Source of the DNA: Arcanobacterium sp. S3PF19
Lineage (GTDB): Bacteria; Actinomycetota; Actinomycetes; Actinomycetales; Actinomycetaceae
Direction of reading: 5' to 3'
DNA: 64,000 bases
Assembly (NCBI RefSeq): GCF_000758825.1
Contig: NZ_JRMX01000014.1
Span: forward strand, 1 to 64,000
The translations under genes were made by a program, and so were the position numbers. The notes under the pieces were generated by a model that was given only the letters and a program-made list of their open reading frames with translations, had not been told where the DNA came from and ran no database searches. Positions 1-64,000 of this stretch are shown here, one piece after another (position 1 is the first letter of the stretch; each line of letters opens with the position of its first letter).

Positions 1-108
1 CGACACCGGGCACGACACCGGGCACGACACCGGGCACGACACCGGGCACGACACCCGGTACAACACCCGGTACAACACCCGGTACAACACCCGGTACAAC
101 ACCCGGCA
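1..108 (+). repeat. 12-bp tandem repeat encoding TPGT stalk
   Basis: Nine consecutive 12-bp units are visible. The first four read cgacaccgggca, and the later ones switch to caacacccggta, so the two halves are separate homogenised blocks with the same translation. The repeat is in frame with the surface protein and continues beyond the window edge. Unit number probably varies between strains by slippage. Confidence 0.95.
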
Positions 109-299
109 CCCGAGCGGGCAGTGCTTCTTCGCAGACGCAAAACCGGGGCGGCTCCGCCGATTCGCAGAATCGGGCGAATTTGTCGCATACCGGAAGCGCA
201 GCGGGAATTTACTGCCTCGCCGCCCTTCTGCTGCTGTTCTTCGGAACCGCTGCCGGAATGTCGGAGAAAAGAGGAAAAACGCGCACTGCGCACAAATAA
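1..299 (+). CDS. C-terminus of LPXTG-type cell-wall-anchored surface protein (5' truncated by window edge)
   Basis: The reading frame that begins at base 3 is open from the window edge to a TAA at 297-299. It encodes about nine TPGT tetrapeptide repeats, a short Ser/Gln/Asn-rich spacer, and then a classical sortase signal: LSHTG, a hydrophobic stretch of about 20 residues (IYCLAALLLLFFGTAAG) and a basic tail (SEKRGKTRTAHK). This places the C-terminus of a secreted protein covalently on peptidoglycan, with the Thr/Pro/Gly repeat as a wall-spanning stalk. LSHTG departs from canonical LPXTG at the second residue; relaxed variants are common in actinobacteria. The functional N-terminal domain lies outside the window, so the role (adhesin, enzyme) cannot be given. 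A strong hairpin terminator follows at 341-370. Confidence 0.8.
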   Translation, partial: TPGTTPGTTPGTTPGTTPGTTPGTTPGTTPGTTPGTRAGSASSQTQNRGGSADSQNRANLSHTGSAAGIYCLAALLLLFFGTAAGMSEKRGKTRTAHK

Positions 300-340
300 T
301 GCCTGATATATCCGGATAATCACAACGGGTAATCACAAAA

Positions 341-370
341 GAGTGGGCGAAGCCAAAGCTTCGCCCACTC
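341..370. terminator. Intrinsic terminator between convergent genes
   Basis: Perfect 13-bp stem GAGTGGGCGAAGC / GCTTCGCCCACTC with a CAAA loop. It is followed by CCCCTTTT on the plus strand and by TTTTGTGATT on the minus strand, so it can serve both the surface-protein gene and the convergent SorC regulator gene. Confidence 0.85.
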
Positions 371-382
371 CCCTTTTCCTGC

Positions 383-1336
383 TTAGGAAATCATTTCTTC
401 CAGCCGGGAAGCGGTGTCTTCGTCGATAATCAGATCAGTGGCCACTCTTGCCCGCAGCGCGGCAAGCAGCGGAACCGCTTTCTCGGTTCCGGAAACCACA
501 CATATTCTCCGCTTAATTGCGCGCAGCGCCTCGGGCGTCGGACCGGAGGCCCGCCTGTTCAGCTCCAAATCCGCCCAGGATCCGTCCGCGCGCAAAAGCA
601 CCGTGCAGATATCTCCGACCACGCCTTCATCCGCCAAAGACGCCAGCTCGTTATGCGTCAGATACCCGCCGGAATACACCTGCGAAGGAATTTTGGAATC
701 CAGAGCACCCACTCCAAAGACGGCAATATCCGCAGAATTCTGCACTTCACGCACGGAACTGATGGAGCGCTCACGCCAGAGAACCTCACGCGTATCGGCG
801 TAGTCAAAAAATGCCGGCACCGGAAAATGAACCACGGCGGCTCCGTAGGCCCGTCCGAAAGCCTCCATGATTTCACCGGCATAGGGAATACCGGTGCTGT
901 TTTTGTTTGCGGCTCCGTTCAGCTGAACCACAACGGATCCCGAAGCCGATTTTGGCACCAGATGGTCGGAAACGGCAGATACGGTATTCCCCCATGCCAC
1001 CGCGATCACCGTATTTGGCTGCACCAGATCGGAAATCACCAGACCGGCCATAGTGGCTACGGATGTGAGACGCCGCGCCTCATTTGCCCCCAAAGGAACC
1101 GGCACCACATGCGTGCGGATACCGAAATACCGCGAGATACGCATTCCCAGCGTGTCGGCAAGCTCTTTCGGCGGATGCAGGGAAATCTGCACATACCCTT
1201 CGTCGCGCGCGGTTTTCACCAGACGCGACACCGTGGAACGGGAGACCCCCAAACGGCGGGCGATAGATTCCATTGTTTCACCCTGCACGTAGTGCATCAC
1301 AGCGGCTTCATAAGCCAAATTCCTGCGTTCGGGCAT
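383..1336 (-). CDS. SorC-family (sugar-binding) transcriptional regulator, probable glp regulator
   Basis: A 317-residue protein with an N-terminal helix-turn-helix (about residues 18-48, ESIARRLGVSRSTVSRLVK) followed by the SorC/DeoR sugar-phosphate-binding domain (VIAVAWGNTVSAVSDHL and GDICTVLLRADGSW blocks). Family members bind phosphorylated sugars and control adjacent catabolic operons. The start has a strong SD (GAGGAG) seven bases upstream. The gene is transcribed divergently from glpABC with 317 bp between them, so regulation by glycerol-3-P or DHAP is a reasonable inference. A SorC protein is an unusual choice here, because GlpR regulators are normally DeoR- or IclR-type. The ligand is not shown by the sequence. 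Confidence 0.85.
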   Translation of the reverse strand: MPERRNLAYEAAVMHYVQGETMESIARRLGVSRSTVSRLVKTARDEGYVQISLHPPKELADTLGMRISRYFGIRTHVVPVPLGANEARRLTSVATMAGLVISDLVQPNTVIAVAWGNTVSAVSDHLVPKSASGSVVVQLNGAANKNSTGIPYAGEIMEAFGRAYGAAVVHFPVPAFFDYADTREVLWRERSISSVREVQNSADIAVFGVGALDSKIPSQVYSGGYLTHNELASLADEGVVGDICTVLLRADGSWADLELNRRASGPTPEALRAIKRRICVVSGTEKAVPLLAALRARVATDLIIDEDTASRLEEMIS

Positions 1337-1653
1337 TCACTTTCTCCTCTGCGCTTCCTGTTTTTTCTATCTTCTAAAATACACCGAAACAAAGCTAAAT
1401 TTTAACCATTTAAACAATGACGGTTATGCGTAATTTGCCGTTATCTGAAACCCGTTCCACAGCCGAAAAATACCGATGCACACATGCGCAATTTCGCGGA
1501 AAAACAGATTTTTTGTTCTCAAATCCGCCCTGCGCAACCTACCCTGAAACTGTCCGAACGGTATTCCCCGCCGAATACACGCATGCGATAAGGCACGCTG
1601 ACGGCAGAGAAATCCGTAGGCTTAGGAAACCCACTTCAGAGCGGAAGCCGGTT
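1337..1653. promoter_or_regulatory. Divergent regulatory region, SorC regulator / glpA
   Basis: This 317-bp gap must hold the promoters for the regulator and for glpABC. The clearest structure is an inverted repeat TAACC-N14-GGTTA at 1403-1426 in an A/T-rich stretch close to the regulator side; it is a candidate operator for the SorC protein. No convincing -35/-10 pair could be assigned. The frame upstream of glpA stays open through this gap, but its composition and the SD position argue against coding. Confidence 0.45.
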
Positions 1654-3381
1654 ATGAAACAGATAAATACGGAAGTTGTTGTGATTGGCGGCGGCGCAAC
1701 GGGTGCCGGCACAATCCGGGATTTGGCAATGCGCGGTTTTAAAGCCGTACTTGTGGAACGCGCCGATCTTGCCCAGGGAACCACGGGGCGGTTCCACGGA
1801 CTGCTGCACTCGGGGGGACGGTATGTCGTCTCCGATCCCGGCTCCGCCACGGAATGTGCGCAGGAAAATGCGGTGCTGCGCCGGATTCATGCCGATGCCG
1901 TGGAAGAAACGGGCGGATTCTTTGTCGTCACCCCGCAGGACAGCGAAGAGCATGCCGACAAATTTCTTCAGGCGGCAAAAAACACCAAAGTGCCTGCGGA
2001 AGAAATTTCGGTTGCCCACGCTCTGCGGCGCGAACCGCGTCTGCATCCCGGAATGAAACGCGTTTTTGAAGTCGAAGACGGCACGGTCGACGGATGGCGC
2101 ATGACGTGGGGCGCGGCAGAATCGGCAAAAGCATACGGGGCACAGATTCTGAGCTATCACCGCGTCACAAAAATCATCACGGAAAACGGAGCCGTCCGGG
2201 CGGTAATTGCCCACGGCGAAAAAAGCGGGGAAGACATCCGGATCGAATGCCGGTTTGTAATCAACGCGGGCGGTCCGTGGGCGGGGCAGATCGCGGCGCT
2301 CGCCGGAGCGCACGGCGTGGACGTCGTGCCCGGGCGCGGAATCATGGTCGCAATGAACCACCGGCTGGTAAATATGGTTATTAACCGCTGCATTTACCCC
2401 GCAGACGGGGATATCATCGTCCCCGGGCACACCGTCTGCATAATCGGCACAACCGACCAGGCGGCGCAGGACCCCGATTTTCTCGAGATTCGCGACGACG
2501 AAGTGCAGAAAATGCTGGACGCGGGAGAGGCGATGGTTCCGGGATTCCGCAACTCCCGCGCCGTGCACGTATGGGCAGGAGCCCGTCCGCTGGTTAAAGA
2601 CAGGCGCGTCAGCGCCTCGGATACCCGGCATATGTCACGCGGCATGTCCGTTATCGACCACAGTTCACGCGACGGCATCGACGGGCTGCTCACAATCGCC
2701 GGCGGAAAACTCACCACTTACCGTCTTATGGCAAAAAATGCGGTTGACGCGATGTGTGCCCTGATGGGCGAGGAACGGCCCTGCACCACGGACCGCGAAG
2801 AAGTACCGGACGCACAGGGACGCCCCACGCACAAACTTTCCGACCGGCTCAGGCAACGCGAGGCAGACCGGCTGGACGACCAGCTTATCTGCGAGTGCGA
2901 ACTGGTCACCCGATCCATGGTCGAAAAAGTTCTCACCGCGCAGCCGGAAGCAAATCTGGACGATGTCCGCCGGCAGCTGCGAATCGGCATGGGCCCGTGC
3001 CAGGGCACGTTCTGTTCCCTGCGCACGGCAGCCATAATGCACGATTTCCAAAAGAAGCGGCAGCGCGGCAGCGCAGAAGCAGAAAATGCGGCACGCCTGG
3101 CGGACCGGAGCAGCACAATGCTCCGCCTCTTCGTGGCAAACAGGCAGCAGGGAATCCGTCCGCTGCTGCACGGCGAACAGCTGCGCGAAGGCGCTCTCGG
3201 AAAGTGGGTGCTCAACGGAATATTGGATCTGGACCATCTGCCGGATCCGCAGCCGGAGGCAAAACGCGAAACGGGAGATCTTGCGCTGCTTCACGGACGG
3301 CACGACGGACTGCGGCCCAGCGGATTTGAAGCGCAGAGTACCCCCGCCAAACACACGCCCGGAAAGGAGAATGCGCAATGA
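1654..3381 (+). CDS. glpA: Anaerobic glycerol-3-phosphate dehydrogenase subunit A
   Basis: 575 residues from ATG 1654, which has GCGGAAG about seven bases upstream. The frame is open 79 codons further up, but the protein family begins at MKQINTE. The Rossmann FAD motif GGGATGAG is at residues 12-19 and is followed by the GlpA/GlpD signature RFHGLLHSGGRYV. The C-terminus carries a BFD-like [2Fe-2S] domain with Cys413, Cys415, Cys449 and Cys454 (CEC...CQGTFC). GlpA oxidises sn-glycerol-3-P to DHAP with FAD and works with GlpB and GlpC at the membrane to pass electrons to quinone. It overlaps glpB by four bases (ATGA), showing translational coupling. It is about 30 residues longer than E. coli GlpA, mainly at the C-terminus. 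Confidence 0.95.
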   Translation: MKQINTEVVVIGGGATGAGTIRDLAMRGFKAVLVERADLAQGTTGRFHGLLHSGGRYVVSDPGSATECAQENAVLRRIHADAVEETGGFFVVTPQDSEEHADKFLQAAKNTKVPAEEISVAHALRREPRLHPGMKRVFEVEDGTVDGWRMTWGAAESAKAYGAQILSYHRVTKIITENGAVRAVIAHGEKSGEDIRIECRFVINAGGPWAGQIAALAGAHGVDVVPGRGIMVAMNHRLVNMVINRCIYPADGDIIVPGHTVCIIGTTDQAAQDPDFLEIRDDEVQKMLDAGEAMVPGFRNSRAVHVWAGARPLVKDRRVSASDTRHMSRGMSVIDHSSRDGIDGLLTIAGGKLTTYRLMAKNAVDAMCALMGEERPCTTDREEVPDAQGRPTHKLSDRLRQREADRLDDQLICECELVTRSMVEKVLTAQPEANLDDVRRQLRIGMGPCQGTFCSLRTAAIMHDFQKKRQRGSAEAENAARLADRSSTMLRLFVANRQQGIRPLLHGEQLREGALGKWVLNGILDLDHLPDPQPEAKRETGDLALLHGRHDGLRPSGFEAQSTPAKHTPGKENAQ

Positions 3382-4631
3382 ACCGCACAGCCGTAATCGG
3401 AGCCGGAATTGCCGGCCTGAGCACCGCACTTATGCTCTCTGAGGCAGGATATGCCGTTACCCTGTTCTCGCGGGGAATCGGCGGTCTGCTTCAGTCAAAC
3501 GGAACCATTGACGTTTTGGGATGGGAGAACGGACGGGCCGACAAAACCCCGGTCACCGGCGTGGACAGCGCTTTTGCCCGTTTTACCGCGGAAAATCCCC
3601 ACCATCCTTATGCCCAAATCGGTCTGGAAAACGTAAAACGGGGAATTGCGCATATAACGCAAAAACTGGATTTTTTTCCGTCATACCGGGAAGAGGAAAA
3701 ACTGTGCAACGTACTGCTGCCCACCGCCGTCGGCAGCGTCAGACCCACTGCGGTCCTGCCGGAATCAATGCGGCATTCCGTGCTGAAAGACGGCGGTGAA
3801 TATCTGCTTGCCGGATTTGACCGGCTGAAAGATTTCCCTCTCGAACTTGCCGCAGACAATCTGCGACGCAATCCCCTGGTTCGGGTTAAAGTACGCACAA
3901 AACTGCTCGACCTGCCTATTCGCGGCGGTATCGAACGTGATGCGAACGCAACCGTCCATGCCCGCGCTTTCGATTCCCCCGATTCGGCGCTGCGCGAAGA
4001 GCTTTGCCGGCAGCTGCGCGGAGAGATACGCCCGGGAGAAACCGTTCTCGTTCCCGCAGTGCTCGGTCTGCGTCCGCAGACATTTCGCACGATAAGCGGC
4101 GAACTTGCGGTTCCCGTGGGCGAAATTCCGCTGCCTCCCCCATCCGTTGGCGGACGGCGGATCAGCGACGCGCTGCTCGGCGCCTGCAGGGAAAACAGAG
4201 TCGACATCCGGCTCAACTCCACCGTTGTCGGCGCCGTTGCGCAGGGGAAGAGAATTTTGGCTCTGAAAGTCCGGCAGGCAGGGCGCGTGGCACAGATACC
4301 CGTGCAGACGGTCACCGACGCGGCGGGGCGCTATGAGTCGGGCAGTATCGTGCGCGATTCGTACGGAAAAATAAAAGAGAGTATTTTTGGCCTGCCTCTC
4401 TTTTCACCCGATATTCCGGGCAGGGATTTCGCGGCGGAAAAGATCTACCGCACGGGCGTGGCGGTAAACAGAGACATGAACCCCGTCGACGAATTCGGTA
4501 AGCCCGTATTCACAAATCTGTTTTGTGCCGGAGACATCCTCGGCGGCAGCCTGCCCTGGGATGAAAAATCCGGCGAAGGAATCGCACTCGGCAGTGCAGC
4601 CGCGGTGTTTGCGGCAATTGAAGGAAAGTGA
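3378..4631 (+). CDS. glpB: Anaerobic glycerol-3-phosphate dehydrogenase subunit B
   Basis: 417 residues. It starts with an FAD-binding motif (VIGAGIAGLSTALMLSEAG, residues 5-23) and ends with the family's AGDILGG...GEGIALGSAA block that closes the second part of the flavin site. GlpB is the FMN/FAD-containing middle subunit of the GlpABC complex. Its ATG overlaps the glpA stop and its 3' end is next to glpC. Length matches E. coli GlpB (about 419 aa). Position and sequence agree, so the assignment is firm. Confidence 0.93.
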   Translation: MNRTAVIGAGIAGLSTALMLSEAGYAVTLFSRGIGGLLQSNGTIDVLGWENGRADKTPVTGVDSAFARFTAENPHHPYAQIGLENVKRGIAHITQKLDFFPSYREEEKLCNVLLPTAVGSVRPTAVLPESMRHSVLKDGGEYLLAGFDRLKDFPLELAADNLRRNPLVRVKVRTKLLDLPIRGGIERDANATVHARAFDSPDSALREELCRQLRGEIRPGETVLVPAVLGLRPQTFRTISGELAVPVGEIPLPPPSVGGRRISDALLGACRENRVDIRLNSTVVGAVAQGKRILALKVRQAGRVAQIPVQTVTDAAGRYESGSIVRDSYGKIKESIFGLPLFSPDIPGRDFAAEKIYRTGVAVNRDMNPVDEFGKPVFTNLFCAGDILGGSLPWDEKSGEGIALGSAAAVFAAIEGK

Positions 4632-4639
4632 GATCAGAC

Positions 4640-5923
4640 ATGGCAACCGTAAAAAGTTTGGAACACGCCAAGGCATCACTGGCGCGGATCTCTCTGGATT
4701 CCTGCGTAAAATGCACGGTCTGCGAGTCCATGTGCCCCGTGCTGGAAGTCACTGCGCTGTTTTCGGGCCCCAAATACGTAGGTCCGCAGGCCGAACGTTT
4801 CCGTAACGGAGAGTCGGTAGACCATTCCCTCGGATACTGCTCCGGATGCTCGATCTGCACCACCGTCTGCCCGCAGGGCGTAAAAATTGCGGAAATAAAT
4901 GCCCGGGCGCGCGCGGTAATGAAAGCCGGCAATATGCCGCTGCGGGATCTGCTGATTACCCAAACCTCTCTGGAAGGGAAACTCATGCAGCCCGTGGCAC
5001 CGCTGGCGAACGCCGCTCTGTCGATGAAACCCGTGCGCAAAGCCGTGGAAAAAGTACTGGGCGTGCATGCCGAGGCACCCGTGCCGAAAGCACGTTTTCA
5101 CAGCTTTATGGGATGGTTCCGGAAACACGAAAAGAAACGGGTCGGCCCGTTCCCGAAAGGTCCGATCGTATTTTTCCACGGGTGCGCGGGCGGCTATTTC
5201 GAAGTCTCGGCCTCAATCGCCACCGTCGAAGTGCTTGAATTTCTGGGATACGAAGTGCTTGTGCCGAAACAGGGCTGCTGCGGCCTGGCACAGCAGTCCA
5301 ACGGAATTTTCCGGCAGGCGGAAAAACAGGTGCTCCGGCTTTGCCGGCAGCTGCGCAGCGCGGGCAAAGACCTCACAATTGTTTCTTCTTCCGGTTCCTG
5401 CGCGGGTATGCTGCGCCACGAAGCCCACGAAATTATGGGAATCGACGATCCGTCTCTGATTGATGTTGCCTCGCGCACGGTGGAAACCTCGGAGTTCCTG
5501 CTGGAGCTGGTGGACAGCGGTCAGTTCCCCACGGAAAAGCTGCGGCGGCGCGATCTTACCATCCCCTATCATCAGCCCTGCCAGGTGAAATCGCAGGGAA
5601 TCGGGATGCCCGCAATCCGCCTGATGGAAACCGTTCCCGGGGTGAAAGTGGTTGAGTCCGGGCGCCCGTGCTGCGGGATCGCCGGCACGTACGGTCTGAA
5701 AAAGGAAAAGTACGAAGTGGCGCAGAAAATCGGAAAACCGCTGTTTGAGATGGTCAAAGAAACAAATCCGCAGCTTGCCGCCTGCGAAACCGAAACATGC
5801 CGGTGGCAGATCCGCAAGGGATCCGGCGCGGAGGTCATCCACCCCGTACAGCTGATTCACCACGCTCTGGGTCTTGCGGGCACCGAAAGCCTGTATGGCC
5901 CGCATTGGGATAATTTGAAGTAG
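4640..5923 (+). CDS. glpC: Anaerobic glycerol-3-phosphate dehydrogenase subunit C (Fe-S, membrane anchor)
   Basis: 427 residues from ATG 4640, preceded by AAGGAAAG about 11 bases upstream. A GTG at 4628 is in frame but lacks an SD. Two 4Fe-4S motifs lie near the N-terminus (CVKCTVCESMCP and CSGCSICTTVCP). Two cysteine-rich CCG domains follow (HGCAGGY...GCCG and PCQVKSQ...PCCGIAGTYG). GlpC attaches the GlpAB catalytic dimer to the membrane and relays electrons to menaquinone. It is the third gene of glpABC and is followed after 10 bp by a P-loop kinase gene. Confidence 0.93.
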   Translation: MATVKSLEHAKASLARISLDSCVKCTVCESMCPVLEVTALFSGPKYVGPQAERFRNGESVDHSLGYCSGCSICTTVCPQGVKIAEINARARAVMKAGNMPLRDLLITQTSLEGKLMQPVAPLANAALSMKPVRKAVEKVLGVHAEAPVPKARFHSFMGWFRKHEKKRVGPFPKGPIVFFHGCAGGYFEVSASIATVEVLEFLGYEVLVPKQGCCGLAQQSNGIFRQAEKQVLRLCRQLRSAGKDLTIVSSSGSCAGMLRHEAHEIMGIDDPSLIDVASRTVETSEFLLELVDSGQFPTEKLRRRDLTIPYHQPCQVKSQGIGMPAIRLMETVPGVKVVESGRPCCGIAGTYGLKKEKYEVAQKIGKPLFEMVKETNPQLAACETETCRWQIRKGSGAEVIHPVQLIHHALGLAGTESLYGPHWDNLK

Positions 5924-5933
5924 ACTATGATGT

Positions 5934-6590
5934 ATGTCTACCTCACTTTCCGGCGACGGTCTGTTTGATCTGCCTTCAGATTACAGACGTACGCCGCACG
6001 CACGCGTAATTTTGGTCACCGGCCCCTCAGGCAGCGGAAAAACACGTTTCGTGCACCGCACCGGTCTTCCGGTGGTTTCGCTGGATGAATTTTATTTTGA
6101 CGGCGACAGGCCCGGTCTGCCCCGCCGGCATGGCATGGTGGACTGGGATTCCCCGCAGACCTGGGATAAAGCCGCGGCAGTCCGGGCACTCGTGGAGCTG
6201 TGCGCGCAGGGCAGCACCACGGTTCCGATTTACGATATTCCTTCCAACGCGCGCGTGGGAGAACGGAAAGTGGAGCTGGACGGCAGACGCTACGTATTGG
6301 CGGAGGGGATTTTTGCCGCCGACATTATTGCCGATCTGAAGCGTGAGGGAATTTTGGCCGATGCGCTGTGCATCTGCCGCCCGCGGGTTCAGACATTCTG
6401 GTTTCGCCTCATGCGAGATTTGGACGAAGCGCGCAAACCGCTGCCCAACCTGCTGCGGCGCGGGTTTGCGCATTTTCTCAAAGAACCGGCGATGTATGAA
6501 TACCTGCAGAAAAAAGGGGCACGCCGGGTCTCCTACAGCCGGGCGCAGGAGGTCCTGACGCAAATCCTTGCCGCGCAGCGTTGGGATTAA
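5934..6590 (+). CDS. P-loop kinase of the uridine-kinase-like family, in the glp operon
   Basis: 218 residues with a Walker A motif GPSGSGKT at residues 30-37. A uridine/phosphoribulokinase-like segment follows (VVSLDEFYFDGDRPGLP, then WDSPQTWD and VPIYDIPSNAR). The gene starts 10 bp after glpC with no terminator, so it is probably cotranscribed. Uridine kinase is the closest family by motif order, but the substrate is not evident, and linkage to glycerol genes may indicate another small hydroxylated substrate. No SD is obvious before ATG 5934; ATG 5927 and 5930 are out of frame. Confidence 0.7.
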   Translation: MSTSLSGDGLFDLPSDYRRTPHARVILVTGPSGSGKTRFVHRTGLPVVSLDEFYFDGDRPGLPRRHGMVDWDSPQTWDKAAAVRALVELCAQGSTTVPIYDIPSNARVGERKVELDGRRYVLAEGIFAADIIADLKREGILADALCICRPRVQTFWFRLMRDLDEARKPLPNLLRRGFAHFLKEPAMYEYLQKKGARRVSYSRAQEVLTQILAAQRWD

Positions 6591-6651
6591 CGGAAAAACG
6601 CACGTCATATACCATTTCTCATTTTTTATGACCTTTTATGCACGTTCGTTC

Positions 6652-6665
6652 ATTTGCAGGCAAAT
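6652..6665. promoter_or_regulatory. Candidate operator (inverted repeat) upstream of glpF
   Basis: ATTTGC-AG-GCAAAT is a perfect 6-bp inverted repeat in the 208-bp gap before glpF. It lies about 35 bp upstream of the A/T-rich TTTATATATGC stretch that may be the -10 region. It could bind the SorC regulator or a catabolite regulator. No function is shown. Confidence 0.35.
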
Positions 6666-6798
6666 ACTCCGCAGACAAAACAACCTATGCCATAGTTTAT
6701 ATATGCACGTGTTTCGCATCACAGCGAAGTGAAGCGGGCCTGCATCCATATCCGCAATTTGCATCATAAGGCACTCTGCCTTCAGGGAAGGTACTATC

Positions 6799-7548
6799 AT
6801 GTCACTCGGACAGATATTTTTATCCGAATTTATCGGCACCGCACTCCTTATACTGCTCGGCGTCGGCGTCGTCGCCACCACTCTTCTGACCAAATCAAAA
6901 GGAAAAGATACCGGATGGCTGCTCATCAACTTTGGATGGGGACTTGCGGTATTTATCGGCGTTTACGCCGCATGGAAAACGGGCGGGCATCTCAATCCCG
7001 CCGTCACTCTCGCATTTGTGGCCGCCGGGGCGGGCGAATTTATGCCCGGAATTGCGGTTACGGGAGCGTCTGTGGCCGTCTATATCGCCGCACAGTTCAC
7101 CGGGGCATTTGTGGGCGCGGTACTGGCCTGGCTCGCCTTTAAGCAGCACTACGACGCACACGAAGACAGCGCCGAAATCCTCGGCACGTTTTCCACCGGG
7201 CCGGCAATCCGCGGCTACTTTTGGAACTGCGTGACGGAAACAATCGGCACTTTTGTGCTTGTAGCCTGGGTACTTGTTTCGGGAATGACGAAGAGCGCGG
7301 TCGGCCCGCTCGCCGTGGCACTCGTAATCGTTTCCATCGGCGCTTCTCTCGGCGGCCCTACGGGATACGCCATCAATCCCGCCCGCGATCTGGGGCCGCG
7401 TATCGCCCATGCCGTTTTGCCGATTAAGCATAAAGGCGGATCCGATTGGGCATACTCCTGGGTGCCGGTCGTCGGCCCGCTGATCGGCGGAATACTGGCA
7501 GGCGTACTCTTCGGGCAGAACGCATTAAACATTCTCTCTGTCGGATAA
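6799..7548 (+). CDS. glpF: Glycerol uptake facilitator (aquaglyceroporin)
   Basis: 249 residues, six predicted membrane helices and both pore NPA motifs: HLNPAVT (N66) and AINPARD (N193). The Asp-Arg after the second NPA (NPARD) is the aquaglyceroporin signature rather than the water-only type. Start ATG 6799 follows GGGAAGGTACTATC. It lies 64 bp before glpK in the same orientation, the usual glpFK order. It passively imports glycerol, which GlpK traps. Confidence 0.95.
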   Translation: MSLGQIFLSEFIGTALLILLGVGVVATTLLTKSKGKDTGWLLINFGWGLAVFIGVYAAWKTGGHLNPAVTLAFVAAGAGEFMPGIAVTGASVAVYIAAQFTGAFVGAVLAWLAFKQHYDAHEDSAEILGTFSTGPAIRGYFWNCVTETIGTFVLVAWVLVSGMTKSAVGPLAVALVIVSIGASLGGPTGYAINPARDLGPRIAHAVLPIKHKGGSDWAYSWVPVVGPLIGGILAGVLFGQNALNILSVG

Positions 7549-7612
7549 CTGCGGCAGACAGACAGATACCGAATATCAAAATCCAAATTTCAACTCTTAA
7601 AGGAATCCCAAC

Positions 7613-9139
<1,527 letters not shown>

Positions 9140-9182
9140 AACGGCTTCTCCTCCGTAAAGGCCGATTTGGTTTTGTGCAGAT

Positions 9183-9222
9183 AAAGGCGGTGGCAGAAAG
9201 AAATCTTTCTGCCACCGCCTTT
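9183..9222. terminator. Terminator between convergent glpK and lysS
   Basis: A perfect 18-bp stem starting AAAGGCGGTGGCAG, with an AAAT loop, lies between two converging genes. The A/T ends of the stem supply the U-tract on either strand, so it can act in both directions. Confidence 0.88.
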
Positions 9223-9249
9223 CCGTTTTCCGAAAATGTTTCGCCGCTC

Positions 9250-10770
9250 TTAAGACTGCTTCACAAACGGGAAAGCAATCGTTTCGCGGATTCCCAGACC
9301 CGTCATGGCCATCAGCATCCGGTCAATTCCCATGCCCATGCCGCCCGACGGAGGGAATCCCTGTTCCATCGCCTCAATGAAATCCTCATCGAGCTGCATC
9401 GCCTCCGGATCGCCGTTCGCCGCTTCCAGAGACTGCGCAGTCAGGCGCTCGCGCTGAATCACCGGATCCGCCAGTTCCGAATAGGCGGTAGCCGTCTCCA
9501 CGCCCCGGATATACAGATCCCATTTCTCCGTCAGACCCGGCTTTGAACGGTGATAGCGGGTCAGCGGCGAGGTGTCTTCCGGGAAATCGCGCACGAAAGT
9601 GGGCCTGTAGAGCTTATCTCCCACAAGCTCCTCCCAGATATCTTCGACTATTTTCCCGTTTACGGCATAATCTTTGACTTTAATGCCGTGCAGGGCCGCA
9701 ATTTCGCACAGGCGCGCCCGCGGTGTCTCCACCGTGATTTCTTCGCCCAAAGTCTGCGAAAGAGAGTCGTAAAGGCAGATCCGGTCCCATTCTCCGCCCA
9801 GATCGTATTCGCTTCCGTCGGCCAGTGTTACCTTCTCGGAGCCGAACACGTCGCGCGCGGCATTCTGAATCAAATCCTTTGTCAGCTGCGCCATCGTATC
9901 GTAAGTGGCGTAAGCCTGGTAGGCCTCCATCGCGGAAAACTCCGGCGAATGCGAGGAATCTGCGCCCTCGTTGCGGAAATTTTTTCCGATCTCATAAACG
10001 CGCTCCACGCCGCCCACCACGGCTCTCTTCAGATACAGCTCGGTGGCAATCCTCAGATAAAGATCCTGGTCGTAGGCGTTAATATGGGTGGTAAACGGAC
10101 GGGCCGCGGCACCTCCGTGCAGCGTCTGCAGAATCGGGGTTTCGATTTCGATAAATTCACGCTCTTCAAAAGTGCGCCGGATGGAACGCATCATGGCTGC
10201 CCGAATCCGGATCATGTCCCGCGCGCTCTGCCGCGTGATCAGATCCAGATGACGCTTGCGTACGCGTGTCTCCTCGCTCAGCGTCATCTCTTCCCCGTTT
10301 TCGTTCACAAAGGTCTTCGGCAGCGGACGGATGGCCTTGGAAGCCATCTGCCATTCGTGCGCAAAAACAGAGAGCTCGCCGCGTTTGGACGCACCCACGT
10401 GACCTTTCGCAAAAATGAAATCACCCAGGTCAACATCACTCTTCAGGGCATCCAGCGCTTCCCTGCCCACATTGGTCAGCGAAAAAATAACCTGCAGCCG
10501 CGTACCGTCGCCGGCCTGCAGCGACACAAAAGCAATTTTCCCTGAAGGACGCATCAGCATTACGCGCCCCGCAACCGCCACCGTATCATCCAGTTCTTCC
10601 CCCGGGGCAACCTGCGGATATTCTTCCCGCACTTCCTGCAGCGTATGGGTAATCGGAAGCTGCACCGGATACGGATCCCGACCTGCGCAAATCAGACGCT
10701 GCCGCTTTTCTTTTCGGATTTTAATCTGCTCCGGCATATCACCGGCGGCAGAAACTGAATTATTATTCAT
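9250..10770 (-). CDS. lysS: Lysyl-tRNA synthetase, class II
   Basis: About 506 residues. The N-terminal OB-fold (VAVAGRVMLMRPSGKIAFVSL) is followed by class II motifs: FEEREFIEIETPILQ (motif 1), RNEGADSSHSPEFSAMEAY (motif 2) and GMGMGIDRMLM (motif 3). It charges tRNA-Lys; a tRNA-Lys(TTT) gene is at 45975-46047. The start is uncertain. ATG 10770 (MNNNSV) fits the family, and an in-frame ATG at 10803 adds 11 residues; neither has a strong SD. It is the promoter-distal gene of the panC block but sits 80 bp or more away from panC, so it may have its own promoter. Confidence 0.95.
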   Translation of the reverse strand: MNNNSVSAAGDMPEQIKIRKEKRQRLICAGRDPYPVQLPITHTLQEVREEYPQVAPGEELDDTVAVAGRVMLMRPSGKIAFVSLQAGDGTRLQVIFSLTNVGREALDALKSDVDLGDFIFAKGHVGASKRGELSVFAHEWQMASKAIRPLPKTFVNENGEEMTLSEETRVRKRHLDLITRQSARDMIRIRAAMMRSIRRTFEEREFIEIETPILQTLHGGAAARPFTTHINAYDQDLYLRIATELYLKRAVVGGVERVYEIGKNFRNEGADSSHSPEFSAMEAYQAYATYDTMAQLTKDLIQNAARDVFGSEKVTLADGSEYDLGGEWDRICLYDSLSQTLGEEITVETPRARLCEIAALHGIKVKDYAVNGKIVEDIWEELVGDKLYRPTFVRDFPEDTSPLTRYHRSKPGLTEKWDLYIRGVETATAYSELADPVIQRERLTAQSLEAANGDPEAMQLDEDFIEAMEQGFPPSGGMGMGIDRMLMAMTGLGIRETIAFPFVKQS

Positions 10771-10872
10771 ATTTTCACATTCACAGACTGTCGAAGTTGC
10801 CATTGTCTCAACATTATTTTAGCGGCAAACACGGAAAAACCGAATTTTCCGCGCTTTGCACGGTCTCTTAAA

Positions 10873-10889
10873 CCGGTAACATTTACCGG
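10873..10889. terminator. Hairpin at the 3' end of panC
   Basis: CCGGTAA-CAT-TTACCGG is a perfect 7-bp stem with a 3-nt loop that overlaps the panC stop codon. On the minus strand it is followed by TTTAAG only, so it is either a weak terminator or an mRNA 3'-end stabiliser. Confidence 0.4.
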
Positions 10890-11728
10890 AAATCCACTTC
10901 CAGATTATCAATCAGACGCGTGCTTCCCACACGGGCGGCCAACACCAGCAATGCCCGGCCGTGCACCTGCTTCTCTCCGTCCAGAATCAGGAAAGTATCC
11001 GGATCAACCGCATGCACATAATCGGTTTCGATCAGGGGATTGGCGGCAAGAGCCGCTTTTATCCGTTCGACGGCGGCATCGGCGCCCAAGCCTGCGGCTG
11101 CGCCGCTGCGGGCGGCAAACAGACTTTGGGAAAGCGTCTCGGCCGCTTTTTTCTCCTCGGCCGAAAGATATGCATTACGCGAGCTCAGAGCCAGGCCGGA
11201 AGCTTCGCGGCGGATCGGCACCGAACAGATCTCCACAGGCAGATCCAAATCGGCCGCCATCGTGCGGATCAGAGCCAGCTGCTGGGCGTCTTTCTGCCCG
11301 AAGAACGCTTTCTGCGGCTGCACCAGACTGATTACTTTATGCACAATCTGCAGCACGCCGGCAAAATGCGTGGGGCGCGTTTTGCCTTCCAAAATCCGTG
11401 CCACCGGTCCGGGATCTATTCTCACCAGCGGCGTGCGCGGATAAATATCCTCATCGAGGGGAGCATAGACAAGTGCCACATTATGCTGTTCAAGCAGGGC
11501 AAGGTCTGCTCCCAACCGACGCGGATACGATTCGTAATCCTCACCCGGCGCAAACTGCAGCGGATTGACGTATATCGATACACAGACGTTGTCCGCCGCT
11601 TTTGCCGCTTCCCGCACGAGGCTCAGATGCCCCTCATGCAGTGCACCCATTGTCATTACCAGTGCGCGCGTACCGGAAAGACCGGCGAGCGCCGCTTTTA
11701 ATTCTGCTTTTGTTCTGACTGTTTTCAC
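10883..11728 (-). CDS. panC: Pantothenate synthetase
   Basis: 281 residues. It contains the nucleotidyltransferase HIGH-like motif (TMGALHEGHLSLV), the YVNPLQF pantoate-binding segment and the KMSKS-like LALSSRNAYL. It condenses pantoate and beta-alanine with ATP to give pantothenate. The start is GTG 11728. The gene lies 9 bp after the DUF2520 gene and is clearly cotranscribed with it. No panB, panD or classical panE is in the window. Length matches the family. Confidence 0.95.
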   Translation of the reverse strand: MKTVRTKAELKAALAGLSGTRALVMTMGALHEGHLSLVREAAKAADNVCVSIYVNPLQFAPGEDYESYPRRLGADLALLEQHNVALVYAPLDEDIYPRTPLVRIDPGPVARILEGKTRPTHFAGVLQIVHKVISLVQPQKAFFGQKDAQQLALIRTMAADLDLPVEICSVPIRREASGLALSSRNAYLSAEEKKAAETLSQSLFAARSGAAAGLGADAAVERIKAALAANPLIETDYVHAVDPDTFLILDGEKQVHGRALLVLAARVGSTRLIDNLEVDFR

Positions 11729-11737
11729 GGTTTCAGT

Positions 11738-12634
11738 TTATTGCGGATTGTTTTCAGATTCATCATCGCCGCTGTGAAGTAGCAAACGCAGTTCGCGGGC
11801 GATCGGGGCGGGCAGCACTTTCCTGTCCCGGGCTCGGTTTGCCGTCGCCGTTCCCAATGCACGGTATACCCGAAGAATATCGGGGTCTTTAATCACAGAC
11901 AGATGCCCGGCCACGGTATTTTTGTCGCCGCGCACTATCGGCCCGGTCAGCAGGGCGTCCCCGGAACTCAAAGCCCCTTCCAAAGCCGCCGTCAGCAGCG
12001 GACGCAGATACTGCCCGGGATCTTCCATGCCGATACTCTCCAGCATCCGCCGCGCCTGCGTGACCAGAGTTACCAGATAATTTGCGCCGTGCGTCAAAGC
12101 CGCATGATACGTTTCCCGGTCCGCATTATCGATCAGATAGGGCTCTCCGCCCATTTCCCCGACCAGCGCCCGGCCCACCGTCTGCATAATACCCGCGGCA
12201 GTCACGGCAAACGGGCATCCCTGCAGCCGCATCAGGTCCAAAGAGGTACCGGTGAAAGTCATCGCCGGATGAATCGCCAGGCACATTGCCCCCGCGCGCG
12301 CGGCCGGTTCCAGGACTTCCGTTCCGAATCTGCCGGCCGTATGCACAACAATCCGGGAAGGTTTCCAAATATCTAGTTTCGCCAAACCGGAAACCAGCCC
12401 GGGCAGCTCGTCATCGGGAACAGCCAGCAGTACCAACTCCGCACGCTGCGCAATTTCCGTAACGGGCAGTGCGGGCACACCCGGCAAAAGCAGTTCCAGG
12501 CGGTCGAGAGACGCCTCCGAAGACGCATATGCACCGATAATTTCATGCCCTTTGGAGCGCAGTGCGGCCCCGAGCACAGACCCTACTTTCCCCGCGGAAA
12601 TAATCCCGATTTTCATTCTTCCCGTGTTATTCAC
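11738..12634 (-). CDS. Rossmann-like / DUF2520 oxidoreductase, candidate ketopantoate reductase
   Basis: 298 residues. An N-terminal NAD(P)-binding fold (KIGIISAGKVGSVLGAALR) resembles F420-dependent and 6-phosphogluconate-type dehydrogenases, and a helical DUF2520 domain follows from about residue 140 (HPAMTF... and AALTHGANYLVTL). The start is GTG 12634, supported by GGGGA six bases upstream; it overlaps the stop of the upstream gene by eight bases. The gene is directly upstream of panC. Linkage to panC and the Rossmann/DUF2520 architecture make it a candidate for an alternative ketopantoate reductase (PanG-type), which would supply pantoate to PanC. That role is inferred, not shown. Confidence 0.75.
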   Translation of the reverse strand: MNNTGRMKIGIISAGKVGSVLGAALRSKGHEIIGAYASSEASLDRLELLLPGVPALPVTEIAQRAELVLLAVPDDELPGLVSGLAKLDIWKPSRIVVHTAGRFGTEVLEPAARAGAMCLAIHPAMTFTGTSLDLMRLQGCPFAVTAAGIMQTVGRALVGEMGGEPYLIDNADRETYHAALTHGANYLVTLVTQARRMLESIGMEDPGQYLRPLLTAALEGALSSGDALLTGPIVRGDKNTVAGHLSVIKDPDILRVYRALGTATANRARDRKVLPAPIARELRLLLHSGDDESENNPQ

Positions 12635-14231
12635 CGGCTGTCCCCACTGTCTTTTCTCTCTTTATTTTCCCTGTGTTTTGCGCGGCGGAGCCGAAAAGAA
12701 CACGGCGTTTCCACCCGTCAAGGCTTTCCGATACGCCTTTTTTCCGCGCACGCGCGGCAGTCAGGTTTTCCGCACGCAGGAAATTCTCCACAAAATCACG
12801 TGTGTAATTTTTGCACCTGGATTTGACGATTCCGTTTACCAAATGAACGCGGAAAGAAGCCAGTCCCAGCCTGCCCTGCAGCGGACCGACGCTCATTCCC
12901 GTTGCCTGCAGGTGATCCTGCAGGATAAACGTCACCCTGCGCCGCCATCTTCCCGAACGGATCAGCAGCACCTTTTCGGAAGCAAAGATTCCTCTGCCCG
13001 GACCGGTAACGGGATCCAGAATTCTTCCCCGGGCGGGAGCACCCGTAATGTATTTCCCGCTTCCGCTGCCGGCGAGAGCCTCCCGCAGCAGCTCCCCGGC
13101 GTCGTCCACACCCAAATCCGGAATTACCGTCCACAGAAGGCCCAGCACTTCGGGCAGCGTACCTGCCGGAACAAAACCCGTGCTGCTCAGATCGTCTTTG
13201 TCGCTCTGCGTGCTTCCTCCCGCAACCAGCACATTGACCGTCCACCAGTCGAAACGGCGCCACATAAACGGCTGTATCAATTCCACTGCATGAATCCGCT
13301 GCGGCGGTATGGTCCGTGTTCTGACCATGGTCAGCCCATAGCGGCGGCGCAGACCGTGATCCGAGATATAGATACGCGTGCCGAAATCTTTAAACATGGA
13401 TCTCAGCAGACCGGCGACAATCGTCAGACATATGACAAACAACGTAATATAGCTTTTCGACGCGGAGATGCCGGCGCCGGCCACACAGAGCAACACAACA
13501 ACTGCGGGCAGCCGGGAGCAGAGGTCCGTAAACAGCTGCCTGAAAAACGGAAGTTCGTAAATCTGCAGATCGTTTTCCGCGTCGTCGGCATCCAAAATGG
13601 GTATTTCGGGGAGGACCGGCGTTTCCGCCAAAGAATTTTCCCCGGCAGAGCCGTCGCGGGGAAGATCGGTATCCGGGGGAATATACGGCCGGCCCATGCG
13701 CACTGCGTCGGCGGCCTTCAGAACTTCCGCACGCACCTTTGCGCATTCTGCCAAACGCAGCAGACCCAGCTCAATATCTTCTTCATTCGAAGCGGAAGAT
13801 ATTTTCACCGAGCCGAAACCGAAAATCCGGCCGAGAAATTTTTGCTGCACATCTACCGTATGAATTCTCTCCCAGGGAATCTGCCGGTGTTTTTTGCGGA
13901 TAATTCCCTGCCGCAGATGAACCCCGGAATCCGTGAGGGCATAGGTTTTGTTCCGCCAGGAGAAATAAGCCGCCGCAATGATCAAAATGCTGAACACGCA
14001 GAACGCCAAAACCACACAGGCAAGAACAAATCCGCTTCCGAAATAACGCAGAACATCAAAAAACCGGGCCTGTTCATTTTCCGCGATATTTTTTATAACG
14101 GAATAGCAGAATGTGCCTATGGCCGCCCAGAACGCCCCAAAGGACGCAAAAGGGGTAATTTTATGAAACCTCCGCCACAGGCGGGGATCTATTTCATCCC
14201 CGAGAGGCGTCTTATTTTCATTTTTGCTCAC
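12627..14231 (-). CDS. Large PH-domain (bPH2 / DUF304) membrane protein, YdbT-like
   Basis: 534 residues with paired membrane helices near residues 30-75 and 230-265 and three bPH2-type repeats. Each repeat has a conserved opening (YALTDSGVHLRQGIIRKKHRQIPW, then IYISDHGLRRRYGLTMVRT, then the RSGRWRRR segment). The paired YdbS/YdbT-like arrangement is widespread in Gram-positive bacteria. B. subtilis YdbST has been linked to resistance to amylocyclicin-type peptides, but the molecular function is unclear. The start overlaps the stop of the preceding small PH gene by four bases, so the two are translationally coupled. Confidence 0.8.
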   Translation of the reverse strand: MSKNENKTPLGDEIDPRLWRRFHKITPFASFGAFWAAIGTFCYSVIKNIAENEQARFFDVLRYFGSGFVLACVVLAFCVFSILIIAAAYFSWRNKTYALTDSGVHLRQGIIRKKHRQIPWERIHTVDVQQKFLGRIFGFGSVKISSASNEEDIELGLLRLAECAKVRAEVLKAADAVRMGRPYIPPDTDLPRDGSAGENSLAETPVLPEIPILDADDAENDLQIYELPFFRQLFTDLCSRLPAVVVLLCVAGAGISASKSYITLFVICLTIVAGLLRSMFKDFGTRIYISDHGLRRRYGLTMVRTRTIPPQRIHAVELIQPFMWRRFDWWTVNVLVAGGSTQSDKDDLSSTGFVPAGTLPEVLGLLWTVIPDLGVDDAGELLREALAGSGSGKYITGAPARGRILDPVTGPGRGIFASEKVLLIRSGRWRRRVTFILQDHLQATGMSVGPLQGRLGLASFRVHLVNGIVKSRCKNYTRDFVENFLRAENLTAARARKKGVSESLDGWKRRVLFGSAAQNTGKIKREKTVGTAGE

Positions 14232-14725
14232 AGGCCCTCCATTTTTGCGTTACCCAGCCGGGTGAGCTCTTTACGCAGATTCTGCGCGTCGTGCAGCCGA
14301 ATACCGGGAATTGAAATATCGGCGTCCGCGGAAGCGGTCACAAATTTTATCTCCGCCAGCCCGTAGTGCCCCAAAACAGGACCCGATTCCACGTTTACCG
14401 TCTGCATTCTTCCGTACGGCACAACAACCAGCCTGCGAAACATAATTCCTTTGCGCACAAGCAGTTCGTCGGCGCCAAGCAGATATCCGACAGCGCGCGC
14501 CCGGCGGCGGGCCACGGCGAGCAGCGCAGCCGTGACACACAGAACCGCAAGCAGCAGGGCACACACAACGCAGAGCACTGCCGCCGACTCCCTGAAAAAG
14601 AAGCCCGCAGCCGCAAGCAGCAGGGCACATATTCCAAAACCGAACAGTGCCGCGATACGCAAAACTTTGAAATAATTTTCGTCAACACCCTGAAATTCCA
14701 TTTCAGAGCCAAGGGCGGTGCGCAT
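14228..14725 (-). CDS. Small PH-domain (bPH2) membrane protein, YdbS-like
   Basis: 165 residues from ATG 14725. This start is chosen because GGGAG lies about seven bases upstream and because residues before it are not family-like. Two adjacent membrane helices (about residues 20-65) are followed by one bPH2 domain: YLLGADELLVRKGIMFRRLVVVPYGRMQTVNVESGP, abbreviated here to its key blocks LLVRKGI and VPYGRMQTV. It overlaps the larger PH gene by four bases and probably forms a complex with its product. Confidence 0.8.
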   Translation of the reverse strand: MRTALGSEMEFQGVDENYFKVLRIAALFGFGICALLLAAAGFFFRESAAVLCVVCALLLAVLCVTAALLAVARRRARAVGYLLGADELLVRKGIMFRRLVVVPYGRMQTVNVESGPVLGHYGLAEIKFVTASADADISIPGIRLHDAQNLRKELTRLGNAKMEGL

Positions 14726-14852
14726 TTTCTGCTCCCATTCTCCGTATTTCGTAAACGATATTATTTTACACACGGCACCGCGGAAACATATCCGAATCTT
14801 TGGTTCGGCAGTATGAATATCCGCAGAAAGCAGATGCCAAAACCCAGCGAAA

Positions 14853-15362
14853 TCAGGCGTGCGCGCCCGGCGGCGGGCAGGAGCCGGAGCCGTCGGCGGA
14901 ATCCGAAACCGCACACCAATGTTCAACGGTCACTCCCGCTGCCGCCAAAACAAATGCGGCGAGCGCGAAACAGACAAAATTAACGCACTGCGCCGCCGGG
15001 AACGGGGCATCGGAACGGATAAAATAAGACACGGCCACACCTGCCGCACCGCCGGACAAAAATATCCCCGTTCGCGATGCGGCCAGCGAAAGAACCCAAA
15101 TCCGGGCAGCTCCCAGCGCGTCCACGGATTTTTTCCCCTGTTTGTATGCACGCACCCGCATTCCCTGCACGAAAACGAAAACGGCGATTGCCGCAGGCAC
15201 CGAAAACGCAAAGAAAGGAATCACAAACACGGGCGTACCGCCGCGGAGAAAAATATCCGCAATCAGAAAGGCACACACGGCAGCGGATGCTCCCACGGCA
15301 GCCAGCAGCCGAAGGGAAGTGGTCTGTGCCGGGGCGGGCGGGTCGGAAAATCGGGATCCCAT
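14853..15362 (-). CDS. DUF3180 integral membrane protein
   Basis: 169 residues with four hydrophobic helices (starting near LRLLAAVGASAAVCAFLI, VFVIPFFAFSVPAAIAVFV, ISSGGAAGVAVSY-like and CVNFVCFALAAFVLAAAGV). DUF3180 proteins are found next to folK in actinobacteria, and here the gene starts 12 bp after folBK. Function is unknown. The tail is short and Ser/Pro/Gly-rich. The 127-bp gap to the next gene holds no terminator, so cotranscription with the PH genes is likely. Confidence 0.8.
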   Translation of the reverse strand: MGSRFSDPPAPAQTTSLRLLAAVGASAAVCAFLIADIFLRGGTPVFVIPFFAFSVPAAIAVFVFVQGMRVRAYKQGKKSVDALGAARIWVLSLAASRTGIFLSGGAAGVAVSYFIRSDAPFPAAQCVNFVCFALAAFVLAAAGVTVEHWCAVSDSADGSGSCPPPGAHA

Positions 15363-15374
15363 TAAAGGCCCTCC

Positions 15375-16361
15375 TCAGTCAAAACGGGGGAAAGGAAAGC
15401 CGTTCCCGTCCTCTTCGCCGCTTTCGTCCGCGCCGCCGTCGGCGGAAGTATCGCAGGAGTATTTTCCCGAGGCGAAATCAAAATCGTTGAACGGATCGGG
15501 GCGCTTGCTCACGATTTGCGGCGCTCCGCCCGGAATTTCCCGTATCCAATCGGTAAGGGCACGGTCTTTCAGCCTGGCATTCGGCACTATTTCCGCCCAC
15601 GGATCGAGCACAAAACGGCGCAGATGGGCATACGGATGGGGAAGAATCAGTTCCGGATCCTGCGATGTCATGCCCTCAATCTCAACGATGTCCAAATCCA
15701 ATGTCCGCGCACCCCAGTGTCCGGCGCGCACACGCCCGTATTCGTTTTCTATCTCGTGCAGCTCCTGCAGCAGTTCCAGAGGCGAATGCAGATATCTGCC
15801 CACGATCACCGCATTTATATAATCCGGCTGCGGGTCCTGCCCGGGAGCAAGAACCGGCGCGCTGCGGTAAAGACTCGAGCACTCCGCATCGTACAAAACC
15901 GTGCAGGCAATTTTCCCCATCGCTTCCCATACTGCGGATTCCGGATCGCCCAGATTGCCTCCCAGCGCGATTACAACCCGGTAGGGACCGTCGGTGAGCA
16001 GCTGTCCTTCGCGGAAAACGCTTACTTTCACATCGTCGAAATCCTGAGGCAGCGGCGCCCGGGGTTTATGCACCGTTACTTTTGCGCAGCGCACGCCCAA
16101 ATCCAAAACATCTTGCGCAATCAGATCCGCCAAAGTTTCGATCAGATTCAGGTGGGGTCCCTCAATCCGCGCCACCGCCGCGGCAGCCACATCCGCATAG
16201 GAAACGGTTTTTTTAATGTCGTCTGCGGCGATTGCCTCTTCCGTGCACAGATAATAGGAAACGTCCACGCTGAATTTCTGCGGTTTGTGGTGTTCAAAAT
16301 CCAGCACGCCGTGCGTACCGTAGGCGGTTATGCCCCGCACGCTGATTTTGTCTGTTTTCAT
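15375..16361 (-). CDS. folBK: Bifunctional dihydroneopterin aldolase / HPPK (FolB-FolK fusion)
   Basis: 328 residues with two enzymes in one chain. Residues 1-119 are FolB (ITAYGTHGVLDFEHHKPQKF; TVSYADV; NLIETLADLIA; VTVHKPRAPLP). Residues from about 125 to 285 are FolK (VVIALGGNLGDPESAV; YRSAPVLAPGQDPQPDYINAVI; RWGARTLDLDIV-type block). They catalyse dihydroneopterin to 6-hydroxymethyl-dihydropterin plus glycolaldehyde and then its pyrophosphorylation. The start overlaps the folP stop by one base (TAATG). The last 40 residues are acidic and not part of HPPK. Confidence 0.93.
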   Translation of the reverse strand: MKTDKISVRGITAYGTHGVLDFEHHKPQKFSVDVSYYLCTEEAIAADDIKKTVSYADVAAAAVARIEGPHLNLIETLADLIAQDVLDLGVRCAKVTVHKPRAPLPQDFDDVKVSVFREGQLLTDGPYRVVIALGGNLGDPESAVWEAMGKIACTVLYDAECSSLYRSAPVLAPGQDPQPDYINAVIVGRYLHSPLELLQELHEIENEYGRVRAGHWGARTLDLDIVEIEGMTSQDPELILPHPYAHLRRFVLDPWAEIVPNARLKDRALTDWIREIPGGAPQIVSKRPDPFNDFDFASGKYSCDTSADGGADESGEEDGNGFPFPRFD

Positions 16362-17164
16362 TATCGCGTCTCCCGTGTTTTGCCCAGCTTCTCCGCCGTC
16401 GCCACGGCCTGCGCACTGGCCTGCACATTATGCACGCGCACGGCCCACACCCCCATGCCGGAGAGAAACGCGCTTATAACCGCCGTAGCGGTGTCCCGCT
16501 GCGGGAAAGAACTTTCCGCTCCGCACACCGCCTGCAGGAAGCGCTTGCGCGACTGGCCGATCAGCACCCTGTGCCCGGTATTCACAAACATTTCCGTGTG
16601 CCGCAGCAGTTCCCAGTCCTGATCTCCCAATTTGGCAAATCCCAGTCCGGGATCCAGAATAATTTTTTGGGCATCGATTCCTGCCGCAACTGCCCTGTCC
16701 CGCGCCCGCAGCAGCTCCGCAAGAACGGTCTGCGCCACACCGGATTCGTAATTGCTGAGACTGTTCATCGTCCGGGCATTGCCGCGTCCGTGCTGTAGAA
16801 TGTACTCACATCCCAAATCGGCAACGGCGGCAAACATTTCCGGATCGCCTTTCCCGCCGGTTACGTCGTTCACGATCTTCGCTCCCGCCCGCACGGCCAG
16901 CTCCGCAGTCCGGGCATGGTACGTATCGACCGACACGCAGCCTTCCCGGGCGAGATCCGTGACCACCGGAGCAATTCTGTCCCATTCGGTTGCCGAATCC
17001 AGACTCCGTGCTCCCGGGCGCGTGGATTCGCCTCCGATATCCAGCACGTCTGCTCCCAGGCAGAGCAGCGAGCGCCCGTGCGCAACGGCTTTCTCGGGAG
17101 TATCCCACATCCCGCCGTCGGAAAAAGAATCCGGCGTCACATTTACAATCCCCATTATTTTCAT
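16361..17164 (-). CDS. folP: Dihydropteroate synthase
   Basis: 267 residues. The signature blocks [15 protein letters not shown] (residues 3-17) and [11 protein letters not shown] are present, as are DPGLGFAK and the C-terminal RVHNVQAS. It joins 6-hydroxymethyl-dihydropterin pyrophosphate with p-aminobenzoate to form dihydropteroate and is the sulfonamide target. The start overlaps the folE stop by four bases and the stop overlaps the folBK start, which shows tight coupling through the folate cluster. Confidence 0.95.
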
Positions 17165-17763
17165 CGTTTTGCCGCCATAATCAAACTCATTGCCTCCGCA
17201 CGTGCAGCCGAATCATGCAAAATTCCCCTCACGGCCGACGTCACCGTGCGCGAGGCGGGTTTGCGCACGCCGCGCATCGTCATACACATATGCTCGGCTT
17301 CAATCACCACGATCACTCCCCGGGCGGCAAGCACCTGCGAAAGCGCCTCCGCCACCTGGCCCGTGAGCCGTTCCTGCACCTGCGGACGGCGGGCGTATCC
17401 TTCCACCAGCCGTGCCAGCTTCGACAGGCCCGTAACTTTCCCTTCTTCGCAGGGAATGTATCCGATATGTGCCACACCGAAAAACGGCAGCAGATGATGC
17501 TCACACATCGAATACAGCGCGATGTCGCGCACAACGATCAGTTCCTGATGGTTGATGTCGAATGTGGTCTGCAAAACCTGTGCCGGATCGCTTTGCAGGC
17601 CGGAAAAAATCTCGCGGTATGAACGCGCGATACGCAAAGGCGTCCCGCGCAGTCCTTCGCGCCCCGGATCCTCACCGATGGCCACGAGCAGGTCATAAAC
17701 TGCTTTTTCCACTCCGTCGGCATCGTAGATACCACAGTGCGTCTGTTTTGCCTGTGCGCCCAT
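17161..17763 (-). CDS. folE: GTP cyclohydrolase I (type IA)
   Basis: 200 residues. It has the zinc-site Cys and His in [12 protein letters not shown] and the conserved HIGYIP and GLSKLARLV blocks, followed by QERLT and [15 protein letters not shown] with the second zinc cysteine. It converts GTP to dihydroneopterin triphosphate, the first step of folate synthesis. It starts six bases after the ftsH stop and is first of the folE-folP-folBK set. Confidence 0.96.
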
Positions 17764-17769
17764 ATTGCC

Positions 17770-19914
17770 TCACTTATCCTCTGCGTGCGGAGAATCCGGT
17801 TTGTCTGCGCACGCTCCGGAGCCGGGATAGCAGTTCTGCGTATCTTCCGGCAGCGGCACGGGAGGCAGATCTGATACCGGGCGCGAAGGCGAAGACAGCC
17901 ACTGCCGGCGCGGCGGGGCTTTCCGAACCGGCGCGAAAATTTCCGCCAGCTCTTTTTCCAGCACGGTTTCCTTTTCCAACAGCCGCTTTGCCAGCTCGTC
18001 AAGCACTTCGCGGTTTTCGTTCAGTATCTGCCACGCCTCCTGGTTTGCCGTGTCAAGCAGCATGGAAACTTCGGCATCGACCGCTTTTGCAGTTTCCTCG
18101 GAATACTCGCGCTGCGCACCGCCTCCCAGGCGCGTCATCGGATCGGATTCGTCCGTTGTCAGACGCACCGCGCCCACCCGGGCACTCATTCCGTATTCGG
18201 TGACCATTTTGCGGGCTATATCCGTTGCTTTCTGAATGTCGTTGGACGCACCCGTGGAAGGATCGTGAAAAACAATCTCCTCCGCGATCCGCCCGCCCAT
18301 CGAATAGACAAGGCGGTCCAGAAGTTCGTTTCGCGATGTGGAGTATTTGTCTTCCGTCGGCATGACCATCGTATATCCGAGCGCCCTTCCCCGGGGAAGA
18401 ATCGTAACCTTGGTCACCGGATCGGTATGGTTCAGCGCGGCGGCGGCAACCGCGTGGCCTCCCTCGTGGTATGCGGTCATCCGCTTTTCTTTTGCGTTCA
18501 TTACGCGCGTGCGCCGCTGCGGACCGGCAATTACGCGGTCGATCGCCTCATCCACATCGTTTTCGTCTATCGTCCCGTGTCCGCGGCGGGCGGCGAGCAG
18601 TGCCGCCTCGTTGAGCAGGTTTGCCAAATCCGCACCCGAAAAACCGGGCGTGCGGCGGGCGATGCTTTCCAGAGAAACATCTTTATGCAAAGGCTTGTTC
18701 TTTACGTGCACTTCCAGTATTTTTACCCTGCCGGGCAGATCGGGGGCATCCACGCCGATCTGCCTGTCGAAACGCCCGGGACGCAAAAGTGCCGAATCCA
18801 GAACATCGGGACGGTTGGTTGCGGCTATTACGATTACGTTTGTCCGCTCGTCGAAGCCGTCCATCTCCACGAGAAGCTGGTTCAGCGTCTGTTCGCGTTC
18901 GTCGTTTCCGCCGCCGATACCGGAACCGCGGTTTCTGCCCACGGCATCGATTTCGTCTACGAAAATGATAGCCGGCGCACTCTTTTTCGCTTTTTCAAAC
19001 AGATCGCGCACACGCGAAGCACCCACGCCCACAAACATCTCCACAAACTCGGAAGCGGAAATATGGAAAAACGGCACGCCTGCCTCGCCGGCCACGGCCT
19101 TGGCCAGCAGGGTCTTTCCCGTCCCCGGAGGGCCGTACAAAAGCACGCCCTTGGGAATTTTCGCGCCCATTTTGTAGAATTTGTCGGGAGTTTCGATAAA
19201 TTCTTTTATTTCGCGCAGTTCTTCCACGGCTTCGTCAACCCCCGCCACATCCGCAAATGTGACGTCGGGCAGATCCGATTCCATTCCGTCGTGTTTCACT
19301 TTTCCGAACGCCGTCATACCGCTTTGTATCCGCGGGAAGATCCAGGCAAACGCGGCGACCATCAGCACCATCGGCAGCAGCAGGCTCACCATTGACCCGA
19401 TAAACGACTGCTGGGGAACAACCGAATTATATCCCTGCTCGGCTTTGGCTTTCTGCACAAGCCGTGAAATCTCGGCCGACTCGGGCAGAATATACTGGAA
19501 CTGCACTTTCTTTGTGGCTGTCTGCCTGTTTCCCTCCAGATCCGTGGGAGTATAGTCGTTTTTCAGCCAGATCCGCACTTCCTGCACGCCGTCGGTGACC
19601 TGCACGCGTTCAATTTTCTGCGTCTTTAAAATTTCCCTGCCCTCAGAGGTCTTCACCGCGGTAAATCCGAACGGATTGAGAAACCATACGGCGCCCAGCA
19701 CAAGGCACACCAGAAACACCAGCACCGAAATTATTTTCCGGCGGAAACTTTTCTGTTCTTTTTTGTCTTTTTTATGCCCGGATTCCGGTCCGTGCGGTTT
19801 TAGGCGCAGCTTCTTTCCGCCGCGGTTGCCTTTGCGGTTATACTCTTCCAGGACTTCGCGGTTATTGTCTTTTTTTTCGTTTTTCGGGCTCTGCTGCGGA
19901 CTGTCTTTGCTCAA
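17770..19914 (-). CDS. ftsH: ATP-dependent zinc metalloprotease FtsH (TTG start)
   Basis: 714 residues from TTG 19914 ([10 protein letters not shown]). GGAGG sits six bases upstream and overlaps the end of hpt; the ATG at 19932 has no SD. A long basic N-terminus of about 70 residues precedes the first membrane helix ([16 protein letters not shown]) and a second follows near residue 180. The AAA+ domain has Walker A GPPGTGKT and Walker [12 protein letters not shown], and the zinc protease site is HEGGH. FtsH degrades membrane and short-lived regulatory proteins. The C-terminal 80 residues are Pro-rich and poorly conserved. It lies in the hpt-ftsH-folE order typical of actinobacteria. Confidence 0.95.
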
Positions 19915-19915
19915 T

Positions 19916-20470
19916 TTATCCTCCGTAAACATGGGGAGCAAGTGTGCCGATGAAATCGAGATGCCGATAATGCTCGGCATAATCCAGCCCGTATCCGACC
20001 ACAAATTCGTTGGGGATGTCGTAGCCGATGTATTCCGGCACAATATCGGCTTTTACGGCTTCCGGCTTGCGCAGCATGGCCGCAATCCGCACCGATGCCG
20101 CCCCGCGCGCCTCCAAATTGCTTTTCAGCCAGGTCAGCGTGAGCCCGGAATCCAGGATATCCTCCACAATCAGCACATTTTTGTCTTTTACGTCTTCGTT
20201 TAAATCTTTCAGGATTCTGACCACACCCGAGGATTTGGTTGACGCCCCGTAGGAGGAGACGGCCATCCAATCCATTTTTAAGGGGACGGAGATTTTTCTG
20301 GACAGATCGGCCATCACCATAATGGCCCCCTTCAGCACCCCGACCAGCAATAAGTCTTTACCCGCATAGTCGCGCGAGATTTGCGCGCCCATAAGCGCCA
20401 GACGGCGGTCTATATCATCTTTTGTGTACAGAACCCGCGCGATATCTTCACCGGTGTCTTTCAGTTCCAT
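19916..20470 (-). CDS. hpt: Hypoxanthine phosphoribosyltransferase
   Basis: 184 residues with the PRPP-binding motif VLIVEDILDSGLTL (residues about 99-112) and the LVGVLKGAIMVMADL loop. It salvages hypoxanthine and guanine with PRPP to IMP and GMP. Its start lies inside the end of tilS (23-base overlap) and its last codons contain the ftsH SD. The tilS-hpt-ftsH arrangement is widely conserved in Gram-positive bacteria. Confidence 0.95.
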   Translation of the reverse strand: MELKDTGEDIARVLYTKDDIDRRLALMGAQISRDYAGKDLLLVGVLKGAIMVMADLSRKISVPLKMDWMAVSSYGASTKSSGVVRILKDLNEDVKDKNVLIVEDILDSGLTLTWLKSNLEARGAASVRIAAMLRKPEAVKADIVPEYIGYDIPNEFVVGYGLDYAEHYRHLDFIGTLAPHVYGG

Positions 20471-21530
20471 CTGTCTCTCCGCTGTTTCTCCGCAATTCGA
20501 GTAAATTATTTTCCCGCCGGGCTTTCACACCCGGAAGATCAATCCCGCGTTTATTGACGTGATCCGTCACCAGTCTATCAAGTTCGCTCAGATGCCAGTA
20601 AACCAATTCGCCGCCGCGTCCGCCACAGGCCAAAATTGCGCTGCGGATCACACGTGTGCGGACGGCCCGGGGATATTTTGCCAGTTTTGCGCAGTCCAGC
20701 ACCTGCGCATCCGCGGCGGGCAGAGTTACCTCCGCGTATGCCTCTGCGGCAATCAGCGAAAGGGCGTCGTCATCGTCGCGCAGCATTTTTGCCGTCCGTC
20801 CCAACGCCGCGACAACTCCCGCGTCCAGGATCTCTTCCAGCAGCGGGATCACCCGATGCCTGACCGATGCCCGGCGCAGCGGTTTTCCGGCGGCGGTTTT
20901 CCATTCGCTTTCCAGCTCATTCGTCGGATCGTCAAAAAATTCCAGACGCAGACATTCGCAGACCGTGCGCAGATCTGCGGCGGAAAAGCCCAGCAGCGGA
21001 CGGCACATCGGAACGTCTTCGCATACAGGCAGCGGTCCGCGCTCCCTCATCCCGGCAATGGAACGGGCACCCGATCCTCTGCCCAGCCCCAAAAGCACGG
21101 TTTCTGCCTGGTCGTTCGCATTGTGCCCGAGAAACACCGTCGCCGGGCTGCGCGGGGTACCGAGTTTCCGTGCCCACCGCGCCAAAGCCAGGTAACGGTA
21201 ATTGCGCGCCTCTCCCTCCGGGCCGGCCGCGGAATCGGCACGGGAAGGAAGACTGATTTTTTCCGTATGCGCACGGCATCCCAGCTTCCGCAGATTTTCC
21301 GCCACGCGCCGCGCTTCCTCCCCCGATTCGGGGCGTATTGAGTGATCCACCGTCAGCGAATGTACCTGTATTGCCCGATCCCGGGCGGAAAACACCGCAG
21401 ATGCCGCCAGAGACATGGAATCCGCGCCGCCCGAAACCGCCAAAAGCACGGTACTTCCCACGGGCAGAGACGAAAAACTGCGCGCCAGGGCATGACGCGC
21501 CTGTGATACCAGGGGATGCGGACCTGCCAT
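20448..21530 (-). CDS. tilS: tRNA(Ile)-lysidine synthetase
   Basis: About 360 residues from ATG 21530, which has GGGGAGG eight bases upstream and overlaps the dacB stop by one base. The PP-loop ATP pyrophosphatase motif is AVSGGADSMSL, and the family block LGHNANDQAETVLLGLGRGSG follows. It modifies C34 of the AUA-reading tRNA-Ile to lysidine, which is essential for decoding AUA. The C-terminal domain is short, as in other actinobacteria. Confidence 0.95.
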   Translation of the reverse strand: MAGPHPLVSQARHALARSFSSLPVGSTVLLAVSGGADSMSLAASAVFSARDRAIQVHSLTVDHSIRPESGEEARRVAENLRKLGCRAHTEKISLPSRADSAAGPEGEARNYRYLALARWARKLGTPRSPATVFLGHNANDQAETVLLGLGRGSGARSIAGMRERGPLPVCEDVPMCRPLLGFSAADLRTVCECLRLEFFDDPTNELESEWKTAAGKPLRRASVRHRVIPLLEEILDAGVVAALGRTAKMLRDDDDALSLIAAEAYAEVTLPAADAQVLDCAKLAKYPRAVRTRVIRSAILACGGRGGELVYWHLSELDRLVTDHVNKRGIDLPGVKARRENNLLELRRNSGETDGTERHR

Positions 21531-22897
21531 CAGCCGGCCTCCCCTTCGGCTATTTTCTCCAGCGCACTGTCGATTGCCCCGCGCGCCTGCCACGCGGATC
21601 CAGGCTGCGTGCCGTCCACGATAACCGCGAAAATAAGCGGACGGCCCGCCTTCGTGTACATGAACCCGGCGAGCGCCGATACTTCTCCCAGCGATCCTGT
21701 TTTTGCCCTTACCCGCCCGGCGAGAAAAGTCTGCGTAAAACGCTTTTCGAGCGTACCGTCATAACCCGCCACCGGGAGTGCGGCCGGAAGGGACGAATAG
21801 TCGCAGCCTCCGCATCCGCGCACCTTGGCCAAAATCCGGGTCAGTATTCTCGGCGTGATTTTATTGTCCTGCGAAAGTCCGGAACCGTCGTATATTTTCG
21901 CCGCAGAGACATCGATTCCCATTTTTTCCAGCTGTTTTCTCACTCCCAGGGCCCCGTTTTGGAAATCGGCCTTTCCCTGTACTTTCAGACCCACCATATG
22001 CGCGGCTTCTTCGGCAAGGGAGTTGTCGGAATTAAGCATCATCAGGCGCACTGTTTCGCGCACCGTGGGAGAATGCACGGAAGCAATTTCCCGTGCCCCG
22101 GCGGGTGCTTTTTCCCTCTCCGTCCGGCTGACGGTTATTCCCGCTTCCCGCAGCCGGGCAGCGAATTCCTCCAGCGCGCGCCCCGCACTGCCCGGAGTGG
22201 GTTTTGCGGCAAGCCCCAGAAAATGGTCTGCCGAAATCGGGGTGGCCTCCAGCGCATATTTCCGACCCCATTCTTCCCATGAAGGGTGATAGGCCGGACC
22301 GCCGTAAAGCGACGTATCCAGAGCCACGGAAACTTCGCCAAGTTTTTGTTTCCGCAGCTCTTTTGCCGCCGCCCGGGCCAGATCTCCCAGGCCGCCGCGG
22401 CCGGTTACCGCCTGCGCGCTGCCTTTGTCACTGCTGAGGAGAATATCCCCTCCGGCAACGAGATACAGTTTCCCCTTCAGCAGCTTCGCTTTTGTGGAAA
22501 AAGTCGTATTCGGGCCGTAGGCGCCCAGAAACGCCACGGAGGTGAGGAGTTTCATGGAAGACGCCGGCGTGGAAAGCCGGTCCGCACGCAGCGCGCCCAG
22601 TTCTTTGCCCGTATCCGCATCCTGTATCAGGGCAGAAACCGTTCCCGTAACCCGGCTGTCCGTCTCCAGTTCGGAGAGCGCCCGGGAAACCGCACGCGGA
22701 TTGGGCAGCGGCGCGGAAGATGTCTGCCCGGGCAGCTTCACGGACACGGTCTTTCCCCGGGGCTGCCACAGATAAACGCCTTTTCCCGCAGCCGGTGTCA
22801 TCGTCAGAAATCCGGGCACCAAATCCCAGGCATCGGCGAAGATATATCCGCAGGCAGCAACGGCCAGAGCGGAAATCGCAGCCTTAATTTTCCGCAC
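21530..22897 (-). CDS. dacB: D-alanyl-D-alanine carboxypeptidase / PBP4 (peptidase S13)
   Basis: About 455 residues from the likely GTG 22897, which begins a basic-hydrophobic signal anchor (VRKIKAAISALAVAACGYIFADAW). An in-frame upstream start at 23029 would give an unlikely 44-residue leader. The three penicillin-binding motifs are present: SSMK (Ser113-Lys116 from this start), SDN and KTG in RAKTGSLG. It trims or cleaves peptidoglycan cross-links outside the membrane. It is divergent from ppa and is the first gene of the large minus-strand block. Confidence 0.92.
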   Translation of the reverse strand: MRKIKAAISALAVAACGYIFADAWDLVPGFLTMTPAAGKGVYLWQPRGKTVSVKLPGQTSSAPLPNPRAVSRALSELETDSRVTGTVSALIQDADTGKELGALRADRLSTPASSMKLLTSVAFLGAYGPNTTFSTKAKLLKGKLYLVAGGDILLSSDKGSAQAVTGRGGLGDLARAAAKELRKQKLGEVSVALDTSLYGGPAYHPSWEEWGRKYALEATPISADHFLGLAAKPTPGSAGRALEEFAARLREAGITVSRTEREKAPAGAREIASVHSPTVRETVRLMMLNSDNSLAEEAAHMVGLKVQGKADFQNGALGVRKQLEKMGIDVSAAKIYDGSGLSQDNKITPRILTRILAKVRGCGGCDYSSLPAALPVAGYDGTLEKRFTQTFLAGRVRAKTGSLGEVSALAGFMYTKAGRPLIFAVIVDGTQPGSAWQARGAIDSALEKIAEGEAG

Positions 22898-23097
22898 GTG
22901 CAAATTTTCCCATCTCGTTTTCCGTCTTTTATTCCAACGTGCAGCAGCGTCCGCACATTCGGTTCTCCTATTAACAGAATACAATGTAAACTGACAGTAG
23001 GAAATCACGACCGCAATCCAAAGGTGCACAGTTGTTGTGAACCACGTATTCCGGATAAAGTAGAAACTGTCGGTTTTTATACACTAAGGAGCAAAAA

Positions 23098-23598
23098 ATG
23101 GAGTTCGATGTCACTATCGAAATCCCCAAAGGAAATCGAAACAAATACGAACTCGACCATAAAACGGGTCGGATTCGGCTCGACCGGATGCTTTTTACGT
23201 CCACCCGTTACCCGGATGACTACGGATTCATCGACGGAACGCTCGGCGAAGACGGCGATCCGCTGGATGCTCTCGTACTTCTCGAAGAACCAACCTTTCC
23301 GGGATGCGTAATCCGCTGCCGTGCACTGGGAATGTTTCGGATGTCCGACGAAGCCGGCGGAGACGACAAAGTCCTGTGTGTGGCAGCCGGCGACCAGCGC
23401 GCGTCATGGCGTACGGAGATAGAGGACGTATCGGAGTTCCACCGGCTGGAAATTCAGCATTTCTTTGAAGTGTATAAGGATCTTGAGCCGGGCAAGTCCG
23501 TGGAGGGCGCGCACTGGGTCGGCAGAAAAGAGGCGGAAGACGAAATCCTGCGTTCCTACCGCCGCGCGGAGGAAACCGGGTATTACGACCGGCACTGA
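23098..23598 (+). CDS. ppa: Inorganic pyrophosphatase (family I)
   Basis: 166 residues. Typical N-terminal [12 protein letters not shown] and [12 protein letters not shown] blocks are followed by the metal-binding [12 protein letters not shown]. It hydrolyses pyrophosphate in the cytoplasm, pulling biosynthetic reactions forward. AAGGAG is seven bases before the ATG. The gene stands alone, divergent from dacB across 200 bp and followed by a terminator at 23640-23669. Confidence 0.97.
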
Positions 23599-23639
23599 CG
23601 GCCCGCCGTCGGCGGTTTTCCGGTTGTTTTTTTGATTTT

Positions 23640-23669
23640 GGGAGGGCAGCCCATGCGGGCTGCCCTCCC
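23640..23669 (+). terminator. Intrinsic terminator of ppa
   Basis: A 13-bp stem GGGAGGGCAGCCC / GGGCTGCCCTCCC with an ATGC loop, then AATTTTGCTCTTTT on the plus strand. The minus strand side is A-rich in RNA, so it is directed to ppa. Confidence 0.88.
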
Positions 23670-23713
23670 AATTTTGCTCTTTTATTCTGTTTTACGGCCG
23701 GGTGCCAATCTGC

Positions 23714-25012
23714 CTACCCTGCAATCCGCAGGTAAACAGGGCTGCCCCAATTGGGCACAACTCCCGTACCGAGTGCCGGGCTGTTTGCGGCAACATGTCT
23801 GTTTCCGCCCACATAAATCCCCACGTGTCCGGGCCACCACATTACGTCTCCCGGCCTGGCCTGCGAAGCGGGCACGATTTTGGAGCTGTAGGCGCTGTAG
23901 ATGGCACCGCTGCTGTGCGGCAGGGAAATGCCGAAGTGCCGGAATACGTAGCTGACGAATCCCGAGCAGTCCCAGCCGTCCGGGCCGGATCCGCCCCACA
24001 CATAGGGCACGCCGGAGAATCCTTTTGCGTAGGAAACAATCTTTTCGCCCAAAGAAGACTTTCTGTCTGCGGCGGCCTGTGCCGCAGCCTGACGCGCCGC
24101 TGCCTGACGTGCCGCGGCAGCCTGTGCCGCAGCCTGACGTCTTGCCTCGGCCTGCGCGGCAGCCTGTGCCGCAGCCCGGCGCGCCGCATCGGAAGGATTG
24201 GTGCGTGCGGGACGCTGCGGTGCGGGAGCCGGCGTATCTGCCATAATCTGCGCGGAATTTTCCCGGGCGGCACTCAGTCTCTGCGCCGCCCACTGCTCTA
24301 CGCGCGCCCTGCGGGCTGCCTCTGCCTGCTCGGCGCGGGCGCGTTCGGCAGCCAAATCGGTCTGCTTCTTGCGCGCAAGCTCCGTAACGAGCTGCTCGCG
24401 GCGGGTCTGTGCGTCCTGCAGCTGGCGGGCGGCGGCATCGGAGGTCTCTTTTACTTCCCGCGCCGCATCTTCAGCCTTTTTTGCCAGTTCGCCCTGCTTT
24501 TCGGCTTCGTTCTGAGCCGCATGCTTCAGACGGTCGGCTTTTTTCTTGGCTACTTTCAGACGTGTCACTTTCGCGTCGAAATTCTGCGCCACGGAGTCGA
24601 ATGCATGGAACCGGTGCATGGCCTCACGCATGTCTTCGGCACTCAAAAGCAGATATGCCTGCGGAATCTTACCGGCGCTGTCTTTGTAAATAACCTGGAC
24701 AACCTGTGTCAGATCCGCTTTTGCCGCAGCTACTTCCTTTTGCGCCTTATCGGATTCTTCCTGTGCCGCAATTGCGTCGTCAATCGATTTCAGCATCTTT
24801 GCGTGTGCGGAAAACTCTTCTTCCTGAGCCGCAGTACTGTCTTCTGCCAACTGTGTGCTGCGCTGCGCAAGCTGCGAAATTTCTTTCTCAATCTGAGCTA
24901 CGGACTGCGAGGCGGGATTTGGATCAGGATCCGCATTTACAATCGAATTCCCCGAAACTGCCAGCGCCACGGCACATACTGCCGCCGCTAGTCCGATCTT
25001 TGTGCGCTTCAT
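23714..25012 (-). CDS. NlpC/P60 peptidoglycan hydrolase with coiled-coil (RipA-like)
   Basis: 432 residues from ATG 25012, where AAGGAG lies four bases upstream and a signal peptide begins (MKRTKIGLAAAVCAVALAVSG). Residues 35-250 are a long alpha-helical coiled coil rich in Ala/Glu/Gln/Lys. An Ala/Gln-rich linker follows (about residues 270-320), then an NlpC/P60 domain with the catalytic Cys in GWDCSGFVSYVF and the His in WPGHVGIYVGG. It is secreted and probably cleaves peptidoglycan stem peptides for daughter-cell separation. Mycobacterial RipA has the same layout. No intrinsic terminator with a U-tract on this strand was seen. Confidence 0.9.
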   Translation of the reverse strand: MKRTKIGLAAAVCAVALAVSGNSIVNADPDPNPASQSVAQIEKEISQLAQRSTQLAEDSTAAQEEEFSAHAKMLKSIDDAIAAQEESDKAQKEVAAAKADLTQVVQVIYKDSAGKIPQAYLLLSAEDMREAMHRFHAFDSVAQNFDAKVTRLKVAKKKADRLKHAAQNEAEKQGELAKKAEDAAREVKETSDAAARQLQDAQTRREQLVTELARKKQTDLAAERARAEQAEAARRARVEQWAAQRLSAARENSAQIMADTPAPAPQRPARTNPSDAARRAAAQAAAQAEARRQAAAQAAAARQAAARQAAAQAAADRKSSLGEKIVSYAKGFSGVPYVWGGSGPDGWDCSGFVSYVFRHFGISLPHSSGAIYSAYSSKIVPASQARPGDVMWWPGHVGIYVGGNRHVAANSPALGTGVVPNWGSPVYLRIAG

Positions 25013-25196
25013 TTCACTCCTTACGAATACCACGCGACTCGCCGTCGATATTCTTGACATTACCTTATTTCTGTCACAAATGAAACCTATTGAACAAAAA
25101 TCTCTAAAATACCACAAGTATCATTCATCACGAATTTTTCAAATTTAACATTATTTTCAAGATAGAATCCGCAAAAGCATATTAAAAAGAATAAAA

Positions 25197-26261
25197 ATGA
25201 GGCAGAATATAGCCATGAATACGCAAATCCGCAATTGGATCCCGGACATTCTCGGACCGGGTTTCGTCTGCACACAGCAGCGCCTCCCCGCCGACGACGC
25301 GGGAGTAAAAGTTGCCACCCTGATTAAACACGAGCCGCAAAACGACCCGCATTTCCCCGCGCCGCTTCCGGCCGGTGGTGCGCGTTTCGCCCTTCTGCTC
25401 ATACACGGATGGAACGATTATTTCTACCAAAAGGAATTTGCCCGCCAAATCTCCGCCCTCGGCGGCGCTGTCTATGCCCTGGATCTCTCCCGTTACGGAC
25501 GTTCCCGGCTTGCGGGGCAGATGTGGGGATACACCTCGGATCTCGACGGCTACGACAGCGATATCCAATTCGGCCTGCACACAATACGCGACGAGATGGG
25601 ATGCGATACGCCGATCATCCTCTACGGCCATTCCACAGGCGGACTGACGGCCTCCCTCTGGGCGGACAGACACCCCGGGGAAATCCGCGCCCTGCTCCTG
25701 AACTCCCCGTGGATAGAACACAAATCAAACAAACCTGCCGAGAAAATGATGATTCCGGCCATGAAACTTCTTGCAAAAATCGATCCCCGCCGGATAATTC
25801 CCACAACGGACAACGGTTTTTACCATAAAACGCTGACGGGAAACCACCTGAACGAATTCTATCCCACAGACGAAGACAGCCCCGAAACGGATCCTTTTTT
25901 CACAACAGGCTGGAACCCAAATCCCAAATTCCGTCATTTCCCGAGTTTTCCCGTCCGCGCCGGATGGGCCGCGGCGATCCTTGCCGGACACGCACGGATC
26001 TCCGCCGGTCTTAACATCGATGTGCCGATTTTAATGCTCACTTCTTCCCGCTCATCCTGCGCGAAACAGTGGTCGGAGGATCTGCTGCGCACAGACAGCG
26101 TAATAAACGTGGAACAGGTCTGGCAGCTGATCCCCAATTTGGGAAATTGCGTCACTCTGCACAAAATCCCCAATGCCGTCCACGACGTTATGTTTTCCCG
26201 CCGCAGTTCCAGGATGCGGGCCTACCGCGCGGTGGAATGCTGGCTTAAATCCGTTTTGTAG
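25197..26261 (+). CDS. Alpha/beta hydrolase (serine aminopeptidase/lysophospholipase S33-like)
   Basis: 354 residues. The nucleophile elbow is YGHSTGG (Ser), preceded by LLIHGWNDYF as the oxyanion region, with a candidate acid and a His in KIPNAVHDVMFSRR. There is no signal peptide, so it is probably cytoplasmic. The substrate is unknown; similar proteins are annotated as monoacylglycerol lipase or lysophospholipase. The start is ambiguous: ATG 25197 or ATG 25215 (MNTQIRN), the latter with GAGG about 12 bases upstream. The gene is solitary, between the divergent NlpC gene and the convergent ppdK. Confidence 0.8.
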   Translation: MRQNIAMNTQIRNWIPDILGPGFVCTQQRLPADDAGVKVATLIKHEPQNDPHFPAPLPAGGARFALLLIHGWNDYFYQKEFARQISALGGAVYALDLSRYGRSRLAGQMWGYTSDLDGYDSDIQFGLHTIRDEMGCDTPIILYGHSTGGLTASLWADRHPGEIRALLLNSPWIEHKSNKPAEKMMIPAMKLLAKIDPRRIIPTTDNGFYHKTLTGNHLNEFYPTDEDSPETDPFFTTGWNPNPKFRHFPSFPVRAGWAAAILAGHARISAGLNIDVPILMLTSSRSSCAKQWSEDLLRTDSVINVEQVWQLIPNLGNCVTLHKIPNAVHDVMFSRRSSRMRAYRAVECWLKSVL

Positions 26262-26353
26262 AACAGCGTTTTGCGCGCACGCAAAGCAGCTTTCCCTACC
26301 CAAAAGCGCCGCCGCGGGTAAATAAACCCGGTCGCCAGGCGCGGATACGAATC

Positions 26354-26381
26354 GGGGGCGGTGCCCGAAAGCACCGCCCCC
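26354..26381. terminator. GC-rich hairpin between convergent hydrolase gene and ppdK
   Basis: An 11-bp stem GGGGGCGGTGC / GCACCGCCCCC with a CCGAAA loop. No U-tract follows on either strand, so it may act as a 3'-end barrier rather than a classical intrinsic terminator. Confidence 0.5.
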
Positions 26382-26402
26382 GCGAAAAGCAGATCTTACA
26401 TA

Positions 26403-29153
26403 TTACGCAGTGGTATTGCGTTCTGCGCCGCGCTCCAGAGCAAGCTCGGACTCATTTGAAATAGCCGCTCTGCCCGCTTCCAGGCGTGCCACGGGCACAC
26501 GGAACGGCGAGCAGGATACGTAATCCAACCCGATCTCGGCAAAGAAGTGAATCGAAGCCGGGTCGCCGCCGTGCTCACCGCACACACCCACATGAATATT
26601 CGGATTCGCTTTGCGTCCGCGCTCCGTGCCCATCTGAACCATTGCACCCACACCGTGCGTGTCGATCGATTCAAAAGGCGAAGTGCCGAACACGGAATAG
26701 TCAAAATACTCGTCGAAGAAGGAGGATTCAACATCGTCACGCGAGAAGCCCCAGGTGGTCTGGGTCAGATCGTTCGTGCCGAAGGAGAAGAAGTCCGACT
26801 CCGGGGCAATGTGGTCCGCCGTCACGGCCGCGCGCGGCAGCTCGATCATATTTCCGATCGGGATATCCAGCTCCACACCGGTTTCGGCGGAAACCTCCGA
26901 AATAATCTCAAGTGCCATATCGCGCACAATCTGCATTTCACGCACGGAGCCGATCAGAGGAACCATAATCTCCGGACGCGGATCCCTGCCCTGCTTCTTC
27001 AGCTTTGCCGCCGCATTTGCGATCGCACGCACCTGCAGTTTGATCAGACCCGGCAGCTTCAGTCCCAGACGCACGCCGCGCAGACCAAGCATCGGATTCT
27101 GCTCATGCATCTGACGTACCTTCTGCAGCAGCTCGGTTTCCTCGGCGGTTACCTTCTCGCCCTTGGCTTCCTTCACAGCCAGCTGCACGGACAGATCGGT
27201 CAGGTTGGGCAGGAACTCATGCAGCGGAGGATCAATCAGACGGACCGTAACCGTCATGCCGTCCATCGCGTCAAAAATACCGACGAAATCACCTTCCTGC
27301 AGCGGCACCAGAGCCTTGAACGCCTCTTCCTGCTCCGACTTGTCTTTCGCCAAAATGACCTGCTCAATCAGCTTTCTGCGGTCTCCGAGGAACATATGCT
27401 CCGTCCGGCACAGACCGATGCCCTGCGCACCGAACTCACGCGCCCTGCGCGCATCCTCCGGTGTATCGGCGTTTGCCCGCACAACAAGCTCCCGCTTATC
27501 GTCGGCACGCGTCATGATGTGGTCCACTGCCTCAACCAGTTCTCTTGTGTCGTCGTCACCGGCGGCTTCCAGACCCGCTTCCAGACCCTTTGCGATATAC
27601 GTCTTTACGGGGGAATCGGTTACGGGCACCTTTCCTTCAAACACTTCACCCGTGGAACCGTCGATCGCGATCGTGTCTCCCGCGTGATAGGTGGTATCCT
27701 GCGACTTCACGTACACGGTTCCGGCTTCTTCGTCAACCACCAGATCGTCCACGCCCACTACGCAGCAGCGTCCCATTCCACGCGCGACCACTGCCGCATG
27801 CGATGTCTTTCCGCCGCGGGCCGTAAGCACACCGGAGGCCACAACCATGCCCTGCAGATCATCCGGGTTTGTCTCGCTGCGGACCAAAATCACGGATGCG
27901 CCCGCCTGCGTACGCTCCACGGCCTGGCTGTTGTTCAGCACGATTTCACCCACGGCCGCACCCGGGGAAGCCGGCATGCCCTTCGTAATCAGTTTCTTTT
28001 CCGCTTTCCGGTCGAACTGCGGGAACAGAAGCGAAGTCAGCTGGTCGCCCGTCACACGCGTAACGGCTTCATCGCGCGTAATCAGACGCTCTGCCACAAG
28101 CTGGTCGGCAATTCTGAATGCCGCGGAAGCGGTACGCTTGCCCACACGGGTCTGCAGCATCCACAGCTTTCCGCGCTGGATCGTAAATTCGATATCGCAC
28201 ATATCGCGATAGTGCACTTCCAGCTTGTCCATAATTGCGCGCAGCTCGTCGTAGGACTTCTTGTCAATCTTTTCCAGATCGGCAAGCGAAAGGGTGTTGC
28301 GGATTCCGGAAACCACGTCTTCGCCCTGCGCGTTCTCCAGGTAATCCCCGTAGACGCCGGAATGGCCGGTGGAAGGATCGCGGGTGAAGCAGACACCCGT
28401 ACCGGAGCCTTCGCCCATATTGCCAAAGACCATTGTCTGCACATTAACCGCAGTACCCAAAGAATTCGGAATGTGCTCGCGGCGGCGGTAAAGACGCGCA
28501 CGGTCCGTATTCCAGGAGCGGAACACGGCCTCCACGGCCATATCAAGCTGCTTACGCGGTTCCTGGGGGAAATCAACGCCGGTTGCGGTCTTCACGATTT
28601 CTTTATATTCCACCACGAGCTGCTGCAGGTCTTGCGTGGTCATATCCAAATCGCCGGCATAACCCTTACGCTTCTGCAGCCCGTGCAGCGCGTCGGCAAA
28701 CAGATCCCCGTCGATGTCCATCACGGTTTTGCCGAACATCTGAATCAGGCGGCGGTAGGAATCCCACGCAAAACGCTCATTGCCGGACTGCTTTGCCAAA
28801 CCGTGTACGGAATCGTCGTTCAGACCGATGTTAAGCACTGTTTCCATCATGCCCGGCATGGAAAACTTTGCTCCGGAACGCACCGACATCAGCAGTGGAT
28901 CGGCAGGATTTCCCAGCTTCTTCCCCATCTCCGTTTCCACCATGCGGATTGCCGCCGTTACTTCCACATCAAGCGTTTCGGGAGTCTCCCCCTGGCCCAA
29001 ATATGCCCGGCAGGCCTCGGTGGTAATCGTGAATCCGGGCGGAACGGGAAGACCCAGATTTGTCATCTCCGCAAGATTCGCCCCCTTTCCGCCAAGGAGG
29101 TCCTTCTGGTCTTTATTGCCTTCGCTGAAGCCGTAAACGTACTTCTTCGTCAT
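26403..29153 (-). CDS. ppdK: Pyruvate, phosphate dikinase
   Basis: 916 residues from ATG 29153 (MTKKYVYGF); GAAGGGG lies about 10 bases upstream. The N-terminal ATP-grasp part starts LLGGKGANLAEMTNLG. The central phosphohistidine domain has the catalytic His in GGKTSHAAVVARGMGR. The C-terminal PEP/pyruvate barrel contains GLCRTEHMF and GVCGEHGGDP. It interconverts pyruvate + ATP + Pi and PEP + AMP + PPi; the PPi links to ppa. Together with pckG it sets the PEP/pyruvate balance in fermentative metabolism. Length is slightly above the usual 880 aa. Confidence 0.96.
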   Translation of the reverse strand: MTKKYVYGFSEGNKDQKDLLGGKGANLAEMTNLGLPVPPGFTITTEACRAYLGQGETPETLDVEVTAAIRMVETEMGKKLGNPADPLLMSVRSGAKFSMPGMMETVLNIGLNDDSVHGLAKQSGNERFAWDSYRRLIQMFGKTVMDIDGDLFADALHGLQKRKGYAGDLDMTTQDLQQLVVEYKEIVKTATGVDFPQEPRKQLDMAVEAVFRSWNTDRARLYRRREHIPNSLGTAVNVQTMVFGNMGEGSGTGVCFTRDPSTGHSGVYGDYLENAQGEDVVSGIRNTLSLADLEKIDKKSYDELRAIMDKLEVHYRDMCDIEFTIQRGKLWMLQTRVGKRTASAAFRIADQLVAERLITRDEAVTRVTGDQLTSLLFPQFDRKAEKKLITKGMPASPGAAVGEIVLNNSQAVERTQAGASVILVRSETNPDDLQGMVVASGVLTARGGKTSHAAVVARGMGRCCVVGVDDLVVDEEAGTVYVKSQDTTYHAGDTIAIDGSTGEVFEGKVPVTDSPVKTYIAKGLEAGLEAAGDDDTRELVEAVDHIMTRADDKRELVVRANADTPEDARRAREFGAQGIGLCRTEHMFLGDRRKLIEQVILAKDKSEQEEAFKALVPLQEGDFVGIFDAMDGMTVTVRLIDPPLHEFLPNLTDLSVQLAVKEAKGEKVTAEETELLQKVRQMHEQNPMLGLRGVRLGLKLPGLIKLQVRAIANAAAKLKKQGRDPRPEIMVPLIGSVREMQIVRDMALEIISEVSAETGVELDIPIGNMIELPRAAVTADHIAPESDFFSFGTNDLTQTTWGFSRDDVESSFFDEYFDYSVFGTSPFESIDTHGVGAMVQMGTERGRKANPNIHVGVCGEHGGDPASIHFFAEIGLDYVSCSPFRVPVARLEAGRAAISNESELALERGAERNTTA

Positions 29154-29367
29154 CTGTTTTATCCCCTTCATTGGGCCGTGGAAAACGGCCCCGCCGTTTT
29201 CGGATTATTAACATTCGTCTCCATTTTACTCCGGCAAAGGCCTAAAATATAATTAGGACTTTTGTCAAACGCAATCTCTGTGTTTCGCACGGTGAACAGC
29301 GCAAAAACAGCGTTTTTACGGGGGAAGGAAGTCCCCCGGAAGCCCGCTTCCGTCTCAGTATGCGAAA

Positions 29368-29393
29368 CGCGGCCGGGCATACACCCGGCCGCG
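29368..29393 (-). terminator. Hairpin downstream of kbl
   Basis: A 10-bp stem CGCGGCCGGG / CCCGGCCGCG with a six-base loop just after kbl. The minus strand continues with TTTCGCAT, giving a modest U-tract. A second hairpin GGGGGA-N6-TCCCCC lies about 50 bp further along. Confidence 0.6.
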
Positions 29394-29424
29394 CAATTGA
29401 AAAACCGCGCAAATTTTCCCCGAT

Positions 29425-30639
29425 TCACCCCTGCACAAGGGCGCGGGCACGGACAAAAGCCTCTATCGCCCGGTCCAGGTCAGCACGGGTCAGTGCCGCA
29501 GACAGCTGGGTTCTGATCCTTGCTTTTCCTTTCGGTACCACCGGGTAGGAGAATGCGCGCACGTAGATCCCGTCGGCAAGCATTGCGTCCGCCATCTTTG
29601 CCGCGAGGACGGCATCTCCCAGCATCACAGGAACAATCGGATGTGTCGATTCGGGAATCTCAAATCCCCTGCGTGTCATTTCCGTGCGGAAATATGCGGT
29701 GTTTTCCCGCAGACGCTCCAAGAGATCATGCGATTTGCGCACAATTTGGAGTGCTTTTCCGGTGGCGCCGGCAATCGCGGGCGCCAAAGAATTTGAAAAC
29801 AGATACGGACGGGACTTCTGCCGCAGCGTCTCTGTGATCTCCCGACGGGCACAGGTGTAACCGCCGGATGCTCCGCCCAGGGCTTTTCCGAAAGTACCGG
29901 TCAGAATATCAACACGTTCGCGCACGCCAAAATACTCCGGCGTGCCCGCGCCCGTCTCGCCCATAAACCCGACGGCATGGGAATCGTCCACCATTACCAG
30001 CGCGCCGTATTTCTCGGCCAGATCACAGATCTGCGCAAGAGGAGCCAGATATCCGTCCATGGAGAACACACCGTCGGTGGCGATCAGTTTTCGCCGCAGG
30101 CCTGCGGCATCGGCCGCGCGCAGCTGCTCCTCCAAATCTTCCATATCCCGGTTACGGTACCGAAAACGCTGCGCTTTGCACAGTCTGACCCCGTCGATAA
30201 TCGACGCATGGTTGAGCGCGTCGGAAATGATCGCGTCCCCGCTGCCCAGCAGAGCCTCAAACAGCCCGCCGTTGGCATCGAAACACGAAGAATAAAGAAT
30301 CGTATCCCACACGTCTTCCGTGTTCGGATGCAAAAACTCCGTCAGATCTTTCTCCAGCTGTTTGTGCAGGGTCTGCGTGCCGCAGATAAAACGCACCGAG
30401 CTCATGCCGAAACCCCAGCGGTCCATTGTGTCTTTCGCGGCCTGAATCAGCTCCGGGGAATCGGCCAGACCGAGATAGTTGTTTGCGCACAGGTTAAGCA
30501 CCCTGCGCCCGTCTTCCACTCCGATCTGCGCCGCCTGGGCACCGGTCAGTGCTTCTTCGTTTTTATACAGCCCCTGTTCCTTTAACGCCGTCAGCTCCGC
30601 CGACAGTTCTTCGCGCCACAGATCGTAGGCCCCGCTCAT
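29425..30639 (-). CDS. kbl: Glycine C-acetyltransferase (2-amino-3-ketobutyrate CoA ligase)
   Basis: 404 residues of the alpha-oxoamine synthase family. It has the [15 protein letters not shown] block and the PLP-lysine in [14 protein letters not shown]. It cleaves 2-amino-3-oxobutyrate with CoA to glycine and acetyl-CoA, the second step of threonine degradation. The start lies one base after the tdh stop, so tdh-kbl form an operon. Length matches the family. Confidence 0.95.
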
Positions 30640-30640
30640 T

Positions 30641-31669
30641 TCAGTCCTCCCAATTCAGTACTACTTTTCCGGATTTTCCGTCGCCCGCAATTGCAAACCC
30701 CTGTCTGTAATCCGTAAACGGGAGACGGTCGGTGATTACGCCCCCGATATTCAGTCCCGAGCCGATCAGCGCAGAGGCGGCATACCAGGTCTCAAAAATT
30801 CTTCTGCCCGTAACGCCCTGCAGCGTGAGCATATTAAAAATTATTTTCGTCATATCCATCGGCACATCCGCCGTCGGCGTGCCGAGCATGGCAATTCTCC
30901 CGCCGTGGACCATGTGGTCAACCATCGTGCGGATCGCCGCCGGGGAACCGGACATCTCCAGGCCCACGTCGAATCCTTCCCTGATCCCCAACTGCCCGTA
31001 TACGCTGTCCAAAGTCTGCGCAGTCGCATTGACCGTCGTTTTAATTCCCAGTTTTTTCGCCAGCGCCAGACGCTCGTCCGACAGATCCGAGAGCACCACG
31101 TGGCGCGCACCCTGAAACTGAGCCACCAGCGCAGCCATAATACCGATCGGACCGGCCCCGCAGACCAGCACGTCTTCGGCAAGACAGGGAAACTGAAGCG
31201 CCGTATGCACCGCATTGCCGAAAGGGTCAAAAATGGCGGCAACATCCGGGTCAATGTCATCGGGATGAACCCACGCATTCGCCGCGGGAAACACGAAATA
31301 TTCGCTCATCGCGCCGTCCACATGATATCCGATGCCCTTGGTGTGCGCGCACACTTCACGCCGCCCTGCGAGGCAGGCACGGCACCTTCCGCACACGTAA
31401 TGCCCTTCGCCGGAAACGATCTGCCCGGGACGCAGATCCGTCACCAAATCCCCCACGGCCACAATTCTTCCCACAAATTCATGACCGATCACACGCGGAG
31501 TCTGCACGGTTTTGCGCGCCCAGCCGTCCCACTTTTCAATATGTACATCCGTGCCGCATATCCCGGTACGAAGCACTTTTACTTTTACGTCGTTCGGGCC
31601 TACGGAAGGCTCGGGAATATCAATTAAATCCAGTCCCGGTTCGGGACGCGCTTTCACAAGTGCTTTCAT
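30641..31669 (-). CDS. tdh: L-threonine 3-dehydrogenase
   Basis: 342 residues of the zinc alcohol dehydrogenase family. Catalytic zinc ligands are in GICGTDVHI and GHEFVG; the structural zinc motif is [15 protein letters not shown]. The NAD fold follows ([20 protein letters not shown]). It oxidises L-threonine to 2-amino-3-oxobutyrate, which Kbl uses. A TATAAT -10 sequence lies about 55 bases upstream, at 31720-31725. Confidence 0.95.
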
Positions 31670-31719
31670 CTGCTTTTACTCTTGTTCCGTTCTTGGGCGA
31701 AGCATACCTTACACTTCCC

Positions 31720-31725
31720 ATTATA
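31720..31725 (-). promoter_or_regulatory. Consensus -10 box for tdh-kbl
   Basis: On the minus strand TATAAT is perfect. The -35 position 17 bases upstream (about 31743-31748) falls inside the hairpin at 31732-31770 and is poor (TGCGCA), so the promoter may need an activator or be affected by the palindrome. Confidence 0.5.
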
Positions 31726-31731
31726 GATACA

Positions 31732-31770
31732 GGTTCGGGCAGTGCGCACACTCCACGCACTGCCCGAACC
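31732..31770. terminator. Hairpin between clpC and tdh
   Basis: A 15-bp perfect stem GGTTCGGGCAGTGCG / CGCACTGCCCGAACC with a nine-base loop. It probably ends the clpC transcript, though the U-tract on the minus strand is poor (TGTATCTATAAT) because the tdh -10 box starts there. The remaining bases between it and the clpC stop (31771-31937) hold no feature I can support. Confidence 0.6.
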
Positions 31771-31937
31771 GTTTATTCCCATATCGCAAGCACCTCACGG
31801 AGCAAAAGCACAGAGCCGCCACTTTTTCCGCTCCTTTGGCACTGCGGAAAACTGTCGGTATCAAATCTACCGTCGGCAGTGTCAATTATCCACCGAAACG
31901 CGCGGCATATCCCGGATACACGGTTGCGGGAAAACCA

Positions 31938-34472
31938 CTATTCCTCTGCGGTAATCCGGGCTTCATCGCCGTCTGCGCGTTTCTGCGCCGGCGTCACACC
32001 CTCGGGAAGACGGTAATCGGCATCCTGCCCGGTAAACGTAAAGCTCATCGGCGCGTTACGGTCAACGTCGATTATAATCATCTCCCCCGGCTTAAACTCC
32101 CCAAAAAGCAGCTTCTCCGAGAGGGCATCTTCAATATCGCGCTGAATCGCCCGGCGCAGCGGACGCGCGCCCAGTACCGGATCGTAACCCCGATCCGCCA
32201 AAAGCTGCTTCGCCGCATCCGAAACCGCAAGCGACATTCCCTGCTCCTGCAGACGCCGGTCCAAACGGGCCAGCATCAGATCCACAATCTGCAGAATTTC
32301 GTCCCGATTCAGCTGCGGGAACACAATAATATCGTCCACACGGTTGAGGAATTCGGGCCGGAAATGATTCTTCAGCTCCTCGTTTACCCGCGATTTCATC
32401 CGGTCGTAGCCGGAAACCTCATCGGCGTCAAACTGAAAACCGGTCGAAACCCCGCGGGCAATATCCTTTGCCCCCAGATTTGTGGTCATGATGATAATTG
32501 TATTCTTAAAATCAACAACCCTGCCCTGTGAATCGGTCAGACGCCCTTCTTCCAGAATCTGAAGCAGGGAGTTAAACAAATCCTGATGTGCTTTCTCCAC
32601 TTCGTCAAACAGAACCACGGAGAACGGTTTTCTGCGTACTTTCTCCGTGAGCTGTCCGCCCTCGTCAAAGCCCACATATCCCGGAGGCGCACCGAACAGC
32701 CGCGAAACCGTGTGCTTCTCCTGATACTCGGACATATCCAGCGTAATCAGTGCTTCTTCGTCTCCGAAAAGAAACTCCGCCACAGCCTTCGCCAGCTCTG
32801 TTTTTCCCACACCTGTAGGACCGGCAAAAATGAACGAGCCGCCCGGCCGGTTCGGGTCCTTCAGACCCGCACGCGAACGGCGAATCGCCTGGGAAATAGA
32901 TTTCACGGCCTCATTTTGCCCGATCACGCGCTTATGCAGCTCTTCTTCCATCCGCAGAAGTTTCGCCGATTCGGCCTCCGTCAGCTTGAATACCGGAATT
33001 CCCGTAGTCATCGAAAGCACCTGCGCGATCAGATCTTCGTCCACCACAGAAACCGCGTCCAGATCTCCTTCTTTCCACGCTTTCTCACGCTCCGCGCGCT
33101 GCTCGGAAAGCTGCTGCTCCCTGTCGCGCAAAGAGGCGGCCTTTTCAAAATCCTGTCCGTCGATGGCAGCTTCCTTTTCCGTGCGCACCTGCGCTATTTT
33201 TTCGTCCAGCTCACGCAGTTCTTCCGGTGCGGTCATCTTTTTGATTGCCAGACGCGCCCCGGCTTCGTCAATCAGATCAATCGCCTTGTCCGGCAGGAAA
33301 CGGTCGTTGATATAGCGGTCCGCCATTTTTGCCGCCGCTTCCAAAGCCTCGTCCGTGATCGTCACCCGATGGAAAGCCTCATAGCGGTCTCGCAGGCCCT
33401 CCAAAATTGCGATCGTCTCTTTCACACTCGGCTGCTCCACCTGAATCGGCTGGAACCGTCGCTCCAAAGCAGCGTCCTTCTCAATATATTTCCTGTATTC
33501 GTCAAGCGTGGTTGCCCCGATCACCTGCAGTTCGCCGCGGGCCAGCATCGGTTTCAGCAGCGAAGCCGCATCCAGCGCGCCCTCGGCCGCACCGGCACCC
33601 ACCAGAGTATGGATTTCGTCGATAAACAGGATGATATCGCCCCGGCTGTTGATTTCTTTCAGAATCTTTTTCATCCGCTCTTCAAAATCGCCGCGGTAGC
33701 GCGAACCGGCTACCAGCGAACCCATATCCAGGGAATACAGCTGCTTGTCTTTCAGCGTCTCGGGCACATCTCCGGCCGTGATTGACTGCGCCAGACCTTC
33801 GACCACAGCGGTTTTGCCCACACCGGGTTCGCCGATCAGCACGGGATTGTTTTTCGTCCGCCGGGAAAGTACCTGCATTACACGCTGCGCCTCAGTGTGC
33901 CTGCCGATCACGGGATCAAGTTTGTTTTCCCGCGCGGCCGCAGTCAGATTCCGCCCAAACTGGTCGAGAAGCGCGGAACCGGCTTTTACTCCCTCGCGCC
34001 GGCCGCCGCTGCCCACGCCCACGGACTCTTTGCCCTGGTACCCCTGCAGAATCTGCGTCACCTGGTTACGCACTTTCGGCAGATCCGCACCCAGTTTGAC
34101 GAGCACCTGCGCTGCCACTCCCTCCTGTTCGCGGCACAGCCCGAGCAGCAGATGCTCGGTACCGATATAGGAGTGGCCCAGCTGCAGACCTTCGCGCATC
34201 GCATATTCCAGGACTTTCTTTGCCCGCGGCGTGAACGGAATATGGCCGGTGGGCTGTTCCTGCCCTTCGCCGATAATCTCAACCACGTTTTCGCGCACGG
34301 CATCCAGCGTGATATCCAAAGACTCCAGCGCCTTCGCGGCTACGCCCTCGTTTTCTTTAATCAGTCCCAGAAGAATATGCTCCGTGCCCAAATAGTTATG
34401 CTTCAGATCACGTGCTTCTTCCTGCGCAAGCACAATTACCCGCCGTGCGCGGTCGGTAAACCTTTCAAACAA
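31938..34472 (-). CDS. clpC: Clp protease ATP-binding subunit ClpC (TTG start)
   Basis: 844 residues. The start codon is TTG 34472, with GGGAG six to seven bases upstream. The order of domains is: N-terminal Clp-N repeats (residues 1-145), AAA1 with Walker A GEPGVGKT, a middle UVR-containing coiled coil ([21 protein letters not shown]), AAA2 with Walker A GPTGVGKT, and a C-terminal D2-small domain. It unfolds substrates for ClpP in regulated proteolysis and stress response. A ClgR-like box precedes its promoter. A short acidic tail ends the protein. Confidence 0.97.
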
Positions 34473-34516
34473 TGTATACTCCCAGCCAAGTGCAAAGCTA
34501 TCTTATTCCTGATTTT

Positions 34517-34563
34517 ACTCTAAAACCCCGGACGGAGATCGCAAAACCATTTCGCCACCGGCG
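34517..34563 (-). promoter_or_regulatory. clpC promoter with ClgR-like operator
   Basis: On the minus strand the order is CGCCGGTGGCG (34563-34553), eight bases, TTGCGA as -35 (34544-34539), 16 bases, and TAGAGT as -10 (34522-34517). The first element matches the actinobacterial ClgR consensus CGC-Y-NAN-R-GCG at all but one position when read on the plus strand (CGCCACCGGCG). ClgR activates clpC and clpP genes in related actinobacteria, and a site just upstream of -35 fits activation. No clgR gene is in the window. Confidence 0.5.
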
Positions 34564-34597
34564 TGAAGACGCGGGCGGAAAACATGGACTAGTGCGT

Positions 34598-35074
34598 TCA
34601 CACCTCGTAAAAAATCGTAAACGGACCGTCGTTCGTCAGATAAACATTCATATGCGCACCGAACTCTCCTGTTTCGGTATCCACGCCCCGGGAGCGTATT
34701 TCTTCGGCCAGTCTGTTAAACAGCGGCAGCGCCTTATCGGCCGGCGCCGCGTGAGACCACGAAGGTTTCGTTCCTTTTTTCACCGAAGCATACAGCGTAA
34801 ACTGCGAAACCAGCAGCACTTTTGCCCCGGCCTCGGACACCGACAGGCGCGATTTCGGATCATCTTCCCCGGCCGCGTTGCGCAGCAGTTTCAGCTCGCA
34901 GATCTTTTTTGCCGTTTTTTCCGCTTCCGCCACGCCGTCGGTATGCGTCACGCCGACCAATACGCACAGCCCGGAGCCGATTTCACCCACGGTTCGTTCT
35001 TCCCCGGCCGCACCGGAGGCAGCATCGGTCACGGTTACTCTCGCTTCCCGCACGCGCTGTATGATTATTCGCAT
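34598..35074 (-). CDS. dtd: D-aminoacyl-tRNA deacylase
   Basis: 158 residues. The family motifs SQFTLYA and NDGPFTI (normally NxGPVT) are present, with the N-terminal MRIIIQRV. It hydrolyses D-aminoacyl-tRNAs and mischarged Gly-tRNA-Ala in the cytoplasm. The Val-to-Phe difference in the GP loop is beside, not within, the Gly-Pro chirality filter, so activity is expected. It lies 13 bp after ygfZ in the same orientation. Confidence 0.93.
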   Translation of the reverse strand: MRIIIQRVREARVTVTDAASGAAGEERTVGEIGSGLCVLVGVTHTDGVAEAEKTAKKICELKLLRNAAGEDDPKSRLSVSEAGAKVLLVSQFTLYASVKKGTKPSWSHAAPADKALPLFNRLAEEIRSRGVDTETGEFGAHMNVYLTNDGPFTIFYEV

Positions 35075-35087
35075 TTTGTCTTCTTTC

Positions 35088-36191
35088 CTAAATACCGGCA
35101 GTGAATCTGTTCTGTTTTAGAGACGTGTCCCCGCGGCGGTCGATACGCAGCAGACCGGCACCCGGACGCTGCGCCGGGGAAACCGAGGATTTTCCGTCGG
35201 CTGACACTATCTGCATCTGCGCTGCCGCAAAACCGCCCGTCTCCAGCTGCGCATCGGGACTGATACCGCGCCGAATCAGCGCCAGAGCCGTCGGGCCCTG
35301 CTCGAAATCGCGCACCGGGGAAGTCAGTACTCCGATTTTACGCTTTCCGCAGCATACCGGGGTTCCCGCCGCAGGCAGATCCCCTTCCGGCCCTTCCAGA
35401 TACAAAAACACCAGCCGGCGGGGCGGTTTCCCCAGGTTGACGATTTTGGCTACCGTTTCCTGGCCGCAGTAACACCCTTTGGACAGATGCACCGCACAGC
35501 GCAGCAGATCCAGTTCGTGCGGCAGGACGCGGCGGTTAGACACTTCACTGTTCAGACGGGGACGCAGATGCCGCACGCGCAGCGCCTCCCATGCCGTCAG
35601 TCCCGCCCGGCACACTTCCCCCTCGGCGGGCAGGGAAGAGCCTGAAAGCGCACAGAAAACGGCATTTCTTTCCAGTCCCGGATGATCGCCGTCCTTCAGC
35701 CCGTAGTCCGCGCCGAAAACAGAAGTGTGCGGCCAGGGATCTTCCCAGATCTGTTTTGCCTCTGCCGCAATACGCGCGGGAAGCCGGCCACGCCCGCCGA
35801 GACAGGCGAACACGTGCAGTGACGGCATCGAAACGCCGACACGCATCATAAACTTCATTGATTCCAAAAAATCGGCCAGCGCACGGCCGCGGCCGCTGTC
35901 CGTAAGCAGCCATGTCTGCGTGCCGTCGTCTGTGGCAAGCGCGGAATGCGCAATGTATCCGTTCGGATCCAAAATCAGCATTTGCCCGGTTTCGCCCTGT
36001 TTCAGCTGTTCAAAAGCGCATGTTCCCAGGCTGTGCAGCCATTTTGCGCGATCCGGGCCCTGCACGCACACAATTTCCATATATGAAAGATCCACGAGCG
36101 CGCCGCGTTGCAAAATATCTTCCTGTTCCCGAAACGGATTTCCGTAATGTGCCGGCAGACCCGTCTGTTCATCGATAACTGCCCGGGTCAT
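35088..36191 (-). CDS. ygfZ: YgfZ/GcvT-like folate-binding protein (Fe-S cluster maintenance)
   Basis: 367 residues with the diagnostic KGCYCGQETV motif, in which the first Cys of KGCYxGQE is the functional residue, and the GcvT-like fold (VDLSYMEIVCVQGPDRAKWLHSL). YgfZ proteins bind folate and support Fe-S enzymes such as MiaB. The start overlaps the upstream gene by four bases (ATGA). Length is 40-60 residues above E. coli YgfZ but usual for actinobacteria. Confidence 0.9.
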   Translation of the reverse strand: MTRAVIDEQTGLPAHYGNPFREQEDILQRGALVDLSYMEIVCVQGPDRAKWLHSLGTCAFEQLKQGETGQMLILDPNGYIAHSALATDDGTQTWLLTDSGRGRALADFLESMKFMMRVGVSMPSLHVFACLGGRGRLPARIAAEAKQIWEDPWPHTSVFGADYGLKDGDHPGLERNAVFCALSGSSLPAEGEVCRAGLTAWEALRVRHLRPRLNSEVSNRRVLPHELDLLRCAVHLSKGCYCGQETVAKIVNLGKPPRRLVFLYLEGPEGDLPAAGTPVCCGKRKIGVLTSPVRDFEQGPTALALIRRGISPDAQLETGGFAAAQMQIVSADGKSSVSPAQRPGAGLLRIDRRGDTSLKQNRFTAGI

Positions 36192-36871
36192 TTTTCCCCG
36201 CTTTCACGCAGTTCGGGCACGCGGGTCAGCCGTCCCGTAAGGTAATTTTGCATCCTGTATCCAAATGCCTGCATACCGTATGCGTACACCAGATCGCCCG
36301 CGGATAAGGCGAGGCGCAGATTTGCGCTTTCGGGCTGTGTTTCGGCAGTGCAGCGGGCGACGGCGTCCGTAATCAGAGTCATCCGCGAAGCATCTGCCAA
36401 TCCGACCCAGATTTGCGCCGTTCCGCTCGGAGAGGCAACCATTGCCTGAACTTCGGCCGATCCGTCCGCACGCCGTGCACCTTCCGGATTTACCCGCAGG
36501 TATCCGCAGGACTGCGCCCACAGACAATGCTTTGCGAGCAGGGCATATCTTTGTGCGCCCGACATCTCTTTCATCTCTTTTTCCGCCGGTCCCGCTTCCC
36601 CTTCGGCAAGCCAGATTTTCGATTCATAGGTAAGGTAGGGACTGCCGTGGGAGGCACGGAGCGTAAGTTCGTGCAGGTACGCACCGGGTCTGATATTTTC
36701 GTAGGCAAGAATCCCGCCTCCGTGCCATCTTCCGACCAGCCATTTAAGGGGGTAATTTTCCGGTGCCAATTCCGCGGCGGTTTCTTCTTTGGCCGCGGAA
36801 ACAAAGCCGGATTTTCCGCCGGCGGCAGAATTTTTGACGGACATTAAACCATGCTTTCCCTGTGTCTGCAT
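36188..36871 (-). CDS. Nitrobindin/FABP-family beta-barrel protein with altered haem-ligand position
   Basis: 227 residues of the actinobacterial FABP/DUF1794 (nitrobindin, THAP4-like) family. The opening barrel motif is WLVGRWHGGGIL, then YESKIWL, and the C-terminal strand MQNYLTGRLTRV. Family members bind haem through a His near the C-terminus and act on nitric oxide or peroxynitrite. Here the aligned position appears to be Tyr (QNYLTGRL instead of a PHL-type sequence), so haem binding may be altered or absent. It is first of a three-gene unit with ygfZ and dtd. Start ATG 36871 or 36844. Confidence 0.75.
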   Translation of the reverse strand: MQTQGKHGLMSVKNSAAGGKSGFVSAAKEETAAELAPENYPLKWLVGRWHGGGILAYENIRPGAYLHELTLRASHGSPYLTYESKIWLAEGEAGPAEKEMKEMSGAQRYALLAKHCLWAQSCGYLRVNPEGARRADGSAEVQAMVASPSGTAQIWVGLADASRMTLITDAVARCTAETQPESANLRLALSAGDLVYAYGMQAFGYRMQNYLTGRLTRVPELRESGEK

Positions 36872-36887
36872 TCCGTGCCGTCCCGCT

Positions 36888-37787
36888 TCATTTCATCCAC
36901 AGTATCAGCGCAAACGAAATCGAGCCCAGCACCGATACCGGCAAGGTTGCGTAGCAGAGCAGCGCGGCAAGTGTTTTTGAAAATTCGGCGTTTGTCTGCT
37001 GCTGCATTTCAAACACCCGAACCGCGTCTTCTATTGCGGGGAAAGAGTGGCGCGTGAGCAGATATGCACCGGCCGTCAGAAGCCCGATGCACAGCCCCAC
37101 CGCCGGAGAGAAACTGAGCAGCAGCGAAAAACCGATTCCCGACACGATCCCGTTCACCACGCCCAATGCCATTGACGAGCGGGAATCCAGAGCGGAAATA
37201 ATTGCCACGATTGCCGAAGTGGCGGCAAAGCAGATCGATATTCCGCAGCCCTCATCTTCCGTGGCGTTAAAATGCCATAAAGCCACGGAAATTATCAGCA
37301 GCATCCCCAGATAGGTGGAGGAAATCTGTTCCAGGCGCCGAACGGCGGACGCGCTGCGCAGCATTTCCGAAAGAAACACCGTCACGATTCCGACCGCAGC
37401 CAAAAACGGCAGAAAATTTTTTTCGGTCAGCACCATGATCAGAGAAACCACATAGATGGCAGACAGACTGATTCTGGAAGCGGCGGGATTGGGAATCCGC
37501 AGCAGTTCCGGCCAGCCGATAACTACGGTCAGCCCCAAAAGCGCCACGGTTAAAATAAGAATCCAATTTCGAAATCCCACACCGAGGGCCGGCAGCACAG
37601 CCGAGATAACTCCGATAATTCCCGTGATCAGAGAGGGAATCGGGTTGTAGAGACTGTGCGTGAACGACCGGTCCGCATCGGATTGACGTGTTTCGCGCGA
37701 AGGTGTGGGCGAAGGATTATGTTTATCTGTCACAATCAAATTGTGCCATGCACCGCCGCAAAGAGCACCTAAAGAAAGAAAAAACAC
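36888..37787 (-). CDS. Unrecognised integral membrane protein (about seven or eight helices)
   Basis: 299 residues from GTG 37787. The N-terminus is hydrophilic (DKHNPSPTPSRETRQSD), preceded by a short hydrophobic segment. Helices include SLITGIIGVISAVLPALGVG, WILILTVALLGLTVVIGW, ISLSAIYVVSLIMVL, FLAAVGIVTVFLSEML and AVGLCIGLLTAGAYLL. I do not recognise the family; it may be a permease-like actinobacterial protein. The start is uncertain, since no SD precedes GTG 37787 or the GTG at 37733. A candidate promoter (TTGTTG-18-AATTAT at 37826-37797) puts transcription within about three bases of GTG 37787, consistent with a leaderless mRNA. A DeoR-like site lies further upstream. Confidence 0.6.
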   Translation of the reverse strand: MFFLSLGALCGGAWHNLIVTDKHNPSPTPSRETRQSDADRSFTHSLYNPIPSLITGIIGVISAVLPALGVGFRNWILILTVALLGLTVVIGWPELLRIPNPAASRISLSAIYVVSLIMVLTEKNFLPFLAAVGIVTVFLSEMLRSASAVRRLEQISSTYLGMLLIISVALWHFNATEDEGCGISICFAATSAIVAIISALDSRSSMALGVVNGIVSGIGFSLLLSFSPAVGLCIGLLTAGAYLLTRHSFPAIEDAVRVFEMQQQTNAEFSKTLAALLCYATLPVSVLGSISFALILWMK

Positions 37788-37841
37788 AGCTTTGAAATAA
37801 TTTTAGCCCAAAACCCGGCTCAACAATGAGCAAAATCAGGC

Positions 37842-37856
37842 GCACGTTTGTGCACA
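37842..37856. promoter_or_regulatory. Candidate operator, exact copy of the deoC upstream site
   Basis: GCACGTTTGTGCACA (contains GCAC-N4-GTGC and the palindrome TGTGCACA) recurs on the other strand at 42204-42218. It lies between the divergently oriented membrane-protein gene and small-RNA promoter, 40 bp upstream of the latter's -35. Confidence 0.55.
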
Positions 37857-37895
37857 TTTTCCCGCAGCGCACGGAATACGTGCGTCTAAAATATC

Positions 37896-37924
37896 TTTAC
37901 ACGGGGCACAAATCCGGCTAACGT
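37896..37924 (+). promoter_or_regulatory. Sigma-A-like promoter of the small RNA
   Basis: -35 TTTACA at 37896-37901, a 17-bp spacer, and -10 TAACGT at 37919-37924. The expected start of transcription is about 37931-37933, just at the first base of the closing helix. Confidence 0.6.
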
Positions 37925-37931
37925 ATCTATT

Positions 37932-38079
37932 AGGACGTCAGGTCACGGAAGCCCCGGGCTCCAATAATTTGCCGCTACGAGCGGCCTTCGCGCCGACAGG
38001 CGCTCTCGGATCTGATGTCCGTAAACTTCACGGGGGCTGTGCATTTCACAGCCCCCGTTGCCTTACTTATTTTATTTTT
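37932..38079 (+). ncRNA. Candidate small RNA, multibranched, with own promoter and terminator
   Basis: No plus-strand gene lies here, yet promoter, structure and terminator all point the same way. GGACGTCAGGTC (37933-37944) pairs with GATCTGATGTCC (38009-38020) over 12 bp including G-U pairs. Inside are three local hairpins: GGAAGC..GCTCC (37947-37962), GCCGCT-ACG-AGCGGC (37971-37985) and GCGCC-GACA-GGCGC (37990-38003). A 12-bp terminator hairpin follows at 38030-38058 with a U-rich tail. I do not recognise the fold: it lacks the GGAAGCAGCC-type loop of SRP RNA, the C-rich loops of 6C RNA and known riboswitch signatures. It probably acts in trans, or its 3' tail overlaps the end of deoK. Length about 148 nt. 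Confidence 0.6.
38030..38079 (+). terminator. Intrinsic terminator of the small RNA
   Basis: 12-bp stem starting ACGGGGGCTGTG with a CATTT loop, then a tail ending TTATTTTATTTTT on the plus strand. The minus strand after the hairpin (GTGAAGTTTACGG) has no U-tract, so it is oriented for the plus-strand RNA and not for deoK, whose stop lies inside the tail. Confidence 0.85.
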
Positions 38080-39007
38080 CCGGCCCGTCCGCTTCTTTGA
38101 GTTTTTCCGTAAACTGGGCAGCCGTCGCATAGGAAGTCTGCGTTCCCCGCTTCGTCACGGAATCCGCGGCATACATATTTGCCATCCGCAGCGCATACTC
38201 CACATCGCCGGTTTTGCACAGGTAATGACTGAAGCAGCCGATAAATGCGTCTCCCGCACCCGTAGTATCCTGCGCATCAACCTCCATGCCGGGAACAAAC
38301 AGATCACGGTTTCGGTTCACCCACAGCACTCCGCGGGCGCCCAAAGTCACGATCACATTTTTCATCCCCGATTTCAGCAAAGCCGATGCGGCGTTGCGGA
38401 TATCATCCAGAGAATCGACAGGCATTCCGGTCAGCAGTGACAGCTCACTTTCATTGGGCACAAAATACTCGCACCCGCATACCTCATCAAGAATCAGATC
38501 GGGCTGAGCCGGCGCAGGATTCAGCAGCACGGGAATGCCATGCTTATTCCCGAAGCGGATCGCCGCATAAACAGTTTCCGGCGGTACTTCCAGCTGCAGC
38601 ACAATCAGGCCGCACTGTTTTATGTCTTCGGCAGCTTCATCAATATCGGCAGGCGAAAGCATGGCATTCGCACCTTTTACGATAATAATTGAGTTATGCG
38701 AGTCCGGATCAACAAAAATAGGCGCCACACCCGAAGTTGCTTCCGTACGCAGCACATACTTTGTACTGATAGAATTCGCCGCAAAATTACGGATCGTATT
38801 TTCCGCAAACATATCGTTTCCCACACGGGTCAGCATCAGTACGCGAGATCCCAGACGGGCAGCGGCAACAGCCTGATTCGCTCCCTTTCCTCCGCATCCC
38901 ATTCTGAAATCGGGAGCCTCAACCGTCTCTCCTTCCTTTGGCATCCGGTTTATGTAAGAAATTAGATCGACCATATTTGATCCGATTACCGCGATATCCA
39001 TAATCAC
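38072..39007 (-). CDS. deoK: Deoxyribokinase/ribokinase (PfkB family)
   Basis: 311 residues. PfkB signatures are GCGGKGANQAVAAARLG near the N-terminus and DTTGAGDAFIG near the C-terminus with the catalytic Asp. Context (deoC, DeoP and DeoX genes directly upstream) makes 2-deoxy-D-ribose the likely substrate rather than ribose; sequence alone does not separate DeoK from RbsK. The start overlaps the deoX stop by four bases. It is the last gene of the deo operon. Confidence 0.85.
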   Translation of the reverse strand: MIMDIAVIGSNMVDLISYINRMPKEGETVEAPDFRMGCGGKGANQAVAAARLGSRVLMLTRVGNDMFAENTIRNFAANSISTKYVLRTEATSGVAPIFVDPDSHNSIIIVKGANAMLSPADIDEAAEDIKQCGLIVLQLEVPPETVYAAIRFGNKHGIPVLLNPAPAQPDLILDEVCGCEYFVPNESELSLLTGMPVDSLDDIRNAASALLKSGMKNVIVTLGARGVLWVNRNRDLFVPGMEVDAQDTTGAGDAFIGCFSHYLCKTGDVEYALRMANMYAADSVTKRGTQTSYATAAQFTEKLKEADGPEK

Positions 39008-40020
39008 TCCTCAACTCCTGTCCGCACGGAAAATTCACGCACTTCCCCAGGCTTCAGCATAATCAACGTACCCGCTTTTCGGGCCGCAAGAAAACCTTCC
39101 GGACGGCACGTACCCGGAAGCACAAACGCCGCAACCTGCTGGTCCGGATTAAACAGAATCCACCTTGTAGCCACAGGAAAATCCTTTGTCGAAAAAGAAG
39201 TAAAGAATGTGATCCCATCCGGCGCCTTCAGCCTAAATTCCGCCTTTTCTCCGTAACGGCAAAGACCGTCCGCAAAAAATACGATCTCCGGATCAAATTC
39301 CCGGGCACAGGCCAGAGAATCGGCGTCAATTTCACCCGCAACAATCCGGCGGTTAATTTCCGTCCATCTTTCTGTCGGAGTTACGTGCGCCGGAACGGTA
39401 CTCCGCAATTTGAAGGCACCTTTGGGCAGACTCTGCGTCATTATCCCGTTTTCCACAAAAGCATAATTCATGTGGCACATATACTGCAGAGGCATCGGCG
39501 CATACGCAGAGAGATTTTCCACCCGCATTTCAATATCGAACAGCGACGAATCTGCATTCAGCCGCACAGAAGGCAACGCGTGGTAATGATTCCCGAATCC
39601 ACGCACATACTCGTATGAGCTGACAATCCGAATGCTTTTTTCACTGACTTCCAGCCATGCCGAATCCATTTTTGAAGTAGGGAATTCTCCGTGCAGCGGA
39701 TGTGTATCTTCCGGAGCCGGGCACCCAGCGGAAAGAAGACCGGAATGAAAAGCAAAACATCCGTATGTATCCGAAATTTCAGCTGCAGGTTGTGGACGGG
39801 AAAACATATTTTTCATTCTCAGGCTGCGTCCGTGAAATTCCGCATTCCAGATTATCTGTCCGAAATACGGCAGCACCTCGACAAATCCACAGGAATTGGC
39901 AAGTGTTAAACTTTCTATCCCCGTTTCGTAACGTTTTACCGTCACCTTAAACTGTTCTGTTTCCAAAATCACCCGCTCTGTATCGGTAAAAAACCTGCGG
40001 GACAAATTAATTTTTATCAT
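39004..40020 (-). CDS. deoX: DeoX-like aldose-1-epimerase family protein (DUF4432)
   Basis: 338 residues of the mutarotase-like beta-sandwich superfamily. Family blocks include FVEVLPYFGQIIWNAEF, HPLHGEFPTSKMD and the C-terminal ARKAGTLIMLKPGEVREFSV. Proteins of this type accompany DeoK and DeoP in enterobacterial deoxyribose operons. The likely role is interconverting deoxyribose anomers before phosphorylation; this is inferred. It lies 24 bp after the transporter gene and overlaps deoK by four bases. Confidence 0.75.
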   Translation of the reverse strand: MIKINLSRRFFTDTERVILETEQFKVTVKRYETGIESLTLANSCGFVEVLPYFGQIIWNAEFHGRSLRMKNMFSRPQPAAEISDTYGCFAFHSGLLSAGCPAPEDTHPLHGEFPTSKMDSAWLEVSEKSIRIVSSYEYVRGFGNHYHALPSVRLNADSSLFDIEMRVENLSAYAPMPLQYMCHMNYAFVENGIMTQSLPKGAFKLRSTVPAHVTPTERWTEINRRIVAGEIDADSLACAREFDPEIVFFADGLCRYGEKAEFRLKAPDGITFFTSFSTKDFPVATRWILFNPDQQVAAFVLPGTCRPEGFLAARKAGTLIMLKPGEVREFSVRTGVEE

Positions 40021-40044
40021 TTCGTTTCACTTTCCCATACTAAT

Positions 40045-41388
40045 TTATGCAACAGAGGACGATTTTTTGCCTGCGGAAAATCTCCGCAGAAAATACACAA
40101 GCACCGCGATAAAACAGACCAGCGAGGCCGTGAACGCCGTCTGCATCGAACCCGTGGCATCGGAAATAAGACCCTGAATAACGGGAATTACGGCTCCGCC
40201 GATAATCGACATCACAATTACAGCACCTGCGGTTTCCGTATGACGCTTATCGCCAATCGAATCCAGCGTACGGGCGTAAATCGTCGCCCAGCACGGACCG
40301 AAAAGGCCGGAAGTAAGAATAGCCGCGTAAACAGCAGTCATGTTCGGCACAAAGATTACATACAGCAGTGCCGCCACGCCCAGTACGGAATATCCGATCA
40401 GCACCAAATCTTCGTTAAGTTTGGTCATCAGTACATTTGCCACAACTTTCCCGATAAAGAAAGCCACAAACGCATAAACCATAAAATTCGCCGCTGTCCG
40501 TTCATTAAGCGAGTCATCAAGAGTCAGGGCCAGACGAATCGTAAAAGACCATACTGCGGTTTGCATTCCCACATACAGGAACTGGGTTACGATTCCTTCC
40601 CTGAATTTTCCGTTTCGCACAAGATATTTCAGCGTTTCACCGACTGTCGCTTTTGTTTCTGCGGTTTTTGCCACCGGCTTGGAATGCGGAAACTGTGTAA
40701 TGGCCACAAGAATGAACAGTACCGCAAGCACCAGAATAATGAATCTGTAAGGCTCCAGTGTGCGCTGAAGCATTTCCCTGGCAAACTGCGTCTTGTTTTC
40801 TCCCGTCAGACTGCCAAGCTGTTTATGCAGTGCCTGCCCTTCGGTAAAAATAAGATATTTACCCAAAAGAATCCCAAAAATCGATCCCAGGGGGTAAAAG
40901 GTTTGCGAGATGTTCAGCCGCAAAGTGGCGAAACGGCGTGGGCCGATCATCGCCGAATAAGTATTGCACGACGTCTCAAGGAAAGACAGTCCCACGGCAA
41001 TTGCAAACAAAGCGGCCAAAAACACCGAATAGGTGGCCATATGCGAAGCCGGGAAAAACATCGTACACCCAATGATATAAAAGCTCAGCCCAATCATAAT
41101 TCCGCATTTGTAGGTCCATTTGCGAATTATCCGCGAAGCAGGAATGGCGAGCACGAAATATCCGCCGTAAAAGGCAGACTGCACAAATGCCGAAGCAAAA
41201 TCAGACAGCTCAAAAATGGATTTAAACTGTGTAATCAGCACATCGTTCAGACTTGCCGCGGCACCCCACATCGGAAAACAGATCGAAAGCAAAATATACT
41301 GTATAAGCGGGGTACGGTCCAGATAACCGTCTTCAAGCTGCTGCGAAGGATCTTTAATCAAACCAAATGAAGTATTTTTCTTTCCCAT
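40045..41388 (-). CDS. deoP: FucP-type MFS sugar:H+ symporter, probable deoxyribose permease
   Basis: 447 residues, 12 predicted helices. The N-terminus QYILLSICFPMWGAAASLNDVLI and the FLETSCNTYSAMIGP block match the FucP/DeoP subfamily of the major facilitator superfamily. The RFATLRLNISQTFYPLGS stretch is also typical. It would import deoxyribose with protons. An AGGTGA-type SD precedes the ATG, nine bases after the deoC stop. Confidence 0.85.
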   Translation of the reverse strand: MGKKNTSFGLIKDPSQQLEDGYLDRTPLIQYILLSICFPMWGAAASLNDVLITQFKSIFELSDFASAFVQSAFYGGYFVLAIPASRIIRKWTYKCGIMIGLSFYIIGCTMFFPASHMATYSVFLAALFAIAVGLSFLETSCNTYSAMIGPRRFATLRLNISQTFYPLGSIFGILLGKYLIFTEGQALHKQLGSLTGENKTQFAREMLQRTLEPYRFIILVLAVLFILVAITQFPHSKPVAKTAETKATVGETLKYLVRNGKFREGIVTQFLYVGMQTAVWSFTIRLALTLDDSLNERTAANFMVYAFVAFFIGKVVANVLMTKLNEDLVLIGYSVLGVAALLYVIFVPNMTAVYAAILTSGLFGPCWATIYARTLDSIGDKRHTETAGAVIVMSIIGGAVIPVIQGLISDATGSMQTAFTASLVCFIAVLVYFLRRFSAGKKSSSVA

Positions 41389-41396
41389 TTCTTCAC

Positions 41397-42038
41397 CTAC
41401 CCCAATAAAGCTTTTCCGGCCGAAGCGCCGATACGCGACGCCCCCGCCTCAACCATTGCCCGATAATCCGCTGCGTTGCGAATTCCGCCGGCTGCTTTTA
41501 CGCCAAAATTTTCACCTACTGTTTTCCGCATCAGTTTCACTGCTTCGACAGTTGCCCCGCCGGAGGAAAATCCCGTGGATGTTTTTACAAAATCGGCACC
41601 GGCCTTCACCGCAGCCCGGGAAGACGCGATTATCTGTTTTTCATCCAGAAGACACACTTCAAGGATTACTTTTACGGTATTTTTGCCTGCAGCGGCTTTA
41701 ACGGATTCTATTTCCCTCCGCACGGTTTCCCAATCGCCTTCTTTTACGGCACCTATATCAATCACCATATCGATTTCCGTGGCTCCGGCGGCGACAGCTT
41801 TTTCCGTTTCGAATACTTTTACGTCAGTAGTGCAGGCTCCCAGGGGAAAACCGACTACCGTACATACTTTTACATTCGTTTCCGAAAGGCGGCGGGCACA
41901 GAATTCCACCCACTTCGGATTTACACATACCGCACCCATTGCAAGTTCTTCGGCTTCATCACACAGGCGCGCGATATCGCTCTCCGTTGCGTCAGGCTTG
42001 AGCAGCGTATGATCAATAATACCCGGATTGTTCATCAT
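41397..42038 (-). CDS. deoC: Deoxyribose-phosphate aldolase
   Basis: 213 residues. The start is one of two adjacent ATGs (42038 or 42035) after AAAGGAG. The Schiff-base lysine is in DFVKTSTGFSSGGAT, and the proton-relay Lys is in GVKAAGGIR. It cleaves 2-deoxyribose-5-phosphate to glyceraldehyde-3-phosphate and acetaldehyde. It is the first gene of deoC-deoP-deoX-deoK, with the regulator gene 200 bp upstream in the same orientation. Confidence 0.96.
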   Translation of the reverse strand: MMNNPGIIDHTLLKPDATESDIARLCDEAEELAMGAVCVNPKWVEFCARRLSETNVKVCTVVGFPLGACTTDVKVFETEKAVAAGATEIDMVIDIGAVKEGDWETVRREIESVKAAAGKNTVKVILEVCLLDEKQIIASSRAAVKAGADFVKTSTGFSSGGATVEAVKLMRKTVGENFGVKAAGGIRNAADYRAMVEAGASRIGASAGKALLG

Positions 42039-42203
42039 TAAACTCCTTTGTTTGGAACTGCCGGTACAGACATTAAACGGTATGGCAGCATTGGCAGACC
42101 ATCTTCGCCATCGGGGCACAAAGAGCGCGATTTACCGTTTTACCTGCGTTTATCGAAGAAAAATTCAGACAAAACAAAAGAGATTCGGCACATCGGAACA
42201 TAT

Positions 42204-42218
42204 TGTGCACAAACGTGC
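42204..42218. promoter_or_regulatory. Candidate DeoR operator upstream of deoC
   Basis: TGTGCACAAACGTGC on the plus strand is the reverse complement of the 15-mer at 37842-37856. It lies in the deoR-deoC gap about 165 bp before deoC. Exact recurrence close to deo genes supports a shared binding protein, most simply the SorC-type DeoR. Confidence 0.55.
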
Positions 42219-42238
42219 TTCACGCGCAGAAGAAGAAA

Positions 42239-43192
42239 TCAGTCGGTTTCCCGCAGCACACTCCGAGCCGTAGACACATCGGTAACAAGGCGGTTTACAT
42301 ATCCGTTTTGCAATGCCGCGGCAATTACCGGAACTTTTTCCCTGCCTCCCGCAACTAAAATTTTCTGCTCCATATGCCGCACCTGCGGAAGCGTAATCCC
42401 CAAAGTGCGGTTGTTTAGATCGGGAATGCAAATCCGTCCTTTTTTGTCAATAAAACGAGAACAGATATCACCCACGCTGCGTTCCAATAAAATTGCCTTT
42501 TCGCGGGCGGAAAGGCTGCTGTCGAGAATCAAAGCCGAATCGCTTTTGATATCACCCACCGTGTAGACAATGATCCTGGCAGAATTAATCAAAGCCACAA
42601 TTTTACGGATATGCCCACAGGCCAGTAATTTATTCTGCGCCGAAACGGAATGGGAAAAAGTGGGTACTTCCAAACCAACTGTTTGGGCATTAAACGCAGA
42701 GGCCATTCTGAGCAGCATTTTTTCGGAAGATCTCTGTGCAGGGCACGACAAACCGTTGGAAACCTGCACAATTTTCACACCGCTGCGTGGACTGTAATCC
42801 AAAAATTCCGCCACCGCCCGCAATGTACGCGAAGGAACTACTCCGATCAGATCTCCGTCACGCACAATTGAACGCAAGAGTTTCGCCCCCGCGCGTCCCA
42901 ATGCCCCGTAAAGTGCGACGGCTGTGGGCTGATTTGAACTCACCAGTACCACGTCACGCAGATTAAAACGTTCCGTGAGCGAAGCGACAAGCGTTTCGTC
43001 GTATTCGCGCGGGTCAATTACCTGCATTCGAACAAAACCCCGCCGTTTCGCGTGGGCAAGCAGTTTTGACACGGTAGGACGGGCCACATGCAGCCGCTGT
43101 GCCACCTGGGCCTGCGTCAGTCCCGAGTAATATAATTTAGCCGCATCGATAGACTGAATATCGTGTGTATCCAAGCCAAAGTACCGCTCCAT
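42239..43192 (-). CDS. deoR: SorC-family deoxyribonucleoside regulator (B. subtilis DeoR-type)
   Basis: 317 residues. An N-terminal HTH (residues about 20-55, YSGLTQAQVAQRLHVARPTVSKLLAHAKRRG region) is followed by a sugar-binding domain. The length and architecture equal B. subtilis DeoR, which is a SorC-type repressor released by deoxyribose-5-phosphate. It is upstream of deoC on the same strand and divergent from the Pit genes. A promoter for deoC must lie in the 200-bp gap between them. The inducer is inferred from context. Confidence 0.85.
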   Translation of the reverse strand: MERYFGLDTHDIQSIDAAKLYYSGLTQAQVAQRLHVARPTVSKLLAHAKRRGFVRMQVIDPREYDETLVASLTERFNLRDVVLVSSNQPTAVALYGALGRAGAKLLRSIVRDGDLIGVVPSRTLRAVAEFLDYSPRSGVKIVQVSNGLSCPAQRSSEKMLLRMASAFNAQTVGLEVPTFSHSVSAQNKLLACGHIRKIVALINSARIIVYTVGDIKSDSALILDSSLSAREKAILLERSVGDICSRFIDKKGRICIPDLNNRTLGITLPQVRHMEQKILVAGGREKVPVIAAALQNGYVNRLVTDVSTARSVLRETD

Positions 43193-43293
43193 CCTACCCC
43201 CTTTCCTCTGCCATTATATTTCCCATTCAACCGGGAAAAAGAAAAAACAAACATAGGCACAACGTCCCTGACAAATCCTGATAAATGTATATC

Positions 43294-43311
43294 TTTTTCC
43301 CCGGGGAAAAA
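43294..43311. repeat. 18-bp perfect palindrome between deoR and the Pit genes
   Basis: TTTTTCCCCGGGGAAAAA lies midway in the 252-bp divergent region. Half-site-like copies CCGGGAAAAA (43231-43240) and TTCCCCGG (43347-43354) flank it at about 45-60 bp. It could be an operator for the Pit operon, for deoR, or both. Confidence 0.5.
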
Positions 43312-43410
43312 AAATTCCCGCCTCTTTTTGCCAAATAAACGAGCTATTCCCCGGCACTTAATTTATTGTTTATAGTGTGGGCAGGTTCCCATATCTTAAG
43401 AAAACTTAAT

Positions 43411-43427
43411 CACCGACCCTGTCGGTG
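43411..43427 (+). promoter_or_regulatory. 5'-UTR hairpin adjacent to the SD of the DUF47 gene
   Basis: CACCGAC-CCT-GTCGGTG (7-bp stem) ends just before AGAGGAGAG, the SD of the gene at 43445. A small TTAAG-AAAA-CTTAA stem precedes it. It may modulate translation; no known riboswitch was recognised. Confidence 0.4.
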
Positions 43428-43444
43428 AGAGGAGAGCTGTAAGA

Positions 43445-44062
43445 ATGAGTAAATTCAGCGGCGGCAAAGCTATTTTCCGCCTCTTTTCCGAACAGGCAGA
43501 CCATCTGCAGACCGCAGCCGACGCACTTACCCTGGTTGCAAACGCAACCCCCGAAGAACGGGTTGAACTGAACGCCAAACTTCATAAAATCGAAAACAAA
43601 GCCGATGAGGCCAGCCACGCCGTACAGCACTTAATCAACAAAAGCTTCGTACTCCCCTATGACCGAATTGATCTGTTTACGCTCTGTCAGACCATCGACG
43701 ACTGCGTAGACCTGATTGACGAGGCCGGCGACAATATGGTGCTCTACAAAGTCGGGGAACTTCCCCGGGGCGCACACAAACTGGTCCAGATCATTTCCGA
43801 ATGCGCAGCCGCAACCACGCAGGCCATGCACCGCCTGAACAAGCTGGACGACACCATGCGCGCCTACTGGGTGGGAATCAACCAACTGGAGAATCACGGC
43901 GACACCGTATACCGCAGTCTGATTTCCGACCTGTTTTCGGCAGACGGACACCCGATGGAACTGCTTAAAATGAAGTTCGTGATCGACAAACTGGAATCGG
44001 CCATCGACCGTTTCGAGCATCTTGCCGGAGTCGTAGAATCCATTGCACTCAAGGAATCCTAA
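43445..44062 (+). CDS. DUF47/PhoU-like Pit accessory protein
   Basis: 205 residues, all helical, of the DUF47 (TIGR00153) family (LNAKLHKIENKADEASHAVQHLINKSF; then LPYDRIDLFTLCQTIDDCVDLIDEAGDN). Such proteins are almost always encoded beside Pit transporters and are thought to regulate them. The stop overlaps the pit ATG by one base (TAATG). GGAGAG precedes the start. Confidence 0.9.
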   Translation: MSKFSGGKAIFRLFSEQADHLQTAADALTLVANATPEERVELNAKLHKIENKADEASHAVQHLINKSFVLPYDRIDLFTLCQTIDDCVDLIDEAGDNMVLYKVGELPRGAHKLVQIISECAAATTQAMHRLNKLDDTMRAYWVGINQLENHGDTVYRSLISDLFSADGHPMELLKMKFVIDKLESAIDRFEHLAGVVESIALKES

Positions 44063-45060
44063 TGACACTTACTTTAGCTCTGGTTCTCACAGTTATTTTT
44101 GTGGCCCTGGCATTTGATTTCACAAACGGGTTTCACGATGCCGCAAACGCAATCGCCACTTCGGTTGCCACCCGGGCACTGACTCCGCGCCAGGCCCTGT
44201 TCATGGCGGCGGTAATGAATTTTATCGGCGCACTGCTCGGAACGGGAGTTGCCGAAACCATCGGATCCGGAATTATCGGCCCTCCGCAGGACAATCACGG
44301 CTTAATTATTGTTCTGTCCGGACTTGTCGGGGCGGTTGTCTGGAATCTGATTACATGGTGGTTCGGTCTGCCTTCCTCTTCATCCCATGCCCTGATCGGC
44401 GGGCTGATGGGGGCGGGTTTCTCCGCATCTGCGGATGTATTTTGGGGAGTAATCGGAATGAAAGTCGTAATTCCGATGTTTCTTTCCCCGTTTATCGGGT
44501 TCACCCTGGCATTTATTTTCATGAAAATTGCGCTTTACATCTGCAGAAACTTCACATACAAACGCACAATGCGCAACTTTCGCCATGCCCAGACGCTGTC
44601 GGCGGCACTGATGGCACTCGGCCACGGACTGCAGGACGCGCAGAAAACAATGGGCGTGATCGTACTCGCGCTCATTGCCGGCGGCTACTGGCATGAAACG
44701 GGTATCCCCACCTGGGTAAAAATATGTGCGGCAAGCGCAATTTCGGCAGGCACATGCACAGGCGGATACCGAATCATGAAAACTCTGGGGCAGAAAATAA
44801 TTGATCTCGATCCCGCCCACGGGTTCGTTGCCGAGGGTGTGGCGGCGTCTGTGCTTTACACCACCGCTTTCCTCTGGCATGCTCCGATTTCAACCACGCA
44901 CACAATTACTTCCGCAATTATGGGCGTGGGGGCAACCACCAGAAAATCCGCGGTACGCTGGGGAATAGCGGGAAATATCGTTGGGGGATGGTTCCTCACG
45001 ATCCCCGCTTCCGCCGCAGTATCCATCATCACTTACGGTTTGCTGCACGGTATCGCATAG
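44062..45060 (+). CDS. pit: Low-affinity inorganic phosphate transporter (PiT family)
   Basis: 332 residues, about ten helices. The duplicated PiT signature is present at both ends: FTNGFHDAANAIATSVATRALTP near the N-terminus and PISTTHTITSAIMGVG near the C-terminus, with SSSHALIGGLMGAG between. It imports phosphate with H+ or Na+. It is translationally coupled to the DUF47 gene and followed by a strong terminator at 45083-45117. Confidence 0.95.
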   Translation: MTLTLALVLTVIFVALAFDFTNGFHDAANAIATSVATRALTPRQALFMAAVMNFIGALLGTGVAETIGSGIIGPPQDNHGLIIVLSGLVGAVVWNLITWWFGLPSSSSHALIGGLMGAGFSASADVFWGVIGMKVVIPMFLSPFIGFTLAFIFMKIALYICRNFTYKRTMRNFRHAQTLSAALMALGHGLQDAQKTMGVIVLALIAGGYWHETGIPTWVKICAASAISAGTCTGGYRIMKTLGQKIIDLDPAHGFVAEGVAASVLYTTAFLWHAPISTTHTITSAIMGVGATTRKSAVRWGIAGNIVGGWFLTIPASAAVSIITYGLLHGIA

Positions 45061-45082
45061 CACCGGTTTGCACTCCGCACTG

Positions 45083-45117
45083 CCGGATCCGCCCGGGCGG
45101 ATCCGGTCTTTTTTTTG
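45083..45117 (+). terminator. Terminator of the DUF47-pit operon
   Basis: An uninterrupted palindrome starting CCGGATCCGCCCGGG, about 11 bp per arm, is followed by TCTTTTTTTT on the plus strand. It faces the convergent hypothetical gene at 45152. Confidence 0.9.
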
Positions 45118-45151
45118 GAGTCTGCCTCAAATTGCCCTGTTTCGGATTTCC

Positions 45152-45772
45152 CTATTCCAGATTTCCCGCCGTCAGCATCTCACCGGCAGCCTTAAACTCG
45201 CGTGCCGTGCGCAGCATAGCCATATTTCTCCGCGTCACTTCGGTTGCCAGCGGATGGGTATCCTCGGTAATCCATACGGGCGCAACAGTGGCCGTAAAAT
45301 CCGTGAAACGCGCGGACATACGCAAAACTTCGGCAAAATCCCCGCGGAAATTACCCTTAAAAACTTCGTCCCACTGCGCCTTCACCGTTTCCGGACGGGG
45401 AACGAGGGAAATGCGCTGCGGATCGGCGGTGGCAAAAAATGCGGAAGCGGCAGCAAAACGCTGCTCCGCATCCGAAAAATCGCGGCGGGTCCATTCGCGC
45501 AGCAGAAATCCGCGCCACAGAATTCCCGGCAGCGTCTCAGCCGGGGATTCTGCCCAAAAATCGGCGAGCGCATCAACCCCTTCTTCGTCGATCAACAGGC
45601 TTACACGCGCAATTACTTCTTCGGGCACCGCCTGAGCCGTTGGCAGGGGAACTACCGCCTGCGCTCCGGCATGGGCCAATTCGCTGCTGTAGGCAATATC
45701 CACGCCTCCCTCAATCAGATCAATCTGACCCGGTTTCAGCTGTGCGGGACGCCGCGGCCGATAGCGATTCAT
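45152..45772 (-). CDS. Hypothetical protein, conserved-looking actinobacterial
   Basis: 206 residues, soluble, no signal peptide, no recognised domain. It begins with a basic segment (MNRYRPRRPAQLKPGQIDLIEGG) and is otherwise acidic and helical. The stretch FWAESPAETLPGILWRGFLLREWTRRD suggests a folded domain. It stands alone between convergent pit and the plus-strand tRNA-Lys gene. I cannot assign a function. Confidence 0.6.
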   Translation of the reverse strand: MNRYRPRRPAQLKPGQIDLIEGGVDIAYSSELAHAGAQAVVPLPTAQAVPEEVIARVSLLIDEEGVDALADFWAESPAETLPGILWRGFLLREWTRRDFSDAEQRFAAASAFFATADPQRISLVPRPETVKAQWDEVFKGNFRGDFAEVLRMSARFTDFTATVAPVWITEDTHPLATEVTRRNMAMLRTAREFKAAGEMLTAGNLE

Positions 45773-45974
45773 TCCGTCCTCCCTGCATTTTCCGAAATAA
45801 ACCGGATACGCTTTTCCGTTTTCCTCCGGCCTGCCTCGTTTTCGCCCTCCATACGGTGCATGGCGCGAAAATGAGCAAACTCACTTTTATGCATTTCCAT
45901 TCCGGTCTTTTCGGGGGTTAAAATTATTTAGCGTTGCATGGGTTATTTTAACTCAACCGGTGTTTGACGCAAAA

Positions 45975-46047
45975 GGGCCTCTAGCTCAATTGGCAGAGCC
46001 GCGGACTTTTAATCCGTAGGTTGTGGGTTCGAGTCCCACGGGGCCCA
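45975..46047 (+). tRNA. tRNA-Lys (anticodon TTT)
   Basis: 73-nt cloverleaf. The acceptor stem GGGCCTC pairs with GGGGCCC, the anticodon loop is CTTTTAA with TTT, and the T-loop is GGTTCGAGTCC. The discriminator is A at 46047. CCA is not fully encoded (CCG follows). A terminator follows at 46054-46085. Confidence 0.97.
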
Positions 46048-46053
46048 CCGTTT

Positions 46054-46085
46054 CCCCGGAACGCGCTGCGTTCCGGGGAATTTTT
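46054..46085 (+). terminator. Terminator of tRNA-Lys
   Basis: CCCCGGAACGC-GCT-GCGTTCCGGGG (11 bp) followed by AATTTTT, seven bases after the tRNA end. Confidence 0.85.
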
Positions 46086-46091
46086 ACTGCT

Positions 46092-46985
46092 TTATTGCTT
46101 TTCTCTGCCGCGGCCGCTTCCGCCGCCGCTTTTATCTCCCGCGGGAAGCGAGACAAGCACCACTGCAAACGAGATCGCCACCAGTCCGAACAGTTCTCCC
46201 GGCGAGGGCACCTGATGCAGCAGGAGAAAACCGACCAGAAGCGAAGAAGCCGGGTACAGCGAAGCAAGCAGGGCATAGACGGAAGTGGAAATATAACGCA
46301 TTACGGTTACTTCCGCCACCACGGGGATAACGGAAGAAGACACGGCCACCGCCAGCATCAGCAGCAGCAGCCTGGTATCGGAAACAATCGGCATAAAATC
46401 AGGCACGGCCAGCGGAAGATAAAAAATACTGCCGGCAGCCATTCCGACCGCAAGGGAAGCCGGGCCGTCCCCGCGCACTGCCACTTTCCGCCCCAAAATC
46501 ATGTACGCCGCCCAGCACAGACCGGAAAAAATACTGAGCAGAATACCTTTCTGCACGCCCGGGTCGGTATAATCCACGCCGACCCACGAAATAGAGAAAA
46601 CACCGACCAGCGCCACAGCCAGCCCGCAGCGCACGCGCAGACTGCGTCCCGTCAGAAAAGAGATCACAACCGGGCCCAGATACTCCAAAGAAACGGCCGT
46701 CCCCAGCGACACATAACTCACTGCATAGTAAAAAACCACGTTCATTGAGGTCAGGGCAATGCCGAAAAAAACCGCGGAAAAGAACTGCCGCCGGGTCATT
46801 CGGGGACGCAGAAAGATGAGCAGCACCGCCGCGCCGAAGGTGAAACGCCCCCAGGCGATGGCGCCGGCATCCGCGTAGGGAAAGAGCTTCACCGCTATCC
46901 CGGCTCCCACATACTGCACCACAGCCGCAAAAATAATCGCCAGCGAAGCGAATACGACCGTAAACCGAGAATTTTTTAATGCCAC
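46092..46985 (-). CDS. EamA/DMT-family transporter (RhtA-like)
   Basis: About 297 residues from the likely GTG 46985 (VALKNSRFTV), preceded by GGGGTCGGAAAA; the frame is open 20 codons further. Ten helices form two EamA repeats (VVFASLAIIFAAVVQYVGAG... and KGILLSIFSGLCWAAYMILG). The layout matches inner-membrane drug/metabolite exporters such as RhtA of threonine and homoserine. The substrate is not shown. Unlike a metabolite-dedicated operon, the gene stands alone. Confidence 0.8.
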   Translation of the reverse strand: MALKNSRFTVVFASLAIIFAAVVQYVGAGIAVKLFPYADAGAIAWGRFTFGAAVLLIFLRPRMTRRQFFSAVFFGIALTSMNVVFYYAVSYVSLGTAVSLEYLGPVVISFLTGRSLRVRCGLAVALVGVFSISWVGVDYTDPGVQKGILLSIFSGLCWAAYMILGRKVAVRGDGPASLAVGMAAGSIFYLPLAVPDFMPIVSDTRLLLLMLAVAVSSSVIPVVAEVTVMRYISTSVYALLASLYPASSLLVGFLLLHQVPSPGELFGLVAISFAVVLVSLPAGDKSGGGSGRGREKQ

Positions 46986-47098
46986 TTTTCCGACCCCACT
47001 CAATAAAAACACACAGCGGAAAACGGCAGTCCGTCTTCCGCACACAGCAAGCCTACATCACCGCCCCGGGCGAAACTAAAGCCGGTTTTAAGATGTGA

Positions 47099-48820
47099 TC
47101 AGTTCCCGGGTTTTTCCCCGGCGGAAGGACCCCCGGCCTCCGTCTTGGCATCATGCGCACGTTTCGCGGAAGGGTTTTTTGCGTCTTCGCCGTCCGTCTG
47201 CGCATTATCTGTATTGTCTGCGGATTTGGCTTCGCCGTCGGCGTCGGCGTCGATAATCTCCGAAATTTTGCGGTTCCGTTCCGCGAAGGCTTCCTTTCCG
47301 GGACCGGAGTATGCTTTTTTCCGTTCTTCGTTTTTCGCCGATCCACTGAACAGCGAAGCCTCATGCCCTTCGCGCACATCGCTTTGCACTGCGCTTTCAC
47401 TTTGTTTGGAATCTGCGGCGGGAAGATCCACATTCGTCTGCACCGAAGGGAGTGTATCCATCCGCAGCGGGGGAAGAACACCGGTCTGTGCGGGTACGGA
47501 CGAAGGATAGAGCTCATCAAGTTTTGCCAGTTCCTCGGAGGAAAGAATAACGGTGCGCGACTGCGTGTCCGCGCCCGGCTGCTCCTGCCCGTATTCGGTA
47601 TTTTTCGGTGCCGAACCGTCTTTCCGGGGCGTGGGCGTATCGCCCGGAAGAAACTTATCCGGCGTTTCCGCTTCAAGGCGTTCTTCCATCATCGACTCTG
47701 TTTTTTTCTTTTCCGTGCTGAAATTTACCCGGTCGTACTGCGCGAAACGCATCCGCGGAATGGCCTGCCGTGCCTCGTTCTGAATCCACAGCACCATTTT
47801 TTCCCGCAGATAATTCTGCAGATCCGTAAGCGTGCCCGAGTCCTCCGCGGAAACCACGGCACGCAGCAGCAGAAATTCCCTGTGCACTTCCTTTACCTGC
47901 AGCACTCCCGTTTCCCCGTCCCACAGGTCGGTGTTGCGCAGCAGGAATTCAAGCTGTCTGCGGGCCAGGCCGATCGGTACCGCCCAGTCGACTTCCCATG
48001 TGACTTCGCCAAGCATCTGCGGTGCGCGGCGCGTCCAGTTTTCAAAACTTTCCGTGGTCATCAGTTTTGACGGCACAATAATCCGGCGCCCGTCCCAGAC
48101 GGCGAGCACCACGTAGGTAAGCGTGATTTCCTCAACCGAAGTGTAGTCCCCGTTGTATCTGACGATATCCCCCACGCGGATCGAGTCCGAAAATGCCAGC
48201 TGCAGCCCGGCAAACACATTGCTCAAAGTAGTCTGTGCGGCAAGACCGGCGACCACCGAAAAGACACCCGCGGACGCCAGCAGCGATGCGCCCGCTGTTC
48301 TGGCCTGCGGGAAGGTGAGCAGCGCGCCTCCCAATCCGAGCAGCCAGATTGCGGCCACAATCACCCGGTGCAGAATCTGCGTCTGCGTCTGGACGCGTTT
48401 CGCCCTGCGTTCCGAAGAGCGCAGCATTCGGCTGTGAATCAGCTTCACCGCGCCGTTTACCATACCTGCCGCAAACCATGTTCCGGCAACGATAAAGAGA
48501 ATCATAAAAGCATGGTCGAGAACCGTAAACCACTGCGGAATATTTTTCTCTTCCGCCACCGAATTCAGAATAAAAAATCCGATCCACGCACCCAGGACGG
48601 CGAAACCGAAGGTCACCTGTTTTGCCGTTGCGTCAAAAAACGGTTTGAAATTTATGCGGTACGAGGAGAGGAAACGCCCGATCCCCAAAAGCACCAGCGA
48701 CACGACCACGCCCACAACCAGGCCCACACCCACAGACAGAATCAGCTGCAGGATATTGAATGTGGTCTCGACTGCTTCCGCGGCAATTTCCCCACCGGTG
48801 GTATCGCACAAATAGTTCAT
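47099..48820 (-). CDS. MscS-family mechanosensitive channel with long acidic C-terminus
   Basis: 573 residues. Three or four N-terminal helices lead to the pore-lining block GVFSVVAGLAAQTTLSNVFAG, followed by the MscS beta domain (SDSIRVGDIVRYNGDYTSVEEITLTYVVLAVWDGRRIIVPS). The last 200 residues are Ser/Glu/Asp-rich and low complexity, beyond the usual MscS length of about 300-380. It opens under membrane tension and releases solutes on osmotic downshock. The gene is monocistronic, ending just before the EamA gene's upstream region. Confidence 0.88.
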   Translation of the reverse strand: MNYLCDTTGGEIAAEAVETTFNILQLILSVGVGLVVGVVVSLVLLGIGRFLSSYRINFKPFFDATAKQVTFGFAVLGAWIGFFILNSVAEEKNIPQWFTVLDHAFMILFIVAGTWFAAGMVNGAVKLIHSRMLRSSERRAKRVQTQTQILHRVIVAAIWLLGLGGALLTFPQARTAGASLLASAGVFSVVAGLAAQTTLSNVFAGLQLAFSDSIRVGDIVRYNGDYTSVEEITLTYVVLAVWDGRRIIVPSKLMTTESFENWTRRAPQMLGEVTWEVDWAVPIGLARRQLEFLLRNTDLWDGETGVLQVKEVHREFLLLRAVVSAEDSGTLTDLQNYLREKMVLWIQNEARQAIPRMRFAQYDRVNFSTEKKKTESMMEERLEAETPDKFLPGDTPTPRKDGSAPKNTEYGQEQPGADTQSRTVILSSEELAKLDELYPSSVPAQTGVLPPLRMDTLPSVQTNVDLPAADSKQSESAVQSDVREGHEASLFSGSAKNEERKKAYSGPGKEAFAERNRKISEIIDADADGEAKSADNTDNAQTDGEDAKNPSAKRAHDAKTEAGGPSAGEKPGN

Positions 48821-48915
48821 ACTTAAAGGTTAATAAATTCCGGATTTTTTTGCCGTTTTATTCGCGATTTTCCGCTCCCGGACCAAACGTGAGTAAAGGC
48901 ACAGCAAAATCGGTT

Positions 48916-48944
48916 TTGCATTTAGCCTTATTTATCGTTATGCT
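48916..48944 (+). promoter_or_regulatory. Promoter of the tRNA Glu-Asp-Phe array
   Basis: -35 TTGCAT (48916-48921), 17-bp spacer, -10 TATGCT (48939-48944). The expected start is near 48951, about 22 bases before tRNA-Glu. Confidence 0.7.
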
Positions 48945-48972
48945 AGTATCCGTTCCACCAGCGGAATAAATT

Positions 48973-49045
48973 GCCCCTATCGTCTAGTGGCCTAGGACAC
49001 CGGCCTTTCACGCCGATAACACGGGTTCGAATCCCGTTGGGGGTA
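48973..49045 (+). tRNA. tRNA-Glu (anticodon TTC)
   Basis: 73 nt. The acceptor GCCCCTA pairs with TGGGGGT (first pair G-U), anticodon loop CTTTCAC with TTC, T-loop GGTTCGAATCC, discriminator A. First gene of a three-tRNA array. A small CGGCT-GAAA-AGCCG hairpin follows. Confidence 0.97.
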
Positions 49046-49079
49046 CCGGCTGAAAAGCCGATGCACGCCGGTGCAATCC

Positions 49080-49153
49080 GGCCCTGTAGCGCAGTTGGTT
49101 AGCGCGCCGCCCTGTCACGGCGGAGGTCGCGGGTTCAAGTCCCGTCAGGGTCG
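49080..49153 (+). tRNA. tRNA-Asp (anticodon GTC)
   Basis: 74 nt. The acceptor GGCCCTG pairs with CAGGGTC, anticodon loop CTGTCAC with GTC, T-arm GCGGGTTCAAGTCCCGT, discriminator G as expected for Asp. A terminator-like hairpin CCCGG-TTCAT-CCGGG flanked by AAAAAC and GTTTTT lies between it and tRNA-Phe. Confidence 0.97.
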
Positions 49154-49191
49154 CGAAAAACATCCCGGTTCATCCGGGCGTTTTTCTATCC

Positions 49192-49264
49192 GGCTCTGTA
49201 GCTCAGTTGGTAGAGCGAACGACTGAAAATCGTTAGGTCACCGGATCGACGCCGGTCGGAGCCA
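49192..49264 (+). tRNA. tRNA-Phe (anticodon GAA)
   Basis: 73 nt. The acceptor GGCTCTG pairs with CGGAGCC, anticodon loop CTGAAAA with GAA, T-loop GGATCGACGCC, discriminator A. Last of the array; a terminator follows directly. Confidence 0.97.
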
Positions 49265-49270
49265 CAGCCA

Positions 49271-49301
49271 AACCCCTTGGACTGCCAAGGGGTTTTCTGT
49301 T
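49271..49301 (+). terminator. Terminator of the tRNA array
   Basis: 10-bp stem AACCCCTTGG-ACTG-CCAAGGGGTT followed by TTCTGTT, seven bases after tRNA-Phe. Confidence 0.85.
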
Positions 49302-49502
49302 CCCGGCAGACTTTCCCATATTCCGGGTTTCCCGCAGACTATCCGCTTTCCACACCTTTTTCCGGAAGCGGCCCGAACACGGAATTTCCGCCACCCGGCG
49401 GGGAAAGAGTGCACTCCTCTTTATTTTCGACTATTCTGGCATTATAACTGCGGACTGTGTGTCCGCACTCCGTACCCACATACGGCAGACCGAGGAGGAC
49501 CC

Positions 49503-50231
49503 GTGGAGAAAAAAAGAGCCACCGCCTGGGCGGTACACGCATTCACCCTGTCAGGGTTAATTTTTGCTTCTCTTGCCACACTCGCAATCATCGAAAACAG
49601 CCCGAAAATGATGTGGCTCTGGCTTGGCATTGCCATGGCCGTGGACGCCGTGGACGGAACGTTCGCCAGGCGCGCGCGGGTAAAGGAAATCATACCGTGG
49701 TTCGACGGCGGAATCGTAGACATCGCCGTCGATTATCTCACCTGGACTTTCCTCCCCGCCGTATTCATGTATCTCTTCCTGCCTCTGGGCCCGAAACCCC
49801 TGGCAATGGTGATTATGATTCTGGTTCTTGTTTCCTCGATGTTCTGCTACGCAAACGAGAACTGGAAATCAACCGATTTTTATTTCGTCGGCTTCCCCGC
49901 AGCCTGGAATATCGTTGCGGTTATCCTGTGGATTGTGCAGACGGGAGCCGTATTCAACGTTCTTGTCACCGTGATTCTCGCGGTTCTCACCCTCGTTCCC
50001 ACATACTACACACACCCGTTCCGCGTAAAGAAAATGATGGCAGTCAATATCGCAACCATCACGCTGTGGATTCTCTCCACCGCCGTATTGGTTGCCGTGT
50101 ACCCGAAGGGAAACACAGGTGCGTGGTTCGTGTTTTGGGTCACGGGGGCGTGGTTTATGATTACGGGCATAATCCGCACGGTAAACGGAAAGGCGGATAC
50201 CGAAGCCGCGGCCGGCGCGGAACGACACTAA
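49503..50231 (+). CDS. pcs: Phosphatidylcholine-synthase-like CDP-alcohol phosphatidyltransferase
   Basis: 242 residues, about eight helices. The active-site motif runs from DGTFAR (residues about 53-58), then 12 residues to the Gly of FDGGIVDIAVD. The DG-x2-AR-x12-G-x3-D-x3-D spacing is that of Pcs enzymes rather than the x8 spacing of PgsA/PssA. The N-terminus AWAVHAFTLSG is also Pcs-like. Pcs joins CDP-diacylglycerol and choline to phosphatidylcholine. SD GAGGA is about six bases before the GTG/ATG-proximal start. The substrate is inferred. Confidence 0.8.
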   Translation: MEKKRATAWAVHAFTLSGLIFASLATLAIIENSPKMMWLWLGIAMAVDAVDGTFARRARVKEIIPWFDGGIVDIAVDYLTWTFLPAVFMYLFLPLGPKPLAMVIMILVLVSSMFCYANENWKSTDFYFVGFPAAWNIVAVILWIVQTGAVFNVLVTVILAVLTLVPTYYTHPFRVKKMMAVNIATITLWILSTAVLVAVYPKGNTGAWFVFWVTGAWFMITGIIRTVNGKADTEAAAGAERH

Positions 50232-51190
50232 ACACCGGCCGGTCTGCGCAGAACCCGCGACACCTGCCGGTCGCGGATCGCCCGGTACAGCTCCAGCAGG
50301 ATGGCTGCGGTAATCATTCCCGCCACAACCAGATTCACGAAAAAAGGATAATGGTCTCCGTGCGACCAAAAATAGATATACGGGGAAATAAAGGTAACCA
50401 GCGTGACAATCATTCCGACAAAACGGCGCAGACGCGTCTTTCCGACCACAAATTCCAAAATTCCCCATGTGTAGGGAATCGCACTGACCACGTCTATCCC
50501 CCACAGCACCCACACATTGCCGCGAAAATTCGGCACCCACAGCACGGGCAGCGCCCGCAGCAGAGAATAAATCAAAATTACGGCGTATGCGACAAACGTG
50601 GGGGAATGCATCAGCCGAAACGCGCGCGAACGCTCCAGAACTTCCACTTTTGCCTCACGCAGCATTGCGTAACACGCAGTTGAGACGGCCTTGGAATCAA
50701 TTCCCTCCAGATGGAACCGCACCCATTCTTTTTCCGCTTCCGTCCCCGAAAGCAGACGGCGCAGGAGCGTTACGGGACTTACTGCCACGGGAATCAGCAT
50801 CTTAGTGCCCGGATGGCGCAGACGCATATCCGCAGGGACGGGAGTGCCCGGGCCGGCGGTAACAAACACATCTTTTCCCAAACATTTATGAAGATCTGCC
50901 AATTTCTCCGGTTCGATCAGAGAAACCCACAGCAAAATTCGCCTTTCGATGGAGTCGCGGAGAACTTTGCCCAGTGTTTCCGCGCCGCCCGGGGAAAAAC
51001 TGCCGGGAGTAATCCTCCCCGGGATATCTATTTCCCACACCTTGGAAGAAGTAAGCGAACCGATTCTGTCCACCCCCGAGACTTCCACCAGAATCTGCGG
51101 ATCAAACACCGCCTCATGCACAAGGTGAATGTCCGTAACTGAATAAAGGGTAAACACACTGTAATTCTGCCATGAACACGGGAAAAGCAA
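50228..51190 (-). CDS. Hypothetical membrane protein with four C-terminal helices
   Basis: 320 residues. An N-terminal soluble part (about 1-190) with no recognised domain is followed by four helices (FVAYAVILIYSLLRALPVLW, VWVLWGIDVVSAIPYTWGI, RRFVGMIVTLVTFISPYIYFW and FFVNLVVAGMITAAILLELY). The stop TAG shares bases with the convergent pcs TAA, with no terminator between. The start is uncertain: ATG 51190 has no SD, and GTG 51157 is possible. Function unknown. Confidence 0.6.
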   Translation of the reverse strand: MLFPCSWQNYSVFTLYSVTDIHLVHEAVFDPQILVEVSGVDRIGSLTSSKVWEIDIPGRITPGSFSPGGAETLGKVLRDSIERRILLWVSLIEPEKLADLHKCLGKDVFVTAGPGTPVPADMRLRHPGTKMLIPVAVSPVTLLRRLLSGTEAEKEWVRFHLEGIDSKAVSTACYAMLREAKVEVLERSRAFRLMHSPTFVAYAVILIYSLLRALPVLWVPNFRGNVWVLWGIDVVSAIPYTWGILEFVVGKTRLRRFVGMIVTLVTFISPYIYFWSHGDHYPFFVNLVVAGMITAAILLELYRAIRDRQVSRVLRRPAGV

Positions 51191-51269
51191 AAACCGGCTT
51201 CCGCCGCGGCTTCTTTTGTCCGCTTTGCGCTTCGCGGTAGAATCGATGGTATCTGCCAGAGGAGAGTCA

Positions 51270-52796
51270 ATGAATGCACATTTACCTTTCTGCCGCTATG
51301 TCGGGGAACTACGCAGCCGCGGACTCCTGAGAGGAGAATCTGCCACGCATGGCGCGCAAAATACGCAGATCGGATACATCACATACGATTCGCGCCGGGT
51401 CCGTCCGGGCACTCTGTTTATCTGCAAAGGCGCGGGCTTTAAGGAAACTTACCTGGCGGACGCGAAAAACTCCGGTGCGGTGGCATACGTATCGGAAACC
51501 AAATACGAAAACGTTGACCTGCCGGCACTGACCGTTTCCGATGTGCGGGAGGCGACAGTGGTGCTGGGGCAGATGTTTTACGGGCACGTAACCGACCGCC
51601 TGACTACCGTCGGAATCACGGGCACAAAAGGCAAAAGCACCACCGCATACTATCTGCGTGCGATTCTGGACGCCCAATTTGCCGCAGAAGGCCGCAGGCC
51701 GGCCGCGATTATGTCTTCCATCCATACTTTTGACGGCGTTTCCGAAACGGAATCGGATCTGACAACACCGGAGCCTCTCGAGCTGTACGCGCATTTTCAA
51801 AACGCATTCGATTCCGGCCTGACGCATATGATTATGGAAGTGTCTTCCCAGGCGCTGAAATACGGACGCGTACAGGGAATGTCTTTTGACGTTGCCTGCT
51901 TTCTGAATATCGGCGAAGATCATATCAGCCCGGTCGAACACCCTGATTTTGCCGATTACTTTGCATCCAAACTGAAAATTTTCAGCCTGGCCAAAATTGC
52001 GTGCATCAATGCCGATTCGGACCGTTTTGCACAAATTGTGCAGGCGGCGGAAAAAGCCGGCGCGGACGTGGTCACGTTCGGAAAAAACGGCGCGGACGTG
52101 CGTATTTCCAATATTCGGGTTCTGAGCGGCGAGATTGTTTTCAGGGTTGATTCACGCAGCTTCCGGGGAGATTTCAGTATCACCATGCCGGGCGTGTTCA
52201 ATGTGGAAAACGCCGCGGCGGCAATTGCCGTTGCACAGTGCCTGAACGTGCCCGAACAGTACGTGCGCGAGGGGCTGCGAAAAGCACGCGCCGAAGGGCG
52301 GATGCAGATTTACAAAAGCGCAGACGGCCTGGTTACGGGGGTCGTCGATTTCGCCCACAACAAAATGAGCTTCCGCGCCGTGTTTGACACCATGAAGCAG
52401 ATGAATCCGCAGGCGCAGATTGTTGCCGTTTTCGGTTCGGCAGGCGGAAAAGCCATCTCCCGCAGAAAAGACCTGGGGCAGACGGCCGGCGAATACGCCG
52501 ATTTTGTGATCCTCACCGAAGACGATCCGGGCAGTGAACCGGTTGCGGATATCTGCGCCGATATTGCCCGCTATGTGAGCTGCCCGTACATGACTGTTCC
52601 CGCGCGGGACGAGGCTATTGGGAAAGCAATTCTGGGCGAATATCCGCACAGCGGAAACGCTTTGCCGCGCGTTGTGCTCTGTTTGGGAAAAGGGCACGAA
52701 AGTACCATGAAATATGCCCGGGGCCCGGAAGTTTTTCCTTCCGACTCCGTGCTGGTGCAGCGTTTTCTCGCGCAATACAACGCTTTGCACGCCTAG
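51270..52796 (+). CDS. murE: UDP-N-acetylmuramyl-tripeptide synthetase (MurE), non-DAP type
   Basis: 508 residues from ATG 51270, which has AGAGGAG six bases upstream; an in-frame start at 51216 lacks one. ATP loop GITGTKGKSTT, central LTTPEPLELYAHFQ and the C-terminal amino-acid-binding loop LTEDDPGSEPV are seen. DAP-adding enzymes carry DNPR there; DDPG suggests L-Lys or L-Orn at stem position 3, as in Actinomycetaceae. It adds the third stem residue to UDP-MurNAc-L-Ala-D-Glu. The gene stands outside a mur cluster, as in many Lys-type organisms. Confidence 0.9.
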   Translation: MNAHLPFCRYVGELRSRGLLRGESATHGAQNTQIGYITYDSRRVRPGTLFICKGAGFKETYLADAKNSGAVAYVSETKYENVDLPALTVSDVREATVVLGQMFYGHVTDRLTTVGITGTKGKSTTAYYLRAILDAQFAAEGRRPAAIMSSIHTFDGVSETESDLTTPEPLELYAHFQNAFDSGLTHMIMEVSSQALKYGRVQGMSFDVACFLNIGEDHISPVEHPDFADYFASKLKIFSLAKIACINADSDRFAQIVQAAEKAGADVVTFGKNGADVRISNIRVLSGEIVFRVDSRSFRGDFSITMPGVFNVENAAAAIAVAQCLNVPEQYVREGLRKARAEGRMQIYKSADGLVTGVVDFAHNKMSFRAVFDTMKQMNPQAQIVAVFGSAGGKAISRRKDLGQTAGEYADFVILTEDDPGSEPVADICADIARYVSCPYMTVPARDEAIGKAILGEYPHSGNALPRVVLCLGKGHESTMKYARGPEVFPSDSVLVQRFLAQYNALHA

Positions 52797-52938
52797 ATTC
52801 CTTATCCGTCCGGGAATCTTCCGCCGTTTTCAGGCTAACATTTGCACCTTTTTTATGAAAGAATGGAGATGTCTTCATCTATGTGCTTATCGGCCCGGAC
52901 GAAGTTTTTCTCCGGACGGACCTCTAAGGAGTGCTATT

Positions 52939-53388
52939 TTGCATACTAACGGACAGCGCAGCGGGAGCGGGCGCACAGTCTCACCGTCGGAAAAAAATCT
53001 TACGGAGTCTTCCGATTCGGCGGGCACGCTCATCGGAAAGATTACGGCCCAGTTTTCGGCCCTCGTACGCGACGAAATCAGGTTTGCGTCACTGAACGCA
53101 AAAATGAAAGTGCTAAAAATCGGACTGGGGGGAATACTTCTTGCCTGCGCGGGCGTGCTTGCGCTGTATCTGCTCGAAATGCTGCTGCTGGCAGCCGCTT
53201 TCGGTCTGTCCGCCGCTGTCCCCCTCTGGCTTGCATTCCTCATTATGGCAGGGATTTTGCTGGTGACGGTTCTGATCCTGGCACTGCTGGGGATCAGGGC
53301 GCTGAAATCCTCGCGCCGTCACGCGGTAAATCCCAAAGCCGGACTGGCCAAAGACATTGCGGTTCTGAAGAAAGGAATTAAAAAATGA
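52939..53388 (+). CDS. Phage-holin-family (Holin-X, DUF1469) membrane protein (TTG start)
   Basis: 149 residues from TTG 52939, chosen because AAGGAG lies seven bases upstream at 52926-52931. The N-terminus is Ser/Gly-rich and hydrophilic. Two helices follow (VLKIGLGGILLACAGVLALYLLEMLLLAAA and AVPLWLAFLIMAGILLVTVLILALL), then a basic tail. Despite the family name it is not a phage holin in actinobacteria; the role is unknown, possibly cell-envelope related. Its stop overlaps the DUF3618 gene by four bases. Confidence 0.8.
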   Translation: MHTNGQRSGSGRTVSPSEKNLTESSDSAGTLIGKITAQFSALVRDEIRFASLNAKMKVLKIGLGGILLACAGVLALYLLEMLLLAAAFGLSAAVPLWLAFLIMAGILLVTVLILALLGIRALKSSRRHAVNPKAGLAKDIAVLKKGIKK

Positions 53389-53720
53389 CTGCTTCTACCG
53401 GGAAAACGGATAAGGAACTGCAGGCCGAAGCCCGTCTTGCCGCACGGGTAAAATGCGCCGCCGACTACGAAGCCCCGAAGGAAGACAGACGCAGCGCCGA
53501 AGAAGTTGCCGCAGACATCGCCCGCACGCGCCTGGAACTGGAAGCCACGGTTGACGAACTGACGAACTGTCTTCGTCCGCAGAATCTGCTCCGCACGGCG
53601 AAAAAGGAAATTTCCTCCCTTGTCTGCCGGGCGGCACACGGTGAAGTCAAACCGTGCGTGATTGTGCTCGGTGCGGTTTTGGGGCTGGTTTCCCTGACCG
53701 TGAAAGTCTTCCGCCGCTGA
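53385..53720 (+). CDS. DUF3618 protein
   Basis: 111 residues. A charged N-terminus precedes the DUF3618 block (EEVAADIARTRLELEATVDELTNCLRPQNL), and one C-terminal helix ends the protein (VIVLGAVLGLVSLTVKVF). DUF3618 is typically encoded beside Holin-X/DUF1469 in actinobacteria, as here with a four-base overlap. Function unknown. Confidence 0.82.
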   Translation: MTASTGKTDKELQAEARLAARVKCAADYEAPKEDRRSAEEVAADIARTRLELEATVDELTNCLRPQNLLRTAKKEISSLVCRAAHGEVKPCVIVLGAVLGLVSLTVKVFRR

Positions 53721-53911
53721 AAGACCGAAAGAGCGCTATCCGCTCCCGACGGCACCGATTCGGCTGCCGGCGTATTTTGGGTACTTTTTTCTCACAACTT
53801 TGGCATTGCATGGAGATTCGCGAAGTTTCAAGGTATCCTATTCATCAGAGAAAAAGAAAATGAAATTCGAGCACCAGGTGCTCCCGTAGAATGATGAGGG
53901 GGGTCGACCCA

Positions 53912-54175
53912 ATGGGGCGCGGCCGTCAAAGAGCCAAACAGCGTAAAGTTGCACGAAATTTGAAGTATTTTAGCCCGGAAACGGATTATGCCGCTTTGGA
54001 ACGGGAACTGAAAGCACAGGGCAAGGACGCGGCGCACCCACATTCTGACTCCGATCGGGATACCGGTGAATACGCCGACGAATACGAGGCATACGCCGAG
54101 TATGCCGCAAAATACGGCGTCGACGACTACGACGACGACTGCGAGGGCGAAGAGGACGGACGCTGCGCAGAATAG
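53912..54175 (+). CDS. DUF3073 protein
   Basis: 87 residues from ATG 53912 (MGRGRQRAKQRKVARNLKYFSPETD), with GAGGGGGG upstream. The N-terminal basic block is the hallmark of DUF3073, a small actinobacterial family; the C-terminus is very acidic (DDYDDDCEGEE). Its last 49 bases overlap the convergent sterol-carrier gene. A 15-bp palindrome GAGCACCAGGTGCTC (53869-53883) lies in its leader. Function unknown. Confidence 0.85.
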   Translation: MGRGRQRAKQRKVARNLKYFSPETDYAALERELKAQGKDAAHPHSDSDRDTGEYADEYEAYAEYAAKYGVDDYDDDCEGEEDGRCAE

Positions 54176-54525
54176 TTCCGGATATCTCCGAAAAGCGGAA
54201 GATAGCCTTCGATATCTGCGCGTATTCCCGATTTACTGATCGTGTTACGGTCCGTTTCTCTGCCAAGTACCAGATTCAGCCACGTCACTGCGGGCATTTC
54301 CACCACATTCGGCGGAGTCCCGCGTCTGTGGTTCACACCCGGCAGAGCCTGCGCGGCTCCGCACGGCGGGATTCTGATTTCCACCGCTCTGCCCGGGTGG
54401 CGTACGGCAAACTCTTCCAACGTATAGCGCACGGCAAGACGCAGCCGCGCCGGGGAAAGTGTCTCTCCCTGCGCGAACTCCATCAGTGCGGCATGCCCGC
54501 TTTCGGTATCTGTTTTGCGTTTCAA
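54127..54525 (-). CDS. Bacterial sterol-carrier-family protein
   Basis: 132 residues. It has an actinobacterial SCP-family pattern (RYTLEEFAVRHPGRAVEIRIPPCGAAQ; VVEMPAVTWLNLVLG). It probably binds hydrophobic ligands; function in actinobacteria is unknown. It lies 45 bp after the TetR gene on the same strand and overlaps the 3' end of the DUF3073 gene by 49 bp. Confidence 0.8.
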   Translation of the reverse strand: MKRKTDTESGHAALMEFAQGETLSPARLRLAVRYTLEEFAVRHPGRAVEIRIPPCGAAQALPGVNHRRGTPPNVVEMPAVTWLNLVLGRETDRNTISKSGIRADIEGYLPLFGDIRNYSAQRPSSSPSQSSS

Positions 54526-54570
54526 GCTATCTTTTCTTTCCGGAGGGATACGCCTCTGCTCTCTCCCTTT

Positions 54571-55272
54571 TTATTGCGGAATAAAAACCAGACCGCGGTT
54601 TAGGAAAGTGAAAATGAAATCCGCGATTTCTTCGCGCCCCAAATGCGCCACAGCCAAATCTCCCGCAGAAAGTTCATAATCCGGGTATTCTTCCGGGCGC
54701 TCCAAAACACGGCGGGAGAACATCCATGTTTCCGCAATGCTGCGCACAGCCGAAACCATCGCCGCCGCACTGAGATGGGCCGTAACGAGAGTGCCCGGAA
54801 ACTCCGTGTCGTCCGCCGCGGAGCGCCCGTGGGCGGAAGCCACCATTTCCAAAAGTATCTCATCAAATTCCAGCAGCTTCACATTTCCCGGTTCACCTGC
54901 AAGATCCCCGATCCGCACAAAAATATACAGATCCGGATCCCCCTCGATAAAATCAAGAAACGTATTCACCGCCGCATAAATTTTCTCCCGCGGCAGGGAG
55001 AAATCTTTCATTTTGGTTTTTATCTCCCGCACCAATTCCGAGATCACGCGGGAACCCACCTCATACTGCAAAGCGGTTTTATCCGGAAAATAACGGTACA
55101 GAATTGATTTTGACGTGTGCGAATACTCCGCAATCCGGCTCATCGAAATCCGGTAACCGTATTTGCGCACCGCACCGATCGCGTCTTCGGTAAATTTGCG
55201 CATCCGCGTCTCACGGTGCTTTACCCACCGCAGTGCCCGGCCGTCGGTCTTTCCCGCATTTTTTATAGCCAT
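54571..55272 (-). CDS. TetR-family transcriptional regulator
   Basis: 233 residues from ATG 55272 (MAIKNAGKTDG). The N-terminal HTH lies near residues 35-65 (MSRIAEYSHTSKSILYRYFPDKTALQ), typical of TetR/AcrR. The ligand-binding C-terminal domain is generic. It sits between purC and the sterol-carrier gene on one strand, 91 bp after purC. A target operon is not evident; regulation of the downstream gene or its own operon is possible. Confidence 0.85.
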   Translation of the reverse strand: MAIKNAGKTDGRALRWVKHRETRMRKFTEDAIGAVRKYGYRISMSRIAEYSHTSKSILYRYFPDKTALQYEVGSRVISELVREIKTKMKDFSLPREKIYAAVNTFLDFIEGDPDLYIFVRIGDLAGEPGNVKLLEFDEILLEMVASAHGRSAADDTEFPGTLVTAHLSAAAMVSAVRSIAETWMFSRRVLERPEEYPDYELSAGDLAVAHLGREEIADFIFTFLNRGLVFIPQ

Positions 55273-55363
55273 CTGCCCGTTTCCCTTTATAGATCCCGTT
55301 TCCGTAATTCTATCCCAATGCGGGCTGTGAACACACCAAAAACACAATCTGCGGGGAAATAGG

Positions 55364-56284
55364 TCAGAGGAAGTCTTTTGTTTCCGTCAGCCTGTGCATC
55401 ACTTCCAGGTATCGGTTGCGCGTTTTCTCCGTTATTTCCCGAGGCAGTACGGGAGGATGGGTGTGTGCGGAGGAATCCCACCCGCATTCTTCCGACATAA
55501 GCCAGTCACGGATTATCTGCCGGTCGTACCCCGGAATCTGTTTTCCGGGGCAGTAGTCGCGCGCCAGCCAGTAGCGTGAGGAATCCGGGGTCAGAACTTC
55601 GTCTCCCAGCACAACTTCCTGCGTGCCCACCTCCGAAGAAATTCCGAATTCCAGCTTTGTGTCTGCCAGAATCAGCCCTTTTTCGGCGCACAGAGCGGCG
55701 GCCGTTTTGTAAACCCGGGTTGCATTCTCCCGGACCATCACGGCATTTTTTTCTCCGATCAGCCGCACCGATTCGGAAAACGGAATGTCGATATCGTGCC
55801 CGCCGGCTCTGCCTTTAATCGACGGGCAGACAATCGGCTCGGGCAGCTTTGAGGCCAGTTCCAGGCCCGGGGGCAGCGGTACGCCGGCTACCGTGCCATG
55901 TTCCGTGTATTCCGTGTACGCACTTCCCGCCAGATATCCGCGCACCCGAAATTCAAGCGGAAACATCTGCAGTCTTGCCGTAATCATCGCTCTGTGCGCA
56001 ACCATGCGCGGTACATCGGCGGAAATAAAATGATGCGGCACAATACCCGACAGTTTGCTGAACCACCATTTGCTCAAAGCGGTTAAAATTTTCCCCTTAT
56101 CGGGGATCGCGGAAGTCTGCACATGGTCCATAACACTGATCCGGTCGGAAGACACCTGCAAAATCACATCCGGCCCGTAAGGGGAATACTGTGTGGCCGG
56201 CACATACAGATCCCTGATTTTTCCCGCATAAATCCGCCTCCAGCCGGGAATTTGCGCACCCGGCACAGATACATTCCGGTCCAT
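55364..56284 (-). CDS. purC: Phosphoribosylaminoimidazole-succinocarboxamide synthase
   Basis: 306 residues of the long SAICAR synthase type. It has YAGKIRDLY, LQVSSDRISVMDHV, LEFRVRGYLAGSAYTEY and LGDEVLTPDSSRYW. It joins CAIR with aspartate in purine synthesis. No purine cluster surrounds it, though purA lies about 3 kb away on the same strand. A terminator-like hairpin of pckG precedes its leader. Confidence 0.95.
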   Translation of the reverse strand: MDRNVSVPGAQIPGWRRIYAGKIRDLYVPATQYSPYGPDVILQVSSDRISVMDHVQTSAIPDKGKILTALSKWWFSKLSGIVPHHFISADVPRMVAHRAMITARLQMFPLEFRVRGYLAGSAYTEYTEHGTVAGVPLPPGLELASKLPEPIVCPSIKGRAGGHDIDIPFSESVRLIGEKNAVMVRENATRVYKTAAALCAEKGLILADTKLEFGISSEVGTQEVVLGDEVLTPDSSRYWLARDYCPGKQIPGYDRQIIRDWLMSEECGWDSSAHTHPPVLPREITEKTRNRYLEVMHRLTETKDFL

Positions 56285-56418
56285 CGGTTTCCCCCTATCC
56301 CGGATTTCGTCTTCGTAATCCGATTGGCTGTCTGTGCGCAGCAGAAGCTAATCCAAACAACTGCTTTTAATTTAACAAAACCGAGCCCGCTTTTACAGTG
56401 TTCTCTTTCCGTGGACGG

Positions 56419-56451
56419 CTGAGGGGGCGAACCGACAGTCCGCCCCCTCAG
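56419..56451. terminator. Hairpin downstream of pckG
   Basis: An 11-bp stem CTGAGGGGGCG / CGCCCCCTCAG with an 11-base loop lies directly after the pckG stop. No U-tract follows on the minus strand (CCGTCCACGG), so termination may be partial. Confidence 0.6.
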
Positions 56452-56473
56452 TGAGTTATCCCTTTATATGCGT

Positions 56474-58333
56474 TTACTTTGCGTCTGCAATACGCTTCTT
56501 CAGGTTCTCCAACTCCTCACGGACTGCTGCCGGAAGTTTATCGCCGAACTGGCTGAAGTACTTCTCGGTATCTGCCGCTTCTGCTTCCCAGGCCTCGGGA
56601 TCAAGCGTGTACATTGTCTCCCAGTCGGCATCGGAAACACCGGAGCCCTCCAGGTTGAAATCTTCACGCTTCGGGTACAGACCGGTCAGTCCTTCGACTG
56701 CCTCTACCTCACCGGCGCTCCGGCGCACGATCCAATCCAGCACGCGGGAGTTCTCGCCGTATCCCGGCCAGAGGAACTTGCCGTCCGCATTCTTGCGGAA
56801 CCAGTTGACCTGGTATACCTTCGGGAACTTGTCTCCCAGAGCCTTCTGCATCTCGAGCCAGTGACCCCAGTAGTCGGCCATGTTGTAACCGCAGAACGGA
56901 AGCATGGCGAACGGATCGTGACGCAGGGCTCCCGCCTTCACGTCAAGCGCGGCGGCAGTGACTTCGGAAGATACGTTTGCGCCGATAAACACACCATGCG
57001 CGGGCGTATACTGTTCGGCAACGAGCGGCACGTTGGTCGCACGGCGTCCGCCGAAGAGGATTGCGTCAATTGCAACGCCTTCGGGAGCTTCCCAATCGGG
57101 GCAGATGATCGGGCACTGCGAGGCAGGCGTGGTGAAGCGGGAATTCGGATGTGCCGCCTTCTTGCCCGCAGCCGTGTCGGCCTTTGTGAAATCGTTGCCC
57201 TGCCAGTCAATAAGGTGCTCAGGCTGTTCGCCGTCAATGCCTTCCCACCACACATCGCCGTCGTCGGTCAGAGCGACGTTTGTGAAGATGGTGTTTGCCT
57301 TCATGGTCTCCATGGCCATCGGGTTCGTGTCGTACGAAGTTCCGGGGGCAACGCCAAAGAATCCCGCCTCCGGGTTGATTGCGCGCAGACGGCCGTCTTT
57401 TCCGGGACGCATCCAGGCGATATCGTCACCCACGGTTTCCACTTTGTAGCCCTTGATGGTCGGCTGCAGCATGGCCAGATTTGTCTTTCCGCAGGCCGAG
57501 GGGAAGGCTGCGGTCACGTGATACTGCCTGCCGGTCTTTTCGTCGGTCAGACGCAGAATCAGCATGTGCTCTGCCATCCACATATCGCGGCGGCCCATTG
57601 TGGAAGCAATGCGCAGTGCGAAACACTTCTTGCCCAGCAGCGCGTTGCCGCCGTAACCGGAGCCGAAAGACCAGATTTCGTTCGTCTCGGGGAAGTGGGT
57701 AATGTACTTTTCGTCGTTGCAAGGCCACGCAACGTCTTTCTCGCCGTCGGCAAGCGGAGCGCCCACGGAGTGAACGGCGGGAACCCAAGGCTTGCCTGCC
57801 GCAATCAGCTTCAGTGCGCCTTCGCCCATGCGGGTCATAATGCGCATATTCAGCACAACATAGGGAGAATCGGTCAGCTCAATGCCCAGCTGGGAAATCG
57901 GGCCGCCCAGCGGACCCATGGAGAAGGGCACCACATACATTGTGCGGCCGCGCATTGCCCCGCGGAAGACGCCCTTTTCGCCAATCAGCGTTTCTTTCAT
58001 TTCCTTCGGATCCGCCCAGTGGTTTGTCGGGCCGGCGTCCTCTTCCTTCTCGGAGCAGATGAAAGTACGCGATTCCACACGTGCCACGTCGGAGGGAAGC
58101 GAGCGGGCGAGGAACGAATTCGGACGCTTTTCCGGATTCAGACGGATCAGCGTGCCCGCCTTCACCATTTCTTCCGAAAGGCGGTCCCATTCTTCCTTGG
58201 AACCGTCTGCCCACTGAATATCTTTCGGCGTGGTCAGGTTAGCGATCTTCGTAACCCATTCCACCAGTTCCGCAGGGGCGGATGCCGGAGCTCCCGCACG
58301 TACTTCTTCGACTGTATATGTCTTTTCGGTCAT
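56474..58333 (-). CDS. pckG: Phosphoenolpyruvate carboxykinase (GTP)
   Basis: 619 residues of the GTP-dependent type. The kinase-1a/P-loop sequence [15 protein letters not shown] carries the hyper-reactive Cys, and [12 protein letters not shown] and RVLDWIVRR are present. It converts oxaloacetate and GTP to PEP, CO2 and GDP (or the reverse in fermentative anaplerosis). TAGGAGGAAATG gives a consensus SD. It works beside PpdK at the PEP node. Confidence 0.96.
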
Positions 58334-58648
58334 CGCATTTCCTCCTAGAAAGTAGGCGATGTTTAAGATGGATGTTTTCCATTTACATTATCTACCGCAA
58401 CACCCTTTTAATGCTGGGACTATCGGCTGTAGGACTTCTGGCTCCACTCCTCGGCCACGGCAGGAAATCCCCGCAAGTGCTTACGTTTCCATTATTCCAC
58501 GGACCCGGGGAAAATACAGTCCGAAAAGAAAATCCCCGCTGTTTTCCGCTGTGGATTTTTACTGTGGATTTTCCGCAATACGGTTTAAACTGAAAAGGCA
58601 GCGGCAGACATTTCAGTCCTGCCGCCGGCGGAAAAATTGGAGAATTTT
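58334..58648. promoter_or_regulatory. Divergent intergenic region pckG / LppM-like gene
   Basis: This 315-bp gap has the pckG SD at the left and a GATAAT -10-like box on the minus strand near 58390. Toward the right is a direct repeat CTGTGGATTTT at 58549-58559 and 58562-58572 and the half-palindrome CCCGGGGAAAATA near 58505. The strong promoter elements are not clear on either strand. Confidence 0.4.
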
Positions 58649-59479
58649 ATGAAACATACCCGCAAACTTGCATTGCTCGCCGTTGTGCCTCTTGCACTCA
58701 CGCTCTCGGCGTGCAAATCGCAAAACACGGTTGCAATCGGCACCGACGGATCAATGACGGTGACTATGGACATCAGAGACGACAAAGGCCTGCTGAAAAT
58801 GGGCGGTGTTGACTCGTGCGACGTTTTCGGACAAAAAATAGACGAGTCGGTAGGGTCCCTGAAGCAGCGGCAGACAGACACGAAAATCGAAGACCTGAGC
58901 AAAAACGGGGTGATGGAGTGCCGGTTCACCGCCTACCGAAATGCCGCCGCGGACGGGAAAGTGCTCACGGAAACCGCAAACAGCTATATTTTCCGGGTCA
59001 GCCCCGGGCAGAGCGGGACAGCCACGGCACAGAGTGCGCAGACACTGAAAAACCTCGGTCTGGATTTCACGCTTACGGTACAGATGCCGGGAAAGATACT
59101 GCGCGCGCAGGGAGCGGAAATCAAAGGCAACACCGCCACTTTTAATTCTCTTGATATTTTCACCAAAAAGACCGTGGTAGAAGGAGAAAAGAAACCGACC
59201 GGCGGGGAAAAAGCCGTCCCCGCGCAGAAAAAGGCGGACGCGGGGGAAACCTCTCCCGGGCATAACGCGGCGTATATGTGGCTGACCGGCGGGATAGCGG
59301 TTCTTGCCGTTTTCCTGGCAGCCGTCTTCTTCTTTGGCCGGAAAAAGAAAAACAGAATGCAGGACTACCGCGCTTTCTCCCGTCCGCAGGCAGGGGAAAA
59401 TGCACAGCCGGCCGACTTCTTCGACAGCTTTTCGCCGCAAAATGCCGATACGCGGCGCGCAGGGGAAGAAACCGAATAA
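58649..59479 (+). CDS. LppM-like lipoprotein
   Basis: 276 residues from ATG 58649, preceded by TTGGAGA. A lipoprotein signal ends LTLSAC (Cys about residue 22). The extracytoplasmic domain resembles the mycobacterial LppM family, and a C-terminal helix (MWLTGGIAVLAVFLAAVFFFG) anchors it in the membrane, followed by a cytoplasmic basic/acidic tail. In mycobacteria LppM affects envelope lipids, but the role here is unknown. It is divergent from pckG and convergent with purA. Confidence 0.75.
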   Translation: MKHTRKLALLAVVPLALTLSACKSQNTVAIGTDGSMTVTMDIRDDKGLLKMGGVDSCDVFGQKIDESVGSLKQRQTDTKIEDLSKNGVMECRFTAYRNAAADGKVLTETANSYIFRVSPGQSGTATAQSAQTLKNLGLDFTLTVQMPGKILRAQGAEIKGNTATFNSLDIFTKKTVVEGEKKPTGGEKAVPAQKKADAGETSPGHNAAYMWLTGGIAVLAVFLAAVFFFGRKKKNRMQDYRAFSRPQAGENAQPADFFDSFSPQNADTRRAGEETE

Positions 59480-59504
59480 ATGAAATCGGCCGGCGGAGCG
59501 GGTC

Positions 59505-61153
<1,649 letters not shown>

Positions 61154-62179
61154 TTACTTCATCTTCGTTCCCACGGAACCGAGACGCTCGCACGCCTCCA
61201 CCACGCGGGCAGCCATGCCGGCTTCGGCGGCCTTGCCCCACGAACGCGGATCGTACTGCTTCTTCACGCCCACTTCGCCGTCAACCTTCAGCACACCGTC
61301 ATAATTACGGAGCATCCAGTCCGCAACCGGACGGGTGAAAGCATACTGGGTATCGGTGTCCACATTCATCTTAATTACACCGTTGGCCACGGCAGTTGCG
61401 ATTTCTTCCGCGGTTGATCCCGATCCGCCGTGCATTACCAGATCAAACGGACGGTTGCCCGCATTGAACTTGGCGCCTACCGCCTCCTGGATCTCGCCCA
61501 AAATCTCCGGACGCAGCTTCACTGCCCCGGGCTTGTATGATCCGTGCACATTACCGAAAGTCAGCGCGGTGATGTAGCGGCCCTTTTCTCCGAGTCCGAG
61601 GGCTTCGGCCGTCTTAATTCCGTCTGCCGGTGTGGTGAACAGCTTCTCGTTGATTTCGGCGCGCACACCGTCTTCTTCGCCGCCGACAACGCCGATCTCA
61701 ATTTCCAAAATGGTATTCGACTTCTGGGACAGAGCCAGAAGCTCCTGTGCGATCACAAGATTTTCGTCGAGCGGAACGGCCGAGCCGTCCCACATATGCG
61801 ACTGGAAGAAGGGGTCGCGGCCTGCCCGGACTTCCTCCGCTTCCAATTCCATCAGCGGACGGATCCAGGAATCGATGTTCTGCTTTGCGCAGTGGTCGGT
61901 GTGCAAGGCCACGGTCACGGGGTAGTTCTTTGCCACCTCGCGGGCGTAAGCCGCCATTGCCAGAGAGCCGGCCACACGGTCTTTCACCGTCGAGCCTGCC
62001 CAGTATTCGGCACCGCCGACGGAAACCTGAATGATACCGTCGGATTCGGCCTCCGCAAAACCCTGCAGGGCCGCGGTAAGCGTCTGGGATGAAGTTACAT
62101 TGATTGCGGGATATGCAAACTTGCCGTCTTTCGCACGGTCAAGCATATGGGCATAAACTTCCGGTGTTGCAATAGCCAC
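61154..62179 (-). CDS. fbaA: Fructose-bisphosphate aldolase, class II
   Basis: 341 residues from GTG 62179 (MAIATPEVY), with GGAG seven bases upstream. Zinc ligands are in HTDHC and GNVHGSYKPG; the catalytic DGSAVPLDEN and the phosphate-binding MHGGSGST are present. It cleaves fructose-1,6-bisphosphate to DHAP and glyceraldehyde-3-P, connecting GlpABC and DeoC products to hexose metabolism. Length matches the class IIA type. Confidence 0.96.
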   Translation of the reverse strand: MAIATPEVYAHMLDRAKDGKFAYPAINVTSSQTLTAALQGFAEAESDGIIQVSVGGAEYWAGSTVKDRVAGSLAMAAYAREVAKNYPVTVALHTDHCAKQNIDSWIRPLMELEAEEVRAGRDPFFQSHMWDGSAVPLDENLVIAQELLALSQKSNTILEIEIGVVGGEEDGVRAEINEKLFTTPADGIKTAEALGLGEKGRYITALTFGNVHGSYKPGAVKLRPEILGEIQEAVGAKFNAGNRPFDLVMHGGSGSTAEEIATAVANGVIKMNVDTDTQYAFTRPVADWMLRNYDGVLKVDGEVGVKKQYDPRSWGKAAEAGMAARVVEACERLGSVGTKMK

Positions 62180-62574
62180 GAAATACTCCTTCTTTCGAGA
62201 TTGACACTTTCATTATCGCACTAATTCCGTATTTGCTCTAGGTAAATGGACCCGCAAATTATTTCAGCGCAACGGGCTCCGTGAAACATTTCCCAAGACG
62301 TCCGGAAATACGTCACCCGTAAATCATTTCTCCCCGGACACCCAAAATATCTCCGGACGCTGGGACAATATAAAAATACGGACACCCGGGCACACATAAG
62401 TTGTCAATTAACGTGGCATTAGACACATAAAAATGTAATAATTAGACCACCGGCAGCAGACGAAGGCGGCGCAAATCCCGCCGTACGGACGCTGCCAACT
62501 ACCACGTGCAACGGATTTTCACTGCTTGCACTTACATTGGGGAAAGAAATTGACCCGACATTCAAGGAGGAATA
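62180..62574. promoter_or_regulatory. Divergent region fba / carbohydrate ABC operon with repeated CGGACRCY
   Basis: A 395-bp gap. Candidate plus-strand promoter: -35 GTGGCA (62413-62418), 17 bp, -10 TAATAA (62436-62441); TTGTCA lies just before at 62401. Fba has GATAAT on the minus strand near 62215. Four short motifs recur: CGGACACCC at 62335-62343 and 62379-62387, and CGGACGCTG at 62354-62362 and 62486-62494, suggesting regulator binding. No LacI-type operator was recognised. Confidence 0.45.
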
Positions 62575-63900
62575 ATGTCGAAGTTTAAGCGCTTCGCAGG
62601 GCTCACGCTCGCTGCCGCACTCACAATGGGCACAGTTGCTGCTTGCGGCAGTTCAGACTCCGCCAAAGGCGGCAAAGGAAAAGTTTACTATCTGAACTTT
62701 AAGCCCGAACAGGAAGAGGCATGGAAGAAGGTAGCCCAGGCCTACGAAAAGGAGAAGGGCACAAAGGTCAAGATCGTTACGGCCGCGTCCGGCACATACG
62801 AAAAGACTCTGAAGACCGAAATTGAAAAGGAAGACGCCCCCACGCTCTTCAACATTAACGGTCCGGTCGGCTACCAGAACTGGAAGAAGTACACCGCGGA
62901 TCTGAAGGATTCAAAGATTTACAAGGAGCTCTCCGACCAGTCTCTCGCCGTGAAAGACGGTGACGGCGTGTTCGGCGTTCCTTTCGTGGTTGAAGGCTAC
63001 GGCATCATCTACAACGACGCCATTTTGCAGAAGTATTTCGCACTGCCCGGCGCAAAGGCAAAGTCCGTAAAGGAAATCAACAATTTCGACAAGCTCAAGG
63101 CAGTTGCCGAAGATATGCAGGCGCAGAAAGACAAGCTCGGCATCAAGGGCGCATTTGCCTCCACTTCGTTTGCCCCCGGCGAAGACTGGCGCTGGCAGAC
63201 CCACCTTGCAAACTACCCCGTCTACTACGAGCTGAAAGACAAGAAAGTGTCCGACAGCAAGAAGCTCGACTTCAAGTATGACAAGGAATACAAGAACATT
63301 CTTGACCTCTACACCAAGAATTCCACCGTCGACCCCGCGCAGACTTCCGCAAAGACCGTAACCGACTCCCTCGCGGAGTTCGCTCTCGGCCAGGCGGCGT
63401 TCATCCAGAACGGAAACTGGGCATGGGGCCAGATTTCCGGCGTTGACGGCAACACCGTTAAGGAAGGCGACATCCACTTTATGCCGATCTACACGGGCGT
63501 AAAGGGTGAGGAAAAGAACGGTCTGGCAATCGGTACCGAAAACTTCATGTCGGTAAACGCCAAGGCTTCCGAAGCCGACCAGAAGGCATCCCTTGATTTC
63601 CTTGAGTGGCTCTTCACCTCCGACAACGGCAAGAAGATGGTGGCCGAAGACCTCGGCTTCATCGCTCCGTTTAAGTCCTTCGGCGAAAAGGAAACCCCGA
63701 AGGATCCCCTCGGCAAGGAAGTTGCGAAGTACCTGAACGACAAGGATCTCACCACGATTCCATGGGTCTTCACAATCTTCCCCTCCCAGGAATTCAAAGA
63801 CGGCCTCGGCCAGCAGCTCGGACAGTATGTTGCGGGCAAGAACAGCTGGGACAACGTGAAGAAGTATTTCGTAACCGAATGGGCCGCACAGAAGAAGTAA
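62575..63900 (+). CDS. Carbohydrate ABC transporter substrate-binding lipoprotein (SBP family 1)
   Basis: 441 residues. The signal peptide ends in a lipobox GTVAAC (Cys about 24), and the mature part is a MalE/UgpB-type binding protein (NINGPVGYQNW; VPFVVEGYGIIYN; ALGQAAFIQNGNWAWGQI). It captures an unidentified sugar outside the membrane. AAGGAGGAATA is a very strong SD, and lysine is written almost wholly as AAG, unlike neighbouring genes; both suggest very high expression. A hairpin separates it from the next gene. Confidence 0.9.
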   Translation: MSKFKRFAGLTLAAALTMGTVAACGSSDSAKGGKGKVYYLNFKPEQEEAWKKVAQAYEKEKGTKVKIVTAASGTYEKTLKTEIEKEDAPTLFNINGPVGYQNWKKYTADLKDSKIYKELSDQSLAVKDGDGVFGVPFVVEGYGIIYNDAILQKYFALPGAKAKSVKEINNFDKLKAVAEDMQAQKDKLGIKGAFASTSFAPGEDWRWQTHLANYPVYYELKDKKVSDSKKLDFKYDKEYKNILDLYTKNSTVDPAQTSAKTVTDSLAEFALGQAAFIQNGNWAWGQISGVDGNTVKEGDIHFMPIYTGVKGEEKNGLAIGTENFMSVNAKASEADQKASLDFLEWLFTSDNGKKMVAEDLGFIAPFKSFGEKETPKDPLGKEVAKYLNDKDLTTIPWVFTIFPSQEFKDGLGQQLGQYVAGKNSWDNVKKYFVTEWAAQKK

Positions 63901-63934
63901 TCGCCGTTTCGGCAATTAACTCTTAAGAGTCAGA

Positions 63935-63965
63935 GTGGGTGACGCAGCACGGCTGCGTCACCCAC
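63935..63965 (+). promoter_or_regulatory. Intercistronic hairpin after the binding-protein gene
   Basis: A 14-bp stem GTGGGTGACGCAGC / GCTGCGTCACCCAC around an ACG loop. No U-tract follows, so it is more likely a 3'-end stabiliser that favours high binding-protein levels than a full terminator. Confidence 0.7.
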
Positions 63966-63984
63966 TGTGAAGGGGGGAGGAATT

Positions 63985-64000
63985 ATGACTCAAACACTGA
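63985..64000 (+). CDS. Start of next gene, probable ABC transporter permease (truncated at window edge)
   Basis: ATG 63985 (MTQTL) has a near-perfect SD GGGGGGAGG four bases upstream. Only five codons lie in the window. Position after the binding-protein gene makes an ABC permease (MalF/UgpA-type) probable; nothing in the sequence confirms this. Confidence 0.5.

Follow-up and report, generated by a model that had tools for sequence, protein, structure and literature searches.

The window analysed here is a 64,000-nt stretch of DNA from Arcanobacterium sp. S3PF19, to which all coordinates refer. A reading of its sequence alone had proposed an unannotated small RNA at positions 37932–38079 of the plus strand, running at its 3′ end into a convergent kinase gene. 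The features of the locus, as they stand after comparison with homologs, are as follows.

37896–37901, plus strand: putative −35-like hexamer TTTACA, identified by sequence; absent from the promoter scan list and not conserved at the −35 in homologs
37919–37924, plus strand: −10 box TAACGT (TANNNT), identified by sequence; a box lies at the matching position in homologs
37933–38020, plus strand: conserved RNA core of ~88 nt; matched at 37930–38023 by our second covariance model, R2 (80.1 bits); alignment A5 of 132 homologs
37933–37951, plus strand: 5′ strand of closing helix P1 with its extension; covariation at 17 of 17 tested pairs of P1 plus extension
37952–37963, plus strand: near-invariant motif CCCCGGGCUCCA, predicted to be unpaired; mean column entropy 0.23 bits versus ~1.0 in P1
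37971–37985, plus strand: hairpin P2, GCCGC-UACGA-GCGGC, with a YNCGA pentaloop by loop counts; 99.7% of cells paired
37991–38002, plus strand: hairpin P3, CGCC-GACA-GGCG; 99.6% of cells paired; loop counts given below
38003–38020, plus strand: 3′ strand of P1, supported by covariation
38030–38079, plus strand: terminator-like hairpin (stem 38030–38041/38047–38058) with a delayed U-rich tail TTGCCTTACTTATTTTATTTTT; a genus-level feature outside the conserved RNA
38072–39007, minus strand: convergent kinase ORF (deoK in the sequence-only reading), matching ribokinase TIGR02152 and overlapping the end of the RNA transcript by 8 nt

The region 37932–38079 is predicted to fold on the plus strand at −72.5 kcal/mol, against −44.3 ± 3.8 kcal/mol for dinucleotide shuffles (z = −7.3), in agreement with the branched fold originally described. 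The reverse strand folds almost equally well, and the strand is therefore not given by stability alone. Both hexamers of the proposed promoter are present at a spacing of 17, but the pair scores only 8 of 12 to consensus and was missed by a mechanical scan; to judge from their position, the window RNA would start near 37930–37933. The terminator originally described is also present and has a 12-bp stem and a U-rich tail on the plus side only; the tail is delayed and the mechanical scan does not list it, but genus relatives have clearer terminators at the matching position. The proposed length of ~148 nt holds only as a genus-level extension, as the RNA conserved more widely is only ~88 nt long and conservation stops at ~38020. 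Among the 132 homologs, a hairpin followed by a T-run is clear at the 3′ end in 15 and a T-run directly follows P1 in 14, with neither recognisable elsewhere. The predicted 3′ end of the RNA does overlap the kinase ORF, by 8 nt. We note that the kinase scores above the NCBIfam cut-off for ribokinase TIGR02152, yet is encoded beside deoC and a fucP-like permease gene.

Conserved fold

The 12-bp closing helix originally proposed (37933–37944/38009–38020) is present, and every one of its pairs covaries across the 132 homologs. A covariation analysis of alignment A5 (132 sequences) that assumes no fold again finds the long closing helix and extends it by two pairs, 37950–38004 and 37951–38003. The latter is G-C in 85 sequences, A-U in 32, C-G in 2 and U-A in 1, and is paired in 91%, with double changes numbering 35. 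The sequence-only reading had three inner hairpins; those at 37971–37985 (P2) and 37991–38002 (P3) are backed by the comparison and the one at 37951–37959 is not: only 70% of its cells pair, the pair 37951–37959 that it needs fails in 40 of the 132 homologs and the covariation partner of 37951 is 38003. Within this first hairpin, the inner C-G pairs show zero variation among homologs and hence are uninformative for covariation. From the covariation of 37951 with 38003 and the failure of 37951–37959 it follows that the predicted fold is a three-way junction, in which a long P1, P2 and P3 are arranged around the near-invariant unpaired strand CCCCGGGnnCCA. For the window sequence the energy model favours the alternative with the first inner hairpin by ~5 kcal/mol, and the two forms could therefore exchange in the window RNA.

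The revised structure has 26 pairs, with both sides changed in 19, and its covariation score of 0.359 compares with 0.171 for shuffles and at most 0.092 for slid controls. In the nine strong P1 pairs, G-U occupies 139 cells and A-C only one, which identifies the plus strand as the RNA strand. The core is far less variable than the helix that closes it. Column entropy is ~0.23 bits over 37952–37963 and both hairpins and ~1.0 bits in P1, although some of this invariance may reflect ascertainment, since the pattern scan described below required parts of the core. In P2, a single C-G pair is swapped for U-A or A-U in 14 of the 132 sequences. The P3 loop is of the GNRA type (GAGA, GUGA or GCGA) in 94 of 132 homologs and is GACA in the window.

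Distribution, promoters and neighbouring genes

Searched as DNA with BLAST, the RNA finds a match in all 39 genomes examined (its own and 38 relatives from the genus, the family Actinomycetaceae and the order), mostly one per genome and over the same core; genome G028 matches weakly by BLAST and clearly with the covariance models. A first covariance model, built from 30 homologs, matches 173 of the 346 genomes drawn from the class Actinomycetes. R2, which was built from 132 homologs and the revised structure, raises this to 219 of 346, including all 34 from the order to which the window belongs, usually as a single copy. Of 396 genomes drawn from the whole phylum, 31 match, all of them Actinomycetes, and those drawn from its other classes give no match. 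Named genomes were also covered by a pattern scan that required parts of the core motif, and among the matches listed are Bifidobacterium, Actinomyces, Cellulomonas, Brevibacterium, Rothia, Kocuria, Microbacterium, Nocardioides and Propionibacteriaceae, together with Jiangella, Modestobacter, Rhodococcus, Williamsia and [Mycobacterium] manitobense. One further RNA-bearing genus was assigned to Streptomyces by its carrying the Streptomyces family Scr4115. On these sequence matches, the RNA appears to be a family common to most of the class.

Two types of promoter element precede the RNA. The motif GGAAY-N16-19-GTT, beginning at −42 to −30, is found in 32 of 131 homologs, where 0.11 would be expected from shuffling and 0.13 from the background rate at the same loci. 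Its carriers include Streptomyces, Rhodococcus, Williamsia, Microbacterium, Agromyces, Georgenia, Cellulomonas telluris and others, and three plasmid copies outside the set of 131, located independently of it (from Rhodococcus fascians and two Gordonia), have GGAAT-N18-GTT. Promoters of SigR have the N18 spacing and resemble those of SigH and SigE. In Streptomyces, SigR is the sigma factor for disulfide stress and has GGAAT as its −35 and GTTG as its −10 sequence (PMC5005934). Of the 99 homologs without the GGAAY-type element, 85 have TANNNT at −17 to −8. Most homologs thus carry one or the other element (TANNNT or GGAAY-N18-GTT) at a set distance, as befits a stand-alone small RNA, and the comparison of sequences shows the RNA to have a predicted promoter of its own, resembling those of sigma-A in most lineages and those of SigR/SigH in several. 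By the GGAAT-N18-GTT criterion, the 32 of 131 homologs and the three plasmid copies would belong to a SigR/SigH regulon and the RNA gene of the window would not, its arrangement being sigma-A-like rather than SigR/SigH-type.

The genes beside the RNA differ from lineage to lineage. Many Actinomycetales have the RNA near genes that, from reading their proteins, we take to encode DUF47, a PiT transporter, PstB and polyphosphate kinase; the names DUF47 and inorganic phosphate transporter are also given in one annotated record. At 24 of 132 loci the RNA is followed by a same-strand DUF47 gene, and genus relatives have the DUF47–PiT genes where the window has the deo operon. Convergent genes follow the RNA at many loci: the deo operon in the window and, elsewhere, pst genes, the gene of an uncharacterised protein of ~200 aa, or others in Rhodococcus-like genomes, where the RNA has WhiB or carboxylase-like genes next to it. 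The Streptomyces RNA is flanked by genes that we take to be homologs of SCO2952 (helR) and SCO2951 (malic enzyme), and at two loci (L061 and L062) it is directly downstream of this presumed helR, the gene of an RNA-polymerase-recycling helicase.

The gene of the ~200-aa protein adjoins the RNA at 76 of the 132 loci and in most cases turns its 3′ end toward the RNA (e.g. L160, L105 and L025). The protein family has a conserved segment, RAAAFCRVVAxGRA, and no Pfam, NCBIfam or significant PDB match. The window has a member at 45152–45772 (minus strand) and a PiT-like gene at 44062–45060, ~6–7 kb from the RNA with the deo operon between. As a dedicated partner of the RNA this protein was rejected, being absent from Streptomyces, Rhodococcus-like and most other sampled RNA-bearing genomes outside its clades. 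Since no single gene stays adjacent, the neighbourhood argues for an RNA that is stand-alone and would act in trans.

Class-wide homologs, covariation, the G-U bias of the plus strand, the conserved promoter position and the outcome of the Rfam searches given below agree with the original proposal of an unannotated small RNA gene on this strand, and leave us in little doubt that a real, conserved, stand-alone structured RNA is encoded here.

Relation to known RNAs

An Infernal search of the whole window against Rfam 15 returns only four tRNAs at the gathering score, consistent with the earlier failure to recognise in the RNA any of SRP RNA, 6S, 6C, tmRNA or common riboswitches. A permissive scan of 37700–38200 gives two chance-level matches and nothing relevant at E ≤ 10, and no Rfam model matches at the RNA in the homologous loci scanned. 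The best plus-strand match below threshold, a faint one over the full length, is to the Streptomyces small RNA Scr6106 (RF02827), and its 18.7 bits (gathering score 52.5; E = 7.8) are what chance would give.

Three known actinobacterial RNAs invite comparison. The small RNA 6C likewise has exposed runs of C; in 6C, these are carried by two stem-loops with six or more C (PMC8388888). In the new RNA, a junction strand carries the C run, and the hairpins end in YNCGA and GNRA loops. None of the homologs scanned reaches the 6C gathering score with Infernal, which places the RNA outside that family. Ms1, ~300 nt in length, resembles the new RNA in being a widespread, stand-alone, structured RNA of actinobacteria and in binding a core machine, as we propose below for the RNA described here, which differs from it in being a compact three-way junction of ~88 nt. 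Ms1 (scr3559 in Streptomyces) is structurally related to 6S RNA (PMC9130861).

The third is scr2952, listed in PMC8388888 (after Vockenhuber 2011) as an expressed small RNA of Streptomyces coelicolor. The Streptomyces members of the new family lie between the presumed SCO2952 and SCO2951 homologs. Going by its number, scr2952 may be placed near SCO2952 as well, and one Streptomyces member may be scr2952 itself. Should the two be identical, a transcript is on record for a single species, with the class-wide family undescribed in the sources searched. Rfam has no model that scores meaningfully at the Streptomyces loci, and the Rfam families tried as scr2952 turned out to be LPR10, Scr4115 and Scr6925. 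A text search of the literature for the motif sequence found nothing. Small structured RNAs are thus familiar as a kind, and this family and its breadth appear to be undescribed in the sources searched.

Possible function and alternatives

The comparison of sequences indicates an RNA that keeps its structure while its neighbours change. It would accordingly be expected to act in trans, and its working part is probably the invariant core, 37951–38003. The near-invariance of both core helices and of the unpaired strand suggests, at the level of sequence, that the core makes specific contacts with a conserved molecule, and with no obligate neighbour protein this points to a partner found throughout the class, in the machinery of transcription, translation or RNA decay. 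As this partner we propose a conserved protein or ribonucleoprotein, such as RNA polymerase, the ribosome or a decay or chaperone protein, on which the core would dock. Such docking seems more likely than base-pairing with one mRNA only, because P1 varies freely as long as it is paired, while little change is seen in either strand of P2 and P3 or in the C-rich strand. Lineages that have the SigR/SigH-type promoter would produce the RNA under thiol-oxidative or heat stress. Taken as a whole, the mechanism of a free-standing, trans-acting RNA with an invariant core that binds a conserved partner and with promoters that are stress-responsive where they are of the SigR/SigH type is the one we favour, tentatively and with confidence a little short of even. 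A bolder version, in which a near-universal RNA of Actinomycetes docks like 6S or Ms1 on a central machine and has been put under the SigR/SigH thiol-stress regulon by several lineages, is more doubtful, and we would not at present expect it to be correct in full.

The most serious competitor is an RNA that acts by base-pairing in trans. C-rich small RNAs of Gram-positive bacteria pair with G-rich translation start regions, and the exposed C-rich CCCCGGGnnCCA could pair with such regions of mRNAs and block their translation. An invariant, unpaired C-rich strand is what this explanation predicts, and a stand-alone gene with its own promoter, of stress type in some lineages, suits it equally. 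Simple pairing, however, has no need of the P2 and P3 stems, which are also near-invariant, and the nn dinucleotide differs between lineages. Furthermore, the 13 other sites in the window's own genome that are complementary to CCCCGGGCUCCA with one mismatch lie mostly inside genes and none is at a start region. We consider pairing of this kind possible, but less probable than the docking mechanism. An action in cis is harder to maintain. The RNA might be a leader or riboswitch-like attenuator, for example of the DUF47–PiT phosphate transporter operon; its invariant junction is aptamer-like, DUF47 follows on the same strand at 24 of the 132 loci and some genus relatives have a terminator. But the RNA is complete in itself, its closing helix being followed directly by a T-run in some members, and a convergent next gene, in the window and in many homologs, is not the arrangement of a riboswitch or other 5′ leader. 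The many convergent neighbours rule out a leader of the phosphate operon as a general explanation, and make any such role improbable.

Antisense control of the deo operon through the 3′ end of the kinase gene, which had been raised as a possibility on account of the convergent arrangement and the 8-nt overlap in the window, did not survive the comparison. The overlap occurs only where the deo operon adjoins the RNA; in relatives, phosphate or other unrelated genes take that place, and in those of the genus these are the DUF47–PiT genes. Because the overlap is peculiar to the window's lineage, and with the conserved RNA ending at ~38020, short of it, we regard this explanation as very improbable. 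Hardly any weight can be given either to a DNA-level element, that is, a site of recombination, replication or protein binding. Strong inverted repeats and additional copies on plasmids would be in keeping with one, but the 139 G-U against 1 A-C in P1 reflect selection on one strand, as RNA, and the promoters are conserved at a fixed distance.

Among the Actinomycetes are bifidobacteria of the gut, actinobacteria of skin and soil, producers of antibiotics and pathogens of animals. The absence from Rfam of an RNA that is class-wide, mostly single-copy and as constant in its core as the housekeeping RNAs is an unusual gap. With the conserved motif, the corrected structure and the stress-type promoter, the RNA can be tested directly in laboratory species such as Streptomyces or Bifidobacterium.

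We also note several departures from the usual single copy. Some genomes have three copies (G115 and, by the first model, G299), and one (G247) has a tandem pair 182 nt apart (L068, 3819–3904 and 4001–4086) with a GGAAY-type promoter on each. Further copies are found in L243 (IMGVR_UViG_3300045259_000046, from a viral collection) and L246 (MT835541.1, an unverified phage record), both possibly mis-assigned bacterial DNA. Others lie on a 754-kb Arthrobacter replicon (L245) and on the large plasmids of Rhodococcus fascians and the two Gordonia (L244, L247 and L248); the Gordonia plasmid copies have genes for a WhiB and a ribonuclease-like protein nearby.
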